Positions 1-64,000 of a DNA stretch of 64,000 nucleotides are shown in pieces (positions within the stretch are counted from its first letter, which is position 1; each line of letters starts with the position of its first letter). A program made the translations under genes and the position numbers. The notes below the pieces were generated by a model. The model worked only from the letters and a program-made list of their open reading frames with translations. It was not told where the DNA came from and searched no databases. Source of the stretch: Luteibacter aegosomatissinici (GTDB lineage Bacteria; Pseudomonadota; Gammaproteobacteria; Xanthomonadales; Rhodanobacteraceae); NCBI RefSeq assembly GCF_023078495.1, contig NZ_CP095742.1, positions 2,976,001-3,040,000 of the forward strand, read 5' to 3'.

Positions 1-171
1 CCAGAACTCCCAGACCTCGTCGACCGTCGACGCCGAGATGCGGTAACCGCCCTCCGCCGGCTCAATCGTCCAAAGGCCCCATGCCTCCTGCTCGACTTGC
101 GGCGTCGGTGTCACGCACCAGCGCCCGAGCAGGAGCTCTTCCGTGGCCTCTTCGATGGTTCCGTACCCCAT
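1..171 (-). CDS. Hypothetical protein, N-terminal 57 residues (runs off left edge)
   Basis: An open frame starts with ATG at 171 and reads leftward off the window. The visible peptide begins MGYGTIEEATEELLLGRW and is rich in Glu and Trp. A purine-rich GAGGGG lies about eight bases before the ATG, which supports this start. Codon third positions are mostly G or C, as expected for coding DNA here. It lies 67 bp downstream of the next minus-strand gene (239-742) and is probably cotranscribed with it. I do not recognise a family. The C-terminus is outside the window, so its length is unknown. Confidence 0.55.
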   Translation of the reverse strand, partial: MGYGTIEEATEELLLGRWCVTPTPQVEQEAWGLWTIEPAEGGYRISASTVDEVWEFW

Positions 172-238
172 GGGCCAATCCCCTCAAAAATACACATCTA
201 CCCTGGGATTGATTCCTGTCAAGAGCAGAGCGCACCGT

Positions 239-742
239 TCAGAGGCGGCGCACCGTGCGTCGACAAGCTGCGTGGTCGACGAGACTGTCAAGATGCGCCC
301 GCTCCCGGCGGGCGACGGCATCCCGCACATGACGGCGCAACTCGTGGCCACCTGGCGGGAGGAGATGTCCGAGGCGCACGGCCCTCGTCCGCCACCGGAC
401 GGGGACGGGCGGGACGGGAATGGTCCGTACGGGTTCGCGAAGGGCCTGCGGCAGTCGTGTCCCTGCCCCCTCGAGCCATCCCTTGACGGCATCTCCGAGC
501 ACACCGTCGTCAAGCCAGCCGGCCACGACCTCGCCTCGCACAACCATCGCGATGTGCGCATGGAAGCAACTGCGCCAGAAGCGGTCGACTTCGTCCAACA
601 GGTCAAAGCGGAATGCCTCACCGGTTCCCTCGTGACGGACAAGCCACCGGTGCCATTCGCTGTCCGGATTGACACGGGTTCGCTGCAATACCCATCCGCA
701 GTGCCCAAGATTTTGCGAGAGCGTCTTTTCGGTCGGTGCCAC
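239..742 (-). CDS. Hypothetical protein, 167 aa
   Basis: The preferred start is GTG at 742, preceded at about six bases by CAGGAG. A longer in-frame ATG at 916 has no ribosome-binding site and would add a low-complexity leader. The first half has a soluble, ordinary composition (SEWHRWLVRHEGTGEAFRF near residue 28, then a Trp- and Phe-rich stretch). The last 60 residues are Arg- and Pro-rich with no recognisable domain. No signal peptide or membrane segment is visible. The gene is divergent from the plus-strand gene at 931, and the 188 bp between them must hold both promoters. Function unknown. It belongs to the accessory set left of the integrase. Confidence 0.55.
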   Translation of the reverse strand: MAPTEKTLSQNLGHCGWVLQRTRVNPDSEWHRWLVRHEGTGEAFRFDLLDEVDRFWRSCFHAHIAMVVRGEVVAGWLDDGVLGDAVKGWLEGAGTRLPQALREPVRTIPVPPVPVRWRTRAVRLGHLLPPGGHELRRHVRDAVARRERAHLDSLVDHAACRRTVRRL

Positions 743-930
743 GGTCGTCTCCTGTGAAAGACCCGTTCTATCCGATGCAGATTTCTCGTCAAGGCATTGG
801 CGGCAACGGCGAGGCCGGCAATTTGCCGCACAAGAGAAAAATGTCACATGCTTTTTTTTCTGAAGTCTTGCTAAAGTCGCCGGGCCTGCTGCCGAAAGCC
901 TATCTGGGCAGCCCATCCAGGATTCCGGAC

Positions 931-1239
931 ATGACCATCAACACGTCAAACATCACTGCTGGCACCTCCCTTTCCGTGAGCGTTTCCGGCACGGCTTACC
1001 TCCAGCGCTCGGCCCAGGCCGGGGTACTCCCAGGTGTGCTCCCACGGCAAAGCGACGAGGTTGTCGACCAGGACGGCAAGGAGACCCCGAGCCAGGCGTT
1101 GGCCCGGGTTCCCCAGTCGACCCGGGACGCCATTGAGGAGGCGTTGAAGAAGGTTGACCCGAACGCGTCGCTCGATACCTACGAGGACGGGACATCGTAT
1201 TCGGGCAATGCAGGTTTGATTCTGCACCTGATTGCCTGA
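931..1239 (+). CDS. Hypothetical small protein, 102 aa
   Basis: The ATG at 931 begins MTINTSNITAGTSLSVSV, preceded by CAGGA about eight bases upstream. The same frame is open back to 736, but that upstream part reads as non-coding and lacks a ribosome-binding site. The N-terminal 35 residues are Ser/Thr-rich. The centre is acidic and helix-like (DAIEEALKKVDPNASL), and the end is a short hydrophobic tail (AGLILHLIA). No membrane segment is long enough to span a bilayer. I do not recognise a family. It is followed on the same strand by the gene at 1323. Confidence 0.5.
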   Translation: MTINTSNITAGTSLSVSVSGTAYLQRSAQAGVLPGVLPRQSDEVVDQDGKETPSQALARVPQSTRDAIEEALKKVDPNASLDTYEDGTSYSGNAGLILHLIA

Positions 1240-1322
1240 TTCCAGACAAACACGCCGCGAAGCAAGGTTACAGAGCGGCTGCTGGCCGGTTTGCGCATGC
1301 AGCCAACCGGAGACGAGGTGAC

Positions 1323-1730
1323 ATGGGCCCATCCGTGATGTTGCTTACCCGCGTTCATGACGGTGTCCCGACGGACCCGGATTATGAGATTGCCGAAGTC
1401 GCCTTCCTTGTCGTCGCCGGAACACCGGGCAAGGCGCTCCGTTGGCGCGAAAGCCGCGCTCGCGAATATGTCATTCGAGCGAAAGGTGGCAGCAAGCAGT
1501 GCCTGTCGATGCCAAGCAAGAGCCTCGCCGCAGCGCGAAGCCGCATCCGCAGAATGCGACGATCCATCGATGCCCGGCGTGGCGCATTCTTCCTTCGCAA
1601 ACCCTCGCTGATTGAGGTGTTCGCGTATCTCGACGTCCGGGAGGCCACCCCGGTCGAAGAGCGCCTCATCAAGACGATGCTCGACGCCCAAACATTCCGC
1701 CACGACCCGTCACGGCCAAAGCCTCCCTAG
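1323..1730 (+). CDS. Hypothetical basic protein, 135 aa
   Basis: The frame opens at ATG 1323 (MGPSVMLLTRVHDG). An alternative ATG at 1338 would remove five residues. GGAG and GAGGTG lie just upstream of 1323. The N-terminal third looks like a small alpha/beta unit (DYEIAEVAFLVVAG), followed by a strongly basic stretch (SRIRRMRRSIDARR) that could contact nucleic acid, and a helical acidic C-terminus. No known motif is seen. Its TAG stop overlaps the TAG stop of the converging gene at 1727-2425 within one CTAG. Function unknown. Confidence 0.5.
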   Translation: MGPSVMLLTRVHDGVPTDPDYEIAEVAFLVVAGTPGKALRWRESRAREYVIRAKGGSKQCLSMPSKSLAAARSRIRRMRRSIDARRGAFFLRKPSLIEVFAYLDVREATPVEERLIKTMLDAQTFRHDPSRPKPP

Positions 1731-2425
1731 AGGCGCTGGCGCCGACTGCTCCCGTCTGCTCCCTCCAAACGGTCAAGGAGACGATGTTCTTCTTCAAGGA
1801 GAACCCGCAGCGCAGCCTCCCGGACCGGATAAGGACTTTCCCGCGTTTCACGAGCGTGGATATGGGACAAGCAAGCGCCATGCCGCCATCGTGCAGGCGA
1901 CCACTCCTCCGGTGACATCACCCTGCCGCTAAAAGTGTTCCTGCACGCGCCCGGCCCCTGCATGAGCAAGACATCCGGAACGAGTGCTGCCTTTTTTTCA
2001 GGTCCTGAAAGCCAGGCACGTGTGGCATCGAACACATCCGCGCCGCCGTCCTGGAGCGCCTCGCGCAGGGCCGTCTCGAACGCCTCACGTGCCAAGCTGT
2101 CCACGACAGTCGGATGGTGCTCTTGCATGATGCCCGCAAGGTCATCGACCACGAGCAGAAGCCCGAGGGAGCCTGTCAACGCATAAGGCCAGTTCGCCGG
2201 CCAGCTCATCCACGCCGCAGACGGATAGGCGGCCATGACCTCGGGTGTAGCGGGTGCCAGCATGTACCCGGCCGCCGACAACCAGTCGGCCATCTCCTCG
2301 GGTCGCTGACGACGGCCGTATGGCACATTGAATTCATCGGGATGAAATGCACGGGCGCGGACGACATCCGGAACATCGTTCAACAGCTCGGTGAAGTCCT
2401 CGGCATACTCAATCAGGTTGCCCAT
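1727..2425 (-). CDS. Hypothetical protein, 232 aa
   Basis: The ATG at 2425 is preceded by CAGGA at eight bases. The protein begins MGNLIEYAEDFTELLNDV and is acidic and Trp-containing in its first 150 residues, with a hydrophobic patch (ALTGSLGLLLVVDDL) that is too polar to be a clear membrane segment. The C-terminal third is Arg/Glu-rich and ends in a basic tail. No recognised catalytic motif. It is downstream of, and on the same strand as, the response regulator gene, but 311 bp away, so cotranscription is uncertain. It converges with the gene at 1323-1730 and shares a CTAG stop palindrome with it. Confidence 0.6.
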   Translation of the reverse strand: MGNLIEYAEDFTELLNDVPDVVRARAFHPDEFNVPYGRRQRPEEMADWLSAAGYMLAPATPEVMAAYPSAAWMSWPANWPYALTGSLGLLLVVDDLAGIMQEHHPTVVDSLAREAFETALREALQDGGADVFDATRAWLSGPEKKAALVPDVLLMQGPGACRNTFSGRVMSPEEWSPARWRHGACLSHIHARETRESPYPVREAALRVLLEEEHRLLDRLEGADGSSRRQRL

Positions 2426-2736
2426 GGGAATCCTGGCGGGACCCCCATCCTGGCAAGGACGCGCCTCCGGTCAAGCAGCTGGTCGTCCCGGCAAAGTGAC
2501 AGGATGTCGCGCGATGACGCACGCCAGCAAGCAACTGCCCCGACAGGGCGAGGCTCGACCGGCCGAGGGACATCATCGCCGAGTCGCCCCGTGCTGGCAT
2601 GACAGCAGGAGGGGCATACCGGCATCGCCAGACAGGACCAGGCGCGTCATCACAGCGTCCGGAAAGAAAGGATTCCCGGGCAAGGCGTCGGCGGGAGGCC
2701 GTCACCCGGGAAGCGTTTGCAACGGGACGCGTCGGG
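2426..2736. other. Intergenic stretch without a convincing gene
   Basis: These 311 bases separate the response regulator stop from the next minus-strand gene start. A minus-strand frame runs through (2409-2798), but its codon use is poor and it overlaps both neighbours, so I do not call it. I see no strong hairpin terminator or tRNA. Confidence 0.5.
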
Positions 2737-3372
2737 TCAGATGTCGAGAAAGCCCCGGCGAAGCGCGATGGTGACTGCGTGGGTGCGGTCATTGGCACCG
2801 AGCTTGGCCATGATGTTTCGCATGTGGGCCTTTACGGTGTCTTCCGTCACCTCGAGCCTGTCTGCGACCGCCCGATTGGAGTTGCCGCTGGCCACCTGCT
2901 CGAGAACCTCGACTTCCCGTGCCGTCAGCGAATCGTCCGCAGCATACTCCGCGATTTCCGACGCAACCTCTGCCGGCACCCGCCTTTGTCCGTTGTAGAC
3001 AGCACGGATGGTGTCGAGGAGGTCGGTGCGAAGGCTCGCCTTGAGCAGATAGGCCTGTGCACCGGCCTTGAGTGCACGGGCCGCCTGGACGTCACCGAGA
3101 TAGGTGGTGAGCATGACAAACCGTGCATCCGGATGTGCGGCCCGGATTGCCGTGATGACATCGATGCCATTCATGTCCGGAAGGCGAAGGTCCATGATGG
3201 TCACATCAGGCCGCTCGGCGTGGAAGCGGTCGATGCCACCCCCGCCGGTTCCCGATTCACCAACGAGCGCCATGTCCGGCTCACTGGCAATCATTGCACC
3301 GAGTCCCTCACGGATGAGCGGGTGGTCATCGACAATGAGGATGCGTATGCGCGGACGCTCCGGGGCATTCAT
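2737..3372 (-). CDS. NarL/FixJ-family DNA-binding response regulator, 211 aa
   Basis: Transcriptional output of a two-component system. The start at 3372 (MNAPERPRIRILIVDDHPLI) has AAAGGTG six bases upstream; the frame is open further upstream but reads as non-coding. The receiver domain (about residues 8-125) has the acidic pair Asp15/Asp16, the phosphoacceptor Asp61 in IMDLRLPD, the switch Thr in MLTTY and the conserved Lys in YLLKAS. A LuxR-type helix-turn-helix follows (about 148-211; LTAREVEVLEQVASGNSNR). The likely partner is the HisKA_3 sensor kinase at 5227-8310 in the same minus-strand cluster, with the flavoprotein gene between them. The 109-bp gap upstream may carry an extra promoter. 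Its targets are unknown. Confidence 0.93.
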   Translation of the reverse strand: MNAPERPRIRILIVDDHPLIREGLGAMIASEPDMALVGESGTGGGGIDRFHAERPDVTIMDLRLPDMNGIDVITAIRAAHPDARFVMLTTYLGDVQAARALKAGAQAYLLKASLRTDLLDTIRAVYNGQRRVPAEVASEIAEYAADDSLTAREVEVLEQVASGNSNRAVADRLEVTEDTVKAHMRNIMAKLGANDRTHAVTIALRRGFLDI

Positions 3373-3481
3373 GTGGGCACCTTTTGTGTTGCTCCGGCCA
3401 AAAGAATCGAACCATCGCCATGATGACGTGGCACGACCATCGCCGCGTCGTCCTTTCGTGTAGTCAAGGCGGTCATTGGCC

Positions 3482-5155
3482 TCAGACCGCCAGGGCCGGC
3501 TCGAGCGCCCCGAGGTATACATGCAAGTCGGCAATGACCGCCGAGCCCTCGCCGACGGCAGCGGCCACGCGCTTGACCGAGCCGTGGCGCACGTCGCCGA
3601 TGGCAAACACACCAGGCGTACTGGTCATGTATCGGGCTCCGATTACGCCGGCGTCGTCACCGGTGCACACAAAGCCATTTCGGTCGAGAACGACCGTGCC
3701 ACCGAGCCACCCAGTGTTGGGACTGGCGCCAATCATCACGAAGATATCGCCGACGTCGCATTCGATGACATCGCCCAGGCCCTTCCGCTCGAGAACCACT
3801 GTCTCGAGCGTCTCCTCCCCGACAATCCTGCGAAGCTCGGTCTGCAGGTGCACACTGATTCGCGGATTTGAACGGATGCGCTGGACGAGGTAGTGCGACA
3901 TCGTCGCATCCAGGGACGCGCCGCGCACCGCAAGGTGCACCTCCCTTGCCGTCGCGGCAAGATGGAGCGCCGCCTGCCCGGCAGAGTTGCCCGCCCCGAT
4001 GACCAGCGCTCCCTTCCCCCTGCACCGCGCTGTCTCGACTGTCGTGGCCGCGTAATGGATGGACCGGCGCTCGAACCGCTCGCTGCCGTCAATGGCGAGC
4101 CGACGATAGCGCGCGCCAGTGGCGATGATGACAGTCCGCGCCCTCACCCGCTGGCCATCGGCAAAGACAAGCGAATGGATGCGAGCGTCGGGCTCCATGC
4201 GCACAATCTCACGGGAGATTTCAAGGTGCGCACCGAGCCGCTGGGCCTGCACCTCGGCTGCGGACGCAAGCTCCTGGCCAGATACGCCATTGGAAAACCC
4301 GAGGTAGTTCTCGATGCGGGAGCTCGTCCCGGCCTGTCCGCCGGGCGCGTTGCCATCAATGACAATCGTGCGCAGGCCTTCGGATGCGGCATAAACGGCC
4401 GAGGCCAGGCCGGAGGGACCGGCACCGACGATTGCCACGTCAAAGAGCGCGTCGGCGTCAAAGACGTTGCTGATGCCAAGCGCCCGGGCGACTGCCTCGT
4501 TCGATGGATTGTGCAGGATGCGGTTGTCGGACAGAAAGACGACCGGGAGCCCGTTCGGCGGCAGGTCCATCCCGGCAAGCAGCAGTTCCGCCGTGCCGTT
4601 CGAGACAGGGTCGAGGACGCGGTGAGGATAGTTGTTGCGGAAAAGGAACTGCTGCAGTCGGGTGGTATCGGGCGCCATTGCCGCGCCGAACACGATGGCG
4701 CCGCCCGCGCAGCTCTCAAGCAACAGCGTGCGTCTGTGCATCCAGCATTGGGTGATGACGTCGGCAATGTCGAGTTCGGTGTGAATCAGGCGCCGGAGCG
4801 CCTCTGGCGCAATCCTGAGGACGGTGCTTCGGGCAGAAGCCCTGCAGTTGAGCAGTGTCTCCCGCCCGCTGTAGAGGTCGAGTTCGCCGGAGAACTGGCC
4901 TTTGATCAGCGTGATGCCTGCCCTTCCGAGCCGGCTCTTTTTCTCCCCGGACAACTGGACGGCACCACTGAGGACGATGACGAAGTCCGCCTCCCGACTG
5001 CCACGCTCAAACAGGACCGCGTCCTGCCCGACCGCCTCGATTGTGCCGTACGGCATGAGCCGGCCAATCATCTCGCTGGAGAAGGCAAACGCACCGCCCT
5101 CTCCACCCTTCGCACGACGCGAACTGCGGGACCCGCCAGCTTTCTTCTTGTCCAT
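3482..5155 (-). CDS. Cyclic-nucleotide-binding domain fused to thioredoxin-reductase-like FAD/NAD(P) oxidoreductase, 557 aa
   Basis: Three parts are visible. A cNMP-binding (Crp-like) fold spans about residues 28-145 (FVIVLSGAVQLSG; SGELDLYSGRETLL). A glutaredoxin-like segment without a redox Cys pair spans about 150-230. A TrxB-like flavoprotein follows, with the FAD Rossmann motif GAGPSG at 244-249, NAD(P) motif GAGNSA at 387-392 and the C-terminal FAD motif GVFAIGD. The CxxC of true thioredoxin reductases is replaced by YAATTVE (368-374), so it should not reduce thioredoxin by the classical mechanism. The start at ATG 5155 has AAGGAAGG just upstream; the longer frame to 5212 lacks one. It sits between the sensor kinase and its regulator, 72 bp after the kinase. 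A role in redox or nucleotide sensing is inference. Confidence 0.9.
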   Translation of the reverse strand: MDKKKAGGSRSSRRAKGGEGGAFAFSSEMIGRLMPYGTIEAVGQDAVLFERGSREADFVIVLSGAVQLSGEKKSRLGRAGITLIKGQFSGELDLYSGRETLLNCRASARSTVLRIAPEALRRLIHTELDIADVITQCWMHRRTLLLESCAGGAIVFGAAMAPDTTRLQQFLFRNNYPHRVLDPVSNGTAELLLAGMDLPPNGLPVVFLSDNRILHNPSNEAVARALGISNVFDADALFDVAIVGAGPSGLASAVYAASEGLRTIVIDGNAPGGQAGTSSRIENYLGFSNGVSGQELASAAEVQAQRLGAHLEISREIVRMEPDARIHSLVFADGQRVRARTVIIATGARYRRLAIDGSERFERRSIHYAATTVETARCRGKGALVIGAGNSAGQAALHLAATAREVHLAVRGASLDATMSHYLVQRIRSNPRISVHLQTELRRIVGEETLETVVLERKGLGDVIECDVGDIFVMIGASPNTGWLGGTVVLDRNGFVCTGDDAGVIGARYMTSTPGVFAIGDVRHGSVKRVAAAVGEGSAVIADLHVYLGALEPALAV

Positions 5156-5226
5156 CACCGCCTTCCTTAAAAAATTGTGGAGTCCGCACCCGTCGGTGGC
5201 ACTTCGCTCCAACGCCGTTGCACTCG

Positions 5227-8200
5227 TCAGCCCGCGCGTCTCTTCCTGCGCTCGGCAAAGGCAATCGACGCGGGGAGGATGAGCTCGAGCCGGGTGCCTG
5301 ACGGGTCCGCTGAGAGGACCTTGAGCCGACCGCCGATGCCTGCCGCCCGTTCATGCATGCCGCGCAGGCCCCAATGTCCGGGACGGCCACCCGCCGCCAG
5401 GACGTCCGCAGGTATGCCGCCTCCATCGTCTGCAATGATGAGATGCACGGCCCTTGGCCTGAACAGGACCGAGATGCAGACTTCCGATGCGCGCGCGTGC
5501 CTTGCCACGTTGGTCAGTGCTTCGCGCGCGATAGCATCGAATTCGAGATGGACCGAAGGCGAAAGCGGCCTTGCCTTGCCGGTTTCGACAAACGCGACGG
5601 CAACCGCAGTGTCGACAAGGCTCATGTGTGCGATGTGCTGCAGACGCGTCATGAGGTCTGCGTCGTCGGGTGCATCCGACCTCAGGTCCTGGACGCGGTT
5701 TCGCCCCTCTACCATCAACTGGTCTGCCTGCCGGAGGGCAAGCTCCATGCGTTCGCTCAGGTCAGGCTGGTCGACAACCTGCCTTGCCAATGCCGAAAAC
5801 TTCATGGCGAGGCCCTGCACCCCCTGCAAGAGGGTGTCGTGCAACTCGCGCGAGATGCGCAGCCGCTCGCCATAGCGCCCGGAGAGACGGGCGCGGACCT
5901 CGGTCTCGGCGGCGCGCACCCTCAGCTGCACCAGCACGAGAAGGCACGTGACCACTGCGAGGAGGCAAAGCAGACGAAACCAGAGCGTCTGGTATACCAG
6001 CGGCAGGACGTCGAGCTCCAGCGGTGTCGCCAGCGTCGTCCACGTCCCCGCACCGTTGGACGCCATCACCTCAAAGCGGTACTTGCCATTCTTCAGGCCT
6101 GTGTATATGGCTTCCGTGCCACGCCCCGCATCACGCCAGGCCTTGTCCTCACCATCGAGGCGATAGCGGTAACGGACCTGCTCGGGTGCGGCGAGGTTGA
6201 CGCCCACGTACCCGATGGACAACGTATGGGTCCCTGCGGGAATTGCCTCGCCAGCATGAAGGGGCACACTGTCGGCCTCAATGGAACGGATGCTGACCTT
6301 GCTCGGCGGGCGCAAGGGCGTTTTCTGTCCGAGGTCGATGTATGCGATGTAGCGGGAGATGGAAAACCAGGCGCGCCCTGCCCCGTCGAGGACCGCACTG
6401 GGACGCACATACGGTGAACGGCCACCCGAGAGGTCGCCGCCCGAAAACGACTGGACCTCGATGACGTGCGCTGGGTCCGCCAGGGCCTGGCCAACCTCGC
6501 CGGCCGAAAGCAGTGCAACGCCTTCCTCGCCGTTGACCCAGACATCCCCATTGGGCGCCTCCACGAGTCCGGAGACATTATGGACGGTGAGCGGGTCGTC
6601 GGTCCGCAAGGTCCGAAAGCGCTGCCCGTCAAAAAAGGCTATGCCCTTCGCCCCGCCAGCAAACACTCCCCTCGAACTGTCGAGGAACACCTCAACCATG
6701 CCAACGTCCCCATCCCAGCGCCGAATGGTGTTGCCCTGCAACGAGGCAAGGGGTCCGTCCGCATAACCGAGCCAGACACGCCCCCTGCGGTCGGTCAGCA
6801 TTGCAACCGGCTCGTCGACGTCGTTGAGGTCGCCCTGGTCAATGGATGACCATGTGCCGTTTGCATAGCGCCACAGCCCCTCATAGGACACCAGGATGCC
6901 GTCTGCATCCCCGGTGATGGCCTGCGCGGTAAACGAGCCTTTTTTCGGAAGGGAAATCTCCTCGAAGTGTTTCCCGCCAGGCCTTGCAACGCCGAATCCC
7001 GACGGATTGCTGGTGGCAGCCCACAGGGCCCCGTCGGGGGCCCCGTAGAGCGTCGACCACTGCCGCTCCGTTGCATGGACCGTGTCTTCGCCAGTGCCGA
7101 CGAGGCGCAGCGGCGTGTGCCAGCCGGCAATCCACACATGCCCGGCAGGGCCCGCAGCGAGCTTGAGTTGATGCTCCGGAATGCTGTCGAACTTGTGGAG
7201 CGTCGGCGGAGTGAAGCGGTCAAGGCCATCCTTGCCGGCAAACCAGACATTGCCAAAACTGTCGCGGCGGACAAGATAGGCCGAGTCGCTGGTCAGACCG
7301 TTGGCTGCGGTGAACCCTTCGACGGTCCAGGCGTGCGACCCATCCGACGAGGGGTCGGCGGACGGTCGCACATGCAACGCACCCGAGAAGGATGCGACCC
7401 AAACCGATCCGTCGGCATCGAGCCAGAGGTTGCCCCGCCCCACGGGCCCGCAGGGGACGGGAACGGCCAACTCTTCCGCGCGGTGGCCCGGCAGGTTAAG
7501 GCGACGGAGCGTGCACCCACGACCCACTGCATGCGCGGCAGAAGGTGCCTCACGACGGGCAAGGGCCCACATCGAATGGTCCGGTGCTTCGTGGAGCACA
7601 TCGGCCGACCAACCGCGTGTTGGAATCTCGTGCGGTGAGCGCTCACCTCTTGCCAGCCAGGAAATCTTTCCTGGCGACGCGCCCCAAAGGGTATCGGCCG
7701 AGTCCATGGAGAAGCGGGTGTCGCGCCGGATGCCGTAGCGCACCACCCACGTTGAGCCCTGCAGCACAAAAATGCCGCCGGCCTCGGTTTCCGCATACAC
7801 ACTTCCTGATGAATCCTCGAAGATGGATTCGATGTCGGTGTTGGGCAGACCCGTGTCATGACCAAAGACCCGGGTCCCGCCTGTACCAACACTCGCAATG
7901 TCGCCCGTGGTGTATCCCACCCAGACCGTTCCATCCCTTGCCGTCATCAGGGCGGTCGGGATATCGAGCGGCAACTCCGGTTGACCTGCCGGAGACCGGT
8001 AGGGCGCCATGCGCAGACCATCAAAGGTGAGGAGCTTGCTGCCGCTGACAAGCCACAGCAGTCCATCGGATGACTCGGTCATCAGGATGATTTCGTTCGG
8101 CGCCTCATGCAGGAAGCGTTGCGCGAAATGGTCGTACTGGGACAACGGCAAAGACGGGGCGGCTGGTGTGCCTGCGGACAGACACCACAGTGACAGCAGC

Positions 8201-8310
8201 ATCCACACCTGCCAACGCCATGCAAGGGCCCGCAACACCGCCAAACGACAACTCCTGTGTTCCACGGTGGCAACGATACTTCCGCGCACTGCGCGCACGG
8301 GGCACCGCAT
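5227..8310 (-). CDS. Two-component sensor histidine kinase with periplasmic beta-propeller (Reg_prop) and Y_Y_Y domains
   Basis: Up to 1,027 aa. After an N-terminal hydrophobic segment (WMLLSLWCLSAGTPAAP) comes a long periplasmic region of propeller repeats, recognisable by recurrent W-x-G/A-T and D-G-x-x-W-x-G motifs (for example DGTVWVGYTTG). A Y_Y_Y domain follows, then one membrane segment (LWFRLLCLLAVVTCLLVLV), a HisKA_3 dimerisation domain with the phosphoacceptor His in SRELHDTLLQGVQGL, and a HATPase_c domain (EALTNVARHARAS; ADDGGGIP; GLRGMHERA). It should autophosphorylate and pass phosphate to the NarL-type regulator at 2737-3372. The ATG at 8310 has no ribosome-binding site. A TTG at 8244 lies seven bases after AGGAG and gives a clean signal peptide, so the true start may be there. 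A promoter is visible at 8429-8458. Confidence 0.92.
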   Translation of the reverse strand: MRCPVRAVRGSIVATVEHRSCRLAVLRALAWRWQVWMLLSLWCLSAGTPAAPSLPLSQYDHFAQRFLHEAPNEIILMTESSDGLLWLVSGSKLLTFDGLRMAPYRSPAGQPELPLDIPTALMTARDGTVWVGYTTGDIASVGTGGTRVFGHDTGLPNTDIESIFEDSSGSVYAETEAGGIFVLQGSTWVVRYGIRRDTRFSMDSADTLWGASPGKISWLARGERSPHEIPTRGWSADVLHEAPDHSMWALARREAPSAAHAVGRGCTLRRLNLPGHRAEELAVPVPCGPVGRGNLWLDADGSVWVASFSGALHVRPSADPSSDGSHAWTVEGFTAANGLTSDSAYLVRRDSFGNVWFAGKDGLDRFTPPTLHKFDSIPEHQLKLAAGPAGHVWIAGWHTPLRLVGTGEDTVHATERQWSTLYGAPDGALWAATSNPSGFGVARPGGKHFEEISLPKKGSFTAQAITGDADGILVSYEGLWRYANGTWSSIDQGDLNDVDEPVAMLTDRRGRVWLGYADGPLASLQGNTIRRWDGDVGMVEVFLDSSRGVFAGGAKGIAFFDGQRFRTLRTDDPLTVHNVSGLVEAPNGDVWVNGEEGVALLSAGEVGQALADPAHVIEVQSFSGGDLSGGRSPYVRPSAVLDGAGRAWFSISRYIAYIDLGQKTPLRPPSKVSIRSIEADSVPLHAGEAIPAGTHTLSIGYVGVNLAAPEQVRYRYRLDGEDKAWRDAGRGTEAIYTGLKNGKYRFEVMASNGAGTWTTLATPLELDVLPLVYQTLWFRLLCLLAVVTCLLVLVQLRVRAAETEVRARLSGRYGERLRISRELHDTLLQGVQGLAMKFSALARQVVDQPDLSERMELALRQADQLMVEGRNRVQDLRSDAPDDADLMTRLQHIAHMSLVDTAVAVAFVETGKARPLSPSVHLEFDAIAREALTNVARHARASEVCISVLFRPRAVHLIIADDGGGIPADVLAAGGRPGHWGLRGMHERAAGIGGRLKVLSADPSGTRLELILPASIAFAERRKRRAG

Positions 8311-8428
8311 GCCCGAGCGGCGCGAGCACTCGCGGGATGGCCTTGATCACTCCACTGAACCGCGCGACCGACGCCGAAGTCGCTGACGCGGGTACTCAAA
8401 ACGCCAGCCAAGCGGATAGTCAATTCAT

Positions 8429-8458
8429 AATATGAAGCCTGTCATGGCCGACTGTCAA
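8429..8458 (-). promoter_or_regulatory. Predicted sigma-70 promoter for the sensor kinase cluster
   Basis: On the minus strand a perfect TTGACA (8453-8458) is followed after 18 bases by CATATT (8429-8434), matching four of six -10 positions. It points toward the kinase gene and would leave a leader of roughly 110-180 bases. The sequence between the kinase and the plus-strand gene at 8661 is about 350 bp and contains this promoter and the one at 8602, with no other gene visible. Confidence 0.5.
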
Positions 8459-8601
8459 TTGAGCCTGGGCTTGGCAGCCGGGAGCGATGCTGGATGGGGC
8501 GAACAGCCCCGTCCAATCCTGCCCTGAGCCGGGTCACCGGAGGGACCGGGCCGTCGCTGGCATCAACCCAAAGGGACGCATCTACCACAAAAAAAGATCT
8601 A

Positions 8602-8648
8602 TTGACAAGACGTCAGAAAGCCGTACGATATACGCAACATATCCGTAC
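8602..8648 (+). promoter_or_regulatory. Predicted promoter with overlapping imperfect inverted repeat, upstream of the ribbon-helix-helix gene
   Basis: TTGACA (8602-8607), 16 bases, then TACGAT (8624-8629). An imperfect inverted repeat, GTACGATAT at 8623-8631 and ATATCCGTAC at 8639-8648, overlaps the -10 element and the expected transcription start. This is a natural place for autorepression by the RHH protein encoded 13 bp downstream. The 11-mer CGTACGATATA here (8622-8632) also occurs in the PadR-family operator at 46652-46662. Confidence 0.55.
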
Positions 8649-8660
8649 AAGGTACACGCC

Positions 8661-8867
8661 ATGGACAAGACCAAGCTGACCGTGAACCTGTCTGACGACG
8701 TCACCCAGGCACTCCGCGCACTCGCGGCAGAGAAAGGCATCAGTCTCACGGAAGTCCTCCGGCAGGCCATCAGCATGGAGCGGTTCCTCAGTCAGGAAGT
8801 CAATGAGGGAAAGAAGATCCTCATTGAGGACAAGGACGGCAGCATGCGTCAGGTCATCTTCCGGTAA
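8661..8867 (+). CDS. Ribbon-helix-helix (CopG/Arc-like) protein, 68 aa
   Basis: The ATG at 8661 (MDKTKLTVNLSDDVTQAL) follows AAGG at eight bases. The pattern is a short beta strand (KLTVNLS), helix A (DDVTQALRALAAEKG), a turn and helix B (SLTEVLRQAISMERFL), which is the RHH fold of dimeric DNA-binding proteins. The tail (KKILIEDKDGSMRQVIFR) resembles the C-terminal extension of stand-alone RHH proteins. There is no adjacent toxin of a known family. The downstream gene, 27 bp on, encodes a small membrane protein. Likely a DNA-binding repressor of its own operon, given the inverted repeat at its promoter; that is inference. The frame stays open upstream, but without coding character. Confidence 0.75.
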   Translation: MDKTKLTVNLSDDVTQALRALAAEKGISLTEVLRQAISMERFLSQEVNEGKKILIEDKDGSMRQVIFR

Positions 8868-8894
8868 GCCAAACAAGACAGAAGGATGGTCAGC

Positions 8895-9221
8895 ATGGAA
8901 GACTTGGGCGACATCGAATTGTTTGACGAGGTCAGCACCACCCCGTATGTGCCCGTCGCCGCGACACATCTGACAATCACCCAGTCGCCGCCACCAAAGA
9001 CCGAGCCATACAATGCCGGGAAAGCCATGGACGAGGCGCGCCGCAAGCTCGCCTACCTCCTTGCATGGCTGTTGGCGGTCATCTGCTGCTTTACGTTGTT
9101 TTGTGTTGCGGTCGGCGCAGACTTCGACCACCTGAAGGGCATCCTCGAGCTCGTCATCGGGCCCGTTGGCTCACTCGTTGGCGCCGCGACCGGCTTTTAC
9201 TTCGGAAGCCAGGCGAAGTAG
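8895..9221 (+). CDS. Small membrane protein, 108 aa
   Basis: The ATG at 8895 (MEDLGDIELFDEVSTT) has AAGG nine bases upstream. The ATG at 8886 is too close to that site. The first 55 residues are soluble and acidic. Two hydrophobic segments follow: LLAWLLAVICCFTLFCVAVG, and a Gly-rich one near the end (LVIGPVGSLVGAATGFYFG) before a short polar tail. This layout resembles small two-helix membrane proteins often encoded in accessory DNA. Cotranscribed with the RHH gene. I do not assign a function. The 279 bp between its stop and the integrase stop (9222-9500) show no gene. Confidence 0.65.
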   Translation: MEDLGDIELFDEVSTTPYVPVAATHLTITQSPPPKTEPYNAGKAMDEARRKLAYLLAWLLAVICCFTLFCVAVGADFDHLKGILELVIGPVGSLVGAATGFYFGSQAK

Positions 9222-9500
9222 CCCAGGACGCAACAGCATCCGGTCGGTGCATTGACACTCCCCCGTCCACATCCAGGCTTGTCGATGCCACCGACAACGC
9301 AGGGCACGGATTCCAATCCGCCCGAAACACAGGGCCGGCACCAGCCACCCTCCTGTCGACGCCCGACTCAACGCCCACCGCACTGCCCTAGTCGCCGACG
9401 CGGCAGTCGTCGTACCGCCCGACGAAGCATCACCCTTGAATGGGCCGCGTCTTTTGCGCGGTGTGATGTGCCCGCGAACCTGTTGTCCCGGGCCATGCCG

Positions 9501-11000
9501 TCAAGCGAAGACGTCCCGAGCCGGCGTGACCGGGAAGTCCAGCAGTCGGATGGCATCGAGCACCTGCTTCTTGGGTGCATCCATGCCGTAACTTGCATGG
9601 TGCTCGTCGTCGAGGTCGTGGCCAACATACGCCGCGCGCACTTCCGCCTGGACGCCCTTGGCCTGAAGGGTTTGAATCAGGGTCTTGCGGAAACTGTGGA
9701 AACCGAGTTTGCCCGTTTCGGGCTTGACCAGCAGTTCGCCAAGATGGCGGCCGAAGGCCTTGGACAACCAGTCACCCTTGCCGTTTGTGGCCGCCCCGGC
9801 TTTTGTGGCACGACGACCCACGCGGGGAAACAGGCGCTTTTCGCCTTCAGCCCGCAAGCGTTCAACGCGCTTCAAGAGTCCCATCTTGATGAACTCGGGG
9901 TGGACGGGAATGACGCGATTGGAAAAATCGTTCTTCGTGCTCTGCCCGTCGCCCTCATCCGTAATCCGCAGACAGGGAATGCCGTCGACGTCAAAAAAGT
10001 CGTCGAGCATGAGCTGGCCAATTTCGGAAACCCGCGCGCCGGTGAAAAGTCCCATCCACACACCAAGGCGGGCTTCGGGTTCAATCTTTTTGAGATTGTC
10101 CGGCGCAAAGAGGACCTTGAGCTGTGCGTCGGTAAATGGTTTGAAGCCATGCTTTTTCCGCAGGCGCTTTTCACGCGCACCATAGGTCGCGTGACCCGAG
10201 GCCGGGTTGTCGTTCCTGGGAAAGTCGACAAAGCCTTTTCCTTTTGCCCATTCGAGAAAGCCCCGCAGATACGACAGCCGGTTGACGATGGTCGGTGTGG
10301 CGAGGTTTCTCGCACGCAGTTCCGACACCCATCCCCCAATGACCACCCGCGTGCAGTCGTGGACGGGGGTGTCTGCACCTGCGGTCCGAACGAAATCTTC
10401 AAGCGCCTGGCGCTTTGACACGAGGGTCTTGCCACGGGTCGACTGCTGGATGTCCTTGACCCACTGCGTGACTGCTTTTTCGAGGAGCATGACGGCACTG
10501 GGGGCTGCAGGGGCAAGCACCGAGCGCTGTGCAGCAATGGTCGTGTGCGCGACTGATGTGGGTGCTGCGGGAGAACGTGCATCCGTGGGTGCGCTGTCGC
10601 GCATCAACGTCTGGACCATGGCTTCCTTGTGCATGTCGCCAATGCGGGCGATGGCCTCCATCGCCTCCATGTGGTCGGCGGCGTCCCTGGTTTCGAGTTC
10701 GACGGACCCGTCGGCGCCGACTTTCAGTTTGTACGTCTTGCCATTCCGGTTGAGGAATGCGGCGAGCTCATCGACGTTCCACTTCTTCCCTGCCATGCCA
10801 CGCGTCCTGACGACCGATTGGAGCTCATCATACGCACGCCAAAGTTCGAGGGCGAGGTCACGCGCAGGACCGAGGTCTCGCGTGGAAAGACTTTTCTTGA
10901 TGACGGCGTGTGGGAACAACACACGAAGAACAACCGGCACTCTCCGCCGGAAATGGAAGATGCCACTGGGTGACCGGACCAGGTAGTGCGGGATGCGCAT
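9501..11000 (-). CDS. Tyrosine-family site-specific recombinase (integrase), 499 aa
   Basis: The N-terminus (MRIPHYLVRSPSGIFHFRRRVP) is the short beta unit typical of the large integrases of genomic islands. A SAM-like core-binding region lies near residues 170-265. The catalytic domain shows the first Arg in GLFTGARVSEIG, His435 and Arg438 in HSFRK, His461 in YVGHD and the nucleophile Tyr471 in HHASYG, so the active site is complete. It reads away from the tRNA-Ser gene, whose 3' end is 89 bp upstream of its start, the standard arrangement for an element integrated in a tRNA 3' end. A pair of 11-bp direct repeats lies between them. No excisionase is recognised. Confidence 0.95.
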   Translation of the reverse strand: MRIPHYLVRSPSGIFHFRRRVPVVLRVLFPHAVIKKSLSTRDLGPARDLALELWRAYDELQSVVRTRGMAGKKWNVDELAAFLNRNGKTYKLKVGADGSVELETRDAADHMEAMEAIARIGDMHKEAMVQTLMRDSAPTDARSPAAPTSVAHTTIAAQRSVLAPAAPSAVMLLEKAVTQWVKDIQQSTRGKTLVSKRQALEDFVRTAGADTPVHDCTRVVIGGWVSELRARNLATPTIVNRLSYLRGFLEWAKGKGFVDFPRNDNPASGHATYGAREKRLRKKHGFKPFTDAQLKVLFAPDNLKKIEPEARLGVWMGLFTGARVSEIGQLMLDDFFDVDGIPCLRITDEGDGQSTKNDFSNRVIPVHPEFIKMGLLKRVERLRAEGEKRLFPRVGRRATKAGAATNGKGDWLSKAFGRHLGELLVKPETGKLGFHSFRKTLIQTLQAKGVQAEVRAAYVGHDLDDEHHASYGMDAPKKQVLDAIRLLDFPVTPARDVFA

Positions 11001-11010
11001 CGGGACTCCA

Positions 11011-11033
11011 ATGTGTCCCGAAATGTGTCCCGA
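11011..11033. repeat. Tandem direct repeat (ATGTGTCCCGA twice)
   Basis: ATGTGTCCCGA occurs at 11011-11021 and 11023-11033, a 12-bp period, directly before the integrase start and close to the tRNA 3' end. Such short iterations beside an integrase are candidates for recombinase arm-binding sites or for repression of the integrase promoter. Confidence 0.6.
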
Positions 11034-11062
11034 TGGCGGTTTGGCAGGTCAAGTGCAAGTGA

Positions 11063-11086
11063 CTGATTTTATTACCAAAAAATCAG
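11063..11086. other. AT-rich hairpin immediately downstream of tRNA-Ser
   Basis: CTGATTTT (11063-11070) and AAAATCAG (11079-11086) form an eight-base-pair stem with an eight-base loop, two bases beyond the encoded CCA of the tRNA. It could be a weak tRNA terminator or belong to the attachment site. No T-run follows it on the minus strand. Confidence 0.4.
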
Positions 11087-11088
11087 CT

Positions 11089-11178
11089 TGGCGGAGAGAG
11101 TGGGATTCGAACCCACGGTAGGCTTACACCTACGGCAGTTTTCAAGACTGCTGCCTTAAACCACTCGGCCATCTCTCC
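11089..11178 (-). tRNA. tRNA-Ser (anticodon UGA)
   Basis: The minus strand gives a 90-base class II tRNA: acceptor stem GGAGAGA pairing with TCTCTCC, a D arm, the anticodon TGA in loop CTTGAAA (anticodon at 11142-11144), a long variable arm with stem GTAGG/CCTAC, the T arm with GGTTCGAATCC, and an encoded CCA (11089-11091). Its 3' end faces the integrase and is the probable attachment site of the element to the left. Confidence 0.97.
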
Positions 11179-11311
11179 GTATTTTCAGCGCTCCCGCTGT
11201 TGCAGCCGGAGGTAAAGCAAGGCATGCCGGGATTGCCCCGGCCGGGCAATTGTACCCGAACCGTCTAGCGAATGGCTCCGGAAGCCCATTCACGAACGCC
11301 CCAGAAAAGAC

Positions 11312-11335
11312 AAAGCCCCGCCGAAGCGGGGCTTT
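11312..11335 (-). terminator. Rho-independent terminator downstream of serS
   Basis: A perfect ten-base-pair stem (AAAGCCCCGC and its complement) closes a TTCG tetraloop on the minus strand and is followed by the T-rich TTTGTCTTTTC. It lies 114 bp past the serS stop and would end that transcript before the tRNA gene. Confidence 0.85.
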
Positions 11336-11449
11336 GGACGAAGAACCGACACACGCCTGAGCGCCCGCCGGTCCTGCCACCGGTGCTTTGGTGGTCTTGA
11401 GAGCCGGACAGCGCCGGCAGGACGCTTCGATGTTACCGCAAGATACTGC

Positions 11450-12760
<1,311 letters not shown>

Positions 12761-12816
12761 TTATCGCAAAAAATGCCCCGGGGGCGCGCCGCCGGGGATT
12801 CTCGTCACTCTAACGG

Positions 12817-15774
12817 TTACCCCAGCACCAAGCCTCGGCGGTAGGCCAGCCGGGCCGGCACCCGCAGCGTGGCACGGGTGCCACCCTCGTCGATGCGTGC
12901 GAACACGAGGGTGCCGCCGATCTCCCGGGCCCGCTCGCGCATGCCGGCCATGCCCCAGCGCCCTTCGGGCACCGCCGCCTCGGTATCGCTCATGCCAACA
13001 CCATCATCGGCCACCACGGCCAGAAGGGCCTGGCGTTCATAGCGCAGCGCCACGCACACCCGCTTTCCCTGCGAATGCCGGAACGCATTGGCGACGAGCT
13101 CCTGCACGATCGCGTGCACCTCATCCGCCACCGCCGGGCGAAGGGCGCGCGGCTGGCCCGTCACCTCCACGGAAACCGTCATGCCGTGCGGTCCACCGAT
13201 CAACGCCGCCAACTTCTGCACGTCGGCGGGCAACGACTCCAGCGAATCATTGACCGAACGTAGCCCCATGATCTTCTCGCGACCCTGCGCCAGGGCGTCC
13301 TCGGCGATGTCCACCACCTTGGCGAATCGTTCGCGGGTTGCGCCTTCGGTGCGTTGGCCGGCCGCATGCGCGTGGAACAGCAGGGCCTGGAAGTGTTGCA
13401 GCAGCGAATCGTGGAGATCGCGAGCGATGCGCTCACGCTCTTCGAGGCGGGTCTGGTGAGCAGCAAAAACGCGCGCCATGTGCCGGCGATACACCACCCA
13501 CAGCGCGGCGAGCAGGGCCAGTACGCACAGCACGCGGAACCACCAGGTCTGGTAGAACGCCGGCAGGATCCGGAAGGCCAGCGTCGTCGCCGCCACCGGC
13601 CACGTGCCATCGGCAGCGGAAGCCTGGATCCGGAACTGGTAGTGACCGGGGCCCAGGTTGGAGTAATGCACGCGCCGCTGCACGCCGGCATCCTGCCAGC
13701 CCTCATCAATGCCGCTGAGCTCGTAACGAAAGCGGGTTTTCGCGGGCGCGACCAAGGTGGGCGCGGTGAAGCCGATCTCGACGCTTCGCGTGCCTTCCTC
13801 GAGTGCCGCAGCGTTGCCGCCGGTGAAGCGAAGGTCCTGGCCGTTGAGGGTTTCAACAGCGACAGTCGGCGCGGGCGCTGCGGCGGCAATGTGTGCAGGG
13901 TCGATCCACGCCACGCTGCGCTCGCTCGCGAGCCACATGCGCCCGTCCGTGCCCTCCTCCAGCGGATCGAGCTGGATAGTGCCGGAGGTGCCACGCAAGC
14001 CATCGTCCTGATCGAACACCGTGTCGCTCACCACGTGACCGGGCGACGCGATGGCGGCGTCAATCTCCGCAGAGGGCAACAGGAACAAACCTCGCGTGGT
14101 CAGCAGCCACAGGTCGCCATTCGCGCGCTCCACCATGTCACCCGCACCCGCGTAGCGTTCGCCATGCGTGCCGGTGATGCGCTGGAAGTGTTCACCCCGC
14201 TTCAGCATGAGGCCATCGCCGCCACTCACCCACAAACCGCGCTTGCCCACGTAGAGACCATCCACGGCACCCACTTCCACGCCATCGGCGCCGCCGTAAC
14301 GCTTCTCCTTCCCGCCGGCCAACATCACCAGCACGCTGCCCGGCCGGCCGATCCATGCACGGTCGGCCTCGACTACGAGCGAAAGCGCCGTCTTGGGAAA
14401 CATGTTGGCCCAGTCGTGGCCATCCCAGCGCCAGATGGTGTTGCCCAGGTCCATCCAAAGGTCGCCAGCGGGTCCCGTCGCCATGCCATGGCAGGCCCTG
14501 CCCGGCGCTTCCGCCGTGCGCCCGTTCGTGCGCATGGGCGGCAGGGGAATGGCTTCGGTCACGCCACCGCGCAGGCGGTGCAGTGTCTGGTCCGCACTCA
14601 TCCACACGCTGCCATCGGCGGCGCGGGCGAAGCAGTTCACGTGCGTGCCCAGTTCGGGATGCGGCTCGACGGCTGCGCCGGCGAGCAAGGGCGGCATCGT
14701 CGAGCGGCTCGCGATCCACAGCGTGCCGTTATCGCCGGCCACGATAGTGGGGTGGTACACCCCCTGCGGTAGCGGCACGGGCGTGAACCGCGTGGCCCTG
14801 AACTGTTCCAGGCCGCGCGAACTCGCCACCCATACATTGCCGTCGCGGTCGACGTAGTCGGCGGTGACATCCACATCCTCGCCATCGCCGAAGCGCACCC
14901 GCTCCGTGATCAGTTGGCGCGTGCCATCACGCGTCTCGGCGTGATAGCGCAGCAGGCCATCACTGGTCGGGATCCACAGGGCGCGGTACCGGTCGACGAT
15001 CATGTCGGCGGTGGGCGTGGCACTGATGTGCACGGCATGCTCGGGCAAGTCGGCCATCGCGGCGATGCCCGCATCGGCGTCCACGCGCTCGAACACATCG
15101 GCGCCAGGACGCCGCCGGTAGGCGTCGTTGCCGCTGAACGCCCAGTACGAGCCATCCCAGCCGGTGCCATACAGGTTGAAATAGACGCCCCGGTCACCCT
15201 TGGCCGAGGTGACGTTCACCGGCTTGAACTGTTTGCCGGTGAGCTCGACGAGACCACCCGCCGTGCCCAGCCATACGCCACCATGGGGGCCGTTGCTGAG
15301 CGACATGCTGGTGACCAGGGCGTGCCCCGTCTCCACATCAGCCACGACGCCGTGATTGATCCTGACGACGCGGCCACGCAGCGTGCCGACCCAAAGCGCG
15401 CCCTCGCGGTCGCCAAAGACGGTGGTGATCAGGTCGGCGCCCAGCGCCTTTTCGAACATGCGCTCGAAGCGCACGCCATCGAACCGGTAGAGGCCATTGG
15501 CGCCACCGACCCACAGGTAGCCATCGCGATCCTGGGTGATCGCGTAGATGCCTTGTGGGGCCCCATCGCGCATGGTGAACAGGGTGCGTTGCAGTTGCTC
15601 CACCGCAAGGAACGCGGGCATTTGCGAGGGCGCTGCCTGGGTGGCACTGGGCGCCTGGGCCACGCTCACGCTCGGGCCGGCCGCCGCCAGGGCCGCCAGC
15701 GCGGCGCCAAACAGATGTCTATATGCACTCACGCAGAGTGCGCGCCGCGCCTGCCCGAGCAGCGTAAAAAGCAT
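12817..15774 (-). CDS. Two-component sensor histidine kinase with Reg_prop propeller, Y_Y_Y and HisKA_3 domains, 985 aa
   Basis: Same architecture as the kinase at 5227-8310. It has a signal-peptide-like start (HLFGAALAALAAAG...VAQA), a periplasmic propeller with recurring D-G-x-x-W-x-G repeats (DGYLWVGGANGLYRFDG), a Y_Y_Y domain, one membrane segment (WWFRVLCVLALLAALWVVY), HisKA_3 with the phospho-His in IARDLHDSLLQHFQAL, and HATPase_c (VQELVANAFRHSQGK; VADDGVGMS; GMAGMRERA). It lies 86 bp upstream of the serS start on the same strand, with no response regulator beside it, so its partner must be elsewhere. The start at 15774 lacks a strong ribosome-binding site; the GTG at about 15732 is an alternative. 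The ligand is unknown. Confidence 0.92.
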   Translation of the reverse strand: MLFTLLGQARRALCVSAYRHLFGAALAALAAAGPSVSVAQAPSATQAAPSQMPAFLAVEQLQRTLFTMRDGAPQGIYAITQDRDGYLWVGGANGLYRFDGVRFERMFEKALGADLITTVFGDREGALWVGTLRGRVVRINHGVVADVETGHALVTSMSLSNGPHGGVWLGTAGGLVELTGKQFKPVNVTSAKGDRGVYFNLYGTGWDGSYWAFSGNDAYRRRPGADVFERVDADAGIAAMADLPEHAVHISATPTADMIVDRYRALWIPTSDGLLRYHAETRDGTRQLITERVRFGDGEDVDVTADYVDRDGNVWVASSRGLEQFRATRFTPVPLPQGVYHPTIVAGDNGTLWIASRSTMPPLLAGAAVEPHPELGTHVNCFARAADGSVWMSADQTLHRLRGGVTEAIPLPPMRTNGRTAEAPGRACHGMATGPAGDLWMDLGNTIWRWDGHDWANMFPKTALSLVVEADRAWIGRPGSVLVMLAGGKEKRYGGADGVEVGAVDGLYVGKRGLWVSGGDGLMLKRGEHFQRITGTHGERYAGAGDMVERANGDLWLLTTRGLFLLPSAEIDAAIASPGHVVSDTVFDQDDGLRGTSGTIQLDPLEEGTDGRMWLASERSVAWIDPAHIAAAAPAPTVAVETLNGQDLRFTGGNAAALEEGTRSVEIGFTAPTLVAPAKTRFRYELSGIDEGWQDAGVQRRVHYSNLGPGHYQFRIQASAADGTWPVAATTLAFRILPAFYQTWWFRVLCVLALLAALWVVYRRHMARVFAAHQTRLEERERIARDLHDSLLQHFQALLFHAHAAGQRTEGATRERFAKVVDIAEDALAQGREKIMGLRSVNDSLESLPADVQKLAALIGGPHGMTVSVEVTGQPRALRPAVADEVHAIVQELVANAFRHSQGKRVCVALRYERQALLAVVADDGVGMSDTEAAVPEGRWGMAGMRERAREIGGTLVFARIDEGGTRATLRVPARLAYRRGLVLG

Positions 15775-15877
15775 GGTGGATGTCTCGCCCGCGGTGGTGG
15801 TAAAGCAGCGCCGGCCCCTTCGTGCCGGTCGCCCAACCCGGACTGTAACATTCGCACGTCCGCTGCGCGGCCCTGCC

Positions 15878-17413
15878 CTACGTCACTGGCGCCGCCCGCC
15901 GCGGCTTGAGCTGACGCTGCGCGAAATACGCCTCCAGCGACTCCACCTTGCCCTCGGCATCCGCGACCGCCACCCACGTATCCGGTCGCAGCAGGTAGGC
16001 CGCACCCTCGGCCAGCCCCGCCTTGGCGTACGAAGGCTCCCACGCAAAATCCCGCAAGGCCACGCCCCGGTGCAGGCACCAGGCGCGCAGCTCGGGCCGG
16101 GGCGTGCCGTACACGTGCACCTGCCAACCGATGCTCGGCAGCGGTTCGAAGTTATCGCCGCCGGCGGTACGCACCCATGGCAGGCGATCGCCGCCTTTCA
16201 CCTCGCCGGCTTCGCCTTCGCTCAGGGCGCTGTCGTAGTAGACCAGCGAAGTTTGCGAGATCAGCCGGAACATCGCCTCGCGGGCGGCCTCCACCTTGAA
16301 GGCCACGCTGGCGATGTGCGGGAAGATGTTCACCCGGAGGAAATCGGCAACGGTGCCGCCCGAGGTCATCATGGAGAACGCACGGTCGGTGCTTTTCACC
16401 AGCGTATGCGCGAAGCCGCGGCGCTCCTTGTCGAAGGTGTCGAGCAAGGCATCCGGCGCCTCATCGCGCAACACGGCCGCCAGCTTCCAGGCCAGGTTGA
16501 TCGCATCGAGGATGCCAGTGTTCATGCCCTGCCCGCCCGCCGGGCTGTGCACGTGGCCGGCATCGCCCAGGATCAGCACGCGATCGCGACGGAAGGTATC
16601 GGCCACGCGGTGGTGCACACGGTAACTGGAAAACCAGGTCACTTCATCGACGGTGACATCGAGCCGCTTGATCGCGTCCTGGTGGATATCCGCGAAGGTG
16701 AGTTCTTCGGCACGTTCCGCACGCGCATCATCGATCGAACCGATCAGGCGCGAGCGGCCTTCCGTGCCGTACGGAAGTACCAGCACGAAATCGCCATGCT
16801 CAATCGATACGTGGCCCTCCTCGGGGCGTTGCAGCCCACTGAGCTTCACGTCCGCCACGTAGAACACCGAGCGATACGTGCCACCCTCGAAGCCGAGTTT
16901 CAGCTGCTCGCGCACGGTGGAACGTGCTCCATCACACGCGGCGAGGTAGCGACTGGTGAAGGTCTCCTCGCCGCCATCCGCGCGCCGGATGCGTGATGTC
17001 ACCGCATCATCATTCTGATCGAACGAGAGCAACTCGGTGCCTCGCTCGATCGTCGCCCCCATGGCCGCCAGCCGGTCACCGAGCGTGCGCTCATGGTGGT
17101 CCTGCGGGTAGACCAGCGGGTACGGATACGGGGAAATGTCTTTACCGGCATCGCCGAAGATCAGCCGCGCGGCCGGCTTGCCGCGCGTCCACATGTTGAT
17201 CGCGGCCATGTGGTGCCCCTGGGCGATCAACGTGTCGGCCAGGTCGAGCTGCCGGTACAGCTCGAGCGTACGGGCCTGGACCACCATGGCCCGCGAGGTA
17301 TCGCCCGGCCCCGCCTTCTTGTCGATGATGCGGACCTTGATGCCCTGGGCGGTAAGCCAGAGGGCGAGGACCAGTCCAGTGGGGCCGGCACCTACGATCA
17401 GTACGTCGTTCAT
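15878..17413 (-). CDS. FAD-dependent aromatic-type monooxygenase, 511 aa
   Basis: A class A flavoprotein monooxygenase of the PheA/TfdB/MhpA type. Motifs: GxGxxG in VLIVGAGPTGLVLA (residues 4-17), the DG motif in AACDGARSTVR (near 163), and the GD motif ILGDAGHVHSPAGGQGMNTG (near 285), which binds FAD ribityl and the substrate side. The C-terminal thioredoxin-like extension common in this group is present (last ~150 residues). Such enzymes hydroxylate aromatic or polyketide substrates with NAD(P)H and O2; the substrate cannot be told from sequence alone. GAGGTG lies seven bases before the ATG. It is 96 bp downstream of the SRPBCC gene on the same strand, separated by a short GTAG-headed repeat. 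Confidence 0.9.
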   Translation of the reverse strand: MNDVLIVGAGPTGLVLALWLTAQGIKVRIIDKKAGPGDTSRAMVVQARTLELYRQLDLADTLIAQGHHMAAINMWTRGKPAARLIFGDAGKDISPYPYPLVYPQDHHERTLGDRLAAMGATIERGTELLSFDQNDDAVTSRIRRADGGEETFTSRYLAACDGARSTVREQLKLGFEGGTYRSVFYVADVKLSGLQRPEEGHVSIEHGDFVLVLPYGTEGRSRLIGSIDDARAERAEELTFADIHQDAIKRLDVTVDEVTWFSSYRVHHRVADTFRRDRVLILGDAGHVHSPAGGQGMNTGILDAINLAWKLAAVLRDEAPDALLDTFDKERRGFAHTLVKSTDRAFSMMTSGGTVADFLRVNIFPHIASVAFKVEAAREAMFRLISQTSLVYYDSALSEGEAGEVKGGDRLPWVRTAGGDNFEPLPSIGWQVHVYGTPRPELRAWCLHRGVALRDFAWEPSYAKAGLAEGAAYLLRPDTWVAVADAEGKVESLEAYFAQRQLKPRRAAPVT

Positions 17414-17490
17414 GCTGGGGCACCTCGGTCGGCGACGTTGGGATTTCGCCGAATGTGCGCCGAAACACGGGGCGTGTCGAGCGCCCCGGG

Positions 17491-17515
17491 CTCGCGCGCA
17501 AGCGCGCTCCTACAG
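17491..17515. repeat. Short GTAG-headed palindromic repeat (second REP-like class)
   Basis: TCGCGCGCAAGCGCGCTCCT followed by ACAG. The GCGCGC/GCGCGC arms form a hairpin. On the minus strand the element starts with GTAGGAGCGC, the same head as the longer REPs at 33.8-48.2 kb. Related copies lie at 36268-36291 and 46152-46174. The TAG of the head is the stop codon of the SRPBCC gene. Confidence 0.7.
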
Positions 17516-17920
17516 GGTGGATTCGAGATTGCTAAGGATGGTTTGCCAGCCTTGGGTGCTGGGTTTGAGCCACTGTTCCTGCACTTCATGGGTGAGGGTC
17601 AGGTTGCAGCCACCAGGTACGGCCGCGATGTGGATCTGGACGTGTACCGAACCGGGGTCATACATCGGCACAGCGAAGCTGAAGGCAAGGTCGTGGGGCG
17701 GATCGATGCGCTCGTAGATGCCGGTGTGCAGCACGTTCACATTTTCGCGGCGTTCAACGATGCGGTAGCTGCCACCAACCTGCGGATGAAGTGCCACCTC
17801 GACCATCTCGCCATCGGGCGTCGCAAAGAGCCACTGGCCGACCGTATCCTGGTCAAGCCACGCGTCGAATACGCGCTCCGCCGGGTACGGAAAGTAGTGC
17901 GTGACGGTGACGCGGGCCAT
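17510..17920 (-). CDS. SRPBCC/AHSA1-family protein, 136 aa
   Basis: The start MARVTVTHYFPYPAERVFDAW at 17920 has CAGGA eight bases upstream; the longer frame to 18364 overlaps the divergent sulfatase and reads as non-coding. The pattern is that of the START-like helix-grip fold of AHSA1 (Aha1 C-terminal) homologues: an N-terminal strand, the AERVFDAW helix, the GQWLFATPDG segment, GGSYRIV, and a C-terminal helix (GWQTILSNLEST). These proteins bind hydrophobic ligands; function unassigned. Divergent from the arylsulfatase gene, which starts 225 bp away. Its stop codon lies inside a GTAG-headed repeat. Confidence 0.85.
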   Translation of the reverse strand: MARVTVTHYFPYPAERVFDAWLDQDTVGQWLFATPDGEMVEVALHPQVGGSYRIVERRENVNVLHTGIYERIDPPHDLAFSFAVPMYDPGSVHVQIHIAAVPGGCNLTLTHEVQEQWLKPSTQGWQTILSNLESTL

Positions 17921-18145
17921 GGCGGGATCCTGGGCACGGAACGGCGCTCGTACCGTCGCCGATTTTTGCTTACGAAACAATCGCCATGGCCTGCAATTGT
18001 GCTGGCAGGGGCCGCCAACGGCTGCTGGCGGCAAGTGCGACCCCATAAGTAGTTCTACGAAGCGCGTCTCACCTGATTTTCGCTTGTCGCACCCCGCCGC
18101 TCTTCTGATGCTGGCAGCCACTCCGAAACGGATGGACTCGCGACC

Positions 18146-19813
18146 ATGTCCGCCTCCAAGACTGCCAAGGCCTCCAAACCCAATATCCTCATCATCTGGG
18201 GCGATGACATAGGCATCGCCAACCTGAGCTGCTACTCCGGCGGCCTGATGGGCTACGAGACACCGAACATCGACCGGCTGGCGACCGAGGGCCTGCGCTT
18301 CCTGCACTACTACGGCGAGCAATCGTGTACGGCGGGCCGCGCGGCGTTCCTTACCGGCCAGCACGGCATCCGCACCGGCCTCACCAAGGTCGGCTTCCCC
18401 GGCGCACCGATGGGCATGAGCCAGGAAGATCCCTCGATCGGCGGCCTATTGAAGAACCTGGGCTATGCCACGGGCCAGTTCGGCAAGAACCACGTCGGCG
18501 ACCGCAATGAAACCCTGCCCACGGTGAACGGCTTCGACGAGTTCCTGGGCAACCTGTACCACCTGAATGCGGAAGAAGAGCCGGAGCTACCGGATTACCC
18601 GAAGGATCCCGCGTACATCAAGGCGTACGGTCCGCGCGGCGTGCTCCACTGCAAGGCGACCAGCAAGGATGACAAGACCGAGGATCCGCGTTTCGGTGTC
18701 GTCGGCAAGCAGACCATCAAGGATACGGGCCCGCTGACGAAGAAGCGGATGGAAACGATCGATGATGAGACCTCGAAGGCCGCCATCGATTTCATCACCC
18801 GCTGCCATAAGGCGGGCGAACCGTTCTTCTGCTGGTTCAATGCCACGCGCATGCACCTGCGCACGCACGTACGCAAGGCGCACCGCGGCCGCTACACCTA
18901 CGGGGATAGCGAGTACATCGATGGCATGATCGAGCACGACGAGACCGTGGGCTCATTGCTGGATGCGCTGGATAAGCTGGGCATCGCCGACAACACACTG
19001 GTCTGCTACAGCACCGACAACGGCCCGCACATGAATACCTGGCCCGATGGCGCCATGACCTGGTTCCGTTCGGAAAAGAACACCAACTGGGAAGGTGCTT
19101 TCCGGGTCCCGTGCCTTGTCCGCTGGCCAGGCCACATCGCCGCCGGCTCCAGCACCAACGAACTCATGTCACATAACGACTGGGTACCCACCTTGTGCAG
19201 CATCGCGGGCGAACCGCAGATCGTGAGCAAGCTCAAGGACGGCTACACCGCCAATGGCAAAGGCTACAAGGTGCACCTCGATGGCTTCGACCAGTCGGCA
19301 TTCCTCACCTCGGTAAAGGGAACCGCCACGAAGAACAATGGCGTGCATAGCGCACGCACGGAGTTCATGTACACCGACGACGATGGCACCCTCGTCGCCA
19401 TGCGCCAGGGCGAATACAAATACGTGTTCGCCGAACAGCGCTGCCCGGGCACCATGCAGGTGTGGGCCGAGCCGTTCACCACGTTGCGGCTGCAGAAGAT
19501 CTTCAACCTCATGCAGGATCCGTTCGAACGCGCGGACATCACCTCCAACACGTTCTGGGACTGGAATATCAACCACGTGGGCAGCGCCTACGGGATGATG
19601 CAGAAGGTGTTCGCCTTCACGGCGACGTTTAAGACCTTTCCGCCTCGCGCCTTCGCACCCAGCTTCAACCCCGCCAACGTGCTGGAAGGTGAACTGCACG
19701 GGATCAAGGCGCTGCGGGAGATCAAGGCCTACCGCGAGCGGCAGATTGTTGCGCCAGAGACGGCGGAGACGGGTGAGCCGCCATCGGTGGCGCGGGGGAA
19801 GAAGAAGTCGTAG
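18146..19813 (+). CDS. Type I arylsulfatase, 555 aa
   Basis: Hydrolyses sulfate esters using a Cys-derived formylglycine. Metal ligands Asp20-Asp21 lie in WGDDIG, and the active-site signature Cys61-Thr-Ala-Gly-Arg65 (SCTAGRAAFLTGQ) is the C-x-A-x-R form of the sulfatase motif. FGKNHVGD (Lys and His that contact the sulfate) and YSTDNGPHMNTWPDG (second metal site) follow. No signal peptide is present, so it appears to be cytoplasmic, as for several bacterial arylsulfatases of this length. A Cys-type sulfatase needs a formylglycine-generating enzyme, and none is encoded in the window. It converges with the membrane protein gene 18 bp downstream. Confidence 0.92.
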   Translation: MSASKTAKASKPNILIIWGDDIGIANLSCYSGGLMGYETPNIDRLATEGLRFLHYYGEQSCTAGRAAFLTGQHGIRTGLTKVGFPGAPMGMSQEDPSIGGLLKNLGYATGQFGKNHVGDRNETLPTVNGFDEFLGNLYHLNAEEEPELPDYPKDPAYIKAYGPRGVLHCKATSKDDKTEDPRFGVVGKQTIKDTGPLTKKRMETIDDETSKAAIDFITRCHKAGEPFFCWFNATRMHLRTHVRKAHRGRYTYGDSEYIDGMIEHDETVGSLLDALDKLGIADNTLVCYSTDNGPHMNTWPDGAMTWFRSEKNTNWEGAFRVPCLVRWPGHIAAGSSTNELMSHNDWVPTLCSIAGEPQIVSKLKDGYTANGKGYKVHLDGFDQSAFLTSVKGTATKNNGVHSARTEFMYTDDDGTLVAMRQGEYKYVFAEQRCPGTMQVWAEPFTTLRLQKIFNLMQDPFERADITSNTFWDWNINHVGSAYGMMQKVFAFTATFKTFPPRAFAPSFNPANVLEGELHGIKALREIKAYRERQIVAPETAETGEPPSVARGKKKS

Positions 19814-19831
19814 CGGTCAGGGGGAGGGCGG

Positions 19832-20401
19832 TCACACGCGCTTGCGCCGCGCGAGCCACCAACCCATCGCCGCCCCCGCAAGCAGCCAGCCGAAGGCTTG
19901 TTCGATCAGGTAGCCAAACGTGAAAGCCGCCGGAAAGCGGTACCAGTTCCAGAACGGCACGCTGAGCGTCAACCACGTAAAAATACCAAAGCCCAGGCCG
20001 AACATCAGGCCGCGACTGAAATTGGGGCCCGCACGGACCAGCACGAGCACGATGATGAGCGCGGCCAGCGTATCGCTCAGCCACTGGTGGAACAGGTTGT
20101 GGCCCATAGCCATGGGGTTCCGACCCTGCGGCTGGTACACGATGAAGGCGTAGGGATTGGCTTCCGTCTTGGCGACGTACGCCTGGATGGCTTTATCGTC
20201 GTTACGCATCGCCATGTCGAAGTGCGGGATCACGTATATCCCGGCCTGTTGTGGCAGGGCCGTGCGCATCGTATCGAGCAGGCGGTTTTCATCCGCCGGT
20301 GCACGCATGGACATCTCGCCCAACGGCAGCACCATGTGCGCGAAGGCGCCCCAGAGAAACATGATCAGACCACCGATAATGGTCGCGACAGCTAGGCGCA
20401 T
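19832..20401 (-). CDS. Membrane protein of unknown function, 189 aa
   Basis: The start MRLAVATIIGGLIMFLWG at 20401 has AGGAG seven bases upstream; the frame open to 20497 is not supported. About four membrane segments: residues 3-24, then after a periplasmic or cytoplasmic loop of about 85 residues (PQQAGIYVIPHFDMAMRN), segments near 115-133, 140-160 and 163-183, ending in the basic tail RRKRV. No recognised family motif. It is 110 bp downstream of rarA on the same strand and converges with the sulfatase gene. Function unknown. Confidence 0.8.
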   Translation of the reverse strand: MRLAVATIIGGLIMFLWGAFAHMVLPLGEMSMRAPADENRLLDTMRTALPQQAGIYVIPHFDMAMRNDDKAIQAYVAKTEANPYAFIVYQPQGRNPMAMGHNLFHQWLSDTLAALIIVLVLVRAGPNFSRGLMFGLGFGIFTWLTLSVPFWNWYRFPAAFTFGYLIEQAFGWLLAGAAMGWWLARRKRV

Positions 20402-20511
20402 GACGACTCTCCTGTGGCTGGTGGCCCGAGGGTACGTCGGCCAGCGCGGCATGGACATCGGCCATTTGGCGGGGGTGGCCAGCCCCGACGCCGGCACTCT
20501 GCGGGGAGCGC

Positions 20512-21840
20512 TTACTCCCCCCGCGCGGCAGCCCTGGCCGCCCGCAAGGCCGTCAGCTTCTCGCGCAGCTTCAGTTCCAACCCCCGATCGACCGGCTCGT
20601 AGAAGGTGGTTCCTGCGAGCGCATCAGGCAGGCACACCTGATCCAGGGCGACACCACCCTCGGCATCGTGGTCGTACTGGTAACCCGTGCCGTAGCCCAG
20701 GCCCTTCATCAGCTTGGTCGGCGCGTTGCGCAGGTGCATGGGCACCTCCAGCGTGCCCATCTCCTTCACCACGGCCCTGGCCTTGTTGTAAGCCATGTAC
20801 GCCGCATTGCTCTTCGGCGCGATCGCCAGCCAGATCGCCAGCTGGGCCAGGCCGAGCTCACCCTCGGGGCTGCCAAGGCGCTCGTACGTGTCCCAGGCAT
20901 CCAGTGCCATGCGCCACGCGCGCGGCTCGGCCAGGCCCACATCTTCCACGGCCATGCGCGTCATCCGTCGCGCAAGGTACAGCGGATCGCAACCGCCATC
21001 GAGCATGCGGGTGAGCCAGTAAACGGCCGCATCCGGGTCCGAGGAGCGCACGGATTTATGCAGGGCGGAGATCTGGTCGTAGAACTGCTCCCCACTCTTG
21101 TCGAAGCGCCGCGTGCGGTCTGCGAGCACCTGCTCCAACGTGGCATCGTCGATGCGGCCACCCTCGGCCAGCTCACTGGCGATTTCCAGCAGGGTGAGTG
21201 CGCGGCGCACATCGCCGTCGGCAGCGGAGGCGATCAACTTCAGTGTGGCATCATCCACCGCCAGCTGCAGCTCGCCGAGGCCCCGCTCGTTATCGTCGAG
21301 CGCGCGGCGCAGCGCAGCCACGATGTCGTCCGGGCTGACGGCATCCAGCACGTGCACGCGGCAGCGTGACAGCAGCGCCGAATTCAGTTCGAACGACGGG
21401 TTCTCGGTGGTCGCGCCGACGAAAATGATGACGCCGCGCTCGATATACGGAAGGAAGGCATCCTGCTGCGCCTTGTTGAAACGGTGCACCTCATCCACGA
21501 ACAGCACGGTGCGGCGGCCCTGGGCAAAGTTACCCTCGGCCTCCGCCAGCGCCTTGCGCACATCCGGCAGGCCGCTCATCACGGCGGAAATCGCCCGGAA
21601 ATCGGCATCGGCGTAACGCGCCACGAGCAAGGCGATGGTGGTCTTGCCGCAACCAGGCGGCCCCCACAGGATCATGGAGTGCACGCGGCCCGCCTCCAGC
21701 GCCCTGCGCAACGGCTTGCCTTCGCCTGCTACGCGCACCTGGCCCACGATTTCATCCAGGCTGCGCGGGCGCATGCGCTCGGCCAGGGGCTTCAGGGCTT
21801 CGGGTTCGGCGAACAGGCCGGGGGAGGAATAAGACGGCAT
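20512..21840 (-). CDS. rarA: Replication-associated recombination protein A (AAA+ ATPase), 442 aa
   Basis: RarA/MgsA (WRNIP1 homologue), acting at stalled replication forks. It has Walker A (WGPPGCGKTT), Walker B (VLFVDEVHRFN), sensor 1 (GATTENPSFELNSALLSRC) and the C-terminal tetramerisation region (YLARRMTRMAVEDVGLAEPRA; SNAAYMAYNKA). Length is typical. It lies downstream of lolA and the DUF2339/DUF3999 pair on the same strand, 36 bp after DUF3999. The lolA-rarA linkage is shared with E. coli. Confidence 0.97.
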   Translation of the reverse strand: MPSYSSPGLFAEPEALKPLAERMRPRSLDEIVGQVRVAGEGKPLRRALEAGRVHSMILWGPPGCGKTTIALLVARYADADFRAISAVMSGLPDVRKALAEAEGNFAQGRRTVLFVDEVHRFNKAQQDAFLPYIERGVIIFVGATTENPSFELNSALLSRCRVHVLDAVSPDDIVAALRRALDDNERGLGELQLAVDDATLKLIASAADGDVRRALTLLEIASELAEGGRIDDATLEQVLADRTRRFDKSGEQFYDQISALHKSVRSSDPDAAVYWLTRMLDGGCDPLYLARRMTRMAVEDVGLAEPRAWRMALDAWDTYERLGSPEGELGLAQLAIWLAIAPKSNAAYMAYNKARAVVKEMGTLEVPMHLRNAPTKLMKGLGYGTGYQYDHDAEGGVALDQVCLPDALAGTTFYEPVDRGLELKLREKLTALRAARAAARGE

Positions 21841-21876
21841 GCCGCCATTATCGCGCGATTTGGCCAGGGGCGTTGT

Positions 21877-23241
21877 CTAGGGCGGGGGCTGTTTGCGTAG
21901 CAGCGTGGCAGCCATACCGGCGACGAGGGCCGCACCCAGCAGCAACACGATCCACAGCAGCGGCCGGGTCCAGTCGAACCGTGTAGCGGTGGCCAGCGCC
22001 TTTTCACCGGCCAGCGGCTGGGCGTCGCCCAGCGTGACGGGATCGGGGCGCCATGCGGGGCCGTTACGCGTACGCAAGGCCGCCATCGCATCCACCACCG
22101 GCCACGCGGCGCGGCGCGCCGACGCGCTACCCACCTGCAATCGGTACGGCGGCGTCCCCTCGGGCAGGAACACGAAGCGATCGGGGCGCCAGCCGACACT
22201 CAGGCTGGGCGCGCTACGCAGCGATGTCGCCGAATGCAGGCGAATGTGGTCGCGCCGCAGGGGCTGCACGTTGAGCGGCCGCTGGTCGTCCTGCCCCGGC
22301 GTCACCACGATGGTGCCGAGGTTATCGCCACTTACCGTGCCAGTAACGGAAATCACTTCCAGCCGCGCTACGCTGTCGCCCTGCCCCAGCGCCACGCGAA
22401 TGCCACTCACCGGCAACGCTGCGGGCAGCGTGTAGTCGTAGCTCACGCCACCACCACTCGTATCCGTGCCGGTATTTGCAACCTCCAGCCACTGCCGCTT
22501 CGCTTCGTCGCGCGCGGCCGCATCGATCACACTGCCGGACAGCGTGACCTTGGCACCGGCTGCCCACGGGGCATCATCGCTGCTGGTACGAACACGGTAG
22601 TAGCGCGCAGCCCGGCCATCCAGCTTCACCACGCGGGCATCCACGGCACCGTCGCCATGGCCCAGGGTCACGATGGATGCATCGGCGGCGCGCGGCTGCC
22701 AATCCTGCAGGTTGCTGCTGGCATCGATATCCACGCTGAGCTTCACATCGCCCTGCGTTAGCGGAAATTCCAGGCGCTCGGCGGCGATCGCCGTGCGCGC
22801 ATCGAACAACCACTCGTGCACGTGCCCCGAGGCGGGAGCGGCACCCGGCTCGATCAGGATGTCGCCATTCGTGCTGCGGCGGATGCTCGGCCCGGCGACG
22901 CCATCGCTGCCATTGGGTACCGGCAAGAGCGGTGCATCCAGGGTCATCGGGTGCGAGGTAGGTGCAGCCGGCTCGTAGCGGTCCATCGCCACTTCCCGGC
23001 CCTTGGCATCGACAACCACCACATCGGCCAGGCCCGCATCGGGCTGGGCCCAGCGGTAGGCGTCCTTCGGCAGTTCCACGAGGTAGGCGCTCGCCCCCGC
23101 CGGGACCTGGATAGGCCAGCCATACGCGAACTGGGGCTCATCGCCGGCGCGGGCGGGCGATAAGACGGCGCCGAGCGCCGCCACGTAAATCACGAACAAG
23201 CCAATACGTCCATCACGGCGCATGACTGGATTCCGGTGCAT
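21877..23241 (-). CDS. DUF3999-family protein, 454 aa
   Basis: The start at ATG 23241 (MHRNPVMRRDGRIGLFVIY) overlaps the end of the DUF2339 gene by 29 bases, which implies translational coupling; ATG 23223 is an alternative. The N-terminus carries a signal-like segment (GLFVIYVAALGAVLSPARA). The body is a large beta-rich extracytoplasmic region, followed by one C-terminal membrane helix (LLWIVLLLGAALVAGMAATLL) and a short tail. DUF3999 proteins are commonly encoded next to DUF2339 membrane proteins, as here; the function of the pair is not established. Possibly an envelope complex. Confidence 0.88.
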   Translation of the reverse strand: MHRNPVMRRDGRIGLFVIYVAALGAVLSPARAGDEPQFAYGWPIQVPAGASAYLVELPKDAYRWAQPDAGLADVVVVDAKGREVAMDRYEPAAPTSHPMTLDAPLLPVPNGSDGVAGPSIRRSTNGDILIEPGAAPASGHVHEWLFDARTAIAAERLEFPLTQGDVKLSVDIDASSNLQDWQPRAADASIVTLGHGDGAVDARVVKLDGRAARYYRVRTSSDDAPWAAGAKVTLSGSVIDAAARDEAKRQWLEVANTGTDTSGGGVSYDYTLPAALPVSGIRVALGQGDSVARLEVISVTGTVSGDNLGTIVVTPGQDDQRPLNVQPLRRDHIRLHSATSLRSAPSLSVGWRPDRFVFLPEGTPPYRLQVGSASARRAAWPVVDAMAALRTRNGPAWRPDPVTLGDAQPLAGEKALATATRFDWTRPLLWIVLLLGAALVAGMAATLLRKQPPP

Positions 23242-26047
23242 GTTCTGTTGCCTGCCTTGGCGGTGCGGGTGCGAGGTAACCGATGACCGTGCAAAGCAGG
23301 CCATAGGCAATAAACGAAGCGATACCGAAGAGGTTGCCGAGGTGCCCGCGATCGATCAGCAGCAGTTTGGCCAGCACGATGGCCATGCACGCGGCACCCG
23401 CCATCCATAGCAACCGCTGCCCCCGCTTCGACCCCAGCACCCACGCGACCACGCCTGTGACGCTCCACACCACCGTAAGCCACAATTCGGCCAAACTGGA
23501 GGCAGGCATGTGCTCATCCCAGGGCACGCCGCCCAGGTGATGCACGGCGCGCAGGGTCATGCTGGTGGCGATGATGAAGAAGGCTACGGCGAGAACGGCC
23601 GGGCGAATGCTGCGCAGACCCGGTGGCGTTTCGGCATCCCACAGCGCCCGGGCCAACAGACCGAACACGGCGATGAGCACGAGCTCCACAGGATTGAGTA
23701 GCGGAATGAACGGCAGCGGCGCCGGGTTACCGGCGACGGTGAGCGCGAAGGCGCCGATCAGCAGGCTCAGGGCCAGCCCACCGATACCCACCACGCGCCG
23801 TATGCCCTGCGCATGCATCGAAAGCGGCGGGGTGATGGCGCGCGGCCACCACAAGGCCAGCTTGGTGACCAACAACGTGGGCGCGGCGTAGGCAAGTAAC
23901 TGCCAGCCATCGCCGATGGCCGGTCGGAAACCCAGCGCCACCTGCGTCGCGGCGAACACCCATGCCAGCCAGCGAGCCCACCACAGCGATTGCGCCGTGA
24001 TCGCCGCGAGCGCATGCGTGGCGACAGCCCGCAGCGAGAACCAGCCAGTGACCGCCGCAACCACCACCGCCGCCAGCGGCCAGCCGCCGAACACCTGGAT
24101 GCCGTACGTGTTGGCGTAAGGGCCCATGGCCGCAGTGACAGCCAGGCTGAGCGGCACGGACCACGCCAGCATCAGCCCCAGATCCAGCTTGCGTACGCGT
24201 GCGATGCCGATCGCCAGGCCAAGCCCCGTCACGGCGAGCAACGCCATCCATGCAGCCCAGCGTGCGGCATCCAGCTGCACGAAGATATCGATCTCAGCGC
24301 TGAAGCCGAGCAGCCACCAAGCCACACTCCACAGCAGCAGCCACACGCGCACCAGGCTACCGATACCTTTGGAAGTACTGTGCCGGTCGTACTGCCACAG
24401 GCAGGCCACGCCACCCGCGGTCATGAGCATGGCGCTCAGGAAATAGGCGTTGAGGAACGGCGTCTTCAGGTAGTGCGTATTGAACAGATCGGCAAAGCCC
24501 CAGGAAAACGCGGCAAACACCTGCAGGGAAAGACCCATCCAGCGCGGCAGGCGGCGTTGCTGGCGGAAGCCGAGCCACACGAGCCCCGCGCCTTCGAGCG
24601 CGAAAATGCACGCCGTCACACTGGCACTGAGCGCAAGTGGCACCGCAATCGTCGCAAACGCCACGGCGAGCACTGCCCAAGTCTCGCGCAGCACACGCAT
24701 GTCCTCGCGCTGACGAATGGCAAAGGCGATGGCCACGTACAACGCGGCGGCCACGAGCGCCGACATCGCCAGCGGCATCGGGTGCCAATCCAGCAGCGCG
24801 CCTTGCAACAACAAGCTGATGATGGGCGTGCCGAACATCAGGCTGCCATCGAGGATGGCGCGATCATGGCGCGGCGAACGCAGCACGTGCAGCCATGGCA
24901 CCGCCACGTACAGGAGGAAGAACAGGATGAGGAACGGTTCGGTGCTGTTGAACAGCTCGGGCCGGTAGCCCAGCACACCCCAGGCGGTGCCGACACCAAA
25001 CGTCCCGACAAAGCCAAGCACATTGAGGATGCGCCAGGCCTTCTTCCAGGCGATGCCGAAGATGCCCAGGTTCAGCACGGCGTAGTACGAGAACAACGCC
25101 ACGTGGTTGCCCTGCCCGCTCGACGCAATGATCGGCGCGGCAAAACCGGCGATCAGCCCGAGTACGGCCAGCGCCAGCGAATCCTGCAGCACCGCCAGGA
25201 TGCCCATGCAGCCCACGAACACCACCAGCAACACGAACGTCGGCAGCGGATCGAGCAAGCCGTACAGGCGATACGCGGCGAACACCGTCATCACCAGCAC
25301 GCCCAGCGCACCGCCCTGCAGCGAAAGAGCGAACGAGCGACGCGCATCGCGCTGCATCCAGCCGAAGACCACGCCCGCGATGGCGGCCAGCGCCACGATG
25401 CTCAGGCGAACCGAGATCGGGACATGCAGCAGGCCCTGGTCGGCGGCGTACTTCAGGAACGCCGCCACACCGGCGAACAGCACCAGCATGCCCACCTTCA
25501 CCGGCACGTTGCCTTCGGTGAACCAGCGCTTGGCCGTATCGATCAAGCGTTCGATCGCCGAGGGACCAGCCGGTGCGGCGGGTGCCGCGCCCGGCGGCCG
25601 GGAGAACGCATCGGCGGTCGACGTCGCGGATGCGGACGCCGATGCGGACGACGCAGCAGCGCGGGCAGCGGCTGGCATGGGCGGCGGAATGGCGGGCGAC
25701 AGGGTAGCCGGCGAACCCGACGGAACGGTATCCGCAGACTGAGCCGGGGATGCCGCTGACGCTTGGCCAGGCCTTGCAAAAGGCCGCCCCATCTCGGCTG
25801 GCGACACGCCTTCGGGCAGATCTTCAGGCCAAAGTGCAGGCGCAGGGACAGGGGTAGCCGACGACACGGGAACGGTCGGCCGAGCCGACGCACCGCCTAC
25901 CTGCGCGCGCAGCTCATCGAGCTCACGCCGGGTCTGCGATAAACGCGCCCATAAAAGGCCAATGGCAAAACCGGCAGCGGCACCGGCAAATCCCTGGCCG
26001 ATGACCCCACCCAACACCGCGCCCACGATCGCCCAAACGACGTACAT
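23213..26047 (-). CDS. DUF2339-family polytopic membrane protein, 944 aa
   Basis: The start at ATG 26047 (MYVVWAIVGAVLGGVIGQG) has GCGAGGGC just upstream; a TTG at 26065 would add six residues. A Gly-rich first helix and a predicted short coiled coil (SQTRRELDELRAQVGG) are followed by a low-complexity Ala/Pro/Ser linker (about residues 55-165), then more than twenty hydrophobic segments to the C-terminus. This is the DUF2339 architecture. The motif RWFTEGNVPVKVGMLVLFAG, just before the helix array, is the conserved family entry point. The gene overlaps DUF3999 by 29 bases, and lolA lies upstream. Function unknown. Confidence 0.9.
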   Translation of the reverse strand: MYVVWAIVGAVLGGVIGQGFAGAAAGFAIGLLWARLSQTRRELDELRAQVGGASARPTVPVSSATPVPAPALWPEDLPEGVSPAEMGRPFARPGQASAASPAQSADTVPSGSPATLSPAIPPPMPAAARAAASSASASASATSTADAFSRPPGAAPAAPAGPSAIERLIDTAKRWFTEGNVPVKVGMLVLFAGVAAFLKYAADQGLLHVPISVRLSIVALAAIAGVVFGWMQRDARRSFALSLQGGALGVLVMTVFAAYRLYGLLDPLPTFVLLVVFVGCMGILAVLQDSLALAVLGLIAGFAAPIIASSGQGNHVALFSYYAVLNLGIFGIAWKKAWRILNVLGFVGTFGVGTAWGVLGYRPELFNSTEPFLILFFLLYVAVPWLHVLRSPRHDRAILDGSLMFGTPIISLLLQGALLDWHPMPLAMSALVAAALYVAIAFAIRQREDMRVLRETWAVLAVAFATIAVPLALSASVTACIFALEGAGLVWLGFRQQRRLPRWMGLSLQVFAAFSWGFADLFNTHYLKTPFLNAYFLSAMLMTAGGVACLWQYDRHSTSKGIGSLVRVWLLLWSVAWWLLGFSAEIDIFVQLDAARWAAWMALLAVTGLGLAIGIARVRKLDLGLMLAWSVPLSLAVTAAMGPYANTYGIQVFGGWPLAAVVVAAVTGWFSLRAVATHALAAITAQSLWWARWLAWVFAATQVALGFRPAIGDGWQLLAYAAPTLLVTKLALWWPRAITPPLSMHAQGIRRVVGIGGLALSLLIGAFALTVAGNPAPLPFIPLLNPVELVLIAVFGLLARALWDAETPPGLRSIRPAVLAVAFFIIATSMTLRAVHHLGGVPWDEHMPASSLAELWLTVVWSVTGVVAWVLGSKRGQRLLWMAGAACMAIVLAKLLLIDRGHLGNLFGIASFIAYGLLCTVIGYLAPAPPRQATEHAPESSHAP

Positions 26048-26146
26048 GCCCTCGCCTACCCCCAACAGTCCTCTGTCGTGGGTAAAGCATGGCAGAAATC
26101 ATGACGGTTTCGATAACGCCGCTGTTAAGCCGCCGGTGCGCGACGG

Positions 26147-26797
26147 TTAATGGACGGGCTGGGTCTGCAGGACGGGGGCGTCGCCGATCACATCCGCGCC
26201 CTTGGGCGGCACGAAGTTGAAGGTTTCGGCGGGGATAGCCGTGTTCTTCTGCCAACCGGTGAACAGGATGCGGGTGGTGTTGCCCAGCTGGTCCTTGAAC
26301 TCCATGCGGGCCAGGCCCGTGGCGTCGAACCCCAGGTCAGCGTAATCGAATGCCGGGTCCTTCGCCGTGGAAGCAAGGCGCAGCCACTGCATGCCATCGT
26401 GCTCGCCCTGCTCGGTGACCTTGAAGAAGCCCTTGTCGAGCTGCGACAGATCTGTAAGCACCGTGAGCGGGCTCTGCGCTTCTTCGGTGCTTTGCTTGCG
26501 CACCGTCACCTGCTCCAGGTCCGGATCGTAAAGCCAGACGCGGCTGCCATCGGCCACGATGGTCTGCTTCGACGGCGCCAGCACCTCCCAACGGAACTGG
26601 CGCGGCGCTTCAAGGGCCACGGTTCCCGTAGTGGTCTTGCCCGGACCGCCATTCACGTCAAACAGCGTCTGGCTGAAACGGCCAGTCAGCGAGTGCAAGC
26701 CCTTCGCGAAGGCATCCAGGCGCTCGCGCGCGGGACCGGCGGCGAAGGCAGGCAGGCTGAGCAGCGAAAGCGTGGCGGCAAGCAGGAGACGTTTCAT
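26147..26797 (-). CDS. lolA: Outer-membrane lipoprotein carrier protein LolA, 216 aa
   Basis: A periplasmic chaperone that carries lipoproteins from the LolCDE complex to LolB. It has a cleavable signal peptide (MKRLLLAATLSLLSLPAFAA), then the LolA fold: SLTGRFSQTLFDVNG, PRQFRWEVLAPSKQTIVADGSRVWLYDPDLEQV (diagnostic) and GLARMEFKDQLGNTTRILF near the end. Length is normal. Upstream are a small conserved gene and ftsK on the same strand, as in the ftsK-lolA pairing of E. coli. Confidence 0.96.
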   Translation of the reverse strand: MKRLLLAATLSLLSLPAFAAGPARERLDAFAKGLHSLTGRFSQTLFDVNGGPGKTTTGTVALEAPRQFRWEVLAPSKQTIVADGSRVWLYDPDLEQVTVRKQSTEEAQSPLTVLTDLSQLDKGFFKVTEQGEHDGMQWLRLASTAKDPAFDYADLGFDATGLARMEFKDQLGNTTRILFTGWQKNTAIPAETFNFVPPKGADVIGDAPVLQTQPVH

Positions 26798-26887
26798 GGG
26801 GTGGGATCCTGAGGGTGCAGGCGTGTGACGAGGGGTGGCGCGTGACTGCGGGTGAGGCTACATCGCTGACGCTTAACGCTTGGCGTT

Positions 26888-27316
26888 TTACCGATCTGTC
26901 TCGAACAGCGACTTGAGCATATCGATGGCCTCGGTCGGCGAGATCTCGCCGGCCTCCATCTTTTCGCTGATTTCGGCGATGGCCGCGCCATCGCGGTGCC
27001 AGTACGGCGCGTTGCGGGTGGCGACGTGGGCCGGACGGGCTTCCTGGCCCAGCACCACGATTTCGGCCAGCTCGCCCTGCTCGGCGAAAATGACTTCCAG
27101 GGCGTCGTCCACCTCGGCCGTATGCCCGGCGGGGTATTCGCGCACGATGGTGCACACGGCGCCATCGGCCGCGCGCAGTTCCAGGCCGGGAATCGACGGG
27201 TTCAATTCGAACACCGTCTCGACCTCATCCAGCACCTCGCGGGTGGGTGCCAGGTCGCCAGTGACAAGCAGGCTCCAGGGGCGCTGGCGCAGCGCACCCG
27301 GCTTCAGGGCGTTCAT
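26888..27316 (-). CDS. Hypothetical protein between ftsK and lolA, 142 aa
   Basis: The start MNALKPGALRQRPWSLLVTGD lies five bases after the ftsK stop, so it is in the ftsK operon and probably translationally coupled. It is a soluble, acidic protein with an alpha/beta character (VCTIVREYPAGHTAEVDDAL; ELAEIVVLGQEARPAHV) and a helical C-terminus (AAIAEISEKMEAGEISPTEA) reminiscent of short helical tails that bind partners. No signal peptide. I do not recognise the family. Its position suggests a conserved small gene of the ftsK-lolA block in this lineage. Confidence 0.75.
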   Translation of the reverse strand: MNALKPGALRQRPWSLLVTGDLAPTREVLDEVETVFELNPSIPGLELRAADGAVCTIVREYPAGHTAEVDDALEVIFAEQGELAEIVVLGQEARPAHVATRNAPYWHRDGAAIAEISEKMEAGEISPTEAIDMLKSLFETDR

Positions 27317-27321
27317 CAGGG

Positions 27322-29667
27322 TTAATCCTTCGGGGGCGGCGGTGCCAGCACTTCGCGGTTGCCGTTGTGCTGCGGGGCGCTGACGATGCCATCCTGTTCC
27401 ATCTGCTCCACCAGGCGCGCGGCACGGTTGTAGCCGATGCGCAGGTGGCGCTGGACGCCGGAGATGGAAGCGCGGCGCGTCTCGGTCACCACGCGCACGG
27501 CGCGGTCGTACAGCGCGTTATCGCTGTCGCCATCGCCGTCGGCTTCCTGCGGCAGGCCGGCATCGTTGATGATCTTGCCGTCGGCCGTGCTCTGCACTTC
27601 CTCGAGCACGCCTTCGATGTAATTGGGCGCGCCCTGCGCACGCAGCCACTCGACCACGTTATGCACCTCGTGGTCATCCACGAAGGCGCCGTGCACACGC
27701 TCGGGCTGGGCCGTACCAGGCGGCAGGTACAGCATGTCACCGTGGCCCAGCAGCGCCTCGGCGCCACTCTGGTCAAGGATGGTGCGCGAGTCGATCTTGG
27801 ACGACACCTGGAAGGCGATACGCGTGGGGATGTTCGCCTTGATCAAGCCGGTGATGACATCCACCGACGGACGCTGCGTGGCAAGGATAAGGTGCACGCC
27901 AGCCGCGCGCGCTTTCTGCGCCAGGCGGGCGATGAGTTCTTCGACCTTCTTGCCGACGATCATCATCATGTCGGCGAATTCGTCGATGATGATGACGATA
28001 TGCGGCAGCGGCTCGAGCGGCTGTGGCCCCACGGAAGGCATGTCGGGGTTGGCGCGGAACAGCGGATCCAGCAGCGGCTGGCCCGACGATTCCGCGTCCT
28101 TCACCTTCTTGTTGAAGCCGCCGAGGTTACGCACGCCCACCGCGGCCATGAGCTTGTAGCGGCGCTCCATCTCGGCCACGCACCAGCGCAGCGCGTTGGC
28201 GGCTTCCTTCATATCGGTGACGACCGGCGCCAGCAGGTGCGGGATGCCCTCGTACACCGAGAGTTCCAGCATCTTCGGATCGATCATGATCATGCGCACG
28301 TCCTTCGCGCTGCTCTTGTAGAGCAGGCTGAGGACCATGGCATTCACCGCCACCGACTTACCCGAACCGGTGGTGCCGGCCACGAGCAGGTGGGGCATCT
28401 TGGCCAGATCGGCCACGACGGCCTTGCCACCAATATCCTTGCCCAGGGCCAGCGCCAGCGGCGACTTCACCTGGTCGTAGCGCTCGGATTTGAGGATCTC
28501 CGAGAGGTACACGATCTGCTTCTTGGTGTTGGGGATTTCCAGGCCGATCACGTTCTTGCCGGGAATCACATCCACCACGCGCACGCTGACCACGGAAAGG
28601 CCGCGCGCGATGTCCTTGTCGAGGCTGGACACCTGGCTACCACGCACGCCGGCGGCCGGTTCCAGTTCGAAACGGGTAATGACGGGGCCTGGGTACACGC
28701 CGGCCACGCGGGCTTCCACGCGGAAATCGCGCAGCTTCAGCTCCACCTGGCGCGAGAGCACCTCGAGCGTTTCTTCCGAATAGCCCGGACCTTGCGGCGG
28801 GGCTTCATCGAGCAGCGACAGCGGCGGTACTTCGCCATCCATCGAGGCGCCGGTGAACAGCGGAATCTGGTTTTCGCGGACGGCGCGATCGCTCTTCACC
28901 ACCATGGGGGTGGGCGTCTCGATGCGCACGGGCTCGCGCTTCGCCTGCTTCACCGCCTCGGCTTTCTTTACCACCTCGCGCTCGGCGCGGGCGGAGCGGG
29001 CGGCCATCACCTCGGGGGCCTGGCGCACCTTGCCGCCGAACCAGCCGCCCATCTTCATGACCAGCTCGCCGGTGGCATCCATCAGCTTGAACCACGACAG
29101 GCCGGTGGCCAGCGTGATCGCGATAAGGCACACCGCCAGCAGGAGCAGCGGCGCGCCCTTGTCGCCAAACGCATTGTGCAGCCCGTGGCCCACCCACTTG
29201 CCCACGATGCCACCCGGGCCTTCCGGCAACACGGGCGAATCGACGTTCAGGTAGATGAGGGCCGGGGCCGTGATGAAAAAGAACACGAAGCCGATCAGCC
29301 GCAGGGAAGGCTCCCAGGGCTGGACGTTGCGCTCGCCACGGTGGCGAATGACCTGGATGCCCAGGGCAAGCAGGAGCAGCGGGAAGAAGTAGGAAACGAG
29401 GCCGAAAATGTACCGGAGCAGGTTGGCGATGTTCGCGCCCACCGCGCCACCGAAATTGGTGGCGTGCTCGGCCACGCCCATGTGGCCCCAGCTGGGATCC
29501 TGGTCGTTGTAGCTGAGCAGGCATACCAGCAGGTACAGGGCGAGCGGGAGCAACAGCAGTGCTCCCGCCTCACGGAGCCGGCGCTTGAGCTCATCGCTCA
29601 AGCCCGGCCTTTCGACCTTGGGCTGGGCCCGGGCCTGTTTCTTAACTACCTTCGCGCTGCGCGCCAC
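27322..29667 (-). CDS. ftsK: DNA translocase FtsK, 781 aa
   Basis: A septal DNA pump that segregates chromosome termini and activates XerCD at dif. The N-terminus has about four membrane segments (residues 30-210), then a short linker (about 210-275), much shorter than in E. coli FtsK. The motor follows: Walker [14 protein letters not shown], Walker [13 protein letters not shown], and the [19 protein letters not shown] segment. A winged-helix gamma domain at the C-terminus ([19 protein letters not shown]) should recognise KOPS. The first gene of a minus-strand series that continues into the hypothetical protein and lolA. Confidence 0.97.
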
Positions 29668-29699
29668 TTAGCAAACCACTCCGGCTTCGGTCCGGGGCA

Positions 29700-30764
29700 T
29701 CATGCCATGCCCTGAAGCGCCGGGTGCACCAGCTTGCCGCCTTCGATATTGATACCGGCGGCCAGCGGGGCGTAGTCGCGCCACTCGTTACCGGCGGCCA
29801 GGCGCTGCACGTACGGCAGGATGGCGGCCGAGATGGCGGTGGACGAGGTCTGCGGCACGGCGCCCGGCATGTTGGTCACGCAGAAGTGCGTGATGCCGTG
29901 CACGTCGTAGGTCGGCTCCTTCCAGGTGGTCGGGCGCGAGGTTTCGAAGCAGCCGCCCTGGTCGATCGAGATATCGACGAGGACCGAGCCCTTCTCCATG
30001 GTCTTGACCATGGCTTCGGTCACGACGCGCGGGGCCTTGGCGGACGGGATCAGCACGGCGCCGACGACGATATCGGCATTGCGCACTTCTTCGGCCACCG
30101 ACGACTCGTAGGCGTACAGGGCGGTGACGTTGGGGCCCAGGGCCATCATTTCGGCCATGCGGTCCGGGCGCTTGTCGAACACCACCACGTTGGCACCGGC
30201 CTGGGCGGCCAGGGCAGCGGCGTTACCACCGGCGGCGCCGGCGCCCAGCACCACGACCTTGCCGCGCGGCGTGGAAGCCATGCCGCCCAACAGCTTGCCC
30301 TTGCCACCGTTCGGCTGGTGCAGGAGCGTGGTGCCGATCTGGGTGGCGATGCGGCCGGCGATGACCGACATGGGCAGCAGGAGCGGCAGCGCGCCGTCCT
30401 CGTCCACCGACTCGAAGGCGACGCCGGTCAGGCCGATATCCAGCAGGCTCCTGGTGAGCGCCGGCTCGGCGGCCAGGTGCAGGTAGCAGAACAGCAGGTG
30501 GTGCTTCTTGAGCAGCTTGAGATCGCCCTCGATCGGCTCCTTGACCTTGACGATCAGCTCGCCCTTTTCATAAACGGCGGCGGCATCGGGCACCACGGTG
30601 ACGCCCAGGGCCGAATAATCGCTATCGGCGTAGCCACTCTTGGTGCCGGCGCCGGACTGGATGAACACCTCGTGGCCGCGGCGGACCAGGTCGGCGGCGG
30701 CGGCGGGGATGAGGGCCACGCGGCCTTCAAGGGTCTTGGTTTCGGAGGGGATACCAATGCGCAT
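29700..30764 (-). CDS. ald: Alanine dehydrogenase, 354 aa
   Basis: NAD-dependent interconversion of L-alanine with pyruvate and ammonia. MRIGIPSETKTLEGRVAL with the Lys and Arg of the substrate site at the N-terminus, KVKEPIEGDL (catalytic Lys region), HLAAEPALT (catalytic His), and the NAD Rossmann motif VVVLGAGAAGGNAAALAA. The C-terminus matches the family (HFCVTNMPGAVPQTSSTAISAA). It is just upstream of ftsK on the same strand and divergent from trxB. In E. coli this position holds lrp. Confidence 0.96.
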   Translation of the reverse strand: MRIGIPSETKTLEGRVALIPAAAADLVRRGHEVFIQSGAGTKSGYADSDYSALGVTVVPDAAAVYEKGELIVKVKEPIEGDLKLLKKHHLLFCYLHLAAEPALTRSLLDIGLTGVAFESVDEDGALPLLLPMSVIAGRIATQIGTTLLHQPNGGKGKLLGGMASTPRGKVVVLGAGAAGGNAAALAAQAGANVVVFDKRPDRMAEMMALGPNVTALYAYESSVAEEVRNADIVVGAVLIPSAKAPRVVTEAMVKTMEKGSVLVDISIDQGGCFETSRPTTWKEPTYDVHGITHFCVTNMPGAVPQTSSTAISAAILPYVQRLAAGNEWRDYAPLAAGINIEGGKLVHPALQGMA

Positions 30765-30944
30765 CTTAAGGAAGATCCTGAAAGTACAGAATTAAGCCCC
30801 CATGTGGGGACATGGGCAGCCACCGGCAAAGCGGAATGTCTTGAATCGCACCCCCGTCTTCCCCATTCTTCCGGGTCGACGCAATCTCGCGGAACCTCGA
30901 CACGGCTTCAGCTTCCTGCCGCAAGAGGCGAGCGGTACGACTGA

Positions 30945-31937
<993 letters not shown>

Positions 31938-31948
31938 GGGAACCCCCG

Positions 31949-31974
31949 GCCCCGCGCGCGCCGCCGCGCGGGGC
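31949..31974 (+). other. GC-rich hairpin between trxB and the next gene
   Basis: GCCCCGCGCG (31949-31958) pairs perfectly with CGCGCGGGGC (31965-31974) across a six-base loop, twelve bases past the trxB stop. No T-run follows, so it may pause or partially terminate transcription, or protect the trxB mRNA end, before the gene starting at 31985. Confidence 0.5.
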
Positions 31975-31984
31975 TGCCCCACCC

Positions 31985-33118
31985 ATGAACGACATCCGCT
32001 TCCTGCAGGGCCTGCGCGATGTCCCCGCCGCCGACTGGGACGCGCTCATTCCCGATGGCAACCCCTTCGTATCCCATGCATTCCTGCACGGGATGGAGGC
32101 GAAAGGCTGCCTGCGCGAGGACTACGGCTGGGCGCCCTACCACCTCGCCATCTTCGATAACGGCCGGCTCGTCGCCGCCGCACCCACCTACCTGAAGGGC
32201 AACTCGCATGGCGAGTTCGTCTTCGACTGGAGCTGGGCCGCCGCGTGGGAACGTGCCGGCGGGCAGTACTACCCGAAGATGCTGGTGGCCTCGCCCTACT
32301 CGCCCGTACCCGGGCCGCGCCTGCTGGTGCGCGAAGGTCCGCTGGCCGATGTGTACCGCAACCAGCTGACGGCTGTGCTGGTCGACGAAGCCGAACGGCT
32401 GGGCCTGTCGTCCATCCACGCCAATTTCCTTGCGCCGGCCGATCTGCACGCGTTTGACGACCGCTGGCTGGAACGATCCGACTACCAGTTCCACTGGCAC
32501 AACCGTGGTTATGGGTCGTTCGACGATTTCCTGGCCGCGCTGACCGCCAAGAAGCGGAAGAACATCCGTCAGGAACGCGCGAAGGCGCACGCCTCGGGCC
32601 TCACCCTGGAGATGCGCGGCGGTGATGAACTCACCGACATGGAATGGCGGCAGATCCATGGGCTGTACGAGCTCACCTTCGACCTGAAAGGCAACCACGC
32701 CGCGCTCACCGCCCGCTTCTTCCAGTACCTGGGCCGCGAGCTGGGTGCGAATGTGCAGGTGGCGATGGCCCGCGATGAGCACGAGATCGTCGCCATGGCG
32801 CTGTTCCTGCGCGGCGGCGGTGCACTCTACGGCCGTTACTGGGGCGCCAGCGTCGAGGTCTCAGGGCTGCACTTCGAACTGTGCTACTACCGGGGCATCG
32901 ACTACGCGATCCGCGAAGGCCTGACACGCTTCGAGCCCGGCGCCCAGGGCGAGCACAAGCTGGCTCGCGGCTTCCTGCCCACGCTCACCCATTCGCGCCA
33001 CTTCATCGCCCACGACGGCTTCCGCCGCGCCGTGGCCGAGGCCCTTGAACACGAGGCCGAACACCGCGAGGCTTACCGCGCCGAACTGCTCACCCATTCG
33101 CCGTACGCGGACCGATGA
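31985..33118 (+). CDS. GNAT/FemAB-like family protein (COG3146), 377 aa
   Basis: Resembles the peptidoglycan-biosynthesis-type GNAT proteins grouped as COG3146/DUF482. Features seen: RDVPAADWDALIPDGNPFVSHAFL at the N-terminus, GPRLLVREGP, the KKRKNIRQERAKA segment, and FEPGAQGEHKLARGF near the end, which together mark the family. No signal peptide. The substrate is not known. Its TGA stop overlaps the aat start by four bases (ATGA), so the two are translationally coupled. Confidence 0.85.
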   Translation: MNDIRFLQGLRDVPAADWDALIPDGNPFVSHAFLHGMEAKGCLREDYGWAPYHLAIFDNGRLVAAAPTYLKGNSHGEFVFDWSWAAAWERAGGQYYPKMLVASPYSPVPGPRLLVREGPLADVYRNQLTAVLVDEAERLGLSSIHANFLAPADLHAFDDRWLERSDYQFHWHNRGYGSFDDFLAALTAKKRKNIRQERAKAHASGLTLEMRGGDELTDMEWRQIHGLYELTFDLKGNHAALTARFFQYLGRELGANVQVAMARDEHEIVAMALFLRGGGALYGRYWGASVEVSGLHFELCYYRGIDYAIREGLTRFEPGAQGEHKLARGFLPTLTHSRHFIAHDGFRRAVAEALEHEAEHREAYRAELLTHSPYADR

Positions 33119-33852
33119 TTCGCCTGCCCCAGCTCCACCCTGCCCGCCCGGGCCAGTTCCCCGACCCGGAACAGGCGCTGGAGGATCCCAATGGCCTGCT
33201 TGCGTGGGGCGGCGATCTTTCGGCCGAGCGATTGCTTTCGGCGTACGCCCAGGGCGTGTTCCCCTGGTTCAACGAAGACGAGCCGATCCTGTGGTGGTCG
33301 CCCAACCCGCGCTGCGTGTTTCGTACCGATGGCGTGCACATCAGCCGCAGCCTGAAGAAGCAGCTGGCGAGAACAAACTGGCGGCTCACAGCCGATACGT
33401 CATTCGCGCGCGTGATGCGCGCCTGCGCCGAACCGCGTGATGGCCAGCCAGGTACGTGGATCAGCGACGAGATGATCGTGGCGTACCAGGAGTTGCACCG
33501 GCTGGGCCACGCACACAGCGTCGAAGTGTGGGACCGCGGCTCACTGGTCGGCGGCATTTACGGCGTGGCGATCGGCCGGCTGTTCTGCGGCGAATCGATG
33601 TTCAGCGCGCGCACCGGCGGCTCGAAAGTGGCACTCGCCGGCCTGTGCCAGATGTTGCATGGCTGGGGCTTTCCGCTACTCGATGCACAGGTAACGAACC
33701 CGCACCTGGTCAGCATGGGCGCCATCGAAGTTCCCCGCAAACAGTTCGTCGCCCAGGCCCGCCGCCTCGCAGCGATGCCAGGCATGCCCGGCAGCTGGAT
33801 CAAAGCCCAGGTACCCATGCCAACAACATCTCGCCCGATCGACGACCTGTAG
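33115..33852 (+). CDS. aat: Leucyl/phenylalanyl-tRNA-protein transferase, 245 aa
   Basis: Adds Leu or Phe to proteins with N-terminal Arg or Lys, making N-end-rule degradation signals for ClpS/ClpAP. The conserved QGVFPWFNEDEPILWWSPNPR, the EVWDRGSLVGGIYGVAIGRLFCGESMFS core and LLDAQVTNPHLVSMGA are all present. Length is normal. Its ATG overlaps the preceding stop. The gene stops at the TAG (33850-33852) of the REP element that begins at 33849. aat and trxB are also linked in E. coli. Confidence 0.97.
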   Translation: MIRLPQLHPARPGQFPDPEQALEDPNGLLAWGGDLSAERLLSAYAQGVFPWFNEDEPILWWSPNPRCVFRTDGVHISRSLKKQLARTNWRLTADTSFARVMRACAEPRDGQPGTWISDEMIVAYQELHRLGHAHSVEVWDRGSLVGGIYGVAIGRLFCGESMFSARTGGSKVALAGLCQMLHGWGFPLLDAQVTNPHLVSMGAIEVPRKQFVAQARRLAAMPGMPGSWIKAQVPMPTTSRPIDDL

Positions 33853-33943
33853 GAGCCCACCCTGTGGGCGACGCCGTTCGCGCCAACGTCACAGGGCGTG
33901 CTGCTCTATCGCGAAAGATGTCGCCCACAGGGTGGGCTCCTAC
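33849..33943. repeat. REP-type element (BIME-like inverted pair), copy 1
   Basis: Starts GTAGGAGCCCACCCTGTGGG and ends with the inverse complement (...GGGTGGGCTCCTAC). Each end folds into a GCCCAC/GTGGGC hairpin. The two ends, about 95 bp apart, form an inverted pair. It lies exactly between converging aat and the MFS gene and supplies the TAG stop codons of both. GTAG-headed repeats of this kind are the SMAG/REP class known from xanthomonads and pseudomonads. Confidence 0.85.
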
Positions 33944-35337
33944 CGCGCGCGGTGACCGCTCATTTCCGCGCCAGCGTTCTTCGGTAACAGCGCACTCACC
34001 GGTGCCGCCAGCAGTGAGATGAAGGTCACCACCAGGAACGCCACCGAGAAATCGGGCAGTGCCGCGTGCTCGCGGCCGCCCCACACCACCGAAACGTGCA
34101 GCGCGGCAGCGGCTACGCAAATGCCCAGCGACAGCATCAGCTGCTGGAACGTGGTGTAGAAACTCGTTGCACTGGAGAAGCGCTCACTCGGCACATCCGC
34201 ATACGCCACGGTGTTGTACGCGCTGAACTGCAAGGACTGGAAGAAGCCCGAGAACAGCAGCACCACGTAGATGATCCACAACGGCCAATCGGGCCGGAAC
34301 GCTGCGCACAGCGCCACGCACAACATCGAGAACACGCCGTTCCACACCAGCGTCGCGCGGAAGCCCCAGCGGCGCAGCACGGGTGCGGCGGTGGCCTTCA
34401 TCAACATGGCACCCAGTGCCGATACGAACGTGATGACGCCGCTGTGTGCGGCAGAAAGGCCAAAGCCCAGCTGCATCATCAGTGGCAGCAGGAAGGGCAC
34501 GGCGCCGGCGGTGATGCGCGTGAGCGACCCGGCAATCACCGACAGCCGGAACGTCGTGAAGCGCATAAGCGACATGTCGAGGATGGGGTTCGCGATGCGC
34601 CGCGAATACAGCAGGTACCCCGCGCCCGCGACCATGCCCGCCATGATCAACCCGGTTGAACCGTAGAGCGAGGACGAACCGCGGCTCGCCAGCTCCAGCC
34701 CGAACACCAGGCAGGAGAGCGAAATACCCGACAGCACGAAGCCAATCCGATCGAACGGCACGCGCTCGGTAAGGCGCACATCGGGGATGTACTTCGTAGC
34801 AAGCCAGATGCCGATGACGCCGATGGGCACGTTGATATAGAAGATCCAGCGCCACGACACCCACGTGACAATGAAGCCGCCCAGCGGCGGCCCGACAACC
34901 GGGCCGATCAGCGCCGGCACCAGCAGCCACGACATGGCGCTGACCAGTTCGGATTTGGGTACCGAGCGCAGCAGCACCAGGCGGCCCACCGGCACCATCA
35001 TGGCGCCGCCGATACCCTGCAGCAGGCGGGACAAAACCAGCAACGGGAGGTTCGATGCAACGCCGCACAGGATCGAGCCAACGGTAAACAGCGCGATGGC
35101 CGCGCGGAACACGTTGCGCGAGCCGTAGCGATCGGCAATGGCACCGCTGGCGGGAATGAACACGGCCAGGCTGAGCATGTACGAGGTGAGCGCCACGCTC
35201 ATATGCAGCGGCGATACATCAAACGAGGTGGCCATGGCCGGCAGCGCGGTGGCCAGGATGGTGCCGTCCAACTGCTCCATGAACATCGCGCTGGCGATGA
35301 TCAGGGCAACGGTGCGAAAGCCAGGTGCGGTGCTCAT
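33940..35337 (-). CDS. MFS drug exporter, DHA2 (EmrB/QacA-like) family, 465 aa
   Basis: A proton-coupled multidrug efflux permease of the cytoplasmic membrane. About fourteen hydrophobic segments. Family motifs: DGTILATALPAMATSF in helix 1, GAIADRYGSRNVF (motif A), LQGIGGAMMVPVGRLVLLR (motif B) and GPVVGPPLGG (motif C, antiporters). It overlaps the RluA-type gene upstream by four bases (ATGA), suggesting coupled translation. Its stop codon lies inside a REP element. Specificity cannot be predicted. Confidence 0.93.
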   Translation of the reverse strand: MSTAPGFRTVALIIASAMFMEQLDGTILATALPAMATSFDVSPLHMSVALTSYMLSLAVFIPASGAIADRYGSRNVFRAAIALFTVGSILCGVASNLPLLVLSRLLQGIGGAMMVPVGRLVLLRSVPKSELVSAMSWLLVPALIGPVVGPPLGGFIVTWVSWRWIFYINVPIGVIGIWLATKYIPDVRLTERVPFDRIGFVLSGISLSCLVFGLELASRGSSSLYGSTGLIMAGMVAGAGYLLYSRRIANPILDMSLMRFTTFRLSVIAGSLTRITAGAVPFLLPLMMQLGFGLSAAHSGVITFVSALGAMLMKATAAPVLRRWGFRATLVWNGVFSMLCVALCAAFRPDWPLWIIYVVLLFSGFFQSLQFSAYNTVAYADVPSERFSSATSFYTTFQQLMLSLGICVAAAALHVSVVWGGREHAALPDFSVAFLVVTFISLLAAPVSALLPKNAGAEMSGHRAR

Positions 35338-36236
35338 CCGGGGACGCGCGGCGGGGGAAGCGGCATTTTAGCAGAGCCGCCCCACGCCCGCTGGCTTCTA
35401 AACACTTGTTCATGCCCAGAGAGCGGATCGATGAAGCGCAGTTCACGGGCCAGCAGGCAAAGCGGCTCGATGAACCCCGGCGCCTCATCACGTAGCGCCG
35501 GGTAGAACACGTCGCCTTCGATCGGCGCACCCAGCGCGGCCATGTGGACGCGCAGCTGGTGCTTGCGGCCGGTGACCGGCGTGAGCCGGTAGAGCCACTG
35601 CGCCTCGCCTCGCGCGATCACATCGATGAGCGTGCGTGCGTTCGGCTCGCCCGCCACCTCCTGCATGCGGAAGAAGGGATCGCCTCGCTCCAGCCGGCTC
35701 TCATGCACATAGGGGAACGTGAGTCCCGGCAGCGGCGCGGCGAGCGCCTCGTAGGTCTTCTCAATACGGCGCTCGCGGAACAGCCGGGTGTATGCATCGC
35801 GACTGGAGGGCCGGGCGGAGAACACCACCAGCCCCGCCGTCGCGCGGTCCAGCCGGTGCAATGCCACGAGATCGGGGTTGCCGAGACGGCGGGCCAGGCG
35901 GACCGATAGGGTTTCTTCCACGTACGCGCCCGCGGGCATGACCGGGAGGAAGTGGGGCTTGTCGGCGACGACCAGATCGTCGTCGACGTGGACGAGGGTT
36001 TCCTCGAACGGAATGCGCGGCTCGGCCTCGACTTCCCGACGGTAGAAAACAGCCATGCCAGGGCGGAACGGCGCCTGCGGAGCCAATGGCGTCTCGCCAT
36101 CGTCGACCAGGCCCCTGGCCATGCGGCTGGTCCATTCCGCGGTACTGACCGTCGGGAAGCGTTCCGACAGGTAGGCCAGCACGGTGGGCCATGGGCCGGC
36201 CGGGAGGGTGATGCGGCTTTTGGGGAGTTCGGACAT
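35334..36236 (-). CDS. RluA-family pseudouridine synthase, 300 aa
   Basis: Isomerises uridine to pseudouridine in RNA. The start MSELPKSRITLPAGPW at 36236 has no strong ribosome-binding site; the longer frame to 36350 has no coding support. An S4-like N-terminal half is followed by the catalytic core: DDDLVVADKPHFLPVMP, HRLDRATAGLVVFS containing the catalytic Asp, RIEKTYEA, and TGRKHQLRVHMA. Its stop overlaps the MFS start by four bases. Which site it modifies is unknown. Confidence 0.93.
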   Translation of the reverse strand: MSELPKSRITLPAGPWPTVLAYLSERFPTVSTAEWTSRMARGLVDDGETPLAPQAPFRPGMAVFYRREVEAEPRIPFEETLVHVDDDLVVADKPHFLPVMPAGAYVEETLSVRLARRLGNPDLVALHRLDRATAGLVVFSARPSSRDAYTRLFRERRIEKTYEALAAPLPGLTFPYVHESRLERGDPFFRMQEVAGEPNARTLIDVIARGEAQWLYRLTPVTGRKHQLRVHMAALGAPIEGDVFYPALRDEAPGFIEPLCLLARELRFIDPLSGHEQVFRSQRAWGGSAKMPLPPPRVPG

Positions 36237-36267
36237 GCGTGGGATTGTGCCCTGAGGCGAGTACCCA

Positions 36268-36291
36268 TCGCGCGCAAGCGCGCTCCTGCAG
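36268..36291. repeat. Short GTAG-type palindromic repeat, second copy
   Basis: TCGCGCGCAAGCGCGCTCCT followed by GCAG, nearly identical to the copy at 17491-17515 (one base changed in the head). It lies between the divergent RluA-type gene and the HDOD gene, upstream of both starts. Confidence 0.65.
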
Positions 36292-36380
36292 CGGCACACG
36301 CCGACAAGACGCCAGCACCCCTGCCATGCGCATATACTCATGCCACCCACCCCACCTTGGTGAACGAGGTCGTTGCACCC

Positions 36381-37406
36381 GTGATCGGCCGGTTCTTCAG
36401 GAAGCTATTCGGCGGCGGCGCGCCCGCGCCTAACGCCGAGCACGAACGGCACACGTACGTCGCGATGGCCGTGGAGACGCCTGCGCTTGCCAACGCGGTG
36501 GCGGCCGAGGAAGTGGAGGATCGGTTCTACCGCATGCTGCTTGGCGTGCCCGCCTCGAACGACCCCGCCATGAGCGCCACGGAACAGGTCGCGGCGCGTC
36601 GCGTACGCGACGCCTTCGGTGCCGAGCGCTTTGATGTCAGTACCCTGCCCCGCCTGCCCTCCGTGGTGCCCCAGCTGATGCGCTCGCTGCGCAGCGACGA
36701 CACCAATAGCCGCACGCTGGCCGAGCAGATCAGTCGCGATACCGTGCTGGTGGGCGAAATCATCCGGGTGGCGAACAGCGCCTATTTCCGCACGACCCGC
36801 CCGGTGACCGGCCTGCCGCAAGCCATCACCTTGCTCGGCCAGAACGGCCTGCGCCGCGTAGTCATGCAACTGGTGATGCGGCCGATCCTGCGCACCGATA
36901 CCGATGCCACCAGCCGCGCCGCCGGCGACCGCCTATGGGAGCACGCGGAACGCTGCGCGCGCACGTGCGTGTTCCTCAGCCGCCCGGCCGCTGATCCGTT
37001 CGAAGCGTTCCTGGCCGGCCTGGTGAGCCAGACCGGTGCACAGACCATCCTCATGGAACTGGACGCAGCCGGCCTGGCCCATGAAAGCCTGAGCCGCCCG
37101 TTCATCGCGGCGATCGGCCAGCAGATCGAGCGGCTGTCGCTGCACGCCGCCCGCCACTGGCAGTTTCCGTCACGCGTGGTGCAAGCCCTGGCCGAACGCG
37201 CCGACCCGGCCGACGCCGGCGCCCGCACGCCCCTGGGGCGCGCGTTGCTGGCATCCAGCCGCGTGGCGATGCTGGATGTGCTGGTGGAGCAAGGCCTGGC
37301 CGACCCGGAAAGCGTGCTGCTGGCCACGCCCGCCCAAGGCTTCAGCCAGGACCGCCTGCAGGCCGCCCGCGACGACCTGCGCACGGCAGCGCCCGCTGAA
37401 GCCTGA
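36381..37406 (+). CDS. HDOD-domain protein, 341 aa
   Basis: The likely start is GTG 36381 (MIGRFFRKLFGGGAP), with GAGG about twelve bases upstream; the frame is open further upstream. An HDOD domain lies in the middle (LPRLPSVVPQLMRSL; ISRDTVLVGEIIRVANSAYFR, the conserved core). The enzymatic HD/GYP residues are absent, as is usual for HDOD. Many such proteins act in c-di-GMP or stress signalling by binding partners. It is monocistronic as far as visible, ending before a REP element and converging with a lipoprotein gene. Confidence 0.85.
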   Translation: MIGRFFRKLFGGGAPAPNAEHERHTYVAMAVETPALANAVAAEEVEDRFYRMLLGVPASNDPAMSATEQVAARRVRDAFGAERFDVSTLPRLPSVVPQLMRSLRSDDTNSRTLAEQISRDTVLVGEIIRVANSAYFRTTRPVTGLPQAITLLGQNGLRRVVMQLVMRPILRTDTDATSRAAGDRLWEHAERCARTCVFLSRPAADPFEAFLAGLVSQTGAQTILMELDAAGLAHESLSRPFIAAIGQQIERLSLHAARHWQFPSRVVQALAERADPADAGARTPLGRALLASSRVAMLDVLVEQGLADPESVLLATPAQGFSQDRLQAARDDLRTAAPAEA

Positions 37407-37439
37407 CACCGGCACCCAGCGGGCGACGCAAGCCCCCAC

Positions 37440-37534
37440 GTAGGAGCCCACCCTGTGGGCGACATCTTTCGCGACAAAGCAACAGGGCCTGCAACGCTCT
37501 CGCGAAGAGCGTCGCCCATAGGGTGGGCTCCTAC
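37440..37534. repeat. REP-type element, copy 2
   Basis: GTAGGAGCCCACCCTGTGGG at its left end and the inverted copy at its right (one base changed in the stem: CCCATAGGG). It lies between the HDOD gene and the converging lipoprotein gene. Confidence 0.85.
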
Positions 37535-37564
37535 CTGGGCGCGGTTGGCAAGGGTGTCGCGTGG

Positions 37565-38092
37565 TTAGCGCTGCACACCCGTGGCGATCACATCGGCCCA
37601 CAGCTGATCGGCGAGCTCGCGCGAGGCGGACTGCAGCAACGACGGGACCTGGACATCCAGGCGCGGCTCGGCGGCATTGAGCGGTGCCGACTGGCGCACG
37701 CGGTAGCCCTTGGCCACGACCTTGCCGCGCGCCACGATGCGGCAATCGGTCTGCAGGTCGATCGTGGTGGCCGGCGAATCCGCTTGTGGCGTCGCGGTCA
37801 CGGAAAGATCCACGTTACGGCAGCCGATGATCAGGTCGGTAAAGTACTTCGGCTGCAGCGAGGTGCGCAGCTGGGCCTGGATCACCGACACGATATCCGG
37901 CGTCACTTCCACGTGGGCCTTGGCATCCAGGCCTTTCACGGTGACGACGGTGCCACCCTTGTTCTCAACGGTAAGCCACGGCGAGGACGGGCTCGCGGCC
38001 ACCATGCGGCTGGCATCGGCTTCGATCATCGTCTTGCCGCCACAGGCGGTGAGCAGCATGGCCGCGGCGGCGGCCAACAAACACTTAGTCAC
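37565..38092 (-). CDS. Putative lipoprotein, 175 aa
   Basis: The start is GTG 38092 (MTKCLLAAAAAMLLTACGG), giving a lipoprotein signal peptide with lipobox LTAC and the acylated Cys at residue 17. The mature part is a compact beta-rich domain (residues 30-175) with one disulfide-capable Cys pair (IIGCRNVDL and LQTDCRIVA). A distant resemblance to YajG-like periplasmic lipoproteins is possible but not secure. A trafficking target for LolA in principle. It converges with the HDOD gene. Confidence 0.8.
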   Translation of the reverse strand: MTKCLLAAAAAMLLTACGGKTMIEADASRMVAASPSSPWLTVENKGGTVVTVKGLDAKAHVEVTPDIVSVIQAQLRTSLQPKYFTDLIIGCRNVDLSVTATPQADSPATTIDLQTDCRIVARGKVVAKGYRVRQSAPLNAAEPRLDVQVPSLLQSASRELADQLWADVIATGVQR

Positions 38093-38230
38093 TTCCAAAC
38101 CCCTGATTTCCCCCGGACACAAGCCCGTGAATGTACCTGCACAGGGGCCTGTGCGGCAATGCGCCATGTCACAAGACGATATGCCGAAATTGTCTCTACG
38201 CGGCGCGCGCCGCCCGCCGATAGTCCATAG

Positions 38231-38488
38231 ATGCACACATGGATCTCTCTGATGGCAGGCGGCCCGCAGGATGGCCAGCGCTTCAAGCGCGAGTTCTACA
38301 CGCCCCACCCCACGCCGCCGGCCATGCGCGCCAGCGACGGCCAGGTGTGCTGCCCGGTGGCCGTGGGTACCACGCGCACCGAAGGCGTCTGTGTGGTCGT
38401 CCACCCGCAGGCCCGGGACCACGAAATCGAGCAGGCGATCGATGCCATGGTGGCGGCATGTGAAGGTGAGCCGATTTCCGGCAAATAG
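38231..38488 (+). CDS. Hypothetical small protein, 85 aa
   Basis: ATG 38231 begins MHTWISLMAGGPQDGQRF; an internal ATG at 38252 is an alternative start. Codon third positions are strongly GC-biased in this frame, unlike the overlapping frames. It contains a Cys-Cys pair (DGQVCCPVAVG) and one more Cys near the end, and an acidic helical C-terminus (HEIEQAIDAMVAACEGE). No family recognised. It lies 48 bp before the Mrr-like gene. Confidence 0.6.
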   Translation: MHTWISLMAGGPQDGQRFKREFYTPHPTPPAMRASDGQVCCPVAVGTTRTEGVCVVVHPQARDHEIEQAIDAMVAACEGEPISGK

Positions 38489-38536
38489 CCGATAAGTGTA
38501 TGATGCGCCTTTTAATCCTTCGGCAGGTTTTCGGTT

Positions 38537-39385
38537 TTGGCCTTCTCCGCACGCGCCCCTGAATCCGGCGACGCCCTGGCACGGCTGAGCTGGCAGGATT
38601 TCGAGCATCTGCTGGCGGAGCATTACCGCGAGCAGGGCTACCGCGTGGAGCTGGTCGCCGCCCACGACCTCAAGGCCCTGGGCAACGCCGGCCTGGACAT
38701 GCGCCTGCACCGCGGCTCGGAAACGGTGATCGTCCAGTGCGGGCACTGGGACGCGATCTTCGTGGACGTGGCCGAGGCTAACCAGCTGATGAGCGCGATG
38801 CTCAACGAGGCCGCCAGCCGTGGCGTCCTCGTGACACGTGGCACGTTCACCGCCGCCGCCAAGGCCGCCGTGCGTCGCCAGCCGCGGGTACACCTGGTCG
38901 ATGGTGACCTGCTGCGCGCCATGCTGAAGCTGCCGGACCACCTGGATACCGCACCGGCCGGCACCCGGCCTGCGGAGAAAGTCGCACGCACGGCTGCCGC
39001 CGCCCGCCGCCGCTCAGGCAGCGATCGTTCGTACACCCTCCCCGCCGTCATCGGCGTGGTGATCGTGGGCTTGCTGGGCTTCTTCGTCTGGCGCGCCATG
39101 AGCCGGCACGACGACACGCCGCCGCCCGTGGCCGCAACACCTGCGGCGAGCGCCCCCGTCGCGGTGGCACCGCCCGCCGCATTGCCACCCACCACGGTAC
39201 CCAGGGTGCCGGTCACCGCCGCACAGGCAGCACCGCGCCAACCCGAGGCCTCCGACGGCCTGGCGCGTGAACTTGCCGAACGCGAGCGCGCGCGCCGTGA
39301 AGAAGAGGCCGCCGCAGGCCGCAAGAAATCGGAAGACGCTTTAAAAGTGATGGAGCGCAATACCCGCGAGGTTGGCTCCTACTAA
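38537..39385 (+). CDS. Mrr-like restriction endonuclease-fold protein with membrane anchor, 282 aa
   Basis: The likely start is TTG 38537 after GGCAGG at nine bases. The N-terminal domain (residues 15-140) has the Mrr_cat pattern: LSWQDFEHLLAEHYREQGY, GLDMRLHRGSETVIVQCGHW and the GVLVTRGTFTAAA segment. The metal-site lysine usually found in QCKxW is replaced by Gly (QCGHW), so nuclease activity is doubtful. One membrane helix follows (near 172-191, LPAVIGVVIVGLLGFFVW), then a Pro/Ala-rich and an acidic-basic coiled tail. Such anchored Mrr-like proteins recur in xanthomonads. Function unknown. Confidence 0.75.
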   Translation: MAFSARAPESGDALARLSWQDFEHLLAEHYREQGYRVELVAAHDLKALGNAGLDMRLHRGSETVIVQCGHWDAIFVDVAEANQLMSAMLNEAASRGVLVTRGTFTAAAKAAVRRQPRVHLVDGDLLRAMLKLPDHLDTAPAGTRPAEKVARTAAAARRRSGSDRSYTLPAVIGVVIVGLLGFFVWRAMSRHDDTPPPVAATPAASAPVAVAPPAALPPTTVPRVPVTAAQAAPRQPEASDGLARELAERERARREEEAAAGRKKSEDALKVMERNTREVGSY

Positions 39386-39464
39386 TAGCGCACGAACGTT
39401 CACGCGTTTGCCATACCCCCGGGCCTAGGCTGGCTGCGACTTCCGTCGCTCCCCGGACCTGCCC

Positions 39465-41822
39465 ATGACCGATACGCTCGAACCTGACCTGCTGCGCCGC
39501 ATGCACGCGTACTGGCGTGCCGCGAACTACCTCACCGTTGGCCAGATCTACCTGCGCGATAACCCCATGCTCGAGGAGCCGCTGAAACGCGAGCACATCA
39601 AGCATCGCCTGCTGGGCCATTGGGGCACGACCACCGGCCTCAATTTCATCTACACGCATCTCAATCGCGTGATCGTGGAACGCGACCTCAACATGATCTA
39701 CGTGATGGGCCCCGGCCACGGTGGCCCTGGGCCCGTAGCGCACACGTACCTCGAAGGCTCCTACACCGAAATCTACCCGCGCATCGATCGCAGCAAGGCC
39801 GGCATGCGTGAGCTGTTCCGCCAGTTCTCCTGGCCTTATGGCATCCCGAGCCACGTGGCGCCGGAAACCCCGGGCTCGATCCACGAAGGCGGCGAGCTGG
39901 GCTACTCGCTTTCGCACGCGTTTGGCGCCGCCTATGACAATCCCGACCTGATCGTCACCTGCGTGGTGGGCGATGGCGAAGCCGAAACCGGCGCGCTTGC
40001 CACGAGCTGGCATTCGAACAAGTTCCTGAATCCGGTGTGCGATGGCGCCGTGCTGCCCATCCTGCATCTGAACGGTTTCAAGATCGCCAACCCGACGGTG
40101 CTGGCGCGCATCGAACACGATGAACTGCGCGACCTGATGCGCGGCTACGGCTACGAGCCGCACTTCGTGGAAGGCCACGAGCCGGAAGCCATGCACCAGG
40201 CCTTCGCCGCCGCACTGGATACCTGCCTGGACGAGATCCGCCGGATCCAGAAAGAAGCCCGCGAGGAAAGCGCCGACAACGCGAAGCGCCCGCGCTGGCC
40301 CATGATCGTGTTCCGTAGCCCCAAGGGCTGGACAGGGCCGAAAGAAGTCGACGGCAAACCCGTCGAAGGCACGTGGCGCGCACATCAGGTGCCGCTTTCG
40401 AAGTTCGAGAACGATGAGCACGTCAAGCTGCTCGAAGACTGGATGAAAAGCTACGACGCGCACGAGCTGTTCGATGAGGAAGGCCGCTTCCGCGAAGAGT
40501 TCGCCTCGCTGGCACCCAAGGGTCAGCGGCGCATGGGCATGAACCCGCACGCCAACGGTGGCCTGCTGCTGAAGCCGCTGCACATGCCCCACTTCGCCCA
40601 GTTCGCCGAAGAGGTAAAGAGCCCGGGCGATCACAAGGCCGAGATGACCCGCGTGCTTGGCCGATTCCTGCGCGAAGTGATGCGGCAGAACATGCGCAAC
40701 TTCCGCGTGTTCGGCCCGGACGAGACCGCTTCGAACCGCCTGGAAGCGATTTACGACGTGAGCCCGAAAACGTGGCTCGCCGAGTACGAAGGCGTCGACG
40801 AAGATCTGGCCCCGGATGGCCGCGTCATGGAGATGCTCAGCGAGCACCAGTGCCAGGGCTGGCTCGAAGGCTACCTGCTCACCGGCCGGCACGGCTTTTT
40901 CTCGTGCTATGAGGCGTTCATCCACATCGTGGATTCCATGTTCAACCAGCACGCGAAGTGGTTGAAGACCACCCGCAAGATGGAATGGCGGCCGCCGATC
41001 GCCTCGTTGAATTACCTGCTGAGCTCACACGTGTGGCACCAGGACCACAACGGGTTCTCCCACCAGGATCCGGGCTTCATCGATCATGTCGCGAACAAGA
41101 AGTCCGAAATCGTTCGCATCTACCTTCCACCGGATACCAACTGCCTGCTTTCCGTAGCGGACCATTGCCTGCGTAGCCGCCATTACGTGAACGTGATCAT
41201 CGCCGGCAAGCAGCCCGACTGGCAGTGGCTGGATATCGAAAGTGCCGTGCGGCATTGCACGGCAGGTGCCGGTATTTGGGAATGGGCGGGCCGTGGCGGC
41301 GACGATCCGGATGTGGTCATGGCGTGCGCAGGCGATGCGCCCACCGTGGAAGTGCTTGCCGCGGTCATGCTGCTGCGCGAGTACGTACCCGATATCCGCA
41401 TCCGCGTGGTGAACGTCGTGGACCTCATGTCGTTGGAAACGCCCGACGAGCACCCGCACGGCATGGACGATGACCGCTTCGACGACCTGTTCACCAAGGA
41501 CCGGCCTGTGATCTTCGCCTTCCACGGCTACCCGGGCATCGTGCACAAGCTGACCTACCGCCGGCACAACCACGATAACTTCCATGTGCGTGGCTACAAG
41601 GAGGAAGGCACGACGACCACGGCGCTGGACATGATGGTGCTGAACAACATGGATCGCTTCCAGCTCGCCCTGGACGTGATCAACCGCATACCCCGCTTCG
41701 CCGGTGAACGAGCGAAGGCCGAACAACGCTACTGGGCCGATATCCAGCGCCACAAGCTCTATGTAAGCGAGCATGGCCAGGACCTGCCCGATGTGCGTGA
41801 TTGGCAGTGGAAACCCGAATAA
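39465..41822 (+). CDS. xfp: Xylulose-5-phosphate/fructose-6-phosphate phosphoketolase, 785 aa
   Basis: A thiamine diphosphate enzyme that cleaves xylulose 5-phosphate (and often fructose 6-phosphate) to acetyl phosphate and a triose or tetrose phosphate. [38 protein letters not shown], the ThDP motif [20 protein letters not shown] and the C-terminal [11 protein letters not shown] are all present. Length matches the family. Acetyl phosphate would feed the acetate kinase encoded 131 bp downstream, yielding ATP and acetate. A REP element lies between the two genes. Confidence 0.97.
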
Positions 41823-41836
41823 CCACTGCCCCCTCT

Positions 41837-41931
41837 GTAGGAGCCCACCCTGTGGGCGACATCTTTCGCGGGAACGGAACAGGCCCGCGGGCGATATCGC
41901 GAAAGACGTCGCCCACAGGGTGGGCTCCTAC
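41837..41931. repeat. REP-type element, copy 3
   Basis: GTAGGAGCCCACCCTGTGGG with the inverted copy at 41931. Unlike the other copies it sits between co-directional genes, phosphoketolase and acetate kinase, and may shape the stability or relative level of the two messages. Confidence 0.85.
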
Positions 41932-41952
41932 AGCGGCCAGAAGGGAACCTTG

Positions 41953-42978
41953 ATGCATATCCTTGCGCTGAATACAGGCTCTTCGTCGCTGAAGTACGGC
42001 CTCTACGATGTCGAGGGCGACACGGTGGAGGCGCTGTTCTCCGACCAGACCGATGCGCCCGGTGGTAACGCCGACCCCGTGCACGCCATCACCGCCACGT
42101 TGAAGGAAAAAGGCCTGCCACGTCCCGACGCCATCGGCCACCGCATCGTCCATGGCGGCCCGAACATCCGTGACCACGCGTTGATCGACGATGCCCTGAT
42201 GCTGCACCTGGAAGAAGCGAAGGCCTACGCACCACTGCACGTGCCGGCGGCCGTGGACATGGTCAGGCGTGCGCGCGAGGCCTTCCCCGATGCGCCGCAG
42301 GTCGCCTGCTTCGACACCGCCTTCCACAAGACCATGCCTGCCGTGGCGCGCACCCTGCCCCTCCCCGCGGACCTTCGTGCAGGTGGCATCGAACGCTACG
42401 GATTCCACGGCCTGTCGTACGAATCCATCGTTCGCCAGCTAGGCGAAGGCATCCCCCAACGCGTGGTCATTGCACACCTGGGTAACGGCGCGAGCCTTTG
42501 CGCCGTGCGCGATGGCAAATCGATCGACACGACCATGGGCCTCACACCCACGGGCGGCATCGTGATGGGCACGCGCCCGGGCGACCTCGATCCTGGTGTG
42601 CTGCTGTACCTGATGCGTGAGAAGGGCTACGACGCCGAGCGGCTCGAAAAGCTGGTCGACCGCGAATCGGGCCTGAGGGGCCTGTCGGGCGGCACGAGCG
42701 ACATGCGCCAGTTGCACGCCGCAAACGACGACGCCTCCCGACTGGCACTCGATGTATTCGTGCATGTGGCGCGCAAGCACATCGCCGCGATGGTGGCGTC
42801 GCTGGGCGGCATGGACCTGCTGGTGTTCACTGGCGGCATCGGCGAGAACGATGCGAAGACGCGCGACGCCATCCTGGCCGGCCTGCAATGGATGGGCGAC
42901 TTCAACAGCCGCGTCATCCCCACCGAAGAAGACGCCCAGATCGCAAGGCACACCGCAAACCTGGCAACACAAACGTAG
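41953..42978 (+). CDS. ackA: Acetate/propionate kinase, 341 aa
   Basis: Reversible transfer of phosphate between acetyl phosphate and ADP. The start MHILALNTGSSSLKYGLYD at 41953 follows AAGGGA. Acetokinase motifs: NTGSSS (phosphate 1), GHRIVHGG, FDTAFHKTMP, HLGNGASL, and FTGGIGENDAKTRD (adenosine). At 341 residues it is shorter than the roughly 400 of E. coli AckA. It ends at a TAG stop (42976-42978) that belongs to a REP element. With the phosphoketolase gene it makes an acetyl-phosphate branch. Confidence 0.96.
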   Translation: MHILALNTGSSSLKYGLYDVEGDTVEALFSDQTDAPGGNADPVHAITATLKEKGLPRPDAIGHRIVHGGPNIRDHALIDDALMLHLEEAKAYAPLHVPAAVDMVRRAREAFPDAPQVACFDTAFHKTMPAVARTLPLPADLRAGGIERYGFHGLSYESIVRQLGEGIPQRVVIAHLGNGASLCAVRDGKSIDTTMGLTPTGGIVMGTRPGDLDPGVLLYLMREKGYDAERLEKLVDRESGLRGLSGGTSDMRQLHAANDDASRLALDVFVHVARKHIAAMVASLGGMDLLVFTGGIGENDAKTRDAILAGLQWMGDFNSRVIPTEEDAQIARHTANLATQT

Positions 42979-43069
42979 GAGCCCACCCTGTGGGCGACAG
43001 CTTTCGCATCAGGGCAGCAGGTTCTGCAGCTGTTCGCGAAAACATGTCGCCCACAGGGTGGGCTCCTAC
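42975..43069. repeat. REP-type element, copy 4
   Basis: Same head (GTAGGAGCCCACCCTGTGGG) and inverted tail. It lies between converging acetate kinase and fumarase genes. The acetate kinase stop codon is its GTAG head. Confidence 0.85.
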
Positions 43070-43100
43070 GGTTACGGCGGGTGCCGGGGCACCCGATGGA

Positions 43101-44618
43101 TTACTCGACCACGACCGGGATCTTGCCGATCTTCGAACGCCATTCCTTCGGACCCGTGGTGTGCACCGAGGTGCCGGCGCTGTCGACGGCGACCGTTACC
43201 GGCATGTCCTGCACTTCGAACTCGTAGATGGCTTCCATACCCAGGTCTTCGAAGGCGAGCACGCGCGACGCCTTGATCGCCTTCGACACCAGGTAAGCCG
43301 CGCCACCAACGGCCATCAGGTACACGGCCTTGTTGTCACGGATGGCATCAATGGCCGTGGGGCCGCGCTCGCTCTTGCCGACCATGCCGAGCAGGCCGGT
43401 GGTTTCCAGCATCTGCCGGGTGAACTTGTCCATGCGCGTGGCCGTGGTCGGGCCCGCCGGGCCGACCACTTCATCGCGCACCGGGTCGACCGGGCCCACG
43501 TAGTAGATGAAGCGGTTGGTGAAGTCGACCGGCAGCGTTTCGCCGCGGTTGAGCATATCGATCATGCGCTTGTGCGCGGCGTCGCGGCCGGTGAGCAGCT
43601 TGCCGTTGAGCAGGATCACTTCACCCGGCTTCCAGCTGTTCACTTCCTCGCGCGTGATCGTGTCGAGGTTCACGCGGCGACCCTTCGACGAGTCGTAGGT
43701 GAGCTTCGGCCAATCTTCCAGCGACGGCGGCTCGAGCATCACCGGGCCCGAGCCATCCATCACGAAATGCGCATGGCGGGTGGCCGCGCAGTTCGGGATG
43801 ATCGCCACCGGCAGGTTCGCCGCATGGGTCGGGTAATCGCTCACCTTCACGTCGAGCACGGTGGTGAGGCCGCCGAGGCCCTGCGCGCCGATACCCAGCG
43901 CGTTGACCTTCTCGTACAGCTCAAGGCGCAGTTCTTCGGCGCGATTCGACGCACCGCGAGCCTGCAGCTCGGTGATATCGATCGGCTCCATCAACGATTC
44001 CTTCGCCAGCAGCATGGCCTTCTCGGCCGTGCCACCAATGCCGATGCCGAGCATGCCCGGCGGGCACCAGCCGGCGCCCATGGTCGGTACAGTCTTCAGC
44101 ACCCAATCCACGATCGAATCGGAGGGGTTCAGCATGGCGAACTTGGATTTCGCTTCCGAACCGCCGCCCTTGGCCGCCACGGTCACATCGAGCTTGTCGC
44201 CCGGCACGATCGAGACGTTGACCACGGCCGGCGTGTTGTCGCGCGTATTCATGCGCTTGCCGGCCGGATCGGCCAGCACCGAAGCACGCAGCTTGTTGTC
44301 CGGGTGGTTGTAGGCGCGGCGCACGCCCTCGTTCACCATGTCCTCGACGCTCATGGTGGCATCGTCCCAACGGACGTTCATGCCCACCTTGAGGAACACG
44401 GTGACGATGCCGGTGTCCTGGCAGATCGGGCGGTGGCCCTCGGCGCACATGCGCGAGTTGATGAGGATCTGCGCGATCGCATCTTTCGCGGCCGGGCTCT
44501 CTTCGCGCTCGTAGGCGGCGGAAAGGTTCCGGATGTAATCCACCGGGTGGTAGTACGAGATGTACTGGAGGGCGTCTGCGACGCTCTGGATGAGGTCGTC
44601 CTGCTTGATCGAGGTCAT
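43101..44618 (-). CDS. Class I fumarate hydratase (4Fe-4S), 505 aa
   Basis: Interconverts fumarate and malate in the TCA cycle. The class I two-domain layout is present: alpha part with CQDTG (first cluster Cys), GGGSEAKSKFAML and GWCPPGMLGIGIGGT (second Cys), and the beta part with NCAATRHAHF and GPTTATRMDKFT, with the remaining cluster Cys between. The C-terminus is typical. The 4Fe-4S enzyme is oxygen-sensitive, in contrast to class II FumC. The gene is divergent from the thioredoxin-domain gene. E. coli fumA or fumB would be the closest named homologues, but I do not choose between them. Confidence 0.95.
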   Translation of the reverse strand: MTSIKQDDLIQSVADALQYISYYHPVDYIRNLSAAYEREESPAAKDAIAQILINSRMCAEGHRPICQDTGIVTVFLKVGMNVRWDDATMSVEDMVNEGVRRAYNHPDNKLRASVLADPAGKRMNTRDNTPAVVNVSIVPGDKLDVTVAAKGGGSEAKSKFAMLNPSDSIVDWVLKTVPTMGAGWCPPGMLGIGIGGTAEKAMLLAKESLMEPIDITELQARGASNRAEELRLELYEKVNALGIGAQGLGGLTTVLDVKVSDYPTHAANLPVAIIPNCAATRHAHFVMDGSGPVMLEPPSLEDWPKLTYDSSKGRRVNLDTITREEVNSWKPGEVILLNGKLLTGRDAAHKRMIDMLNRGETLPVDFTNRFIYYVGPVDPVRDEVVGPAGPTTATRMDKFTRQMLETTGLLGMVGKSERGPTAIDAIRDNKAVYLMAVGGAAYLVSKAIKASRVLAFEDLGMEAIYEFEVQDMPVTVAVDSAGTSVHTTGPKEWRSKIGKIPVVVE

Positions 44619-44735
44619 GGCGCTACCGCTGGCTCGCTAGGCTGGCAAAACGCCAATTTTAGCGCACCTTGGCCGGTGTAAGGTGACGGGGCCTGCCCCG
44701 GTCTATCTCCTGGCACCCCCGCAAACGGAGTTCCC

Positions 44736-45707
44736 ATGCGTTCCCGCTTCCGCACCGCCCTGTTCGCCCTGGCCTTCCTCGCCGCCGCCTTTGGTATCGC
44801 CCAGCCGGCCCTGGCGGCCCAGACCGCCCCCGAGTTCGAAGGCATCGCCGCCTGGCAGAACTCCAAGCCACTGACCATGAAAGGCCTGCGCGGCAAGGTC
44901 GTGCTCATCGATTTCTGGGCGTATTCCTGCATCAACTGCCTGCGCACCCTGCCCCACGTCACCCGCTGGTACGACCAGTACAAGGACAAGGGCCTGGTGG
45001 TCGTGGGCGTGCACTCGCCGGAATTCCCGTTCGAGAAGCAGGAAGGCAACGTCCGCGACGCCATCAAGAAGTTCAACATCCACTACCCGGTAGCCCAGGA
45101 CAACGACCTGGCCACGTGGGATGCCTGGGATAACCAGTACTGGCCGGCCGAATACCTGGTGGACCAGCGGGGCAACGTGGTCGCCCACCACTTCGGCGAG
45201 GGCAATTACGCCGAGATGGAGAACGCGATCCGCACGCTGCTGGGCCTGCCCCGCCTGGCCGATGACAAGGCGGAAACTGACAAGGACGCCCCGGATTTCA
45301 ATCAGTTGGGCTCGCCGGAGATGTACTTCGGCAGCGACCGGAGCCAGAACAACGCCAGCCCCGAGGGGGCCCGTACGGGCGTTCGTGACTTTACGGCGCC
45401 GTCGCGCCTTGAGCTGAACCAGTTCGCCCTGGTGGGCCGCTGGGAGATTGGCCGGCAGAATGCCAGCCTGGTGGGCCCGAGCGGCGAGATCCGCCTGCAT
45501 TTCAAGGCGAAGAAGGTGCACATGGTGGCCAGCGCCAACGATCCGGTGCCCCTTGAGATCGCCGTGGACGGCAAGCCACAGGCCCCGGTGACGGTGCAGG
45601 CATCCCAGCTCTACACCCTGTTCGATGGCGACGGCTACAAGGATCACGTGCTGACGATCAAGGTGCCCAAGGCCAATTTCCACGCGTTTACGTTTACGTT
45701 TGGGTAA
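44736..45707 (+). CDS. Thioredoxin-family protein with DipZ-like C-terminal domain, 323 aa
   Basis: An N-terminal signal peptide (FALAFLAAAFGIAQPALAA) and then a thioredoxin-like domain with a CINC redox motif (SCINCLRTLP) instead of CGPC, as in the periplasmic domain of DipZ. The segment continues through YPVAQDNDLATWDAW and ends in YLVDQRGNVVAHHFGEG. A C-terminal beta-sandwich domain (about residues 210-323; LVGPSGEIRLHFKAKKVHMVA) resembles the DipZ C-terminal ligand-binding domain. The membrane part of DipZ is missing, so this is a free periplasmic protein. Proposed role: thiol-disulfide exchange. It is divergent from fumarase. Confidence 0.88.
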   Translation: MRSRFRTALFALAFLAAAFGIAQPALAAQTAPEFEGIAAWQNSKPLTMKGLRGKVVLIDFWAYSCINCLRTLPHVTRWYDQYKDKGLVVVGVHSPEFPFEKQEGNVRDAIKKFNIHYPVAQDNDLATWDAWDNQYWPAEYLVDQRGNVVAHHFGEGNYAEMENAIRTLLGLPRLADDKAETDKDAPDFNQLGSPEMYFGSDRSQNNASPEGARTGVRDFTAPSRLELNQFALVGRWEIGRQNASLVGPSGEIRLHFKAKKVHMVASANDPVPLEIAVDGKPQAPVTVQASQLYTLFDGDGYKDHVLTIKVPKANFHAFTFTFG

Positions 45708-45709
45708 AC

Positions 45710-46604
45710 GGCTTGCCTTCGGCTTCGCGCTAGTGAGGCGGTTCATTCGCTAGCGCGAATGCGTGTGGCCAGCGGCTTCGCCGCCTCGTGCTTGAGGGCT
45801 TGAGGCCGAGAGCCGCCGGTGCCCACCCTCGCTGCTCAGACAGGTCCTCCGCGTTCGGTGCGGAATGCCGCTGCGCGGCATGTGTACTTATTTGGCCTAC
45901 GGCCGCTCTCTTGTGCGGAACTCGCCTCGAGCGTGGGCACCGTCGGCTCTTTTGACCCATGAGGTTGGGGGTTGGGAGAGCCGCGGCATTGTCTGCGGGG
46001 AGATCGGTGCGTTCGGCATCGGTGGACGGACAGCCGCTTCGTCCACGCACAGGGGTGATCGTGTAGCGTCGATCGGTGCACGTGGCGTCGTGGCGGCGTT
46101 TGCTGCTCGTCGCGTGCTGATGCATTACGACGTCATCGCTGCGTCGGCTGATCGCGTGCAAGCACGCTCCTACACGAGCCTGGCCCATCCATTCACCAGA
46201 TCGCGGCACCCCTTGTAGGAGCCCACCCTGTGGGCGACATCTTGTCGCCAGGCGCGCAGGCCCTGCGGCGGTATCGCGGAAGCTGTCGGCCACAGGGTGA
46301 CCTCCTACAGCGGCATGGTGCACCAGCAGCGAGCTCGCCCCCACGAAACCTCATGGGTCAAAAGAGCCGTCGGTGCCCACGCTCGAGGCGAGTTCCGCAC
46401 AAGAGAGCGGCCGTAGGCCAATTAAGTACATCTGCGCCGGAGGCGCACTCCGGTACGAACGCGGAGGACCTGTCTGAGCAGCGAGGGTGGGCACCGGCGG
46501 CTCTTCGCCTCAAAACCACCAGAGCGAGGCGGCGCAAGCCGCTGGTCACACGCATTCGCGCCAGCGAATGAACCGCTTAACCAGCGCGAAGCCGAAGGCA
46601 AGCC
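45710..46604. repeat. Long inverted repeat, arms of about 257 bp
   Basis: The left arm is 45710-45966 and the right arm 46347-46604, largely complementary (for example GGCTTCGCGCT near 45717-45732 against its complement at 46583-46597). The 380-bp spacer carries a REP element (46215-46308) and a degenerate short GTAG-type repeat (46152-46174). Both arms encode, reading outward from the spacer, an ORF starting with the same 23 residues (MGQKSRRCPRSRRVPHKRAA...), but the two diverge after that, so I do not call either as a gene. It lies between the thioredoxin-domain gene and the PadR-family gene. Confidence 0.75.
46215..46308. repeat. REP-type element, copy 5 (degenerate), inside the long inverted repeat
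   Basis: Starts GTAGGAGCCCACCCTGTGGG; the distal arm has drifted (GGTGACCTCCTAC). It is located in the spacer of the long inverted repeat. Confidence 0.75.
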
Positions 46605-46611
46605 CTGCCTC

Positions 46612-46665
46612 TTGCCAAGACTGTTACTCACGATATATCGTACGACCACTACGTACGATATATCG
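46612..46665 (+). promoter_or_regulatory. Promoter with perfect 14-bp inverted-repeat operator of the PadR-family operon
   Basis: A -35-like TTGCCA (46612-46617) and a -10-like TATATC (46634-46639), 16 bases apart. A perfect inverted repeat, CGATATATCGTACG (46631-46644) and CGTACGATATATCG (46652-46665), covers the -10 region and the expected start of transcription and reaches the ribosome-binding site GGAGAA. An autoregulatory operator for the YqjI-like protein encoded 10 bp on is the straightforward reading. Confidence 0.75.
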
Positions 46666-46675
46666 GAGAACCCCC

Positions 46676-47311
46676 ATGCACTTCTGGCACCACGCCAAGC
46701 GCCACTTCCGCGATGAGATGCACCAGCGCTTCCACGACCACTTCGCCGCCATGGGCGGCCGCGGCGGCCGCTTCGGCGGCGGTGGCCCCTTCGGCTTCGA
46801 CGACCGCGAAGGCATGCGCGGCGGCCGCGGTGGTGGCCGGTTCGGCGGTGGCCGCATGTTCGGCACCGGCGACCTGCGCCTCCTGCTCCTCGCCCTCATC
46901 GAAGAACAGCCCCGCCACGGCTACGAACTCATCCGCACCATCGAAGAAATGTTCGACGGCCAGTACAGTCCCAGCCCCGGCGCCATCTACCCCACCCTCA
47001 CCATGCTCGAGGAACTGGGCTACGCCCGCGTCGAAGCCGAAACCGGCGGCAAGAAGCTCTACGCCATCACCGACGAAGGCCGTGCCTTCCTCACCGAAAA
47101 CCGCGACACCCTGGATGCACTCACCGAGCGCCTGCAGGTGATGTCCCGGCACATGCGCCGCATGACCGTACCCGGTGGCGTGCGCGATGCCATGCACGTG
47201 CTGAAGCACCAGCTGATGAACCACCACAAGGCGTGGGATGACGCCGAGACCAGGCGCGTGGCTGCCATCGTCGAAGCCGCGGCCAAACAGATCGCGGAGC
47301 GCCAGGGATGA
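46676..47311 (+). CDS. yqjI: PadR-family regulator, YqjI-like, 211 aa
   Basis: A winged-helix repressor. The N-terminal 60 residues are His-, Gly- and Arg-rich (MHFWHHAKRHFRDEMHQRFHDH, then RGGRFGGGGPFGFDD). The PadR domain spans about 63-150: MFGTGDLRLLLLALI, HGYELIRTIEEMFDG, YSPSPGAIYPTLTMLEELGY, GGKKLYAITDEGRAFL. E. coli YqjI shows the same domain behind a Cys/His-rich leader and controls the adjacent ferric reductase gene yqjH in response to nickel. Here the leader has His but no Cys, so the metal may differ. The gene has a perfect inverted-repeat operator and overlaps the next gene by four bases. Gene symbol by homology. Confidence 0.85.
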   Translation: MHFWHHAKRHFRDEMHQRFHDHFAAMGGRGGRFGGGGPFGFDDREGMRGGRGGGRFGGGRMFGTGDLRLLLLALIEEQPRHGYELIRTIEEMFDGQYSPSPGAIYPTLTMLEELGYARVEAETGGKKLYAITDEGRAFLTENRDTLDALTERLQVMSRHMRRMTVPGGVRDAMHVLKHQLMNHHKAWDDAETRRVAAIVEAAAKQIAERQG

Positions 47312-48069
47312 GCGAGAAACACGTCATCCAGCGCATGCGCCATGATGTGCGCATGCGCCTGCTTACCGTCGTGAAGGTGAAGGAGCTCACCCCGCACATG
47401 GTTCGGATCACGGTGCAGGGCCCAGAGCTTGCGGGGTTTCCTTCCGCGTCGCCTGATGACCACGCGAAGCTGTTTTTCCCGACCAGCGCGGGCGAATTCA
47501 ACCTGCCGACCATGACACCGGACGGCCCGATGTACCCCGAGGGCAAGGAGCCCTCACCGGCCCGCGACTACACCCCGCGACAGTTCCGCAAGGACACGCT
47601 GGAGCTCGATCTCGACTTCGTCATCCACGGCGATGGCCCCGCGTCCACGTGGGCTGAGAAGGCGAAGGTCGGCGACAAGCTCGGCGTCGGCGGCCCGCGC
47701 GGCTCGATGATTGTGCCGGGCGACTACGACCACTACGTGCTGGTCGGCGATGAAACCGCCCTGCCCGCGATCGGCCGTTGGCTGGAAGAGATGCCGAAGG
47801 ACACGGCGGTGACCGTGCTGGCCGAGATCGCGTCCGCAGAAGAAAAACAGGACCTCACCCGCGACGTGCGTTGGTACATTCGCGGCGAATCGCCGTCGAT
47901 CGACGACGTGCTCGCCTCGATGCCCTTACCCGCCGGCGATACGTTCTGGTGGGTTGCCACCGAATCGAAGCGTGCGCGCAGCCTGCGTTCGTTGCTGGTG
48001 GAACACCGTGGCATTGATAAGGACTGGGTGAAGGCGACGGGATACTGGGTCGCCGCTACGCCGCTTTAG
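47308..48069 (+). CDS. yqjH: Siderophore-interacting (NADPH-dependent ferric-chelate reductase) protein, YqjH-like, 253 aa
   Basis: A cytoplasmic SIP-family flavoprotein that releases iron from ferric siderophores or chelates. FAD motif RDYTPRQF, and the NAD(P)-binding half with VLVGDETALPAIGRWLEEMP and a C-terminal WVATESKRARSLRSLL-type segment. Its ATG overlaps the preceding stop (ATGA), so it is translationally coupled to the YqjI-like regulator. The operon order differs from E. coli, where yqjH and yqjI are divergent. A 68-bp palindromic REP pair follows at 48093. Confidence 0.9.
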   Translation: MSEKHVIQRMRHDVRMRLLTVVKVKELTPHMVRITVQGPELAGFPSASPDDHAKLFFPTSAGEFNLPTMTPDGPMYPEGKEPSPARDYTPRQFRKDTLELDLDFVIHGDGPASTWAEKAKVGDKLGVGGPRGSMIVPGDYDHYVLVGDETALPAIGRWLEEMPKDTAVTVLAEIASAEEKQDLTRDVRWYIRGESPSIDDVLASMPLPAGDTFWWVATESKRARSLRSLLVEHRGIDKDWVKATGYWVAATPL

Positions 48070-48092
48070 AGCGTCAGTGCCTGGGAGTTCGA

Positions 48093-48160
48093 CGCGAAAG
48101 ATGTCGCCCACAGGGTGGGCTCCTACGTAGGGGCCCATCCTGTGGGCGACATCTTTCGCG
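48093..48160. repeat. Near-perfect 68-bp palindrome of two inverted REP units (copy 6)
   Basis: Two 34-base arms meet at 48126/48127 with two mismatches. The arms read CGCGAAAGATGTCGCC... and ...GGCGACATCTTTCGCG and contain the GTAG head in the middle (CTACGTAG), so the orientation is inside-out relative to copies 1-5. It lies between the converging ferric reductase and autotransporter genes. Confidence 0.85.
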
Positions 48161-48175
48161 ATAACGCAGCAGGAA

Positions 48176-51100
48176 CTAGAAGTTCCAGCGCACCCCCAGG
48201 TTCACCGCATCGCTGCGCGTGTGCGATGCACGGTCGGTGCTGTAGTACACGAAGGCGCTGGCGGCCGGGGTGAAGTCGAAGCTCGCGCCCAGTGCGCCCT
48301 GCCAGTGGTTCTTCATGGGCCGTGAACCTTCCACCGTGAAGCTCTCCGTCGGCGCACCAGCGAAGCTGTTGTTCACCGATACGTTGTCGTCCCTGGTGTT
48401 GTGCAAGTACCGCACCATCGCGATCGGGTGCAGCTTCGTACCCTGCACGCCCAGGTCCACATCACCCGACAGACGCAGGCCTGCACCGTACTGCATGCTT
48501 GTCGCCGAGGCCTTGCCCACCTTCAGGTCGGCATCACCGGCGCCCTTCTCGGTGAAGCTGTCGTACTTCACCTTGCTGTAGTACGCGCCGACGAACGGCT
48601 CAAGGTGCATACCCTGGCTGAGGTTGAAGCGGAAGCCAGTTTCAATCGCACCGTTGGTCGCCTTGCCGTCGTAATCGCCGCGTGCCTGCGGCGTGTACGA
48701 ACCAACAGCAATGCGCCGACGGCTATCCGCGTCGTGCCAACCGTACGAGGCCAGGCCTTCGATCCAGAACTGCTGGTCATTGAAATACAACGCGTGCAGG
48801 CCAATCGCCGCCTGGTCCACGTCCGTGTAATCACCGCGGCTATGCACCTCGGTGCGTGCATTGGCCAGGTTGACGTGCGCGCCCGCGCGGAAATCCGGCG
48901 TGATATCGGTATCGGTGCCCACGATGATGCCGTGGATCCGGTAATCCGCCCGCGCAACGTTGGCGGAGCTCGATAGGTCGCTGCTCGACGTGTACGGCTC
49001 AGCGAACACCGCCGTGCCGCGCTCGCCCGTGTCGCGATCCAGCTTCAGGCGATAGAACAGCGAATCCTGGTACTGGCTTTGCCCGCCCAATTCGGCCTGC
49101 GCCGCTGACGCGTAGGTTTCACCCGTGAGCGAATTGAATGCGCCCAGCACCTGGCTTTCGTTGAGTCCGCGCAGGTAACTGAGCAAGCTGGGCAACTGGT
49201 TGGTGCCGGCGGCCGCGGTGTTCTGCAACGCCGTGGCTACCGCCGTTTCGTTGGAACTGAGCCCGGGGAACTGGTCGAACTGGATGCCTTCGCCACCCGG
49301 CGTCACCGGGCCACCCGTACCCGCCTGGGTCAGCGTCACGTAGACCGTATCGCCTTCGGTGGTCACCCCCTCATCGAGGAACGGCAGGCCGTTCTTCACG
49401 ATGCGGATGTAGTTGCTCCTGATGCCGCCAGCGGTCGATTTGACGATCGCGTACTTGGTGGACGAACCATAGGTCCCATTCCCGGTCGGCGTCGTAGCCA
49501 ACGTTCCACCCACGGTCGTCGGCCCCGTCGACACGATGCTGTCGCTCGTGCCCGCAGGGTTGATGTTGATCACCGTGGTCGAACCAGCGCCCAGGTTAAG
49601 CCCGCCCGTGGTCAACACGGTGCCTGCGGTGCCGGAAGGCGCTGCCGCACCGGTGGCACCCGGAATACCGCCCGGCGCGATCGTCCCGCTATCCACCGTG
49701 ACCGGCCCCGTGATGGTGCCGCCACCCGTAAGGCCGCCGTTGCCCACCGCCACCGGGCCACCCAGGGTGCCGTTCACGACCAGGTTGCCGCCCACCGTGG
49801 TGCCGCCCGTAAACGTAACGTTCGTGCCTGCCCCGACCACCAGCGTGCCGCTACCGGTATTGAGGTTACCGATGCCGTTAAACACGCCGTTGGCGAGCGA
49901 GCCTTCGCCGCTGCCGGTGATGTTGAGCGTGGACCCGGCATCGCCGTTCACCGTGCCTGTCACGTCGGGCAGGTTGCCGTAGCTCACGTTGAGATCGCCA
50001 CCGCCGAGGTTGAGCGTGCCCGCGATGGTGCCAGCGGTGATGCTGTTGGCCGGGCCGGTGAAGGTGGCCGTGCCACCCGCGCCGACGGCAACGGTACCGG
50101 TGTAGCTATCCAGGGCATGCAGCGTGCCGGCGTTAACCGTGAGATTGCCGGTGTAGTCTGCCAACGAGCCGCCCAGCGTAAGGGTGCCGCTACCCTCCTT
50201 GTCGAGACCGCCGCTACCGGAGAGCGCACCATTCAAGGTGAGGTCGTTCGGGCCGTCCACCGTGGCCCCGTTGCTGCCCACGCTCACCGTGTTCGGCAGC
50301 GTGACCGTGGTGCCTGCCTGCAGCGTCGCACCGTTGATGGCAAGGTCACCCGTGCCCAGCGCGTTGTCACTGCCTACCACCACGGTGCCACCGTCGACCG
50401 TGGTGCCACCGGTGTAGGTGTTGTTGCCGTTGAGGGTAAGTACCTTCAGGTTGACCTTGAACAGACGGCCCGCCCCGCTGATATCCCCGTTGAGGGTTAA
50501 TGGGTCATCGCCTGTCGTGTTGAGGTCAGCGTTCAACGCGATGTTGTTGGCAAGGGTGAGCGCACCGGTGCCGCCGAGCGACGCCGGGCCGCCCACGGTG
50601 AGTGTGCCCGTGCCCAGCGCCTGGTCGTTGCCAAGGATCAACCCACCGGCGTTGAGGGTGACGCCGCCACTGAACAGGTTCGCCCCGCCCAGCGTGAGGT
50701 TCGCCGCGCCATTCTTCACCAGGCCACCCGTGCCCGTGATCGTGCTATCCACGGTGGCATCCGTCGCGCCACCCAGTGTGAGTGTGTTGCCGCCCAGCGC
50801 CACCGTGCTGCCGGTGACCCCGCTGAGCGTGGCGATGGACTGGTCCCCGCCCGCGCTGATATCGAACGTGCCGGTACCGGCCAGGTTCACCGCGCCCGCC
50901 GGCGAGAGGCTGCCGCCCGCCCCGATCGCCAGCGTGCCGGCGTTGATCGTCGTGCCGCCGGTGTAGGTGTTGGCGCCGGTGAGCGTCAACGTGGCCGCGC
51001 CGTTCTTCGTGAGGCTGCCTGCACCCGACACCACGCCCGCCAGCGTCGTGTCATTGCTGCCAGCGACGGTAAGCCCCGCGTTGAGCGCCACATCGTTCGC

Positions 51101-54100
51101 AAGGGTGACCGGCGCCGCCGCATCGAGCGTAGCGCTTCCACCCACGGTCAACGCGCCGGTACCCAGCGCCGCGCCATCACCCACGACCAGCGTGCCCGCG
51201 TTGAGCGTCACGCCACCACTGAACGTATTCGGGCCACCCAGCAACTGCACACCCGCGCCGTTCTTGACCAGGCTGCCGGTGCCGCTGATCGTGCCATTGA
51301 AGCTGGCGTTACCTACCCCGCCCAACACCAGTGTGTTGGCACCGAGCGTGACATCACTGCCGGCGACGCCTGCCAGCGAACCGATCGTCTGGTTGCTGTT
51401 CGCACCACTGATATCGAAACCGGTGCCAGCAGCGTTCAGCGTGACCGCTCCGTTGGGTGCGAGGCTGCCGCCCGCACCGATGGCCAGGATGCCCGCATCA
51501 ATGAACGTGCCGCCGGTGTACGTGTTGGCGCCGGTGAGCGTCTCGGTGCCGGTGCCCACCTTGGTGACGCTGCCCGTACCGGCGATCGACCCACCGAAGG
51601 TCCCATCGGTCGGTCCACCGACGACCAGCGCGTTCGCACCGAGGTTCACGGTGCCATCGCCCACCAGCGTGCCGAACTGCTGGGTACCGTTACCGGCGGA
51701 GAGATCGAACGTGGCACCGGATGCGAGATTGACCACACCCGTGGCGGCGAGGCTCGCGCCTGCACCCAGGGCGAGCGTGCCCGCGTTGATGTACGTGCCA
51801 CCGGTATAGGTATTGGTACCGTTCAACGTCAGCGTCGCCGCGCCATCCTTGCTCAGGCTGCCGGTGCCGCTGATGTCACCGTTGAGGGTCATGTCGTGCG
51901 TGCCGAGCACATCGAGCCCGGCGTTGAGGACGATGTCGTTGGCCAGGGTCACCGCGGTGTTCGAATCCAGCGTCGACGCGCCGCCCACGGTGAGCGAACC
52001 GGTGCCGAGGGCCGCGTTGTTACCCACGACCAGGCCACCCGCGTTCAACGTCACGCCGCCGGTAAAGGTGTTCGCTCCATTAAGGGTCTGCGTGCCCGCG
52101 CCATCCTTGATCAGGCCGCCACTGCCGGTGATCACGCCGTCGTAGGCGTTATCGGTCGCGCCGCCCAGCGCCAGCGAGTTGCCACCCAGCGTGACGGTCG
52201 TGCCGGCGGAGCCGCCGAGCGAGCCAACCGTTTGCGTGCCACCGGCGCCGGAAATATCAAAGTTGCCGGTACCGGCCAGGTTCAGCGCACCGGTATCGGA
52301 AAGGCTGCCACCCGCGCCGATGGCCAGCGTGCCGGCGTTGATCGTGGTGCCGCCGCTGTACGTGTTCGCACCGGTCAACGTGACCGTGGATGCGCCATCC
52401 TTCACCAGCCCACCCGCGCCGGAGAACGTCCCGCCAAAGGTCACCGCATTGCTGCCCAGCAGATCCAGCGTCGTGCCTGCCGCGATATCGACATCGTTGC
52501 TGATGTTGAGTGCTTTGTTCGTATCGAGCGTGGCGTTACCGGCCACGCTGAGTGTCCCTGTGCCCAGGGCACCGTTATCACCCAGCAGCAAGCCACCCGC
52601 GTTAAGCGTGACGCCGCCACTAAACGTATTGGCGCCCCCCAGCTCCTGGACGGACGGGCCGCTCTTCACCAGGCTGCCGGTACCTGTGATCAGGCCGTCG
52701 TAGGCCCCGTTGGCGGCGCCAGCGAGGGTCAGCGAGTTGCCACCCAGCGTGACCGTGCTGCCAGCAACGCCATTGAGCACACCGATCACCTGGGGATCCG
52801 CAGCGGTGATGTCGAAGGTGGTACCCGGCGCTGTCAGCGTGACGGCACCTGCCGCGGCGAGGCTGCCGCCTGCGCCGATCGCCAGCGTACCTTCGTCGAT
52901 GAAGGTGCCACCGGTATACGTGTTGGTGCCGGTCAGCGTTTCCGTGCCCGTGCCGACCTTGGTCAGGCTGCCCGTGCCGCCGATCGAACCGCTGAAGGTG
53001 CCATCGGCAGGCCCACCCACGTTGATGTTGTTGCCGCCAATGTTGACCATGCCGCTGCCGATCAACGTGCCGAAGGTCTGCGTGCCGTTACCTGCGGAGA
53101 GATCGAACAACGCACCATCGGCAAGGTAGACGATGCCGCCCGCGTACAAGCTGGCATTCGCACCGAGCGCCAGCGTGCCTGCGTTGATTTCGGTGTCGCC
53201 TGTGTACGTGTTCGCGCCGTTCAGGGTGAGCAGCGCGTTGCCGTTCTTGATAAGCCCGCCGGTGCCCGCCAGGTTGCCGCTGAGCGTCAGGTTGCTCGAC
53301 CCCGGCACGGTGAGGTTCGCATTCAGCACCATGTTGTTGGTGAGCGTGACCGGGGCCGTGCTATCGAGCGACGAGGCACCCGCCACGGTAAGCACGCCCG
53401 TGCCCAGCGCCGCATCGTTACCGACCTGCAGGCCACCGGCGATCAGCGTGATGCCGCCACTGAAGGTGTTGGCGCCGCCGAGTTCCTCGATGCCCGAGCC
53501 GATCTTCACCAGCCCGCCGGTGCCACTGATGACGCCATCAAACGCATGATTCGTTGCATTGCCGAACGCCAGGCTCTGCCCGCCAAGGTTCACGTTCGTA
53601 CCAGCCACGCCGGAGAGCGAGCCGATCGTCTGGTTGGCACCGCTAGCCGAAATGTCGAAGGCAGCGCCAGCGTTGGTGAGGTTCACATCGCCGCCCACTG
53701 CCAGGGAGCCGCCGGCACCGAGGGCCAGCGTGCCACCGTTGATCGTGGTGCCACCCGTATAGGTGTTCGTGCCACCCAGCACCTGCACGCCGGCACCGTT
53801 CTTCACCAGGCCACCGGTGCCGCCGATGGTGCCGTTGTACGTGGCGTTGCCCACGCCACCCAGCGTGAGCGTGTTGCTGCCAAGGCTGACGGCGCTACCC
53901 GCGACGCCATTCAACGCGCCGATCGCCTGCGCACCGCCGCCGCTGATATCGAACACCGTGCCCGGTGCCGCGAGGTTCACCGCACCGGTGGCGGCGAGGC
54001 TGCCGCCCGCACCCAGCACCAGCGTGCCGGCGTTGATCGTTGTACCGCCCGTGAAGGTGCTGGCCCCGGTGAGCGTCTGCGTGCCGGCACCTTGCTTGAC

Positions 54101-57100
54101 CACACCCCCCGTGCCGGCAATGACACCACCGAAGCTGCCGTTACCTGCCCCACCGAGCGCGACCGTATTCGCACCCAGCGCTACCGTACCCGTACCCGTG
54201 AGTGCACCGACGCTTTGCGTGCCGCTGCCGCCGGAGATATCCAGCGTCGCGCCCGAGGCGAGGTTCACGGTGCCGGCCGTGGAAAGACTGCCACCCGCCC
54301 CAAGGGCGAGCGTGCCTGCGTTGACGTTGGTGCCACCGGTGTAAGTGTTCGCACCGGTGAGGGTGAGCGTGGCCGCGCCGTTCTTGGTGAGGCCACCGGC
54401 GCCACTGATGACGCCGCCAAGTGTAAGGGCGTTGTTGCCCAACACCGTGAGGCCGGCGTTGAGCACCACGTTATTCGCGAGTGCAACGGGGCCGTTGCTA
54501 TCCAGCGTGGTCACGCCGCCCACCGTAAGCGACCCTGTGCCCAGGGCACTGTTGTTGCCCACCACGAGGCCGCCCGCGTTGAGCAAGGTGCCGCCGCTAT
54601 ACGTGCTGGCGCCGCTCAGCGTCTCGACACCCGCGCCCACCTTGACGATGCCGCCGGTGCCGGTGATCGCGCCGGCAAAGGTGCGATCGGTGGCGTTACC
54701 GAACGTGAGCGTCCGGGCGCCCAGGCCCACCGTCGTGCCCGCCACGCCGCTCAAGGCACCGATTGTCTGGTTGCTGCCGCTGGCGGAGATATCGAACGCC
54801 GCGCCCGCCACCGCAAGATCTACATCACCGGTCGCGGCCAGCCTGCCGCCCGTGCCAAGCGCCAGCGTGCCGGCGTTGATCGTGGTCCCACCCGTATACG
54901 TGTTCACACCGGTCAGCGTGACCGTGGCGGCACCATCCTTCACCAGCGCGCCCGCGCCGCTGATCGTGCCGGCCAGCGTCATCGCGTTGCTGCCCTGCAG
55001 ATCGAGCGCGTTGCCCGCGCCCAGGGCGACGTTGTTGTTTAGCGTGACGGCCGTGTTCGCATCCAGCGACCCGTTGCCGGCGACTGAAAGTGTTCCGGTG
55101 CCCAACGCGCCGTTGTTACCGACCAGTAGTCCGCCAGCGTTGAGCGTCACGCCACCACTGAAGGTGTTGGCCCCACCCAGCTCCTGGGTGCTGGGCCCGT
55201 TCTTCACCAGCGCGCCGGTGCCGGCGATCAGACCGTCGTAGGCGCCGTTGGCCACGCCACCGAGCGTCAACGTGCTGCCGCCGAGGGTCACGGTGCTGCC
55301 CGCGACGCCATTGAGCACGCCGATGGTCTGGTTGCCGCCAGCGCTGATGTTGAACCCCGTGCCCGGCCCCGTGAGCGCGACCGCGCCGGTCGATGCGAGG
55401 CTGCCGCCCGCGCCGATCGCCAGCGTGCCTGCATTGATCAACGTGCCGCCCGTGTACGTATTCGTGCCCGTCAGCGTCTCGGTGCCCGTGCCGATCTTGA
55501 TCAGGCCACCGGTACCCGCGACGGAACCGGCGAACGTGCCGTTCGTCGCGCTACCCACGGTGATGGTGTTTGCACCGAGGTTGACCGTGCCGCTACCCGC
55601 CAGCGTGCCGACCTGCTGCGTGCCGTTGCCGGCGGAAAGATCAAGCGTGGCGCCCGCGGAGAGCGTCACGGTACCCGTCGAAGCGAGCCCTGCGCCCGCG
55701 CCCAGTGCCAGCGTACCGGCGGTGACGTTGGTACCGCCGGTGTACGTGTTGAGGCCGGTCAGGGTCAGCGTGGCCGCACCGTTCTTCGTCAGGCTACCTG
55801 CGCCACTGAGCACGCCGTTCAAGGTCAGCGCGTTATTGCCAAGGACGGTCAGGCCTGCGTTCAGCGCGATGTTGTTCGCCAGCGCGATCGGCCCGTTGCT
55901 GTCCAGCGTTGCCGCACCAGCAACGGTCAGCGCGCCTGTGCCAAGCGCATTGTTGTTGCCGACCACCAGGCCACCGGCATTCAACGCGAGACCGCCGCCG
56001 AGCGTGCTTGCGCCGCCAAGCGTCACCACGCCCGCGCCAGCCTTCGTCAAACCACCCGTGCCGGTGATCGTGCTATTGATCGTCGTGTTCGTACCGTTGC
56101 CGAAGGTCAGCGAGTTTCCGCCCAACGCCAGCGTGCTACCGGCAACACCGGAAAGCGCACCGACCGTCTGATTGGCCCCTGCACCGCTGATATCGAAGGT
56201 ACCGCCCGCACCGGCCAGGTTCACGCTACCGCCGGCCGCGAGCTGCGCGCCCGCACCGAGCGCGAGCGTGCCGGCATTGATCGTCGTACCGCCGGTATAC
56301 CCGTTGATGCCCGCCAGGGTCAGCGTCGACGCGCCATCCTTCACCAGGCTACCCGCGCCATTCACCGCGCCCGCCAGGGTCAACGCGTTGCTACCCAGTA
56401 CATCCAGGCTGACGCCACTGGCCAGGTTCACCGCATTGCCCACGGCGACCGGTGCGCTGGTATCGATCGTGGCGTTGCCGCCCACGTTCAAGGCACCGCC
56501 CACACCCAGCGCGTTGGCGTTCCCAAGCACCAGCCCGCCCGCGTTGAGGTTCACGCCACCGGTAAAGGTGTTGGCGCCGTTGAGCGTGAGCGCTGACGCA
56601 CCGGTTTTCGTAAGCGTTCCGGTACCTGCGATGGTTCCGCCCAGTGTCAGCGCCTGGCTGCCCTGCACGGCCAGTGTGCTGCCACCGAGCAGGTTCACCC
56701 CATTGCCCACGTTCAGGGCGGCGGTGGTGTCGAGGTTTACCGTGCCACCGACGTTAAGCGCGCCCGTACCGAGCGCGCTACTGTTCCCGAGCAGCAGGCT
56801 GCCGCCGGTGAGGTTTACGCCACCGGAGAACGTGTTCGCACCGTTGAGCGTCAGCAGTGACGCGCCGCTCTTGGTCAGCCCACCCGTGCCAGCCACCACG
56901 CCGTCGAGAGCGAGGCCCTGCGCACCCGGCAGGGTGAGTACGCTGCTCCCGCCGAGGTTCACGTTATTGGAAAGCGCAAGCGGCCCGATGGCACCCAGGG
57001 TGGACGAGGCGCCCACGTTGAGTGCGCCGGTACCCATCGCGTTGCTGTTATTGAGCTGCAGCGTGCCGCCGTTGAGATTGACGCCACCGGTGAAGTTGTT

Positions 57101-59947
57101 GTTCCCCGAGAGGGTAAGCGCGCTCGCACCGTTCTTGGTCAGGCTCCCCGCACCCGTGATCGTGCCACCCAGTGCGAGGGTGTTACTTCCCGCTACCGTG
57201 AGGTTTGCGCCCAGGTTGACGTTATTCGCCAGCGAGAGGGCGGTGTTCGCATCGAGCGAACCCGCGCCACTGACCGTGAGCGTGCCTGTCCCGAGCGCAC
57301 CCGCGTTACCGAGGACGAGTCCACCGGCACTCAGGTTCACGCCACCGCCGAACGTATTTGCGCCATTCAGCGTGGTCGTGCCCGAGCCGGCCTTCACCAG
57401 GCCGCCCGTCGCCGTGCCCGTGATCGTGCTGCCGACGGTCTGGTTCGTCGCATCGCCAAAGGTCAGGACATTGCCGCCCAGCGCCACGGTCGTGCCAGCG
57501 ACGCCGGATAGCGCACCGATCGTCTGGTTACCCGCAGCGGAGATATCGAACACGCTGCCGACGCCGCTCAACGTCACCGCATTGCTCGCTGCCAGGCGCC
57601 CGCCGGCGCCGAGCGCTACGGTGCCCTCGGCGATGTTGAGGCCACCGGTGAATGTGTTCACGCCGCCCAGCGTGAGCGTCGACGCACCGTTCTTTACCAG
57701 GCCGCCCGCGCCGGAGATCACGCCGCCAAACGTGAGCGGCTGGCCGCCCAATACGTTGAGCGATGCGCCACCGTTGAGCGCAATGTTGTTCGCGATAGAT
57801 CGCGATCCGTTGGCGTCGACCGTCACCGCACCGTTGACCGTCAGCGTGTTGGTGCCCAGCGCATGGTCATGGCCCAGCAACAGGCCACCCGCATTGACGG
57901 TGAGACCACCGCTGAAGGTGTTGTCACCCGAGAGCGTAAGCAACGAGGCACCGTTCTTGACCAACGTGCCCGTGCCGCCGATGACGCCACCGAGCACCAG
58001 CGGGTTCCCGCCTCCCAGCGTTAGTGAGGACGCTGCACCCAGGTTCACGGCATTACCCAGGGTGACGGCTGCCGTGCTGTCCAGTGTGACCCCTGCACCG
58101 CCGACCGAAAGCGTGCCCGCACCCAGCGCGTTGTCATTGCCCACCTGCAGGCCGCCGCCATTCAGCGCGACGCCACCGGTGAAGTTGCTATTACCCGACA
58201 GTGTCTGCACACCCGTGCCCTGCTTCACCAGGCCACCGCTGCCGGTGATGGCGCCGGCGTAGCTCGTGCTGCCAATACCGTTCAAGGTGAGCGTATGCGT
58301 GCCCAGGCTGATGCCACCGGCACCCGCCAACGAGCCGATGGTCTGGTTGGCCGCCCCCGACAGATCCATGCTGGTACCGGCACCCAGCGACAAGGCACCC
58401 GTCGGCGAGAGTGAACCTGCCGGCCCCACGATGAACGTGCCGCCGGTGATGCTGAAGCCGCCGGTGAGCGAGCTGGCGCCATTGAGTGTGAGTGCGCCGG
58501 TCCCGCTCTTCAGCACGCTGCCCGCGCCCGAAAGCGATCCGCCAAGGGTCAACGGGTTGCTTCCGAGCAGGTTGAGCGTGCCGGCATTGACCACCACGTT
58601 GTTCGCGATGCCGAAGGTCGCGCTGGTATCGAGCGACGCGCTGCCGCCCACCGTGAGCGTGCCCGTACCCAGCGCCCCGGCGTTGGTCAGCAGCAGGCCG
58701 CCCGCATTGAGGTTCACGCCGCCGCTGAACAGGTTGGCTCCGCCAAGGGTGACGACGCCGGTATTCGTGACATTGAGGCCGCCAGTACCCGTCAGGAGGC
58801 CATTCAGCGCAAAGGGGATGCTCCCACCTAACCCCAGCCGGCCGTTGAGCGTCATGTTGTTGGTGAGCGCCAGCCCGGCGCCCGACGCAGCGATGGTTCC
58901 CCCATTAGCCGTGATTGCGCCGGTACCGAACGCCCCCGCGTTGTCGAAGGTGACCAGGCCGCTGTTGATCGTCGTATCTGTGCCAGCTACCGCGCCTGCG
59001 AGGGCCCAGCTGCCGCTATTGATGAGCAGGTGTTCGAACTGCACGTATTGCGCGGCGTTGACCTGGCCCGTGCCGCCCTTTCCGCCATCCTGCAGCACAA
59101 GCGTATCGTTGGTGCTCGAGCCGCCATACACGATACCCGGGCCCGAAAGGTTCACGTTGATCGCCACCAGCCCCAGGTCAAGCTGGACACCATCACTGGA
59201 GACACTCGAGCCAGACATGGCCGTGAACGTGTTGCCCGTGACCGTGTTGCCCAGATTGATGCTGCCGTGGACGGTGCCATTGTTGATGAACGTGTTGCCC
59301 CGGTTCGCCGTCGCCGAGGGAGCGAAGCCGATGCGTCCCGTAATGGTTCCGTTGTTGACCATGTTGGTCTGGGCGCCGCCATAAGACACGATGCCGGTGG
59401 CATCGGCCGTCTTGATGGTGCCGCTGCCAAGGATCGACATCTCGATGGTGCCGTCGTTGGTGATGTTGGTCGTACCGGTGGCCCCGTTTTGCAGTTGCAA
59501 GGCCTGGCCTCCGACCCCAAGCAGCGAGCCGACATTGAACAGGCCGCGGATGATGCCGGTGCCCTGATTGTTGATATTGATTGTGTTCGAGCCGGTATTG
59601 CCTGCGAATACCGCACCGCTCACCAAAGCGATGCCGCCACCGTAGGCCGGGTCGATAATGCCCGCGTTGTTCAACGTGATGCCGTTGCCCGTGAGGTTCA
59701 GCGACGGCCCACCGGCGATCAGGGGTGCAGTGAAGACACCGCCCGATGCCAGGTTTACCGTGACGCCACCTGTGGCGATGGTCGGCTGTCCGTAGATCGT
59801 GCCAGTGCAGTTGTAGGTCGCGCTGGATTGCACGCATTGCGCGGCAACCACGGTCGGTATGAAAGGTGCGGCTAACAGCGCGGCCAGCGAAAGATAGATG
59901 CCCTTGCGGCGTGGAAAGGTATGTACGGTCGCTGCGCGCTTGCTCAT
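48176..59947 (-). CDS. Giant autotransporter (type V secretion) with tandem beta-helix repeats, 3,923 aa
   Basis: The start MSKRAATVHTFPRRKGIYLS at 59947 has GGGGGAGA upstream; a longer frame to 60103 lacks a signal peptide. The signal peptide is LAALLAAPFIPTVVAA. The passenger (about residues 37-3,640) is built from autotransporter-associated beta-strand repeats (pattern TYTGGTTINAGTLALGAGGS). At least 15 larger units recur, each containing an F/L-D-I/L-S...Q-x-x-G-x-L motif (FDISGAGANQTVGAL and variants), in a superperiod of roughly 200 residues. A pertactin-like junction precedes the last 280-300 residues, a 12-strand autotransporter barrel ending in Phe (GVRWNF). Almost no Cys, as usual for surface-exposed beta-helices. 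An adhesin or aggregation factor is the usual role, but the target is unknown. A palindromic REP follows the stop. Confidence 0.92.
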   Translation of the reverse strand: MSKRAATVHTFPRRKGIYLSLAALLAAPFIPTVVAAQCVQSSATYNCTGTIYGQPTIATGGVTVNLASGGVFTAPLIAGGPSLNLTGNGITLNNAGIIDPAYGGGIALVSGAVFAGNTGSNTININNQGTGIIRGLFNVGSLLGVGGQALQLQNGATGTTNITNDGTIEMSILGSGTIKTADATGIVSYGGAQTNMVNNGTITGRIGFAPSATANRGNTFINNGTVHGSINLGNTVTGNTFTAMSGSSVSSDGVQLDLGLVAINVNLSGPGIVYGGSSTNDTLVLQDGGKGGTGQVNAAQYVQFEHLLINSGSWALAGAVAGTDTTINSGLVTFDNAGAFGTGAITANGGTIAASGAGLALTNNMTLNGRLGLGGSIPFALNGLLTGTGGLNVTNTGVVTLGGANLFSGGVNLNAGGLLLTNAGALGTGTLTVGGSASLDTSATFGIANNVVVNAGTLNLLGSNPLTLGGSLSGAGSVLKSGTGALTLNGASSLTGGFSITGGTFIVGPAGSLSPTGALSLGAGTSMDLSGAANQTIGSLAGAGGISLGTHTLTLNGIGSTSYAGAITGSGGLVKQGTGVQTLSGNSNFTGGVALNGGGLQVGNDNALGAGTLSVGGAGVTLDSTAAVTLGNAVNLGAASSLTLGGGNPLVLGGVIGGTGTLVKNGASLLTLSGDNTFSGGLTVNAGGLLLGHDHALGTNTLTVNGAVTVDANGSRSIANNIALNGGASLNVLGGQPLTFGGVISGAGGLVKNGASTLTLGGVNTFTGGLNIAEGTVALGAGGRLAASNAVTLSGVGSVFDISAAGNQTIGALSGVAGTTVALGGNVLTFGDATNQTVGSTITGTATGGLVKAGSGTTTLNGANTFGGGVNLSAGGLVLGNAGALGTGTLTVSGAGSLDANTALSLANNVNLGANLTVAGSNTLALGGTITGAGSLTKNGASALTLSGNNNFTGGVNLNGGTLQLNNSNAMGTGALNVGASSTLGAIGPLALSNNVNLGGSSVLTLPGAQGLALDGVVAGTGGLTKSGASLLTLNGANTFSGGVNLTGGSLLLGNSSALGTGALNVGGTVNLDTTAALNVGNGVNLLGGSTLAVQGSQALTLGGTIAGTGTLTKTGASALTLNGANTFTGGVNLNAGGLVLGNANALGVGGALNVGGNATIDTSAPVAVGNAVNLASGVSLDVLGSNALTLAGAVNGAGSLVKDGASTLTLAGINGYTGGTTINAGTLALGAGAQLAAGGSVNLAGAGGTFDISGAGANQTVGALSGVAGSTLALGGNSLTFGNGTNTTINSTITGTGGLTKAGAGVVTLGGASTLGGGLALNAGGLVVGNNNALGTGALTVAGAATLDSNGPIALANNIALNAGLTVLGNNALTLNGVLSGAGSLTKNGAATLTLTGLNTYTGGTNVTAGTLALGAGAGLASTGTVTLSAGATLDLSAGNGTQQVGTLAGSGTVNLGANTITVGSATNGTFAGSVAGTGGLIKIGTGTETLTGTNTYTGGTLINAGTLAIGAGGSLASTGAVALTGPGTGFNISAGGNQTIGVLNGVAGSTVTLGGSTLTLGGVANGAYDGLIAGTGALVKNGPSTQELGGANTFSGGVTLNAGGLLVGNNGALGTGTLSVAGNGSLDANTAVTLNNNVALGAGNALDLQGSNAMTLAGTISGAGALVKDGAATVTLTGVNTYTGGTTINAGTLALGTGGRLAATGDVDLAVAGAAFDISASGSNQTIGALSGVAGTTVGLGARTLTFGNATDRTFAGAITGTGGIVKVGAGVETLSGASTYSGGTLLNAGGLVVGNNSALGTGSLTVGGVTTLDSNGPVALANNVVLNAGLTVLGNNALTLGGVISGAGGLTKNGAATLTLTGANTYTGGTNVNAGTLALGAGGSLSTAGTVNLASGATLDISGGSGTQSVGALTGTGTVALGANTVALGGAGNGSFGGVIAGTGGVVKQGAGTQTLTGASTFTGGTTINAGTLVLGAGGSLAATGAVNLAAPGTVFDISGGGAQAIGALNGVAGSAVSLGSNTLTLGGVGNATYNGTIGGTGGLVKNGAGVQVLGGTNTYTGGTTINGGTLALGAGGSLAVGGDVNLTNAGAAFDISASGANQTIGSLSGVAGTNVNLGGQSLAFGNATNHAFDGVISGTGGLVKIGSGIEELGGANTFSGGITLIAGGLQVGNDAALGTGVLTVAGASSLDSTAPVTLTNNMVLNANLTVPGSSNLTLSGNLAGTGGLIKNGNALLTLNGANTYTGDTEINAGTLALGANASLYAGGIVYLADGALFDLSAGNGTQTFGTLIGSGMVNIGGNNINVGGPADGTFSGSIGGTGSLTKVGTGTETLTGTNTYTGGTFIDEGTLAIGAGGSLAAAGAVTLTAPGTTFDITAADPQVIGVLNGVAGSTVTLGGNSLTLAGAANGAYDGLITGTGSLVKSGPSVQELGGANTFSGGVTLNAGGLLLGDNGALGTGTLSVAGNATLDTNKALNISNDVDIAAGTTLDLLGSNAVTFGGTFSGAGGLVKDGASTVTLTGANTYSGGTTINAGTLAIGAGGSLSDTGALNLAGTGNFDISGAGGTQTVGSLGGSAGTTVTLGGNSLALGGATDNAYDGVITGSGGLIKDGAGTQTLNGANTFTGGVTLNAGGLVVGNNAALGTGSLTVGGASTLDSNTAVTLANDIVLNAGLDVLGTHDMTLNGDISGTGSLSKDGAATLTLNGTNTYTGGTYINAGTLALGAGASLAATGVVNLASGATFDLSAGNGTQQFGTLVGDGTVNLGANALVVGGPTDGTFGGSIAGTGSVTKVGTGTETLTGANTYTGGTFIDAGILAIGAGGSLAPNGAVTLNAAGTGFDISGANSNQTIGSLAGVAGSDVTLGANTLVLGGVGNASFNGTISGTGSLVKNGAGVQLLGGPNTFSGGVTLNAGTLVVGDGAALGTGALTVGGSATLDAAAPVTLANDVALNAGLTVAGSNDTTLAGVVSGAGSLTKNGAATLTLTGANTYTGGTTINAGTLAIGAGGSLSPAGAVNLAGTGTFDISAGGDQSIATLSGVTGSTVALGGNTLTLGGATDATVDSTITGTGGLVKNGAANLTLGGANLFSGGVTLNAGGLILGNDQALGTGTLTVGGPASLGGTGALTLANNIALNADLNTTGDDPLTLNGDISGAGRLFKVNLKVLTLNGNNTYTGGTTVDGGTVVVGSDNALGTGDLAINGATLQAGTTVTLPNTVSVGSNGATVDGPNDLTLNGALSGSGGLDKEGSGTLTLGGSLADYTGNLTVNAGTLHALDSYTGTVAVGAGGTATFTGPANSITAGTIAGTLNLGGGDLNVSYGNLPDVTGTVNGDAGSTLNITGSGEGSLANGVFNGIGNLNTGSGTLVVGAGTNVTFTGGTTVGGNLVVNGTLGGPVAVGNGGLTGGGTITGPVTVDSGTIAPGGIPGATGAAAPSGTAGTVLTTGGLNLGAGSTTVININPAGTSDSIVSTGPTTVGGTLATTPTGNGTYGSSTKYAIVKSTAGGIRSNYIRIVKNGLPFLDEGVTTEGDTVYVTLTQAGTGGPVTPGGEGIQFDQFPGLSSNETAVATALQNTAAAGTNQLPSLLSYLRGLNESQVLGAFNSLTGETYASAAQAELGGQSQYQDSLFYRLKLDRDTGERGTAVFAEPYTSSSDLSSSANVARADYRIHGIIVGTDTDITPDFRAGAHVNLANARTEVHSRGDYTDVDQAAIGLHALYFNDQQFWIEGLASYGWHDADSRRRIAVGSYTPQARGDYDGKATNGAIETGFRFNLSQGMHLEPFVGAYYSKVKYDSFTEKGAGDADLKVGKASATSMQYGAGLRLSGDVDLGVQGTKLHPIAMVRYLHNTRDDNVSVNNSFAGAPTESFTVEGSRPMKNHWQGALGASFDFTPAASAFVYYSTDRASHTRSDAVNLGVRWNF

Positions 59948-60176
59948 CGGAAATCTCCCCCGACCATGTCCATGGTGGTTTCCCCGGCAGCTTAGGCAGT
60001 CGTAGCACGGGCGGACTGCACGAATAGGGCATTGCACTAAGCGAATAAGGCAAGGATGGCCGTCATGGCTCGTCACACGGCACACACGTTGCTTAATCGA
60101 CACGCGTCAAAAACACATAACCTTGCCGCCTGCCGGGTTACCAACGACCCGTATGCACTAATGCGGAGTGAGGGCC

Positions 60177-62324
60177 ATGCGGCGAGGCAGGAAAATTCTG
60201 GCGTGGGTGATCGGCATCTTCCTGCTGCTGATTATCGCGATCATCCTGTTCGTGGCCTTCTTCGACTGGAACCGGCTGAAGCCCACGATCAATGAAAAGG
60301 TTTCCGAGGCCATTGGCCGCCCCTTCGCCATCCAGGGCGACATCACCGCGCACTGGGCCCGGGAGCCGGGCCAGGGCGGCCTGGTCAGCCTCATTCCCTG
60401 GCCGCACTTCACCGCGCGGGATATCGTGGTAACCAACCCCAGCTGGGCGAAGAACAACCGGTTCGCCCACCTGGATACGATCGACTTCCGCCTGGCGCCC
60501 TTCCCGCTGATCGCCCACCGCATCGTGGTACCGGAGATCCGCCTGGGCCAGCCGGCCATTGCGCTGGAACGGCAGAAGGACGGTACGAACACGTGGACCT
60601 TCAAGCTGCCCGAGAGCAGCGGCCCCTCGGAGTGGCAGCTCGAACTCAATGCCATCGCCTTCGACAAGGGCCACATCGACCTGACGGATGCGCAGAACCA
60701 GATCACGATGGGTATCGATGTGACGCCATTGGGCCAGGGCATCCCCTTCGACGAGATCATGGCCCAGCAGGAGAAGGACTCGCGCGCGCAAGCCAGCAAG
60801 ACCACCGGCGCCAGCGCGAAGCAAATGGCAAAGAGCGACGCGGATGAAAAGGACCGCCAGGACGAGACCAAGAAAAAGCAGGTCTATCTGTTCGCGTGGG
60901 ATGCGAAGGGCACCTACAAGAAATCCACGATCGCCGCCAAGGCGCGCACCGGTGGCGTGCTCGCGTTGCGCGATGCCAACCGCCCTTTCCCTGTCCAGGC
61001 CGATGCGCGTTTTGGCGATACGCATATCGCGTTCGTCGGCACCCTCACCGACCCGATCAACATGGGCGCGCTGGATATCCGCCTGTGGTTCTCCGGTACC
61101 AGCATGTCGCACCTTTACGACCTGACCGGCGTGACGCTGCCTGATACACCGCCGTTCGCCACCGAGGGCCACCTGAAAGCGAACCTGAAGAAGAACAACA
61201 GCACGTTCGTGTACGAGAACTTCACCGGCAAGGTCGGCGGCAGCGACCTGGGCGGCACGCTCACCTTCAACACCGGCGGTGCGCGCCCCAGCCTGGTCGG
61301 CAACCTGAAATCAAACCAGTTGCTGTTTAGCGACCTGGCGCCACTGGTCGGCGGCGGTACGGATGCCGAGAAAGCCGAGCGCGGGGACGTCAAGAAGCAA
61401 CCGTCCGACAAGGTCCTGCCCGTGGAGCCGTTCAAGACGGACCGCTGGAACGCCATGGACGCGGATGTGCGCTTTGTCGGTGCAAAGATCGTGCATGGCG
61501 AGCGGCTGCCGATAAGCAACGTCGAAACGCACCTGATCATGAAGGACGCCGTGCTCACCCTGGATCCCCTGAAGTTCGGCGTAGCCGGCGGCACGGTGGG
61601 CAGCAATCTCCGCCTGGATGGATCAGCCGAGCCCTTGAAGGGCCGCCTCAACCTGGGCGCCCGCCACCTGAAGCTCAAGGAGCTGTTCCCCACCTTTGCC
61701 CCCATGCAGACCAGCTTCGGCGAGATGAACGGCGATGCGTCGTTTACGGCCGTAGGTAACTCCCCGGCGGCACTGCTGGGCTCGTCCAATGGCGAACTCA
61801 AGCTGCTGATCAACGACGGCGCGGTGAGCTCATCACTGCTTGAACTAGCCGGCCTCAACGTGGGCAGCTACGTCGTCAACCGTTTCTTCGGCGATGACGT
61901 GGTGAAGATCAATTGCATGGCGGCCGACCTCGTCTCCACCAACGGCGTCATGGAGTCGAAGGTGTTTGCACTGGATACCGAGAAAGCGCTGATCAACGTC
62001 AACGGCGATATCAACTTCAAGGACGAGAAGCTCAACCTCGATATCGTGCCGCATACCAAGGGCTTCCGCGTGTTCTCCTTGCGCTCGCCGCTGTACGTGC
62101 ATGGCACGTTTGCCAACCCCTCGCCGGGCGTGCATGCCGGCCCGCTCATCCTGCGTGGTGGTGGCGCCGTGGCGCTGTTCTTCGCGGCCCCGGTGGCCGC
62201 GCTCGCGCCGCTGATGGTGCCCGAGAGCGGCAAGGCCAACGCCGTGACCTGCCAGCCGCTGCTGGATGACCTGAAGAGTGCCCCGCCCAAGGCCCCGCCG
62301 CCGGGCAAGACCAACGCGAAATAA
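60177..62324 (+). CDS. AsmA-family protein, 715 aa
   Basis: The ATG at 60177 follows GGAG at nine bases. A single N-terminal helix (ILAWVIGIFLLLIIAIILFVAFFDW) anchors the protein in the inner membrane, with the large body in the periplasm. The AsmA signature is visible in RLKPTINEKVSEAIGRPFAIQGDI at the N-terminus and in the C-terminal DUF3971-like block (FRVFSLRSPLYVHGTFANPSPG). An acidic-basic low-complexity linker lies near residues 205-235. Proteins of this group are linked to lipid transport or outer membrane assembly; which is not decidable here. It is divergent from the autotransporter gene (229 bp apart). Confidence 0.9.
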   Translation: MRRGRKILAWVIGIFLLLIIAIILFVAFFDWNRLKPTINEKVSEAIGRPFAIQGDITAHWAREPGQGGLVSLIPWPHFTARDIVVTNPSWAKNNRFAHLDTIDFRLAPFPLIAHRIVVPEIRLGQPAIALERQKDGTNTWTFKLPESSGPSEWQLELNAIAFDKGHIDLTDAQNQITMGIDVTPLGQGIPFDEIMAQQEKDSRAQASKTTGASAKQMAKSDADEKDRQDETKKKQVYLFAWDAKGTYKKSTIAAKARTGGVLALRDANRPFPVQADARFGDTHIAFVGTLTDPINMGALDIRLWFSGTSMSHLYDLTGVTLPDTPPFATEGHLKANLKKNNSTFVYENFTGKVGGSDLGGTLTFNTGGARPSLVGNLKSNQLLFSDLAPLVGGGTDAEKAERGDVKKQPSDKVLPVEPFKTDRWNAMDADVRFVGAKIVHGERLPISNVETHLIMKDAVLTLDPLKFGVAGGTVGSNLRLDGSAEPLKGRLNLGARHLKLKELFPTFAPMQTSFGEMNGDASFTAVGNSPAALLGSSNGELKLLINDGAVSSSLLELAGLNVGSYVVNRFFGDDVVKINCMAADLVSTNGVMESKVFALDTEKALINVNGDINFKDEKLNLDIVPHTKGFRVFSLRSPLYVHGTFANPSPGVHAGPLILRGGGAVALFFAAPVAALAPLMVPESGKANAVTCQPLLDDLKSAPPKAPPPGKTNAK

Positions 62325-62368
62325 TACCCACAGCCGCCGCGGGCGGCTCGAACGGGTAAAGTGCGCGC

Positions 62369-63265
62369 ATGCCGCCGACCCGAAAAGCCCTCTTCCAGAT
62401 CCACTTCTGCGTCCTGCTATGGGGCTTCACGGCCATCCTCGGCAAGCTCATTACCCTCGCCGCTCTCCCGCTCGTGTGGTGGCGCATGCTGCTCGTCTCG
62501 GCCGCGCTCCTCTGCGTGCCACGCGTCTGGCGGGGGCTGCGCGCGACATCGCCGCGGCTGTTGCTGATCTACGCGGGCATCGGCGTGGTCGTGGCGCTGC
62601 ATTGGCTCACCTTCTACGGCGCGATCAAGCTGGCCAATGCCTCGGTGGCGGCCACCTGCATCGCCATGTGCCCGGCATTCCTGGCCATTGTCGAGCCGTG
62701 GATCGCAAAGCGTCCGTTTGAACCCAGGGAGCTGATGCTAGGGGCCGCCGTGATCCCGGGCGTCGCGCTGGTCGCGGGCGGCCTGCCGGGCGATATGCGC
62801 CTGGGCCTGGCCGTGGGCGTGCTCTCCGCGCTGTTCGTCGCCTTCTTCGGGGCGTTGAACAAGCGCTACATCGAGCATGCGGATTCGCTGACCGTGACCT
62901 GCGTGGAACTGGGTGCCGGGACGCTGTTTCTTACGGCGGCCGCCCCGTTCATGCCTGGCGCATCCTTCGTACTGCCCGATGCGCACGATGCGGTTCTGAT
63001 GGTGGTGCTGGCCTTTGGCTGCACCCTGCTGCCGTTCGCACTGGCGTTATCCGCGCTGCGCCACCTCTCCGCGTTTGCCACGCAGATGGTGACGAACCTG
63101 GAGCCGGTGTACGCCATCGTGCTGGCCATTCCGCTGCTGGGTGAGCAACGTGAGCTGGGCTGGGCGTTTTACCTTGGGGTGGCGGTCATCCTGGCTGCGG
63201 TGTTTGCGCATCCATTCCTGCATAGGGGCGAAAAGGCTGCGCCGTCCGACATCGTTGCGCCATGA
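62369..63265 (+). CDS. EamA/DMT-superfamily transporter, 298 aa
   Basis: A ten-helix inner-membrane permease with two EamA repeats (about residues 7-138 and 148-285). Typical features: LLWGFTAILGKLITLAALP, LHWLTFYGAIKLANASVAATCIA, and the second-half VLAFGCTLLPFALALSALRHLSAFATQMVTNLEPVYAIVLA. Substrates range from amino acids to purines; not predictable. It lies 44 bp downstream of the AsmA gene on the same strand. Confidence 0.92.
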   Translation: MPPTRKALFQIHFCVLLWGFTAILGKLITLAALPLVWWRMLLVSAALLCVPRVWRGLRATSPRLLLIYAGIGVVVALHWLTFYGAIKLANASVAATCIAMCPAFLAIVEPWIAKRPFEPRELMLGAAVIPGVALVAGGLPGDMRLGLAVGVLSALFVAFFGALNKRYIEHADSLTVTCVELGAGTLFLTAAAPFMPGASFVLPDAHDAVLMVVLAFGCTLLPFALALSALRHLSAFATQMVTNLEPVYAIVLAIPLLGEQRELGWAFYLGVAVILAAVFAHPFLHRGEKAAPSDIVAP

Positions 63266-63285
63266 ACGACCGGCGATAACCGCGG

Positions 63286-63405
63286 TTACGCCCGGCCGCG
63301 GGCCTTCATGGTGCGGGCACGGCGTGCGCGCTGGGCCGCCGAACGGCCTGAGCCCTTTTTACGGGGTGACGAACGCTTGGCCTGCGAACGCGGGCGGGAA
63401 GTCAT
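63286..63405 (-). CDS. Very small basic protein, 39 aa
   Basis: The frame is ATG 63405 to TAA 63286: MTSRPRSQAKRSSPRKKG, then a second Arg/Lys-rich half ending MKARGRA. More than a third of residues are Arg or Lys, with no acidic residue. GGAG lies nine bases before the ATG. It converges with the EamA gene. The composition is that of a nucleic-acid-binding or ribosome-associated peptide, or a spurious frame; I favour a gene because of the ribosome-binding site. Confidence 0.6.
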   Translation of the reverse strand: MTSRPRSQAKRSSPRKKGSGRSAAQRARRARTMKARGRA

Positions 63406-63483
63406 AGCGGGAATCTCCGGGGGAACTGCGGCCGGGAGAGCCGACTGTGCGGCCCGCCCGGTGAAAAACCCGCTAAGGGGTTG

Positions 63484-64000
63484 TCAGATAAGTTTGATTT
63501 CGCGCAGACGTTCCTGAAGGTACTCGTGCGCCGTGATCGGCTCGGGGTAGCGCTTCGGGTTATCGGGGGTCACGCACGACGGCAGCACATCCAGCACCAC
63601 ATCCGGATTCGGGTGCAGGAAGAACGGCACCGAATAGCGCGGCTTGCGGGCGGCATCGCCTGCCGGGTTGGTCACGCGGTGCGTCGTGGACGGGTACACG
63701 TGGTTGGTGAGACGCTGCAGCATGTCACCGATATTCACCACGATGGCATCGCCTTCACTGGTGATCGGCAGCCACTCGCCTTCGCGCGTAAGCACTTCGA
63801 GACCTGCGGTGCTGGCGCCGACCAGCAGGGTGATGAAGTTGATGTCCTCATGCGCACCGGCGCGCACGTTCGGCACATCGGTCTGCGTGATCGGCGGGTA
63901 GTGGATCGGGCGCAGGATGGAATTGCCCGAATTCACCTTGTCGTCGAAGAAGGTCTCGGGCAGGTTGATGTGCAGGGCCAGCGCACGCAGCACGCGGCTG
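63484..64000 (-). CDS. 2-oxoglutarate/Fe(II)-dependent oxygenase, isopenicillin N synthase-like (N-terminus cut by right edge)
   Basis: The C-terminal part of a non-heme iron oxygenase of the IPNS/DIOX family, ending IKLI at 63484. The iron site is visible: AGAHEDINFITLLVGA supplies the HxD pair, and the third His lies in STTHRVTNPAG. The 2-oxoglutarate Arg-x-Ser lies in KPRYSVPFF. The frame is open to the last bases of the window, so the gene starts beyond it. Substrate unknown. It is 78 bp upstream, on the same strand, of the small basic protein gene. Confidence 0.85.
   Translation of the reverse strand, partial: SRVLRALALHINLPETFFDDKVNSGNSILRPIHYPPITQTDVPNVRAGAHEDINFITLLVGASTAGLEVLTREGEWLPITSEGDAIVVNIGDMLQRLTNHVYPSTTHRVTNPAGDAARKPRYSVPFFLHPNPDVVLDVLPSCVTPDNPKRYPEPITAHEYLQERLREIKLI

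Follow-up and report, generated by a model that had tools for sequence, protein, structure and literature searches.

Introduction

Thioredoxin reductase (TrxR)-like flavoproteins that carry a cyclic-nucleotide-binding (cNMP)-type domain form a widespread, little-studied family, and our searches turned up a single biochemical study of a protein presumed to belong to it. This enzyme, ATII-TrxR, is described (PMC6544261) as reducing DTNB and thioredoxin with NADPH or NADH, and as being 87% identical to a C. metallidurans protein. Family proteins are named by PGAP as "cyclic nucleotide-binding domain-containing thioredoxin-disulfide reductase" or "FAD-dependent oxidoreductase". Two further enzymes invite comparison, the canonical low-molecular-weight thioredoxin reductase (TIGR01292) and AhpF (PDB 4xvg, 4o5q, and 1hyu), as do, on the signalling side, systems in which a Reg_prop/Y_Y_Y/HisKA_3 sensor kinase is paired with a NarL-type regulator.

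Here we analyzed a 64,000-nucleotide stretch of the Luteibacter aegosomatissinici genome (contig NZ_CP095742.1, positions 2,976,001 to 3,040,000), hereafter the window. Its kinase and regulator have the same domain order and regulator class as those systems, whereas the usual pairs lack the flavoprotein gene that lies between the two here. What is new, as judged from sequence, is that a divergent member of a known flavoprotein family is encoded between the genes for a sensor kinase and for the regulator that it likely acts on, a position which also sets this copy apart from ATII-TrxR-type proteins. Such a position offers a handle on the function of the family, as the regulator could reveal when the protein is made.

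Arrangement of the three genes

The initial annotation placed a kinase, a flavoprotein and a NarL-type regulator next to one another on the minus strand, and open reading frames and domain matches confirmed this:

5227..8310, minus strand: kinase ORF (Reg_prop, Y_Y_Y, HisKA_3, HATPase_c)
3482..5155, minus strand: flavoprotein ORF, 557 aa (cNMP_binding and Pyr_redox_2)
2737..3372, minus strand: NarL-type response regulator, 211 aa (receiver, Response_reg, and GerE)
5156..5226, minus strand: kinase-flavoprotein gap, 71 bp, with Shine-Dalgarno-like AAGGAAGG before the flavoprotein ATG
3373..3481, minus strand: flavoprotein-regulator gap, 109 bp
8429..8458, minus strand: promoter-like TTGACA-18-CATATT ahead of the kinase, near the level expected by chance

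The HisKA_3 and HATPase_c domains of the kinase, as well as the receiver and GerE domains of the regulator, scored above the Pfam cut-offs. The trio is compact and co-directional, with intact reading frames in all three genes. Of the gap sizes given previously, 109 bp was exact and 72 bp becomes 71 bp by coordinates. The flavoprotein ATG is preceded in the shorter gap by the ribosome-binding-like AAGGAAGG, as read from the sequence, and no terminator-like sites were reported in either gap. A plausible promoter ahead of the trio had also been proposed. The site is present, but two promoter-like sites were found in 2400-9000 compared to 0.9 +/- 0.9 in shuffled sequences, and because this count is near the shuffle expectation the site is not evidence by itself.

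By our reading of its sequence, the kinase has a signal-like stretch at its N-terminus and a later hydrophobic stretch; its start is uncertain, the first ATG being at 8310 and a codon model favoring approximately 8151. No homologue with more than 35% identity was present among the matches listed for 299 genomes of the order or for 349 genomes of the phylum (two candidates scored per genome in each case), and among 72,556 plasmid records six matched at 1e-60, with a best identity of 30%. The protein closest to the regulator in its own genome is 58% identical. In 13 of 29 related kinase loci a homologue of the regulator (>200 bits) lies within 1.5 kb, on the same strand in nine of the 13, which suggests that the window kinase and regulator are likely a cognate pair.

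The co-directional genes, the 71- and 109-bp gaps and the lack of reported terminator-like sites within them favor an operon. We tentatively prefer, with slightly less than even confidence, to read the locus as a one-off operon-like unit, carried by a probable genomic island, in which the flavoprotein is a stress or redox effector controlled by the kinase and regulator; this is the most likely reading, with chance placement close behind. The kinase, presumably anchored in the membrane and bearing a putative periplasmic propeller and Y_Y_Y sensor, would phosphorylate the NarL-type regulator, which would in turn drive its own operon, including the flavoprotein gene, and the flavoprotein would act under their control from outside the phosphorelay. 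A function shared by the three genes is plausible. The trio had been said to have no established description, and we likewise found none in literature titles and abstract openings among the matches listed.

Domains and cysteines of the flavoprotein

The following features were assigned to the flavoprotein:

4778..5026, minus strand: cNMP_binding domain, residues 44-126 (Pfam match above cut-off)
4478..4699, minus strand: middle thioredoxin-fold-like domain, residues ~153-226 (predicted strand/helix order)
3506..4447, minus strand: TrxR-like FAD and NAD(P)H domains, residues 237-550 (domain and fold matches)
4040..4051, minus strand: codons 369-372, A-A-T-T at the place of the TrxR CxxC (alignment)
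4022..4024, minus strand: Cys378, kept in 66 of 68 aligned members

The protein had been described as a cNMP-binding domain fused to a TrxB fold without CxxC. Pfam (cNMP_binding, 30.8 bits against a cut-off of 27.5; Pyr_redox_2, 115.7 bits) and alignment bear this out, but the description missed the stretch at residues ~153-226, in which, by our own reading, predicted strands and helices follow the thioredoxin-fold order. This middle domain has no cysteine, and its Pro204 is invariant in 20 members. The glycine motifs for FAD and NAD(P)H are kept (G244, G246, G249, G387, G389, N390, S391, and A392 are invariant in 20 members), and the protein is predicted to bind both.

Its sequence identifies the protein as a member of the cNMP-domain TrxR-like (ATII-TrxR type) family, whose architecture comprises a cNMP-type, a thioredoxin-fold-like and a TrxR-like domain. 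Its identity to members from other genomes and from plasmid records of Pseudomonadota, Actinomycetota, and Gemmatimonadota is 36-50%, for the most part across residues ~25-550, the best identity to any member seen being 49-50%. At E <= 1e-60 the family occurs in 116 of 72,556 plasmid records and in 35 of the 117 genomes searched from the family of the host. ATII-TrxR, the sequence of which lies outside our alignment, is a presumed relative; it and the PGAP-named proteins resemble the window copy in having cNMP-type and TrxR-like domains within about 552-557 aa. The aligned C. metallidurans member is 43.5% identical to the window copy and also lacks CxxC, but has cysteines at columns 208, 225, 322, and 487, all four of which are absent from the window copy.

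Where the control trxB of the window (30975-31937), a canonical thioredoxin reductase with the same FAD and NAD(P)H domains, has CATC, the flavoprotein reads Y-A-A-T-T. C-x-x-C was found nowhere in the 68 aligned family rows (rows picked by similarity to the window protein, many of them close kin), so its absence appears usual in the family, the aligned members of which do without the catalytic disulfide of the enzyme that gives the family its name. Cys378, Cys487, and Cys322 are present in 66, 60, and 54 of these rows, respectively, which are trimmed by match boundaries and have uncurated starts. The window copy keeps Cys378 and has Thr487 and Pro322 in place of the others; since seven other rows also lack both, these two cysteines are common rather than defining. 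A paralogue in the same genome (L043) retains the cysteines. Its terminal branch, with 1.05 substitutions per site, is the second longest of the 68, which could also mean relaxed constraint.

The GE motif of the cNMP domain is kept. Position 100, the presumed site of the phosphate-binding arginine, has Arg in none of the 68 rows, a placement for which we had no positive control. R or K occurs two residues earlier, at position 98, in 58 of 68. A strict CNB signature matched none of the 68 rows and a loose pattern matched 10; the strict form matched no control, failing at all seven CNB places of the own genome (four of them flavoproteins). In the structural model, the cNMP part is of low confidence (block means 34-67). 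The initial annotation had suggested, tentatively, that redox state or cyclic nucleotide is reported to the regulator by the flavoprotein. With no Arg at the presumed site in 68 rows, and with CxxC and cysteines 322 and 487 absent, signalling of either kind is unsupported.

The domain names themselves suggest a cAMP- or cGMP-gated thioredoxin reductase, consistent with the above-cut-off cNMP_binding match, with a TIGR01292 E-value of 8.1e-64, and with the thioredoxin reduction reported for ATII-TrxR (PMC6544261). However, the TIGR01292 score of 215.3 bits is below the cut-off of 343.45, CxxC is absent, and the presumed phosphate site has no Arg in any row, even allowing for the R/K two residues earlier and the loose pattern. 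We regard this as the least probable of the explanations considered.

Foldseek matched the flavoprotein model to AhpF and to thioredoxin reductases, with E-values down to 3.4e-33. Among the best 50 matches the closest superposition was with thioredoxin reductase 5mh4 (TMt 0.91), whose title names the FR conformation. AhpF gave the lowest E-values among the matches listed, over 417-424 columns that reach beyond the TrxR core, but with an rmsd of 12-18 A and a whole-chain TM of just 0.43-0.47. Compared to AhpF, the window copy lacks the core CxxC and any cysteine in its thioredoxin-fold-like domain, and has the cNMP-type domain in addition. The kept motifs, the fold matches and the measured activity of the presumed relative favor an enzyme, which would bind FAD, take electrons from NAD(P)H, and transfer them, without the use of a CxxC disulfide, to an acceptor.

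Gene order in other genomes

The trio does not recur as a gene order in the loci that we examined. The kinase-flavoprotein-regulator order was seen at none of 71 other flavoprotein loci, and a flavoprotein was near none of 29 related kinases (1.5-kb flanks); within these loci the trio occurs only here, an outcome that the initial annotation had named as speaking against its proposal. Because the order was not seen again in the 71 loci, there is no evolutionary evidence binding the three genes. Searches for the flavoprotein, under strict E-value limits, covered overlapping sets of 117 genomes from the family, 369 from the class, and 398 from the phylum, with 12, 3, and 3 candidates scored per genome, respectively; contig ends shorten a few loci (including L059, L060, L152, L156, and L169), and plasmid neighborhoods were examined for 11 of the 116 records. 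Within the 71 flavoprotein and 29 kinase neighborhoods examined, neither flavoprotein nor kinase searches of genomes and plasmids recovered the trio as a conserved module. A search of genome_contigs, by a method that needs near-exact short peptides, gave two hits (29 and 26% identity), the first of which is a canonical CATC reductase, and viral_contigs gave 11 loci. Genes outside the trio were called with a crude codon model trained on kinase and flavoprotein homologues.

The usual neighbor of the flavoprotein is a zf-UBP protein, within 1 kb at 19 of 71 loci. At L049 the flavoprotein is followed on the same strand by a Reg_prop/Y_Y_Y kinase, with zf-UBP upstream on the opposite strand; no gene resembling the window regulator was found in the stretch fetched, so it was rejected as a second trio. 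In the own genome, the 1,019-aa neighbor of the flavoprotein copy at 2831401, considered as a possible kinase, is a TonB-dependent-receptor-like protein. The copy at 3852542 has RF3 and a CAAX-protease-like gene as its two neighbors and a hybrid kinase farther out, and RF3 and a hybrid kinase flank the flavoprotein in nine same-genus loci including this one.

These observations bear on the possibility that an island flavoprotein gene landed between kinase and regulator during island remodelling, with at most read-through and no common function, to which we assign a substantial but minority probability. The absence of the trio from the other 71 flavoprotein and 29 kinase loci speaks for it. The genome has four flavoprotein copies, two of the other three also inside the probable island, and ten HisKA_3 kinases, and adjacency of the two would be expected about 0.02 times per genome (assuming about 4,350 genes, extrapolated from the 257 genes crudely called over 295 kb), so that a few such cases among many genomes, as at L049 without the regulator, are unsurprising. 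Set against this, insertion would have had to occur exactly between a likely cognate pair and on the same strand, leaving short gaps, a good ribosome-binding sequence and three intact frames. In the operon reading that we prefer, the arrangement would have arisen once, by placement of a divergent family member between the kinase and regulator genes.

The initial proposal that the flavoprotein is part of the signal circuit or its main output gains from the compact co-directional order, AAGGAAGG, and the regulator homologues near 13 of 29 kinases, and loses its redox- or cyclic-nucleotide-reporting element. We consider it unlikely that the flavoprotein is itself a third member of the signalling pathway, one that would read redox state or NAD(P)H in the cytosol and tune phosphorylation by docking on the kinase or regulator via its cNMP-type and thioredoxin-fold-like domains, both apparently inactive. 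A flavin core carrying two domains that look degenerate for ligand or redox function, the absence of two common cysteines, and a gene inside the kinase-regulator unit would fit such a role, as would the regulators, presumably FixJ-like, encoded within about 7 kb of the flavoprotein at L138, L139, L143, L148, and L150. However, those five are just 28-33% identical to the window regulator, linkage to this kinase or regulator class is not recurrent, and seven other rows lack the same cysteines. Very unlikely, in our estimate, is a three-protein unit in which a TrxR-fold flavoprotein stripped of disulfide chemistry reads cytosolic NAD(P)H/flavin redox state and gates the pair; if true, a periplasmic signal and the cell's reducing power would be read together. 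As a single case, the trio would gain broad meaning only with a physical or regulatory link to signalling.

The probable genomic island

The trio probably sits in a tRNA-Ser genomic island of about 227-259 kb, one end of which is in the window:

9501..11000, minus strand: tyrosine-integrase-like protein (DUF6538 and Phage_int_SAM_1 pass their cut-offs; Phage_integrase, at 18.9 bits, falls short of 27.1)
11089..11178, minus strand: tRNA-Ser (TGA), probable right attachment site

The integrase-like gene, whose catalytic-domain match is below the Pfam cut-off, adjoins the tRNA 3′ end, and homologues lie beside the same tRNA in three of eight same-genus stretches (L191, L192, and L195). Direct repeats of the tRNA 3′ end occur on the same strand at genome positions 2760301 (20 identical bp) and 2728088 (17 bp), with three further near-matches elsewhere in the genome; either left repeat may bound the island, since both share longer context with an inverted repeat. 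L193 and L194, where no integrase match was found, have DNA that matches 2724638-2725716 at distances of 7.7 and 15.5 kb from the same tRNA. These do not provide a clean empty site, because three segments within the supposed island (2804319-2804962, 2810791-2812164, and 2885977-2886682) have matches in L194 and L196 as well. In two relatives the integrase-bearing regions at this tRNA share other cargo, but nothing in the 19.5 kb retrieved from either one matched the trio region. We counted this against our preferred reading, together with the unrepeated order, the near-chance promoter, the long flavoprotein branch and the poor whole-chain AhpF superposition.

In three Rhodococcus/Nocardia plasmids, a family member lies within a dnaK-grpE-J-cbpM-clpB-trxA-zf-UBP cluster. 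Beyond the left edge of the window, the probable island that carries the trio also encodes a catalase (3.2-4.6 kb) and, closer in, a 2OG-Fe(II) oxygenase (0.3-1 kb); we counted these genes and the plasmid chaperone cluster in favor of the effector role.

The trio and its signals

The kinase, flavoprotein and NarL-type regulator described in the initial annotation as adjacent minus-strand genes were all three recovered by open reading frame and Pfam analysis, with each domain listed here scoring above its cut-off.

5227-8310, minus strand: kinase (Reg_prop, Y_Y_Y, HisKA_3, HATPase_c)
3482-5155, minus strand: flavoprotein (cNMP_binding, Pyr_redox_2)
2737-3372, minus strand: regulator (Response_reg, GerE)

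The gap between flavoprotein and regulator is 109 bp as originally given, but that between kinase and flavoprotein is 71 rather than 72 bp, and no terminator-like sites were reported in either. A promoter-like site does precede the kinase, as had been proposed, although it is one of 2 observed where 0.9 ± 0.9 were expected. The codon scores of the trio (0.17-0.22 per residue) are less host-like than that of the adjoining serS (0.39); some genes to the right of tRNA-Ser score equally low, for example 33115-33852 (0.21).

Recurrence of the gene order

Relatives of the flavoprotein were found in 35 of 117 host-family genomes (E <= 1e-60), in 22 of 398 phylum genomes including its own (1e-110), and in one of 369 class genomes, namely its own (1e-135). 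Among 72,556 plasmid records there were 116 with relatives at 1e-60, none at 60% identity or more, the top identity among the matches listed being 47.6%. Kinase relatives occurred in 44 of 299 order genomes at 1e-100, where nothing among the matches listed exceeded 35% identity apart from the kinase itself, in 3 of 349 phylum genomes at 1e-95, and in 6 of the 72,556 plasmid records at 1e-60.

We analyzed the neighborhoods of 71 other flavoprotein loci (3 paralogues from the same genome, 57 loci from other genomes and 11 plasmid records) and, taking flanks of 1.5 kb, those of 29 related kinase loci. A HisKA_3/Y_Y_Y kinase lay within 6 kb of the flavoprotein in only one of the 71 (L049), and a regulator resembling that of the trio was absent from all of them at >66 bits. 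Other histidine kinases also occur near the flavoprotein, the commonest being the hybrid kinase of 9 same-genus RF3 loci. A regulator resembling that of the trio (>200 bits) was present in 13 of the 29 kinase loci, and the flavoprotein gene in none. The search for the same gene order elsewhere, suggested in the initial annotation, therefore found it in neither set. Nor did the titles and abstract openings searched contain an account of the trio, in agreement with the earlier remark that no established description was known; the flavoprotein family is not mentioned in the portions of PMC8945050 and PMC1847454 consulted.

On the best reading, the trio would be a one-off operon, with the flavoprotein as a redox effector under the control of the kinase and regulator. 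Chance placement of the flavoprotein among kinase and regulator is nearly as likely.

The flavoprotein and its family

Against the thioredoxin reductase model the flavoprotein reaches 215.3 bits, below the cut-off of 343.45. The claim that its TrxB-like fold lacks CxxC was borne out, and C-x-x-C was found nowhere in any of 68 aligned rows (the protein and 67 relatives, selected by similarity to it and including many close kin); absence of the motif is thus the family norm and not peculiar to this gene. At the corresponding position the rows carry Y-[AWG]-[AC]-[TS], and the canonical trxB of the same window has CATC. The flavoprotein retains the glycine motifs for FAD and NAD(P)H. Its closest aligned relative is 49% identical, and its terminal branch (1.05 substitutions per site) is the second longest in the 68-row tree.

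A structure model was built from 12 sequences (mean pLDDT 74.6, with the cNMP part poor). The modelled strands and helices of residues 153-226 appear, in our reading, to follow thioredoxin-fold order; proline 204 is invariant in 20 members. The lowest Foldseek E-values belonged to AhpF (417-424 columns, TM 0.43-0.47, rmsd 12-18 Å), followed by thioredoxin reductases, and the best target TM-score in the best 50 rows was 0.91, for 5mh4 (title: FR conformation). No solved structure spanning the cNMP-type and TrxR-like parts was present among the best 60 of 416 (profile search) and 60 of 104 (single-sequence search) matches. The cNMP-type domain keeps its GE motif. At the presumed position of the phosphate-binding arginine, a placement for which the same genome yielded no positive control, none of the 68 rows has Arg. 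A looser pattern matches 10 of 68 rows, and 58 of 68 carry R or K two residues earlier, which might substitute.

Cysteines 378, 487 and 322 (window flavoprotein numbering) are frequent in the family (66, 60 and 54 of 68 rows, respectively); the window protein retains Cys378 and has Thr487 and Pro322. Seven further rows lack both Cys322 and Cys487, among them another island copy from the same genome (L042) and three actinobacterial plasmid copies (L140, L141, L144). ATII-TrxR (552 aa) is reported to join a Crp/cNMP domain to a TrxR domain and to use NADPH or NADH in reducing thioredoxin and DTNB; it is drawn with redox centres Cys206-Cys223 and Cys376-Cys467, and is 87% identical to one C. metallidurans protein (PMC6544261). 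Because of these domains and this identity, we treat it as a presumed family member. A C. metallidurans CH34 family member in the alignment has cysteines at columns including 208, 225, 322, 378 and 487; three of the four published ATII-TrxR cysteine numbers are offset from these by two, and Cys467 could not be mapped to them. Of these five CH34 columns, the window flavoprotein keeps only 378.

Other neighbors of the family

A small zf-UBP protein (PF02148, the domain being confirmed on one locus protein) is a recurrent neighbor, its open reading frame lying no more than 1 kb from that of the flavoprotein in 19 of the 71 loci (e.g., L139, L152-L155, L157-L160, L168, L187). The literature search found no publication combining "thioredoxin reductase" with "UBP-type zinc finger". 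On the Rhodococcus/Nocardia plasmids L140, L141 and L144, the flavoprotein gene is placed at the end of a chaperone cluster (dnaK-grpE-J-cbpM-clpB-trxA-zfUBP-flavoprotein-DUF1931), a setting that would fit a function in protein quality control alongside thioredoxin.

In five loci (L138, L139, L143, L148, L150; three from named Alphaproteobacteria, two from other genomes of the same phylum), regulators that are mutually 40-80% identical, and which we take to be FixJ-like, are encoded no more than ~7 kb from the flavoprotein gene and may connect it loosely with signalling. A direct part for the flavoprotein in the signal circuit, one of two roles initially proposed, is possible: its position between kinase and regulator points that way and these presumed FixJ-like neighbors hint weakly at it, but the positive evidence extends no further. 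The other proposed role, that of output gene, is the one retained in the best reading, a one-off operon.

A probable genomic island

Next to the trio lie the following features.

9501-11000: integrase-like gene (catalytic-domain match below the Pfam cut-off)
11089-11178: tRNA-Ser, beside the integrase-like gene

A search with the tRNA-Ser 3′ end returned six places: the tRNA itself, chromosome positions 2760301 (20 identical bases) and 2728088 (17), and three others. The repeats at 2728088 and 2760301 have nearly identical surroundings of ~60 bp, with an inverted repeat. Together with 9501-11178, they probably mark stacked genomic islands, and the trio is probably cargo of an island of ~227 or 259 kb. 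Of the 8 same-genus stretches fetched, three (L191, L192, L195) carry an integrase homologue next to the same tRNA. Cargo at 2955227-2962858 is common to L191 and L192, and the 19.5 kb of each contained no match to the trio region. The picture is not clean, as L194 and L196 have no integrase match yet match stretches within the supposed island.

Two of the three other flavoprotein copies of this genome fall inside the probable island. The copy at 2831401 is adjoined, convergently, by an HxlR-type regulator ORF (2830854-2831378), whose start is resembled by that of another ORF at 2815437-2815961. Among the nearby cargo beyond the window are a catalase, a Pyr_redox enzyme, a 2OG-Fe(II) oxygenase and a resolvase-type recombinase; 6 of the 10 proteins of that stretch that were scanned matched no Pfam family. 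A second Reg_prop/Y_Y_Y/HisKA_3 kinase (12817-15774) lies past serS on the opposite side of the tRNA, ~4.5 kb from the trio kinase.
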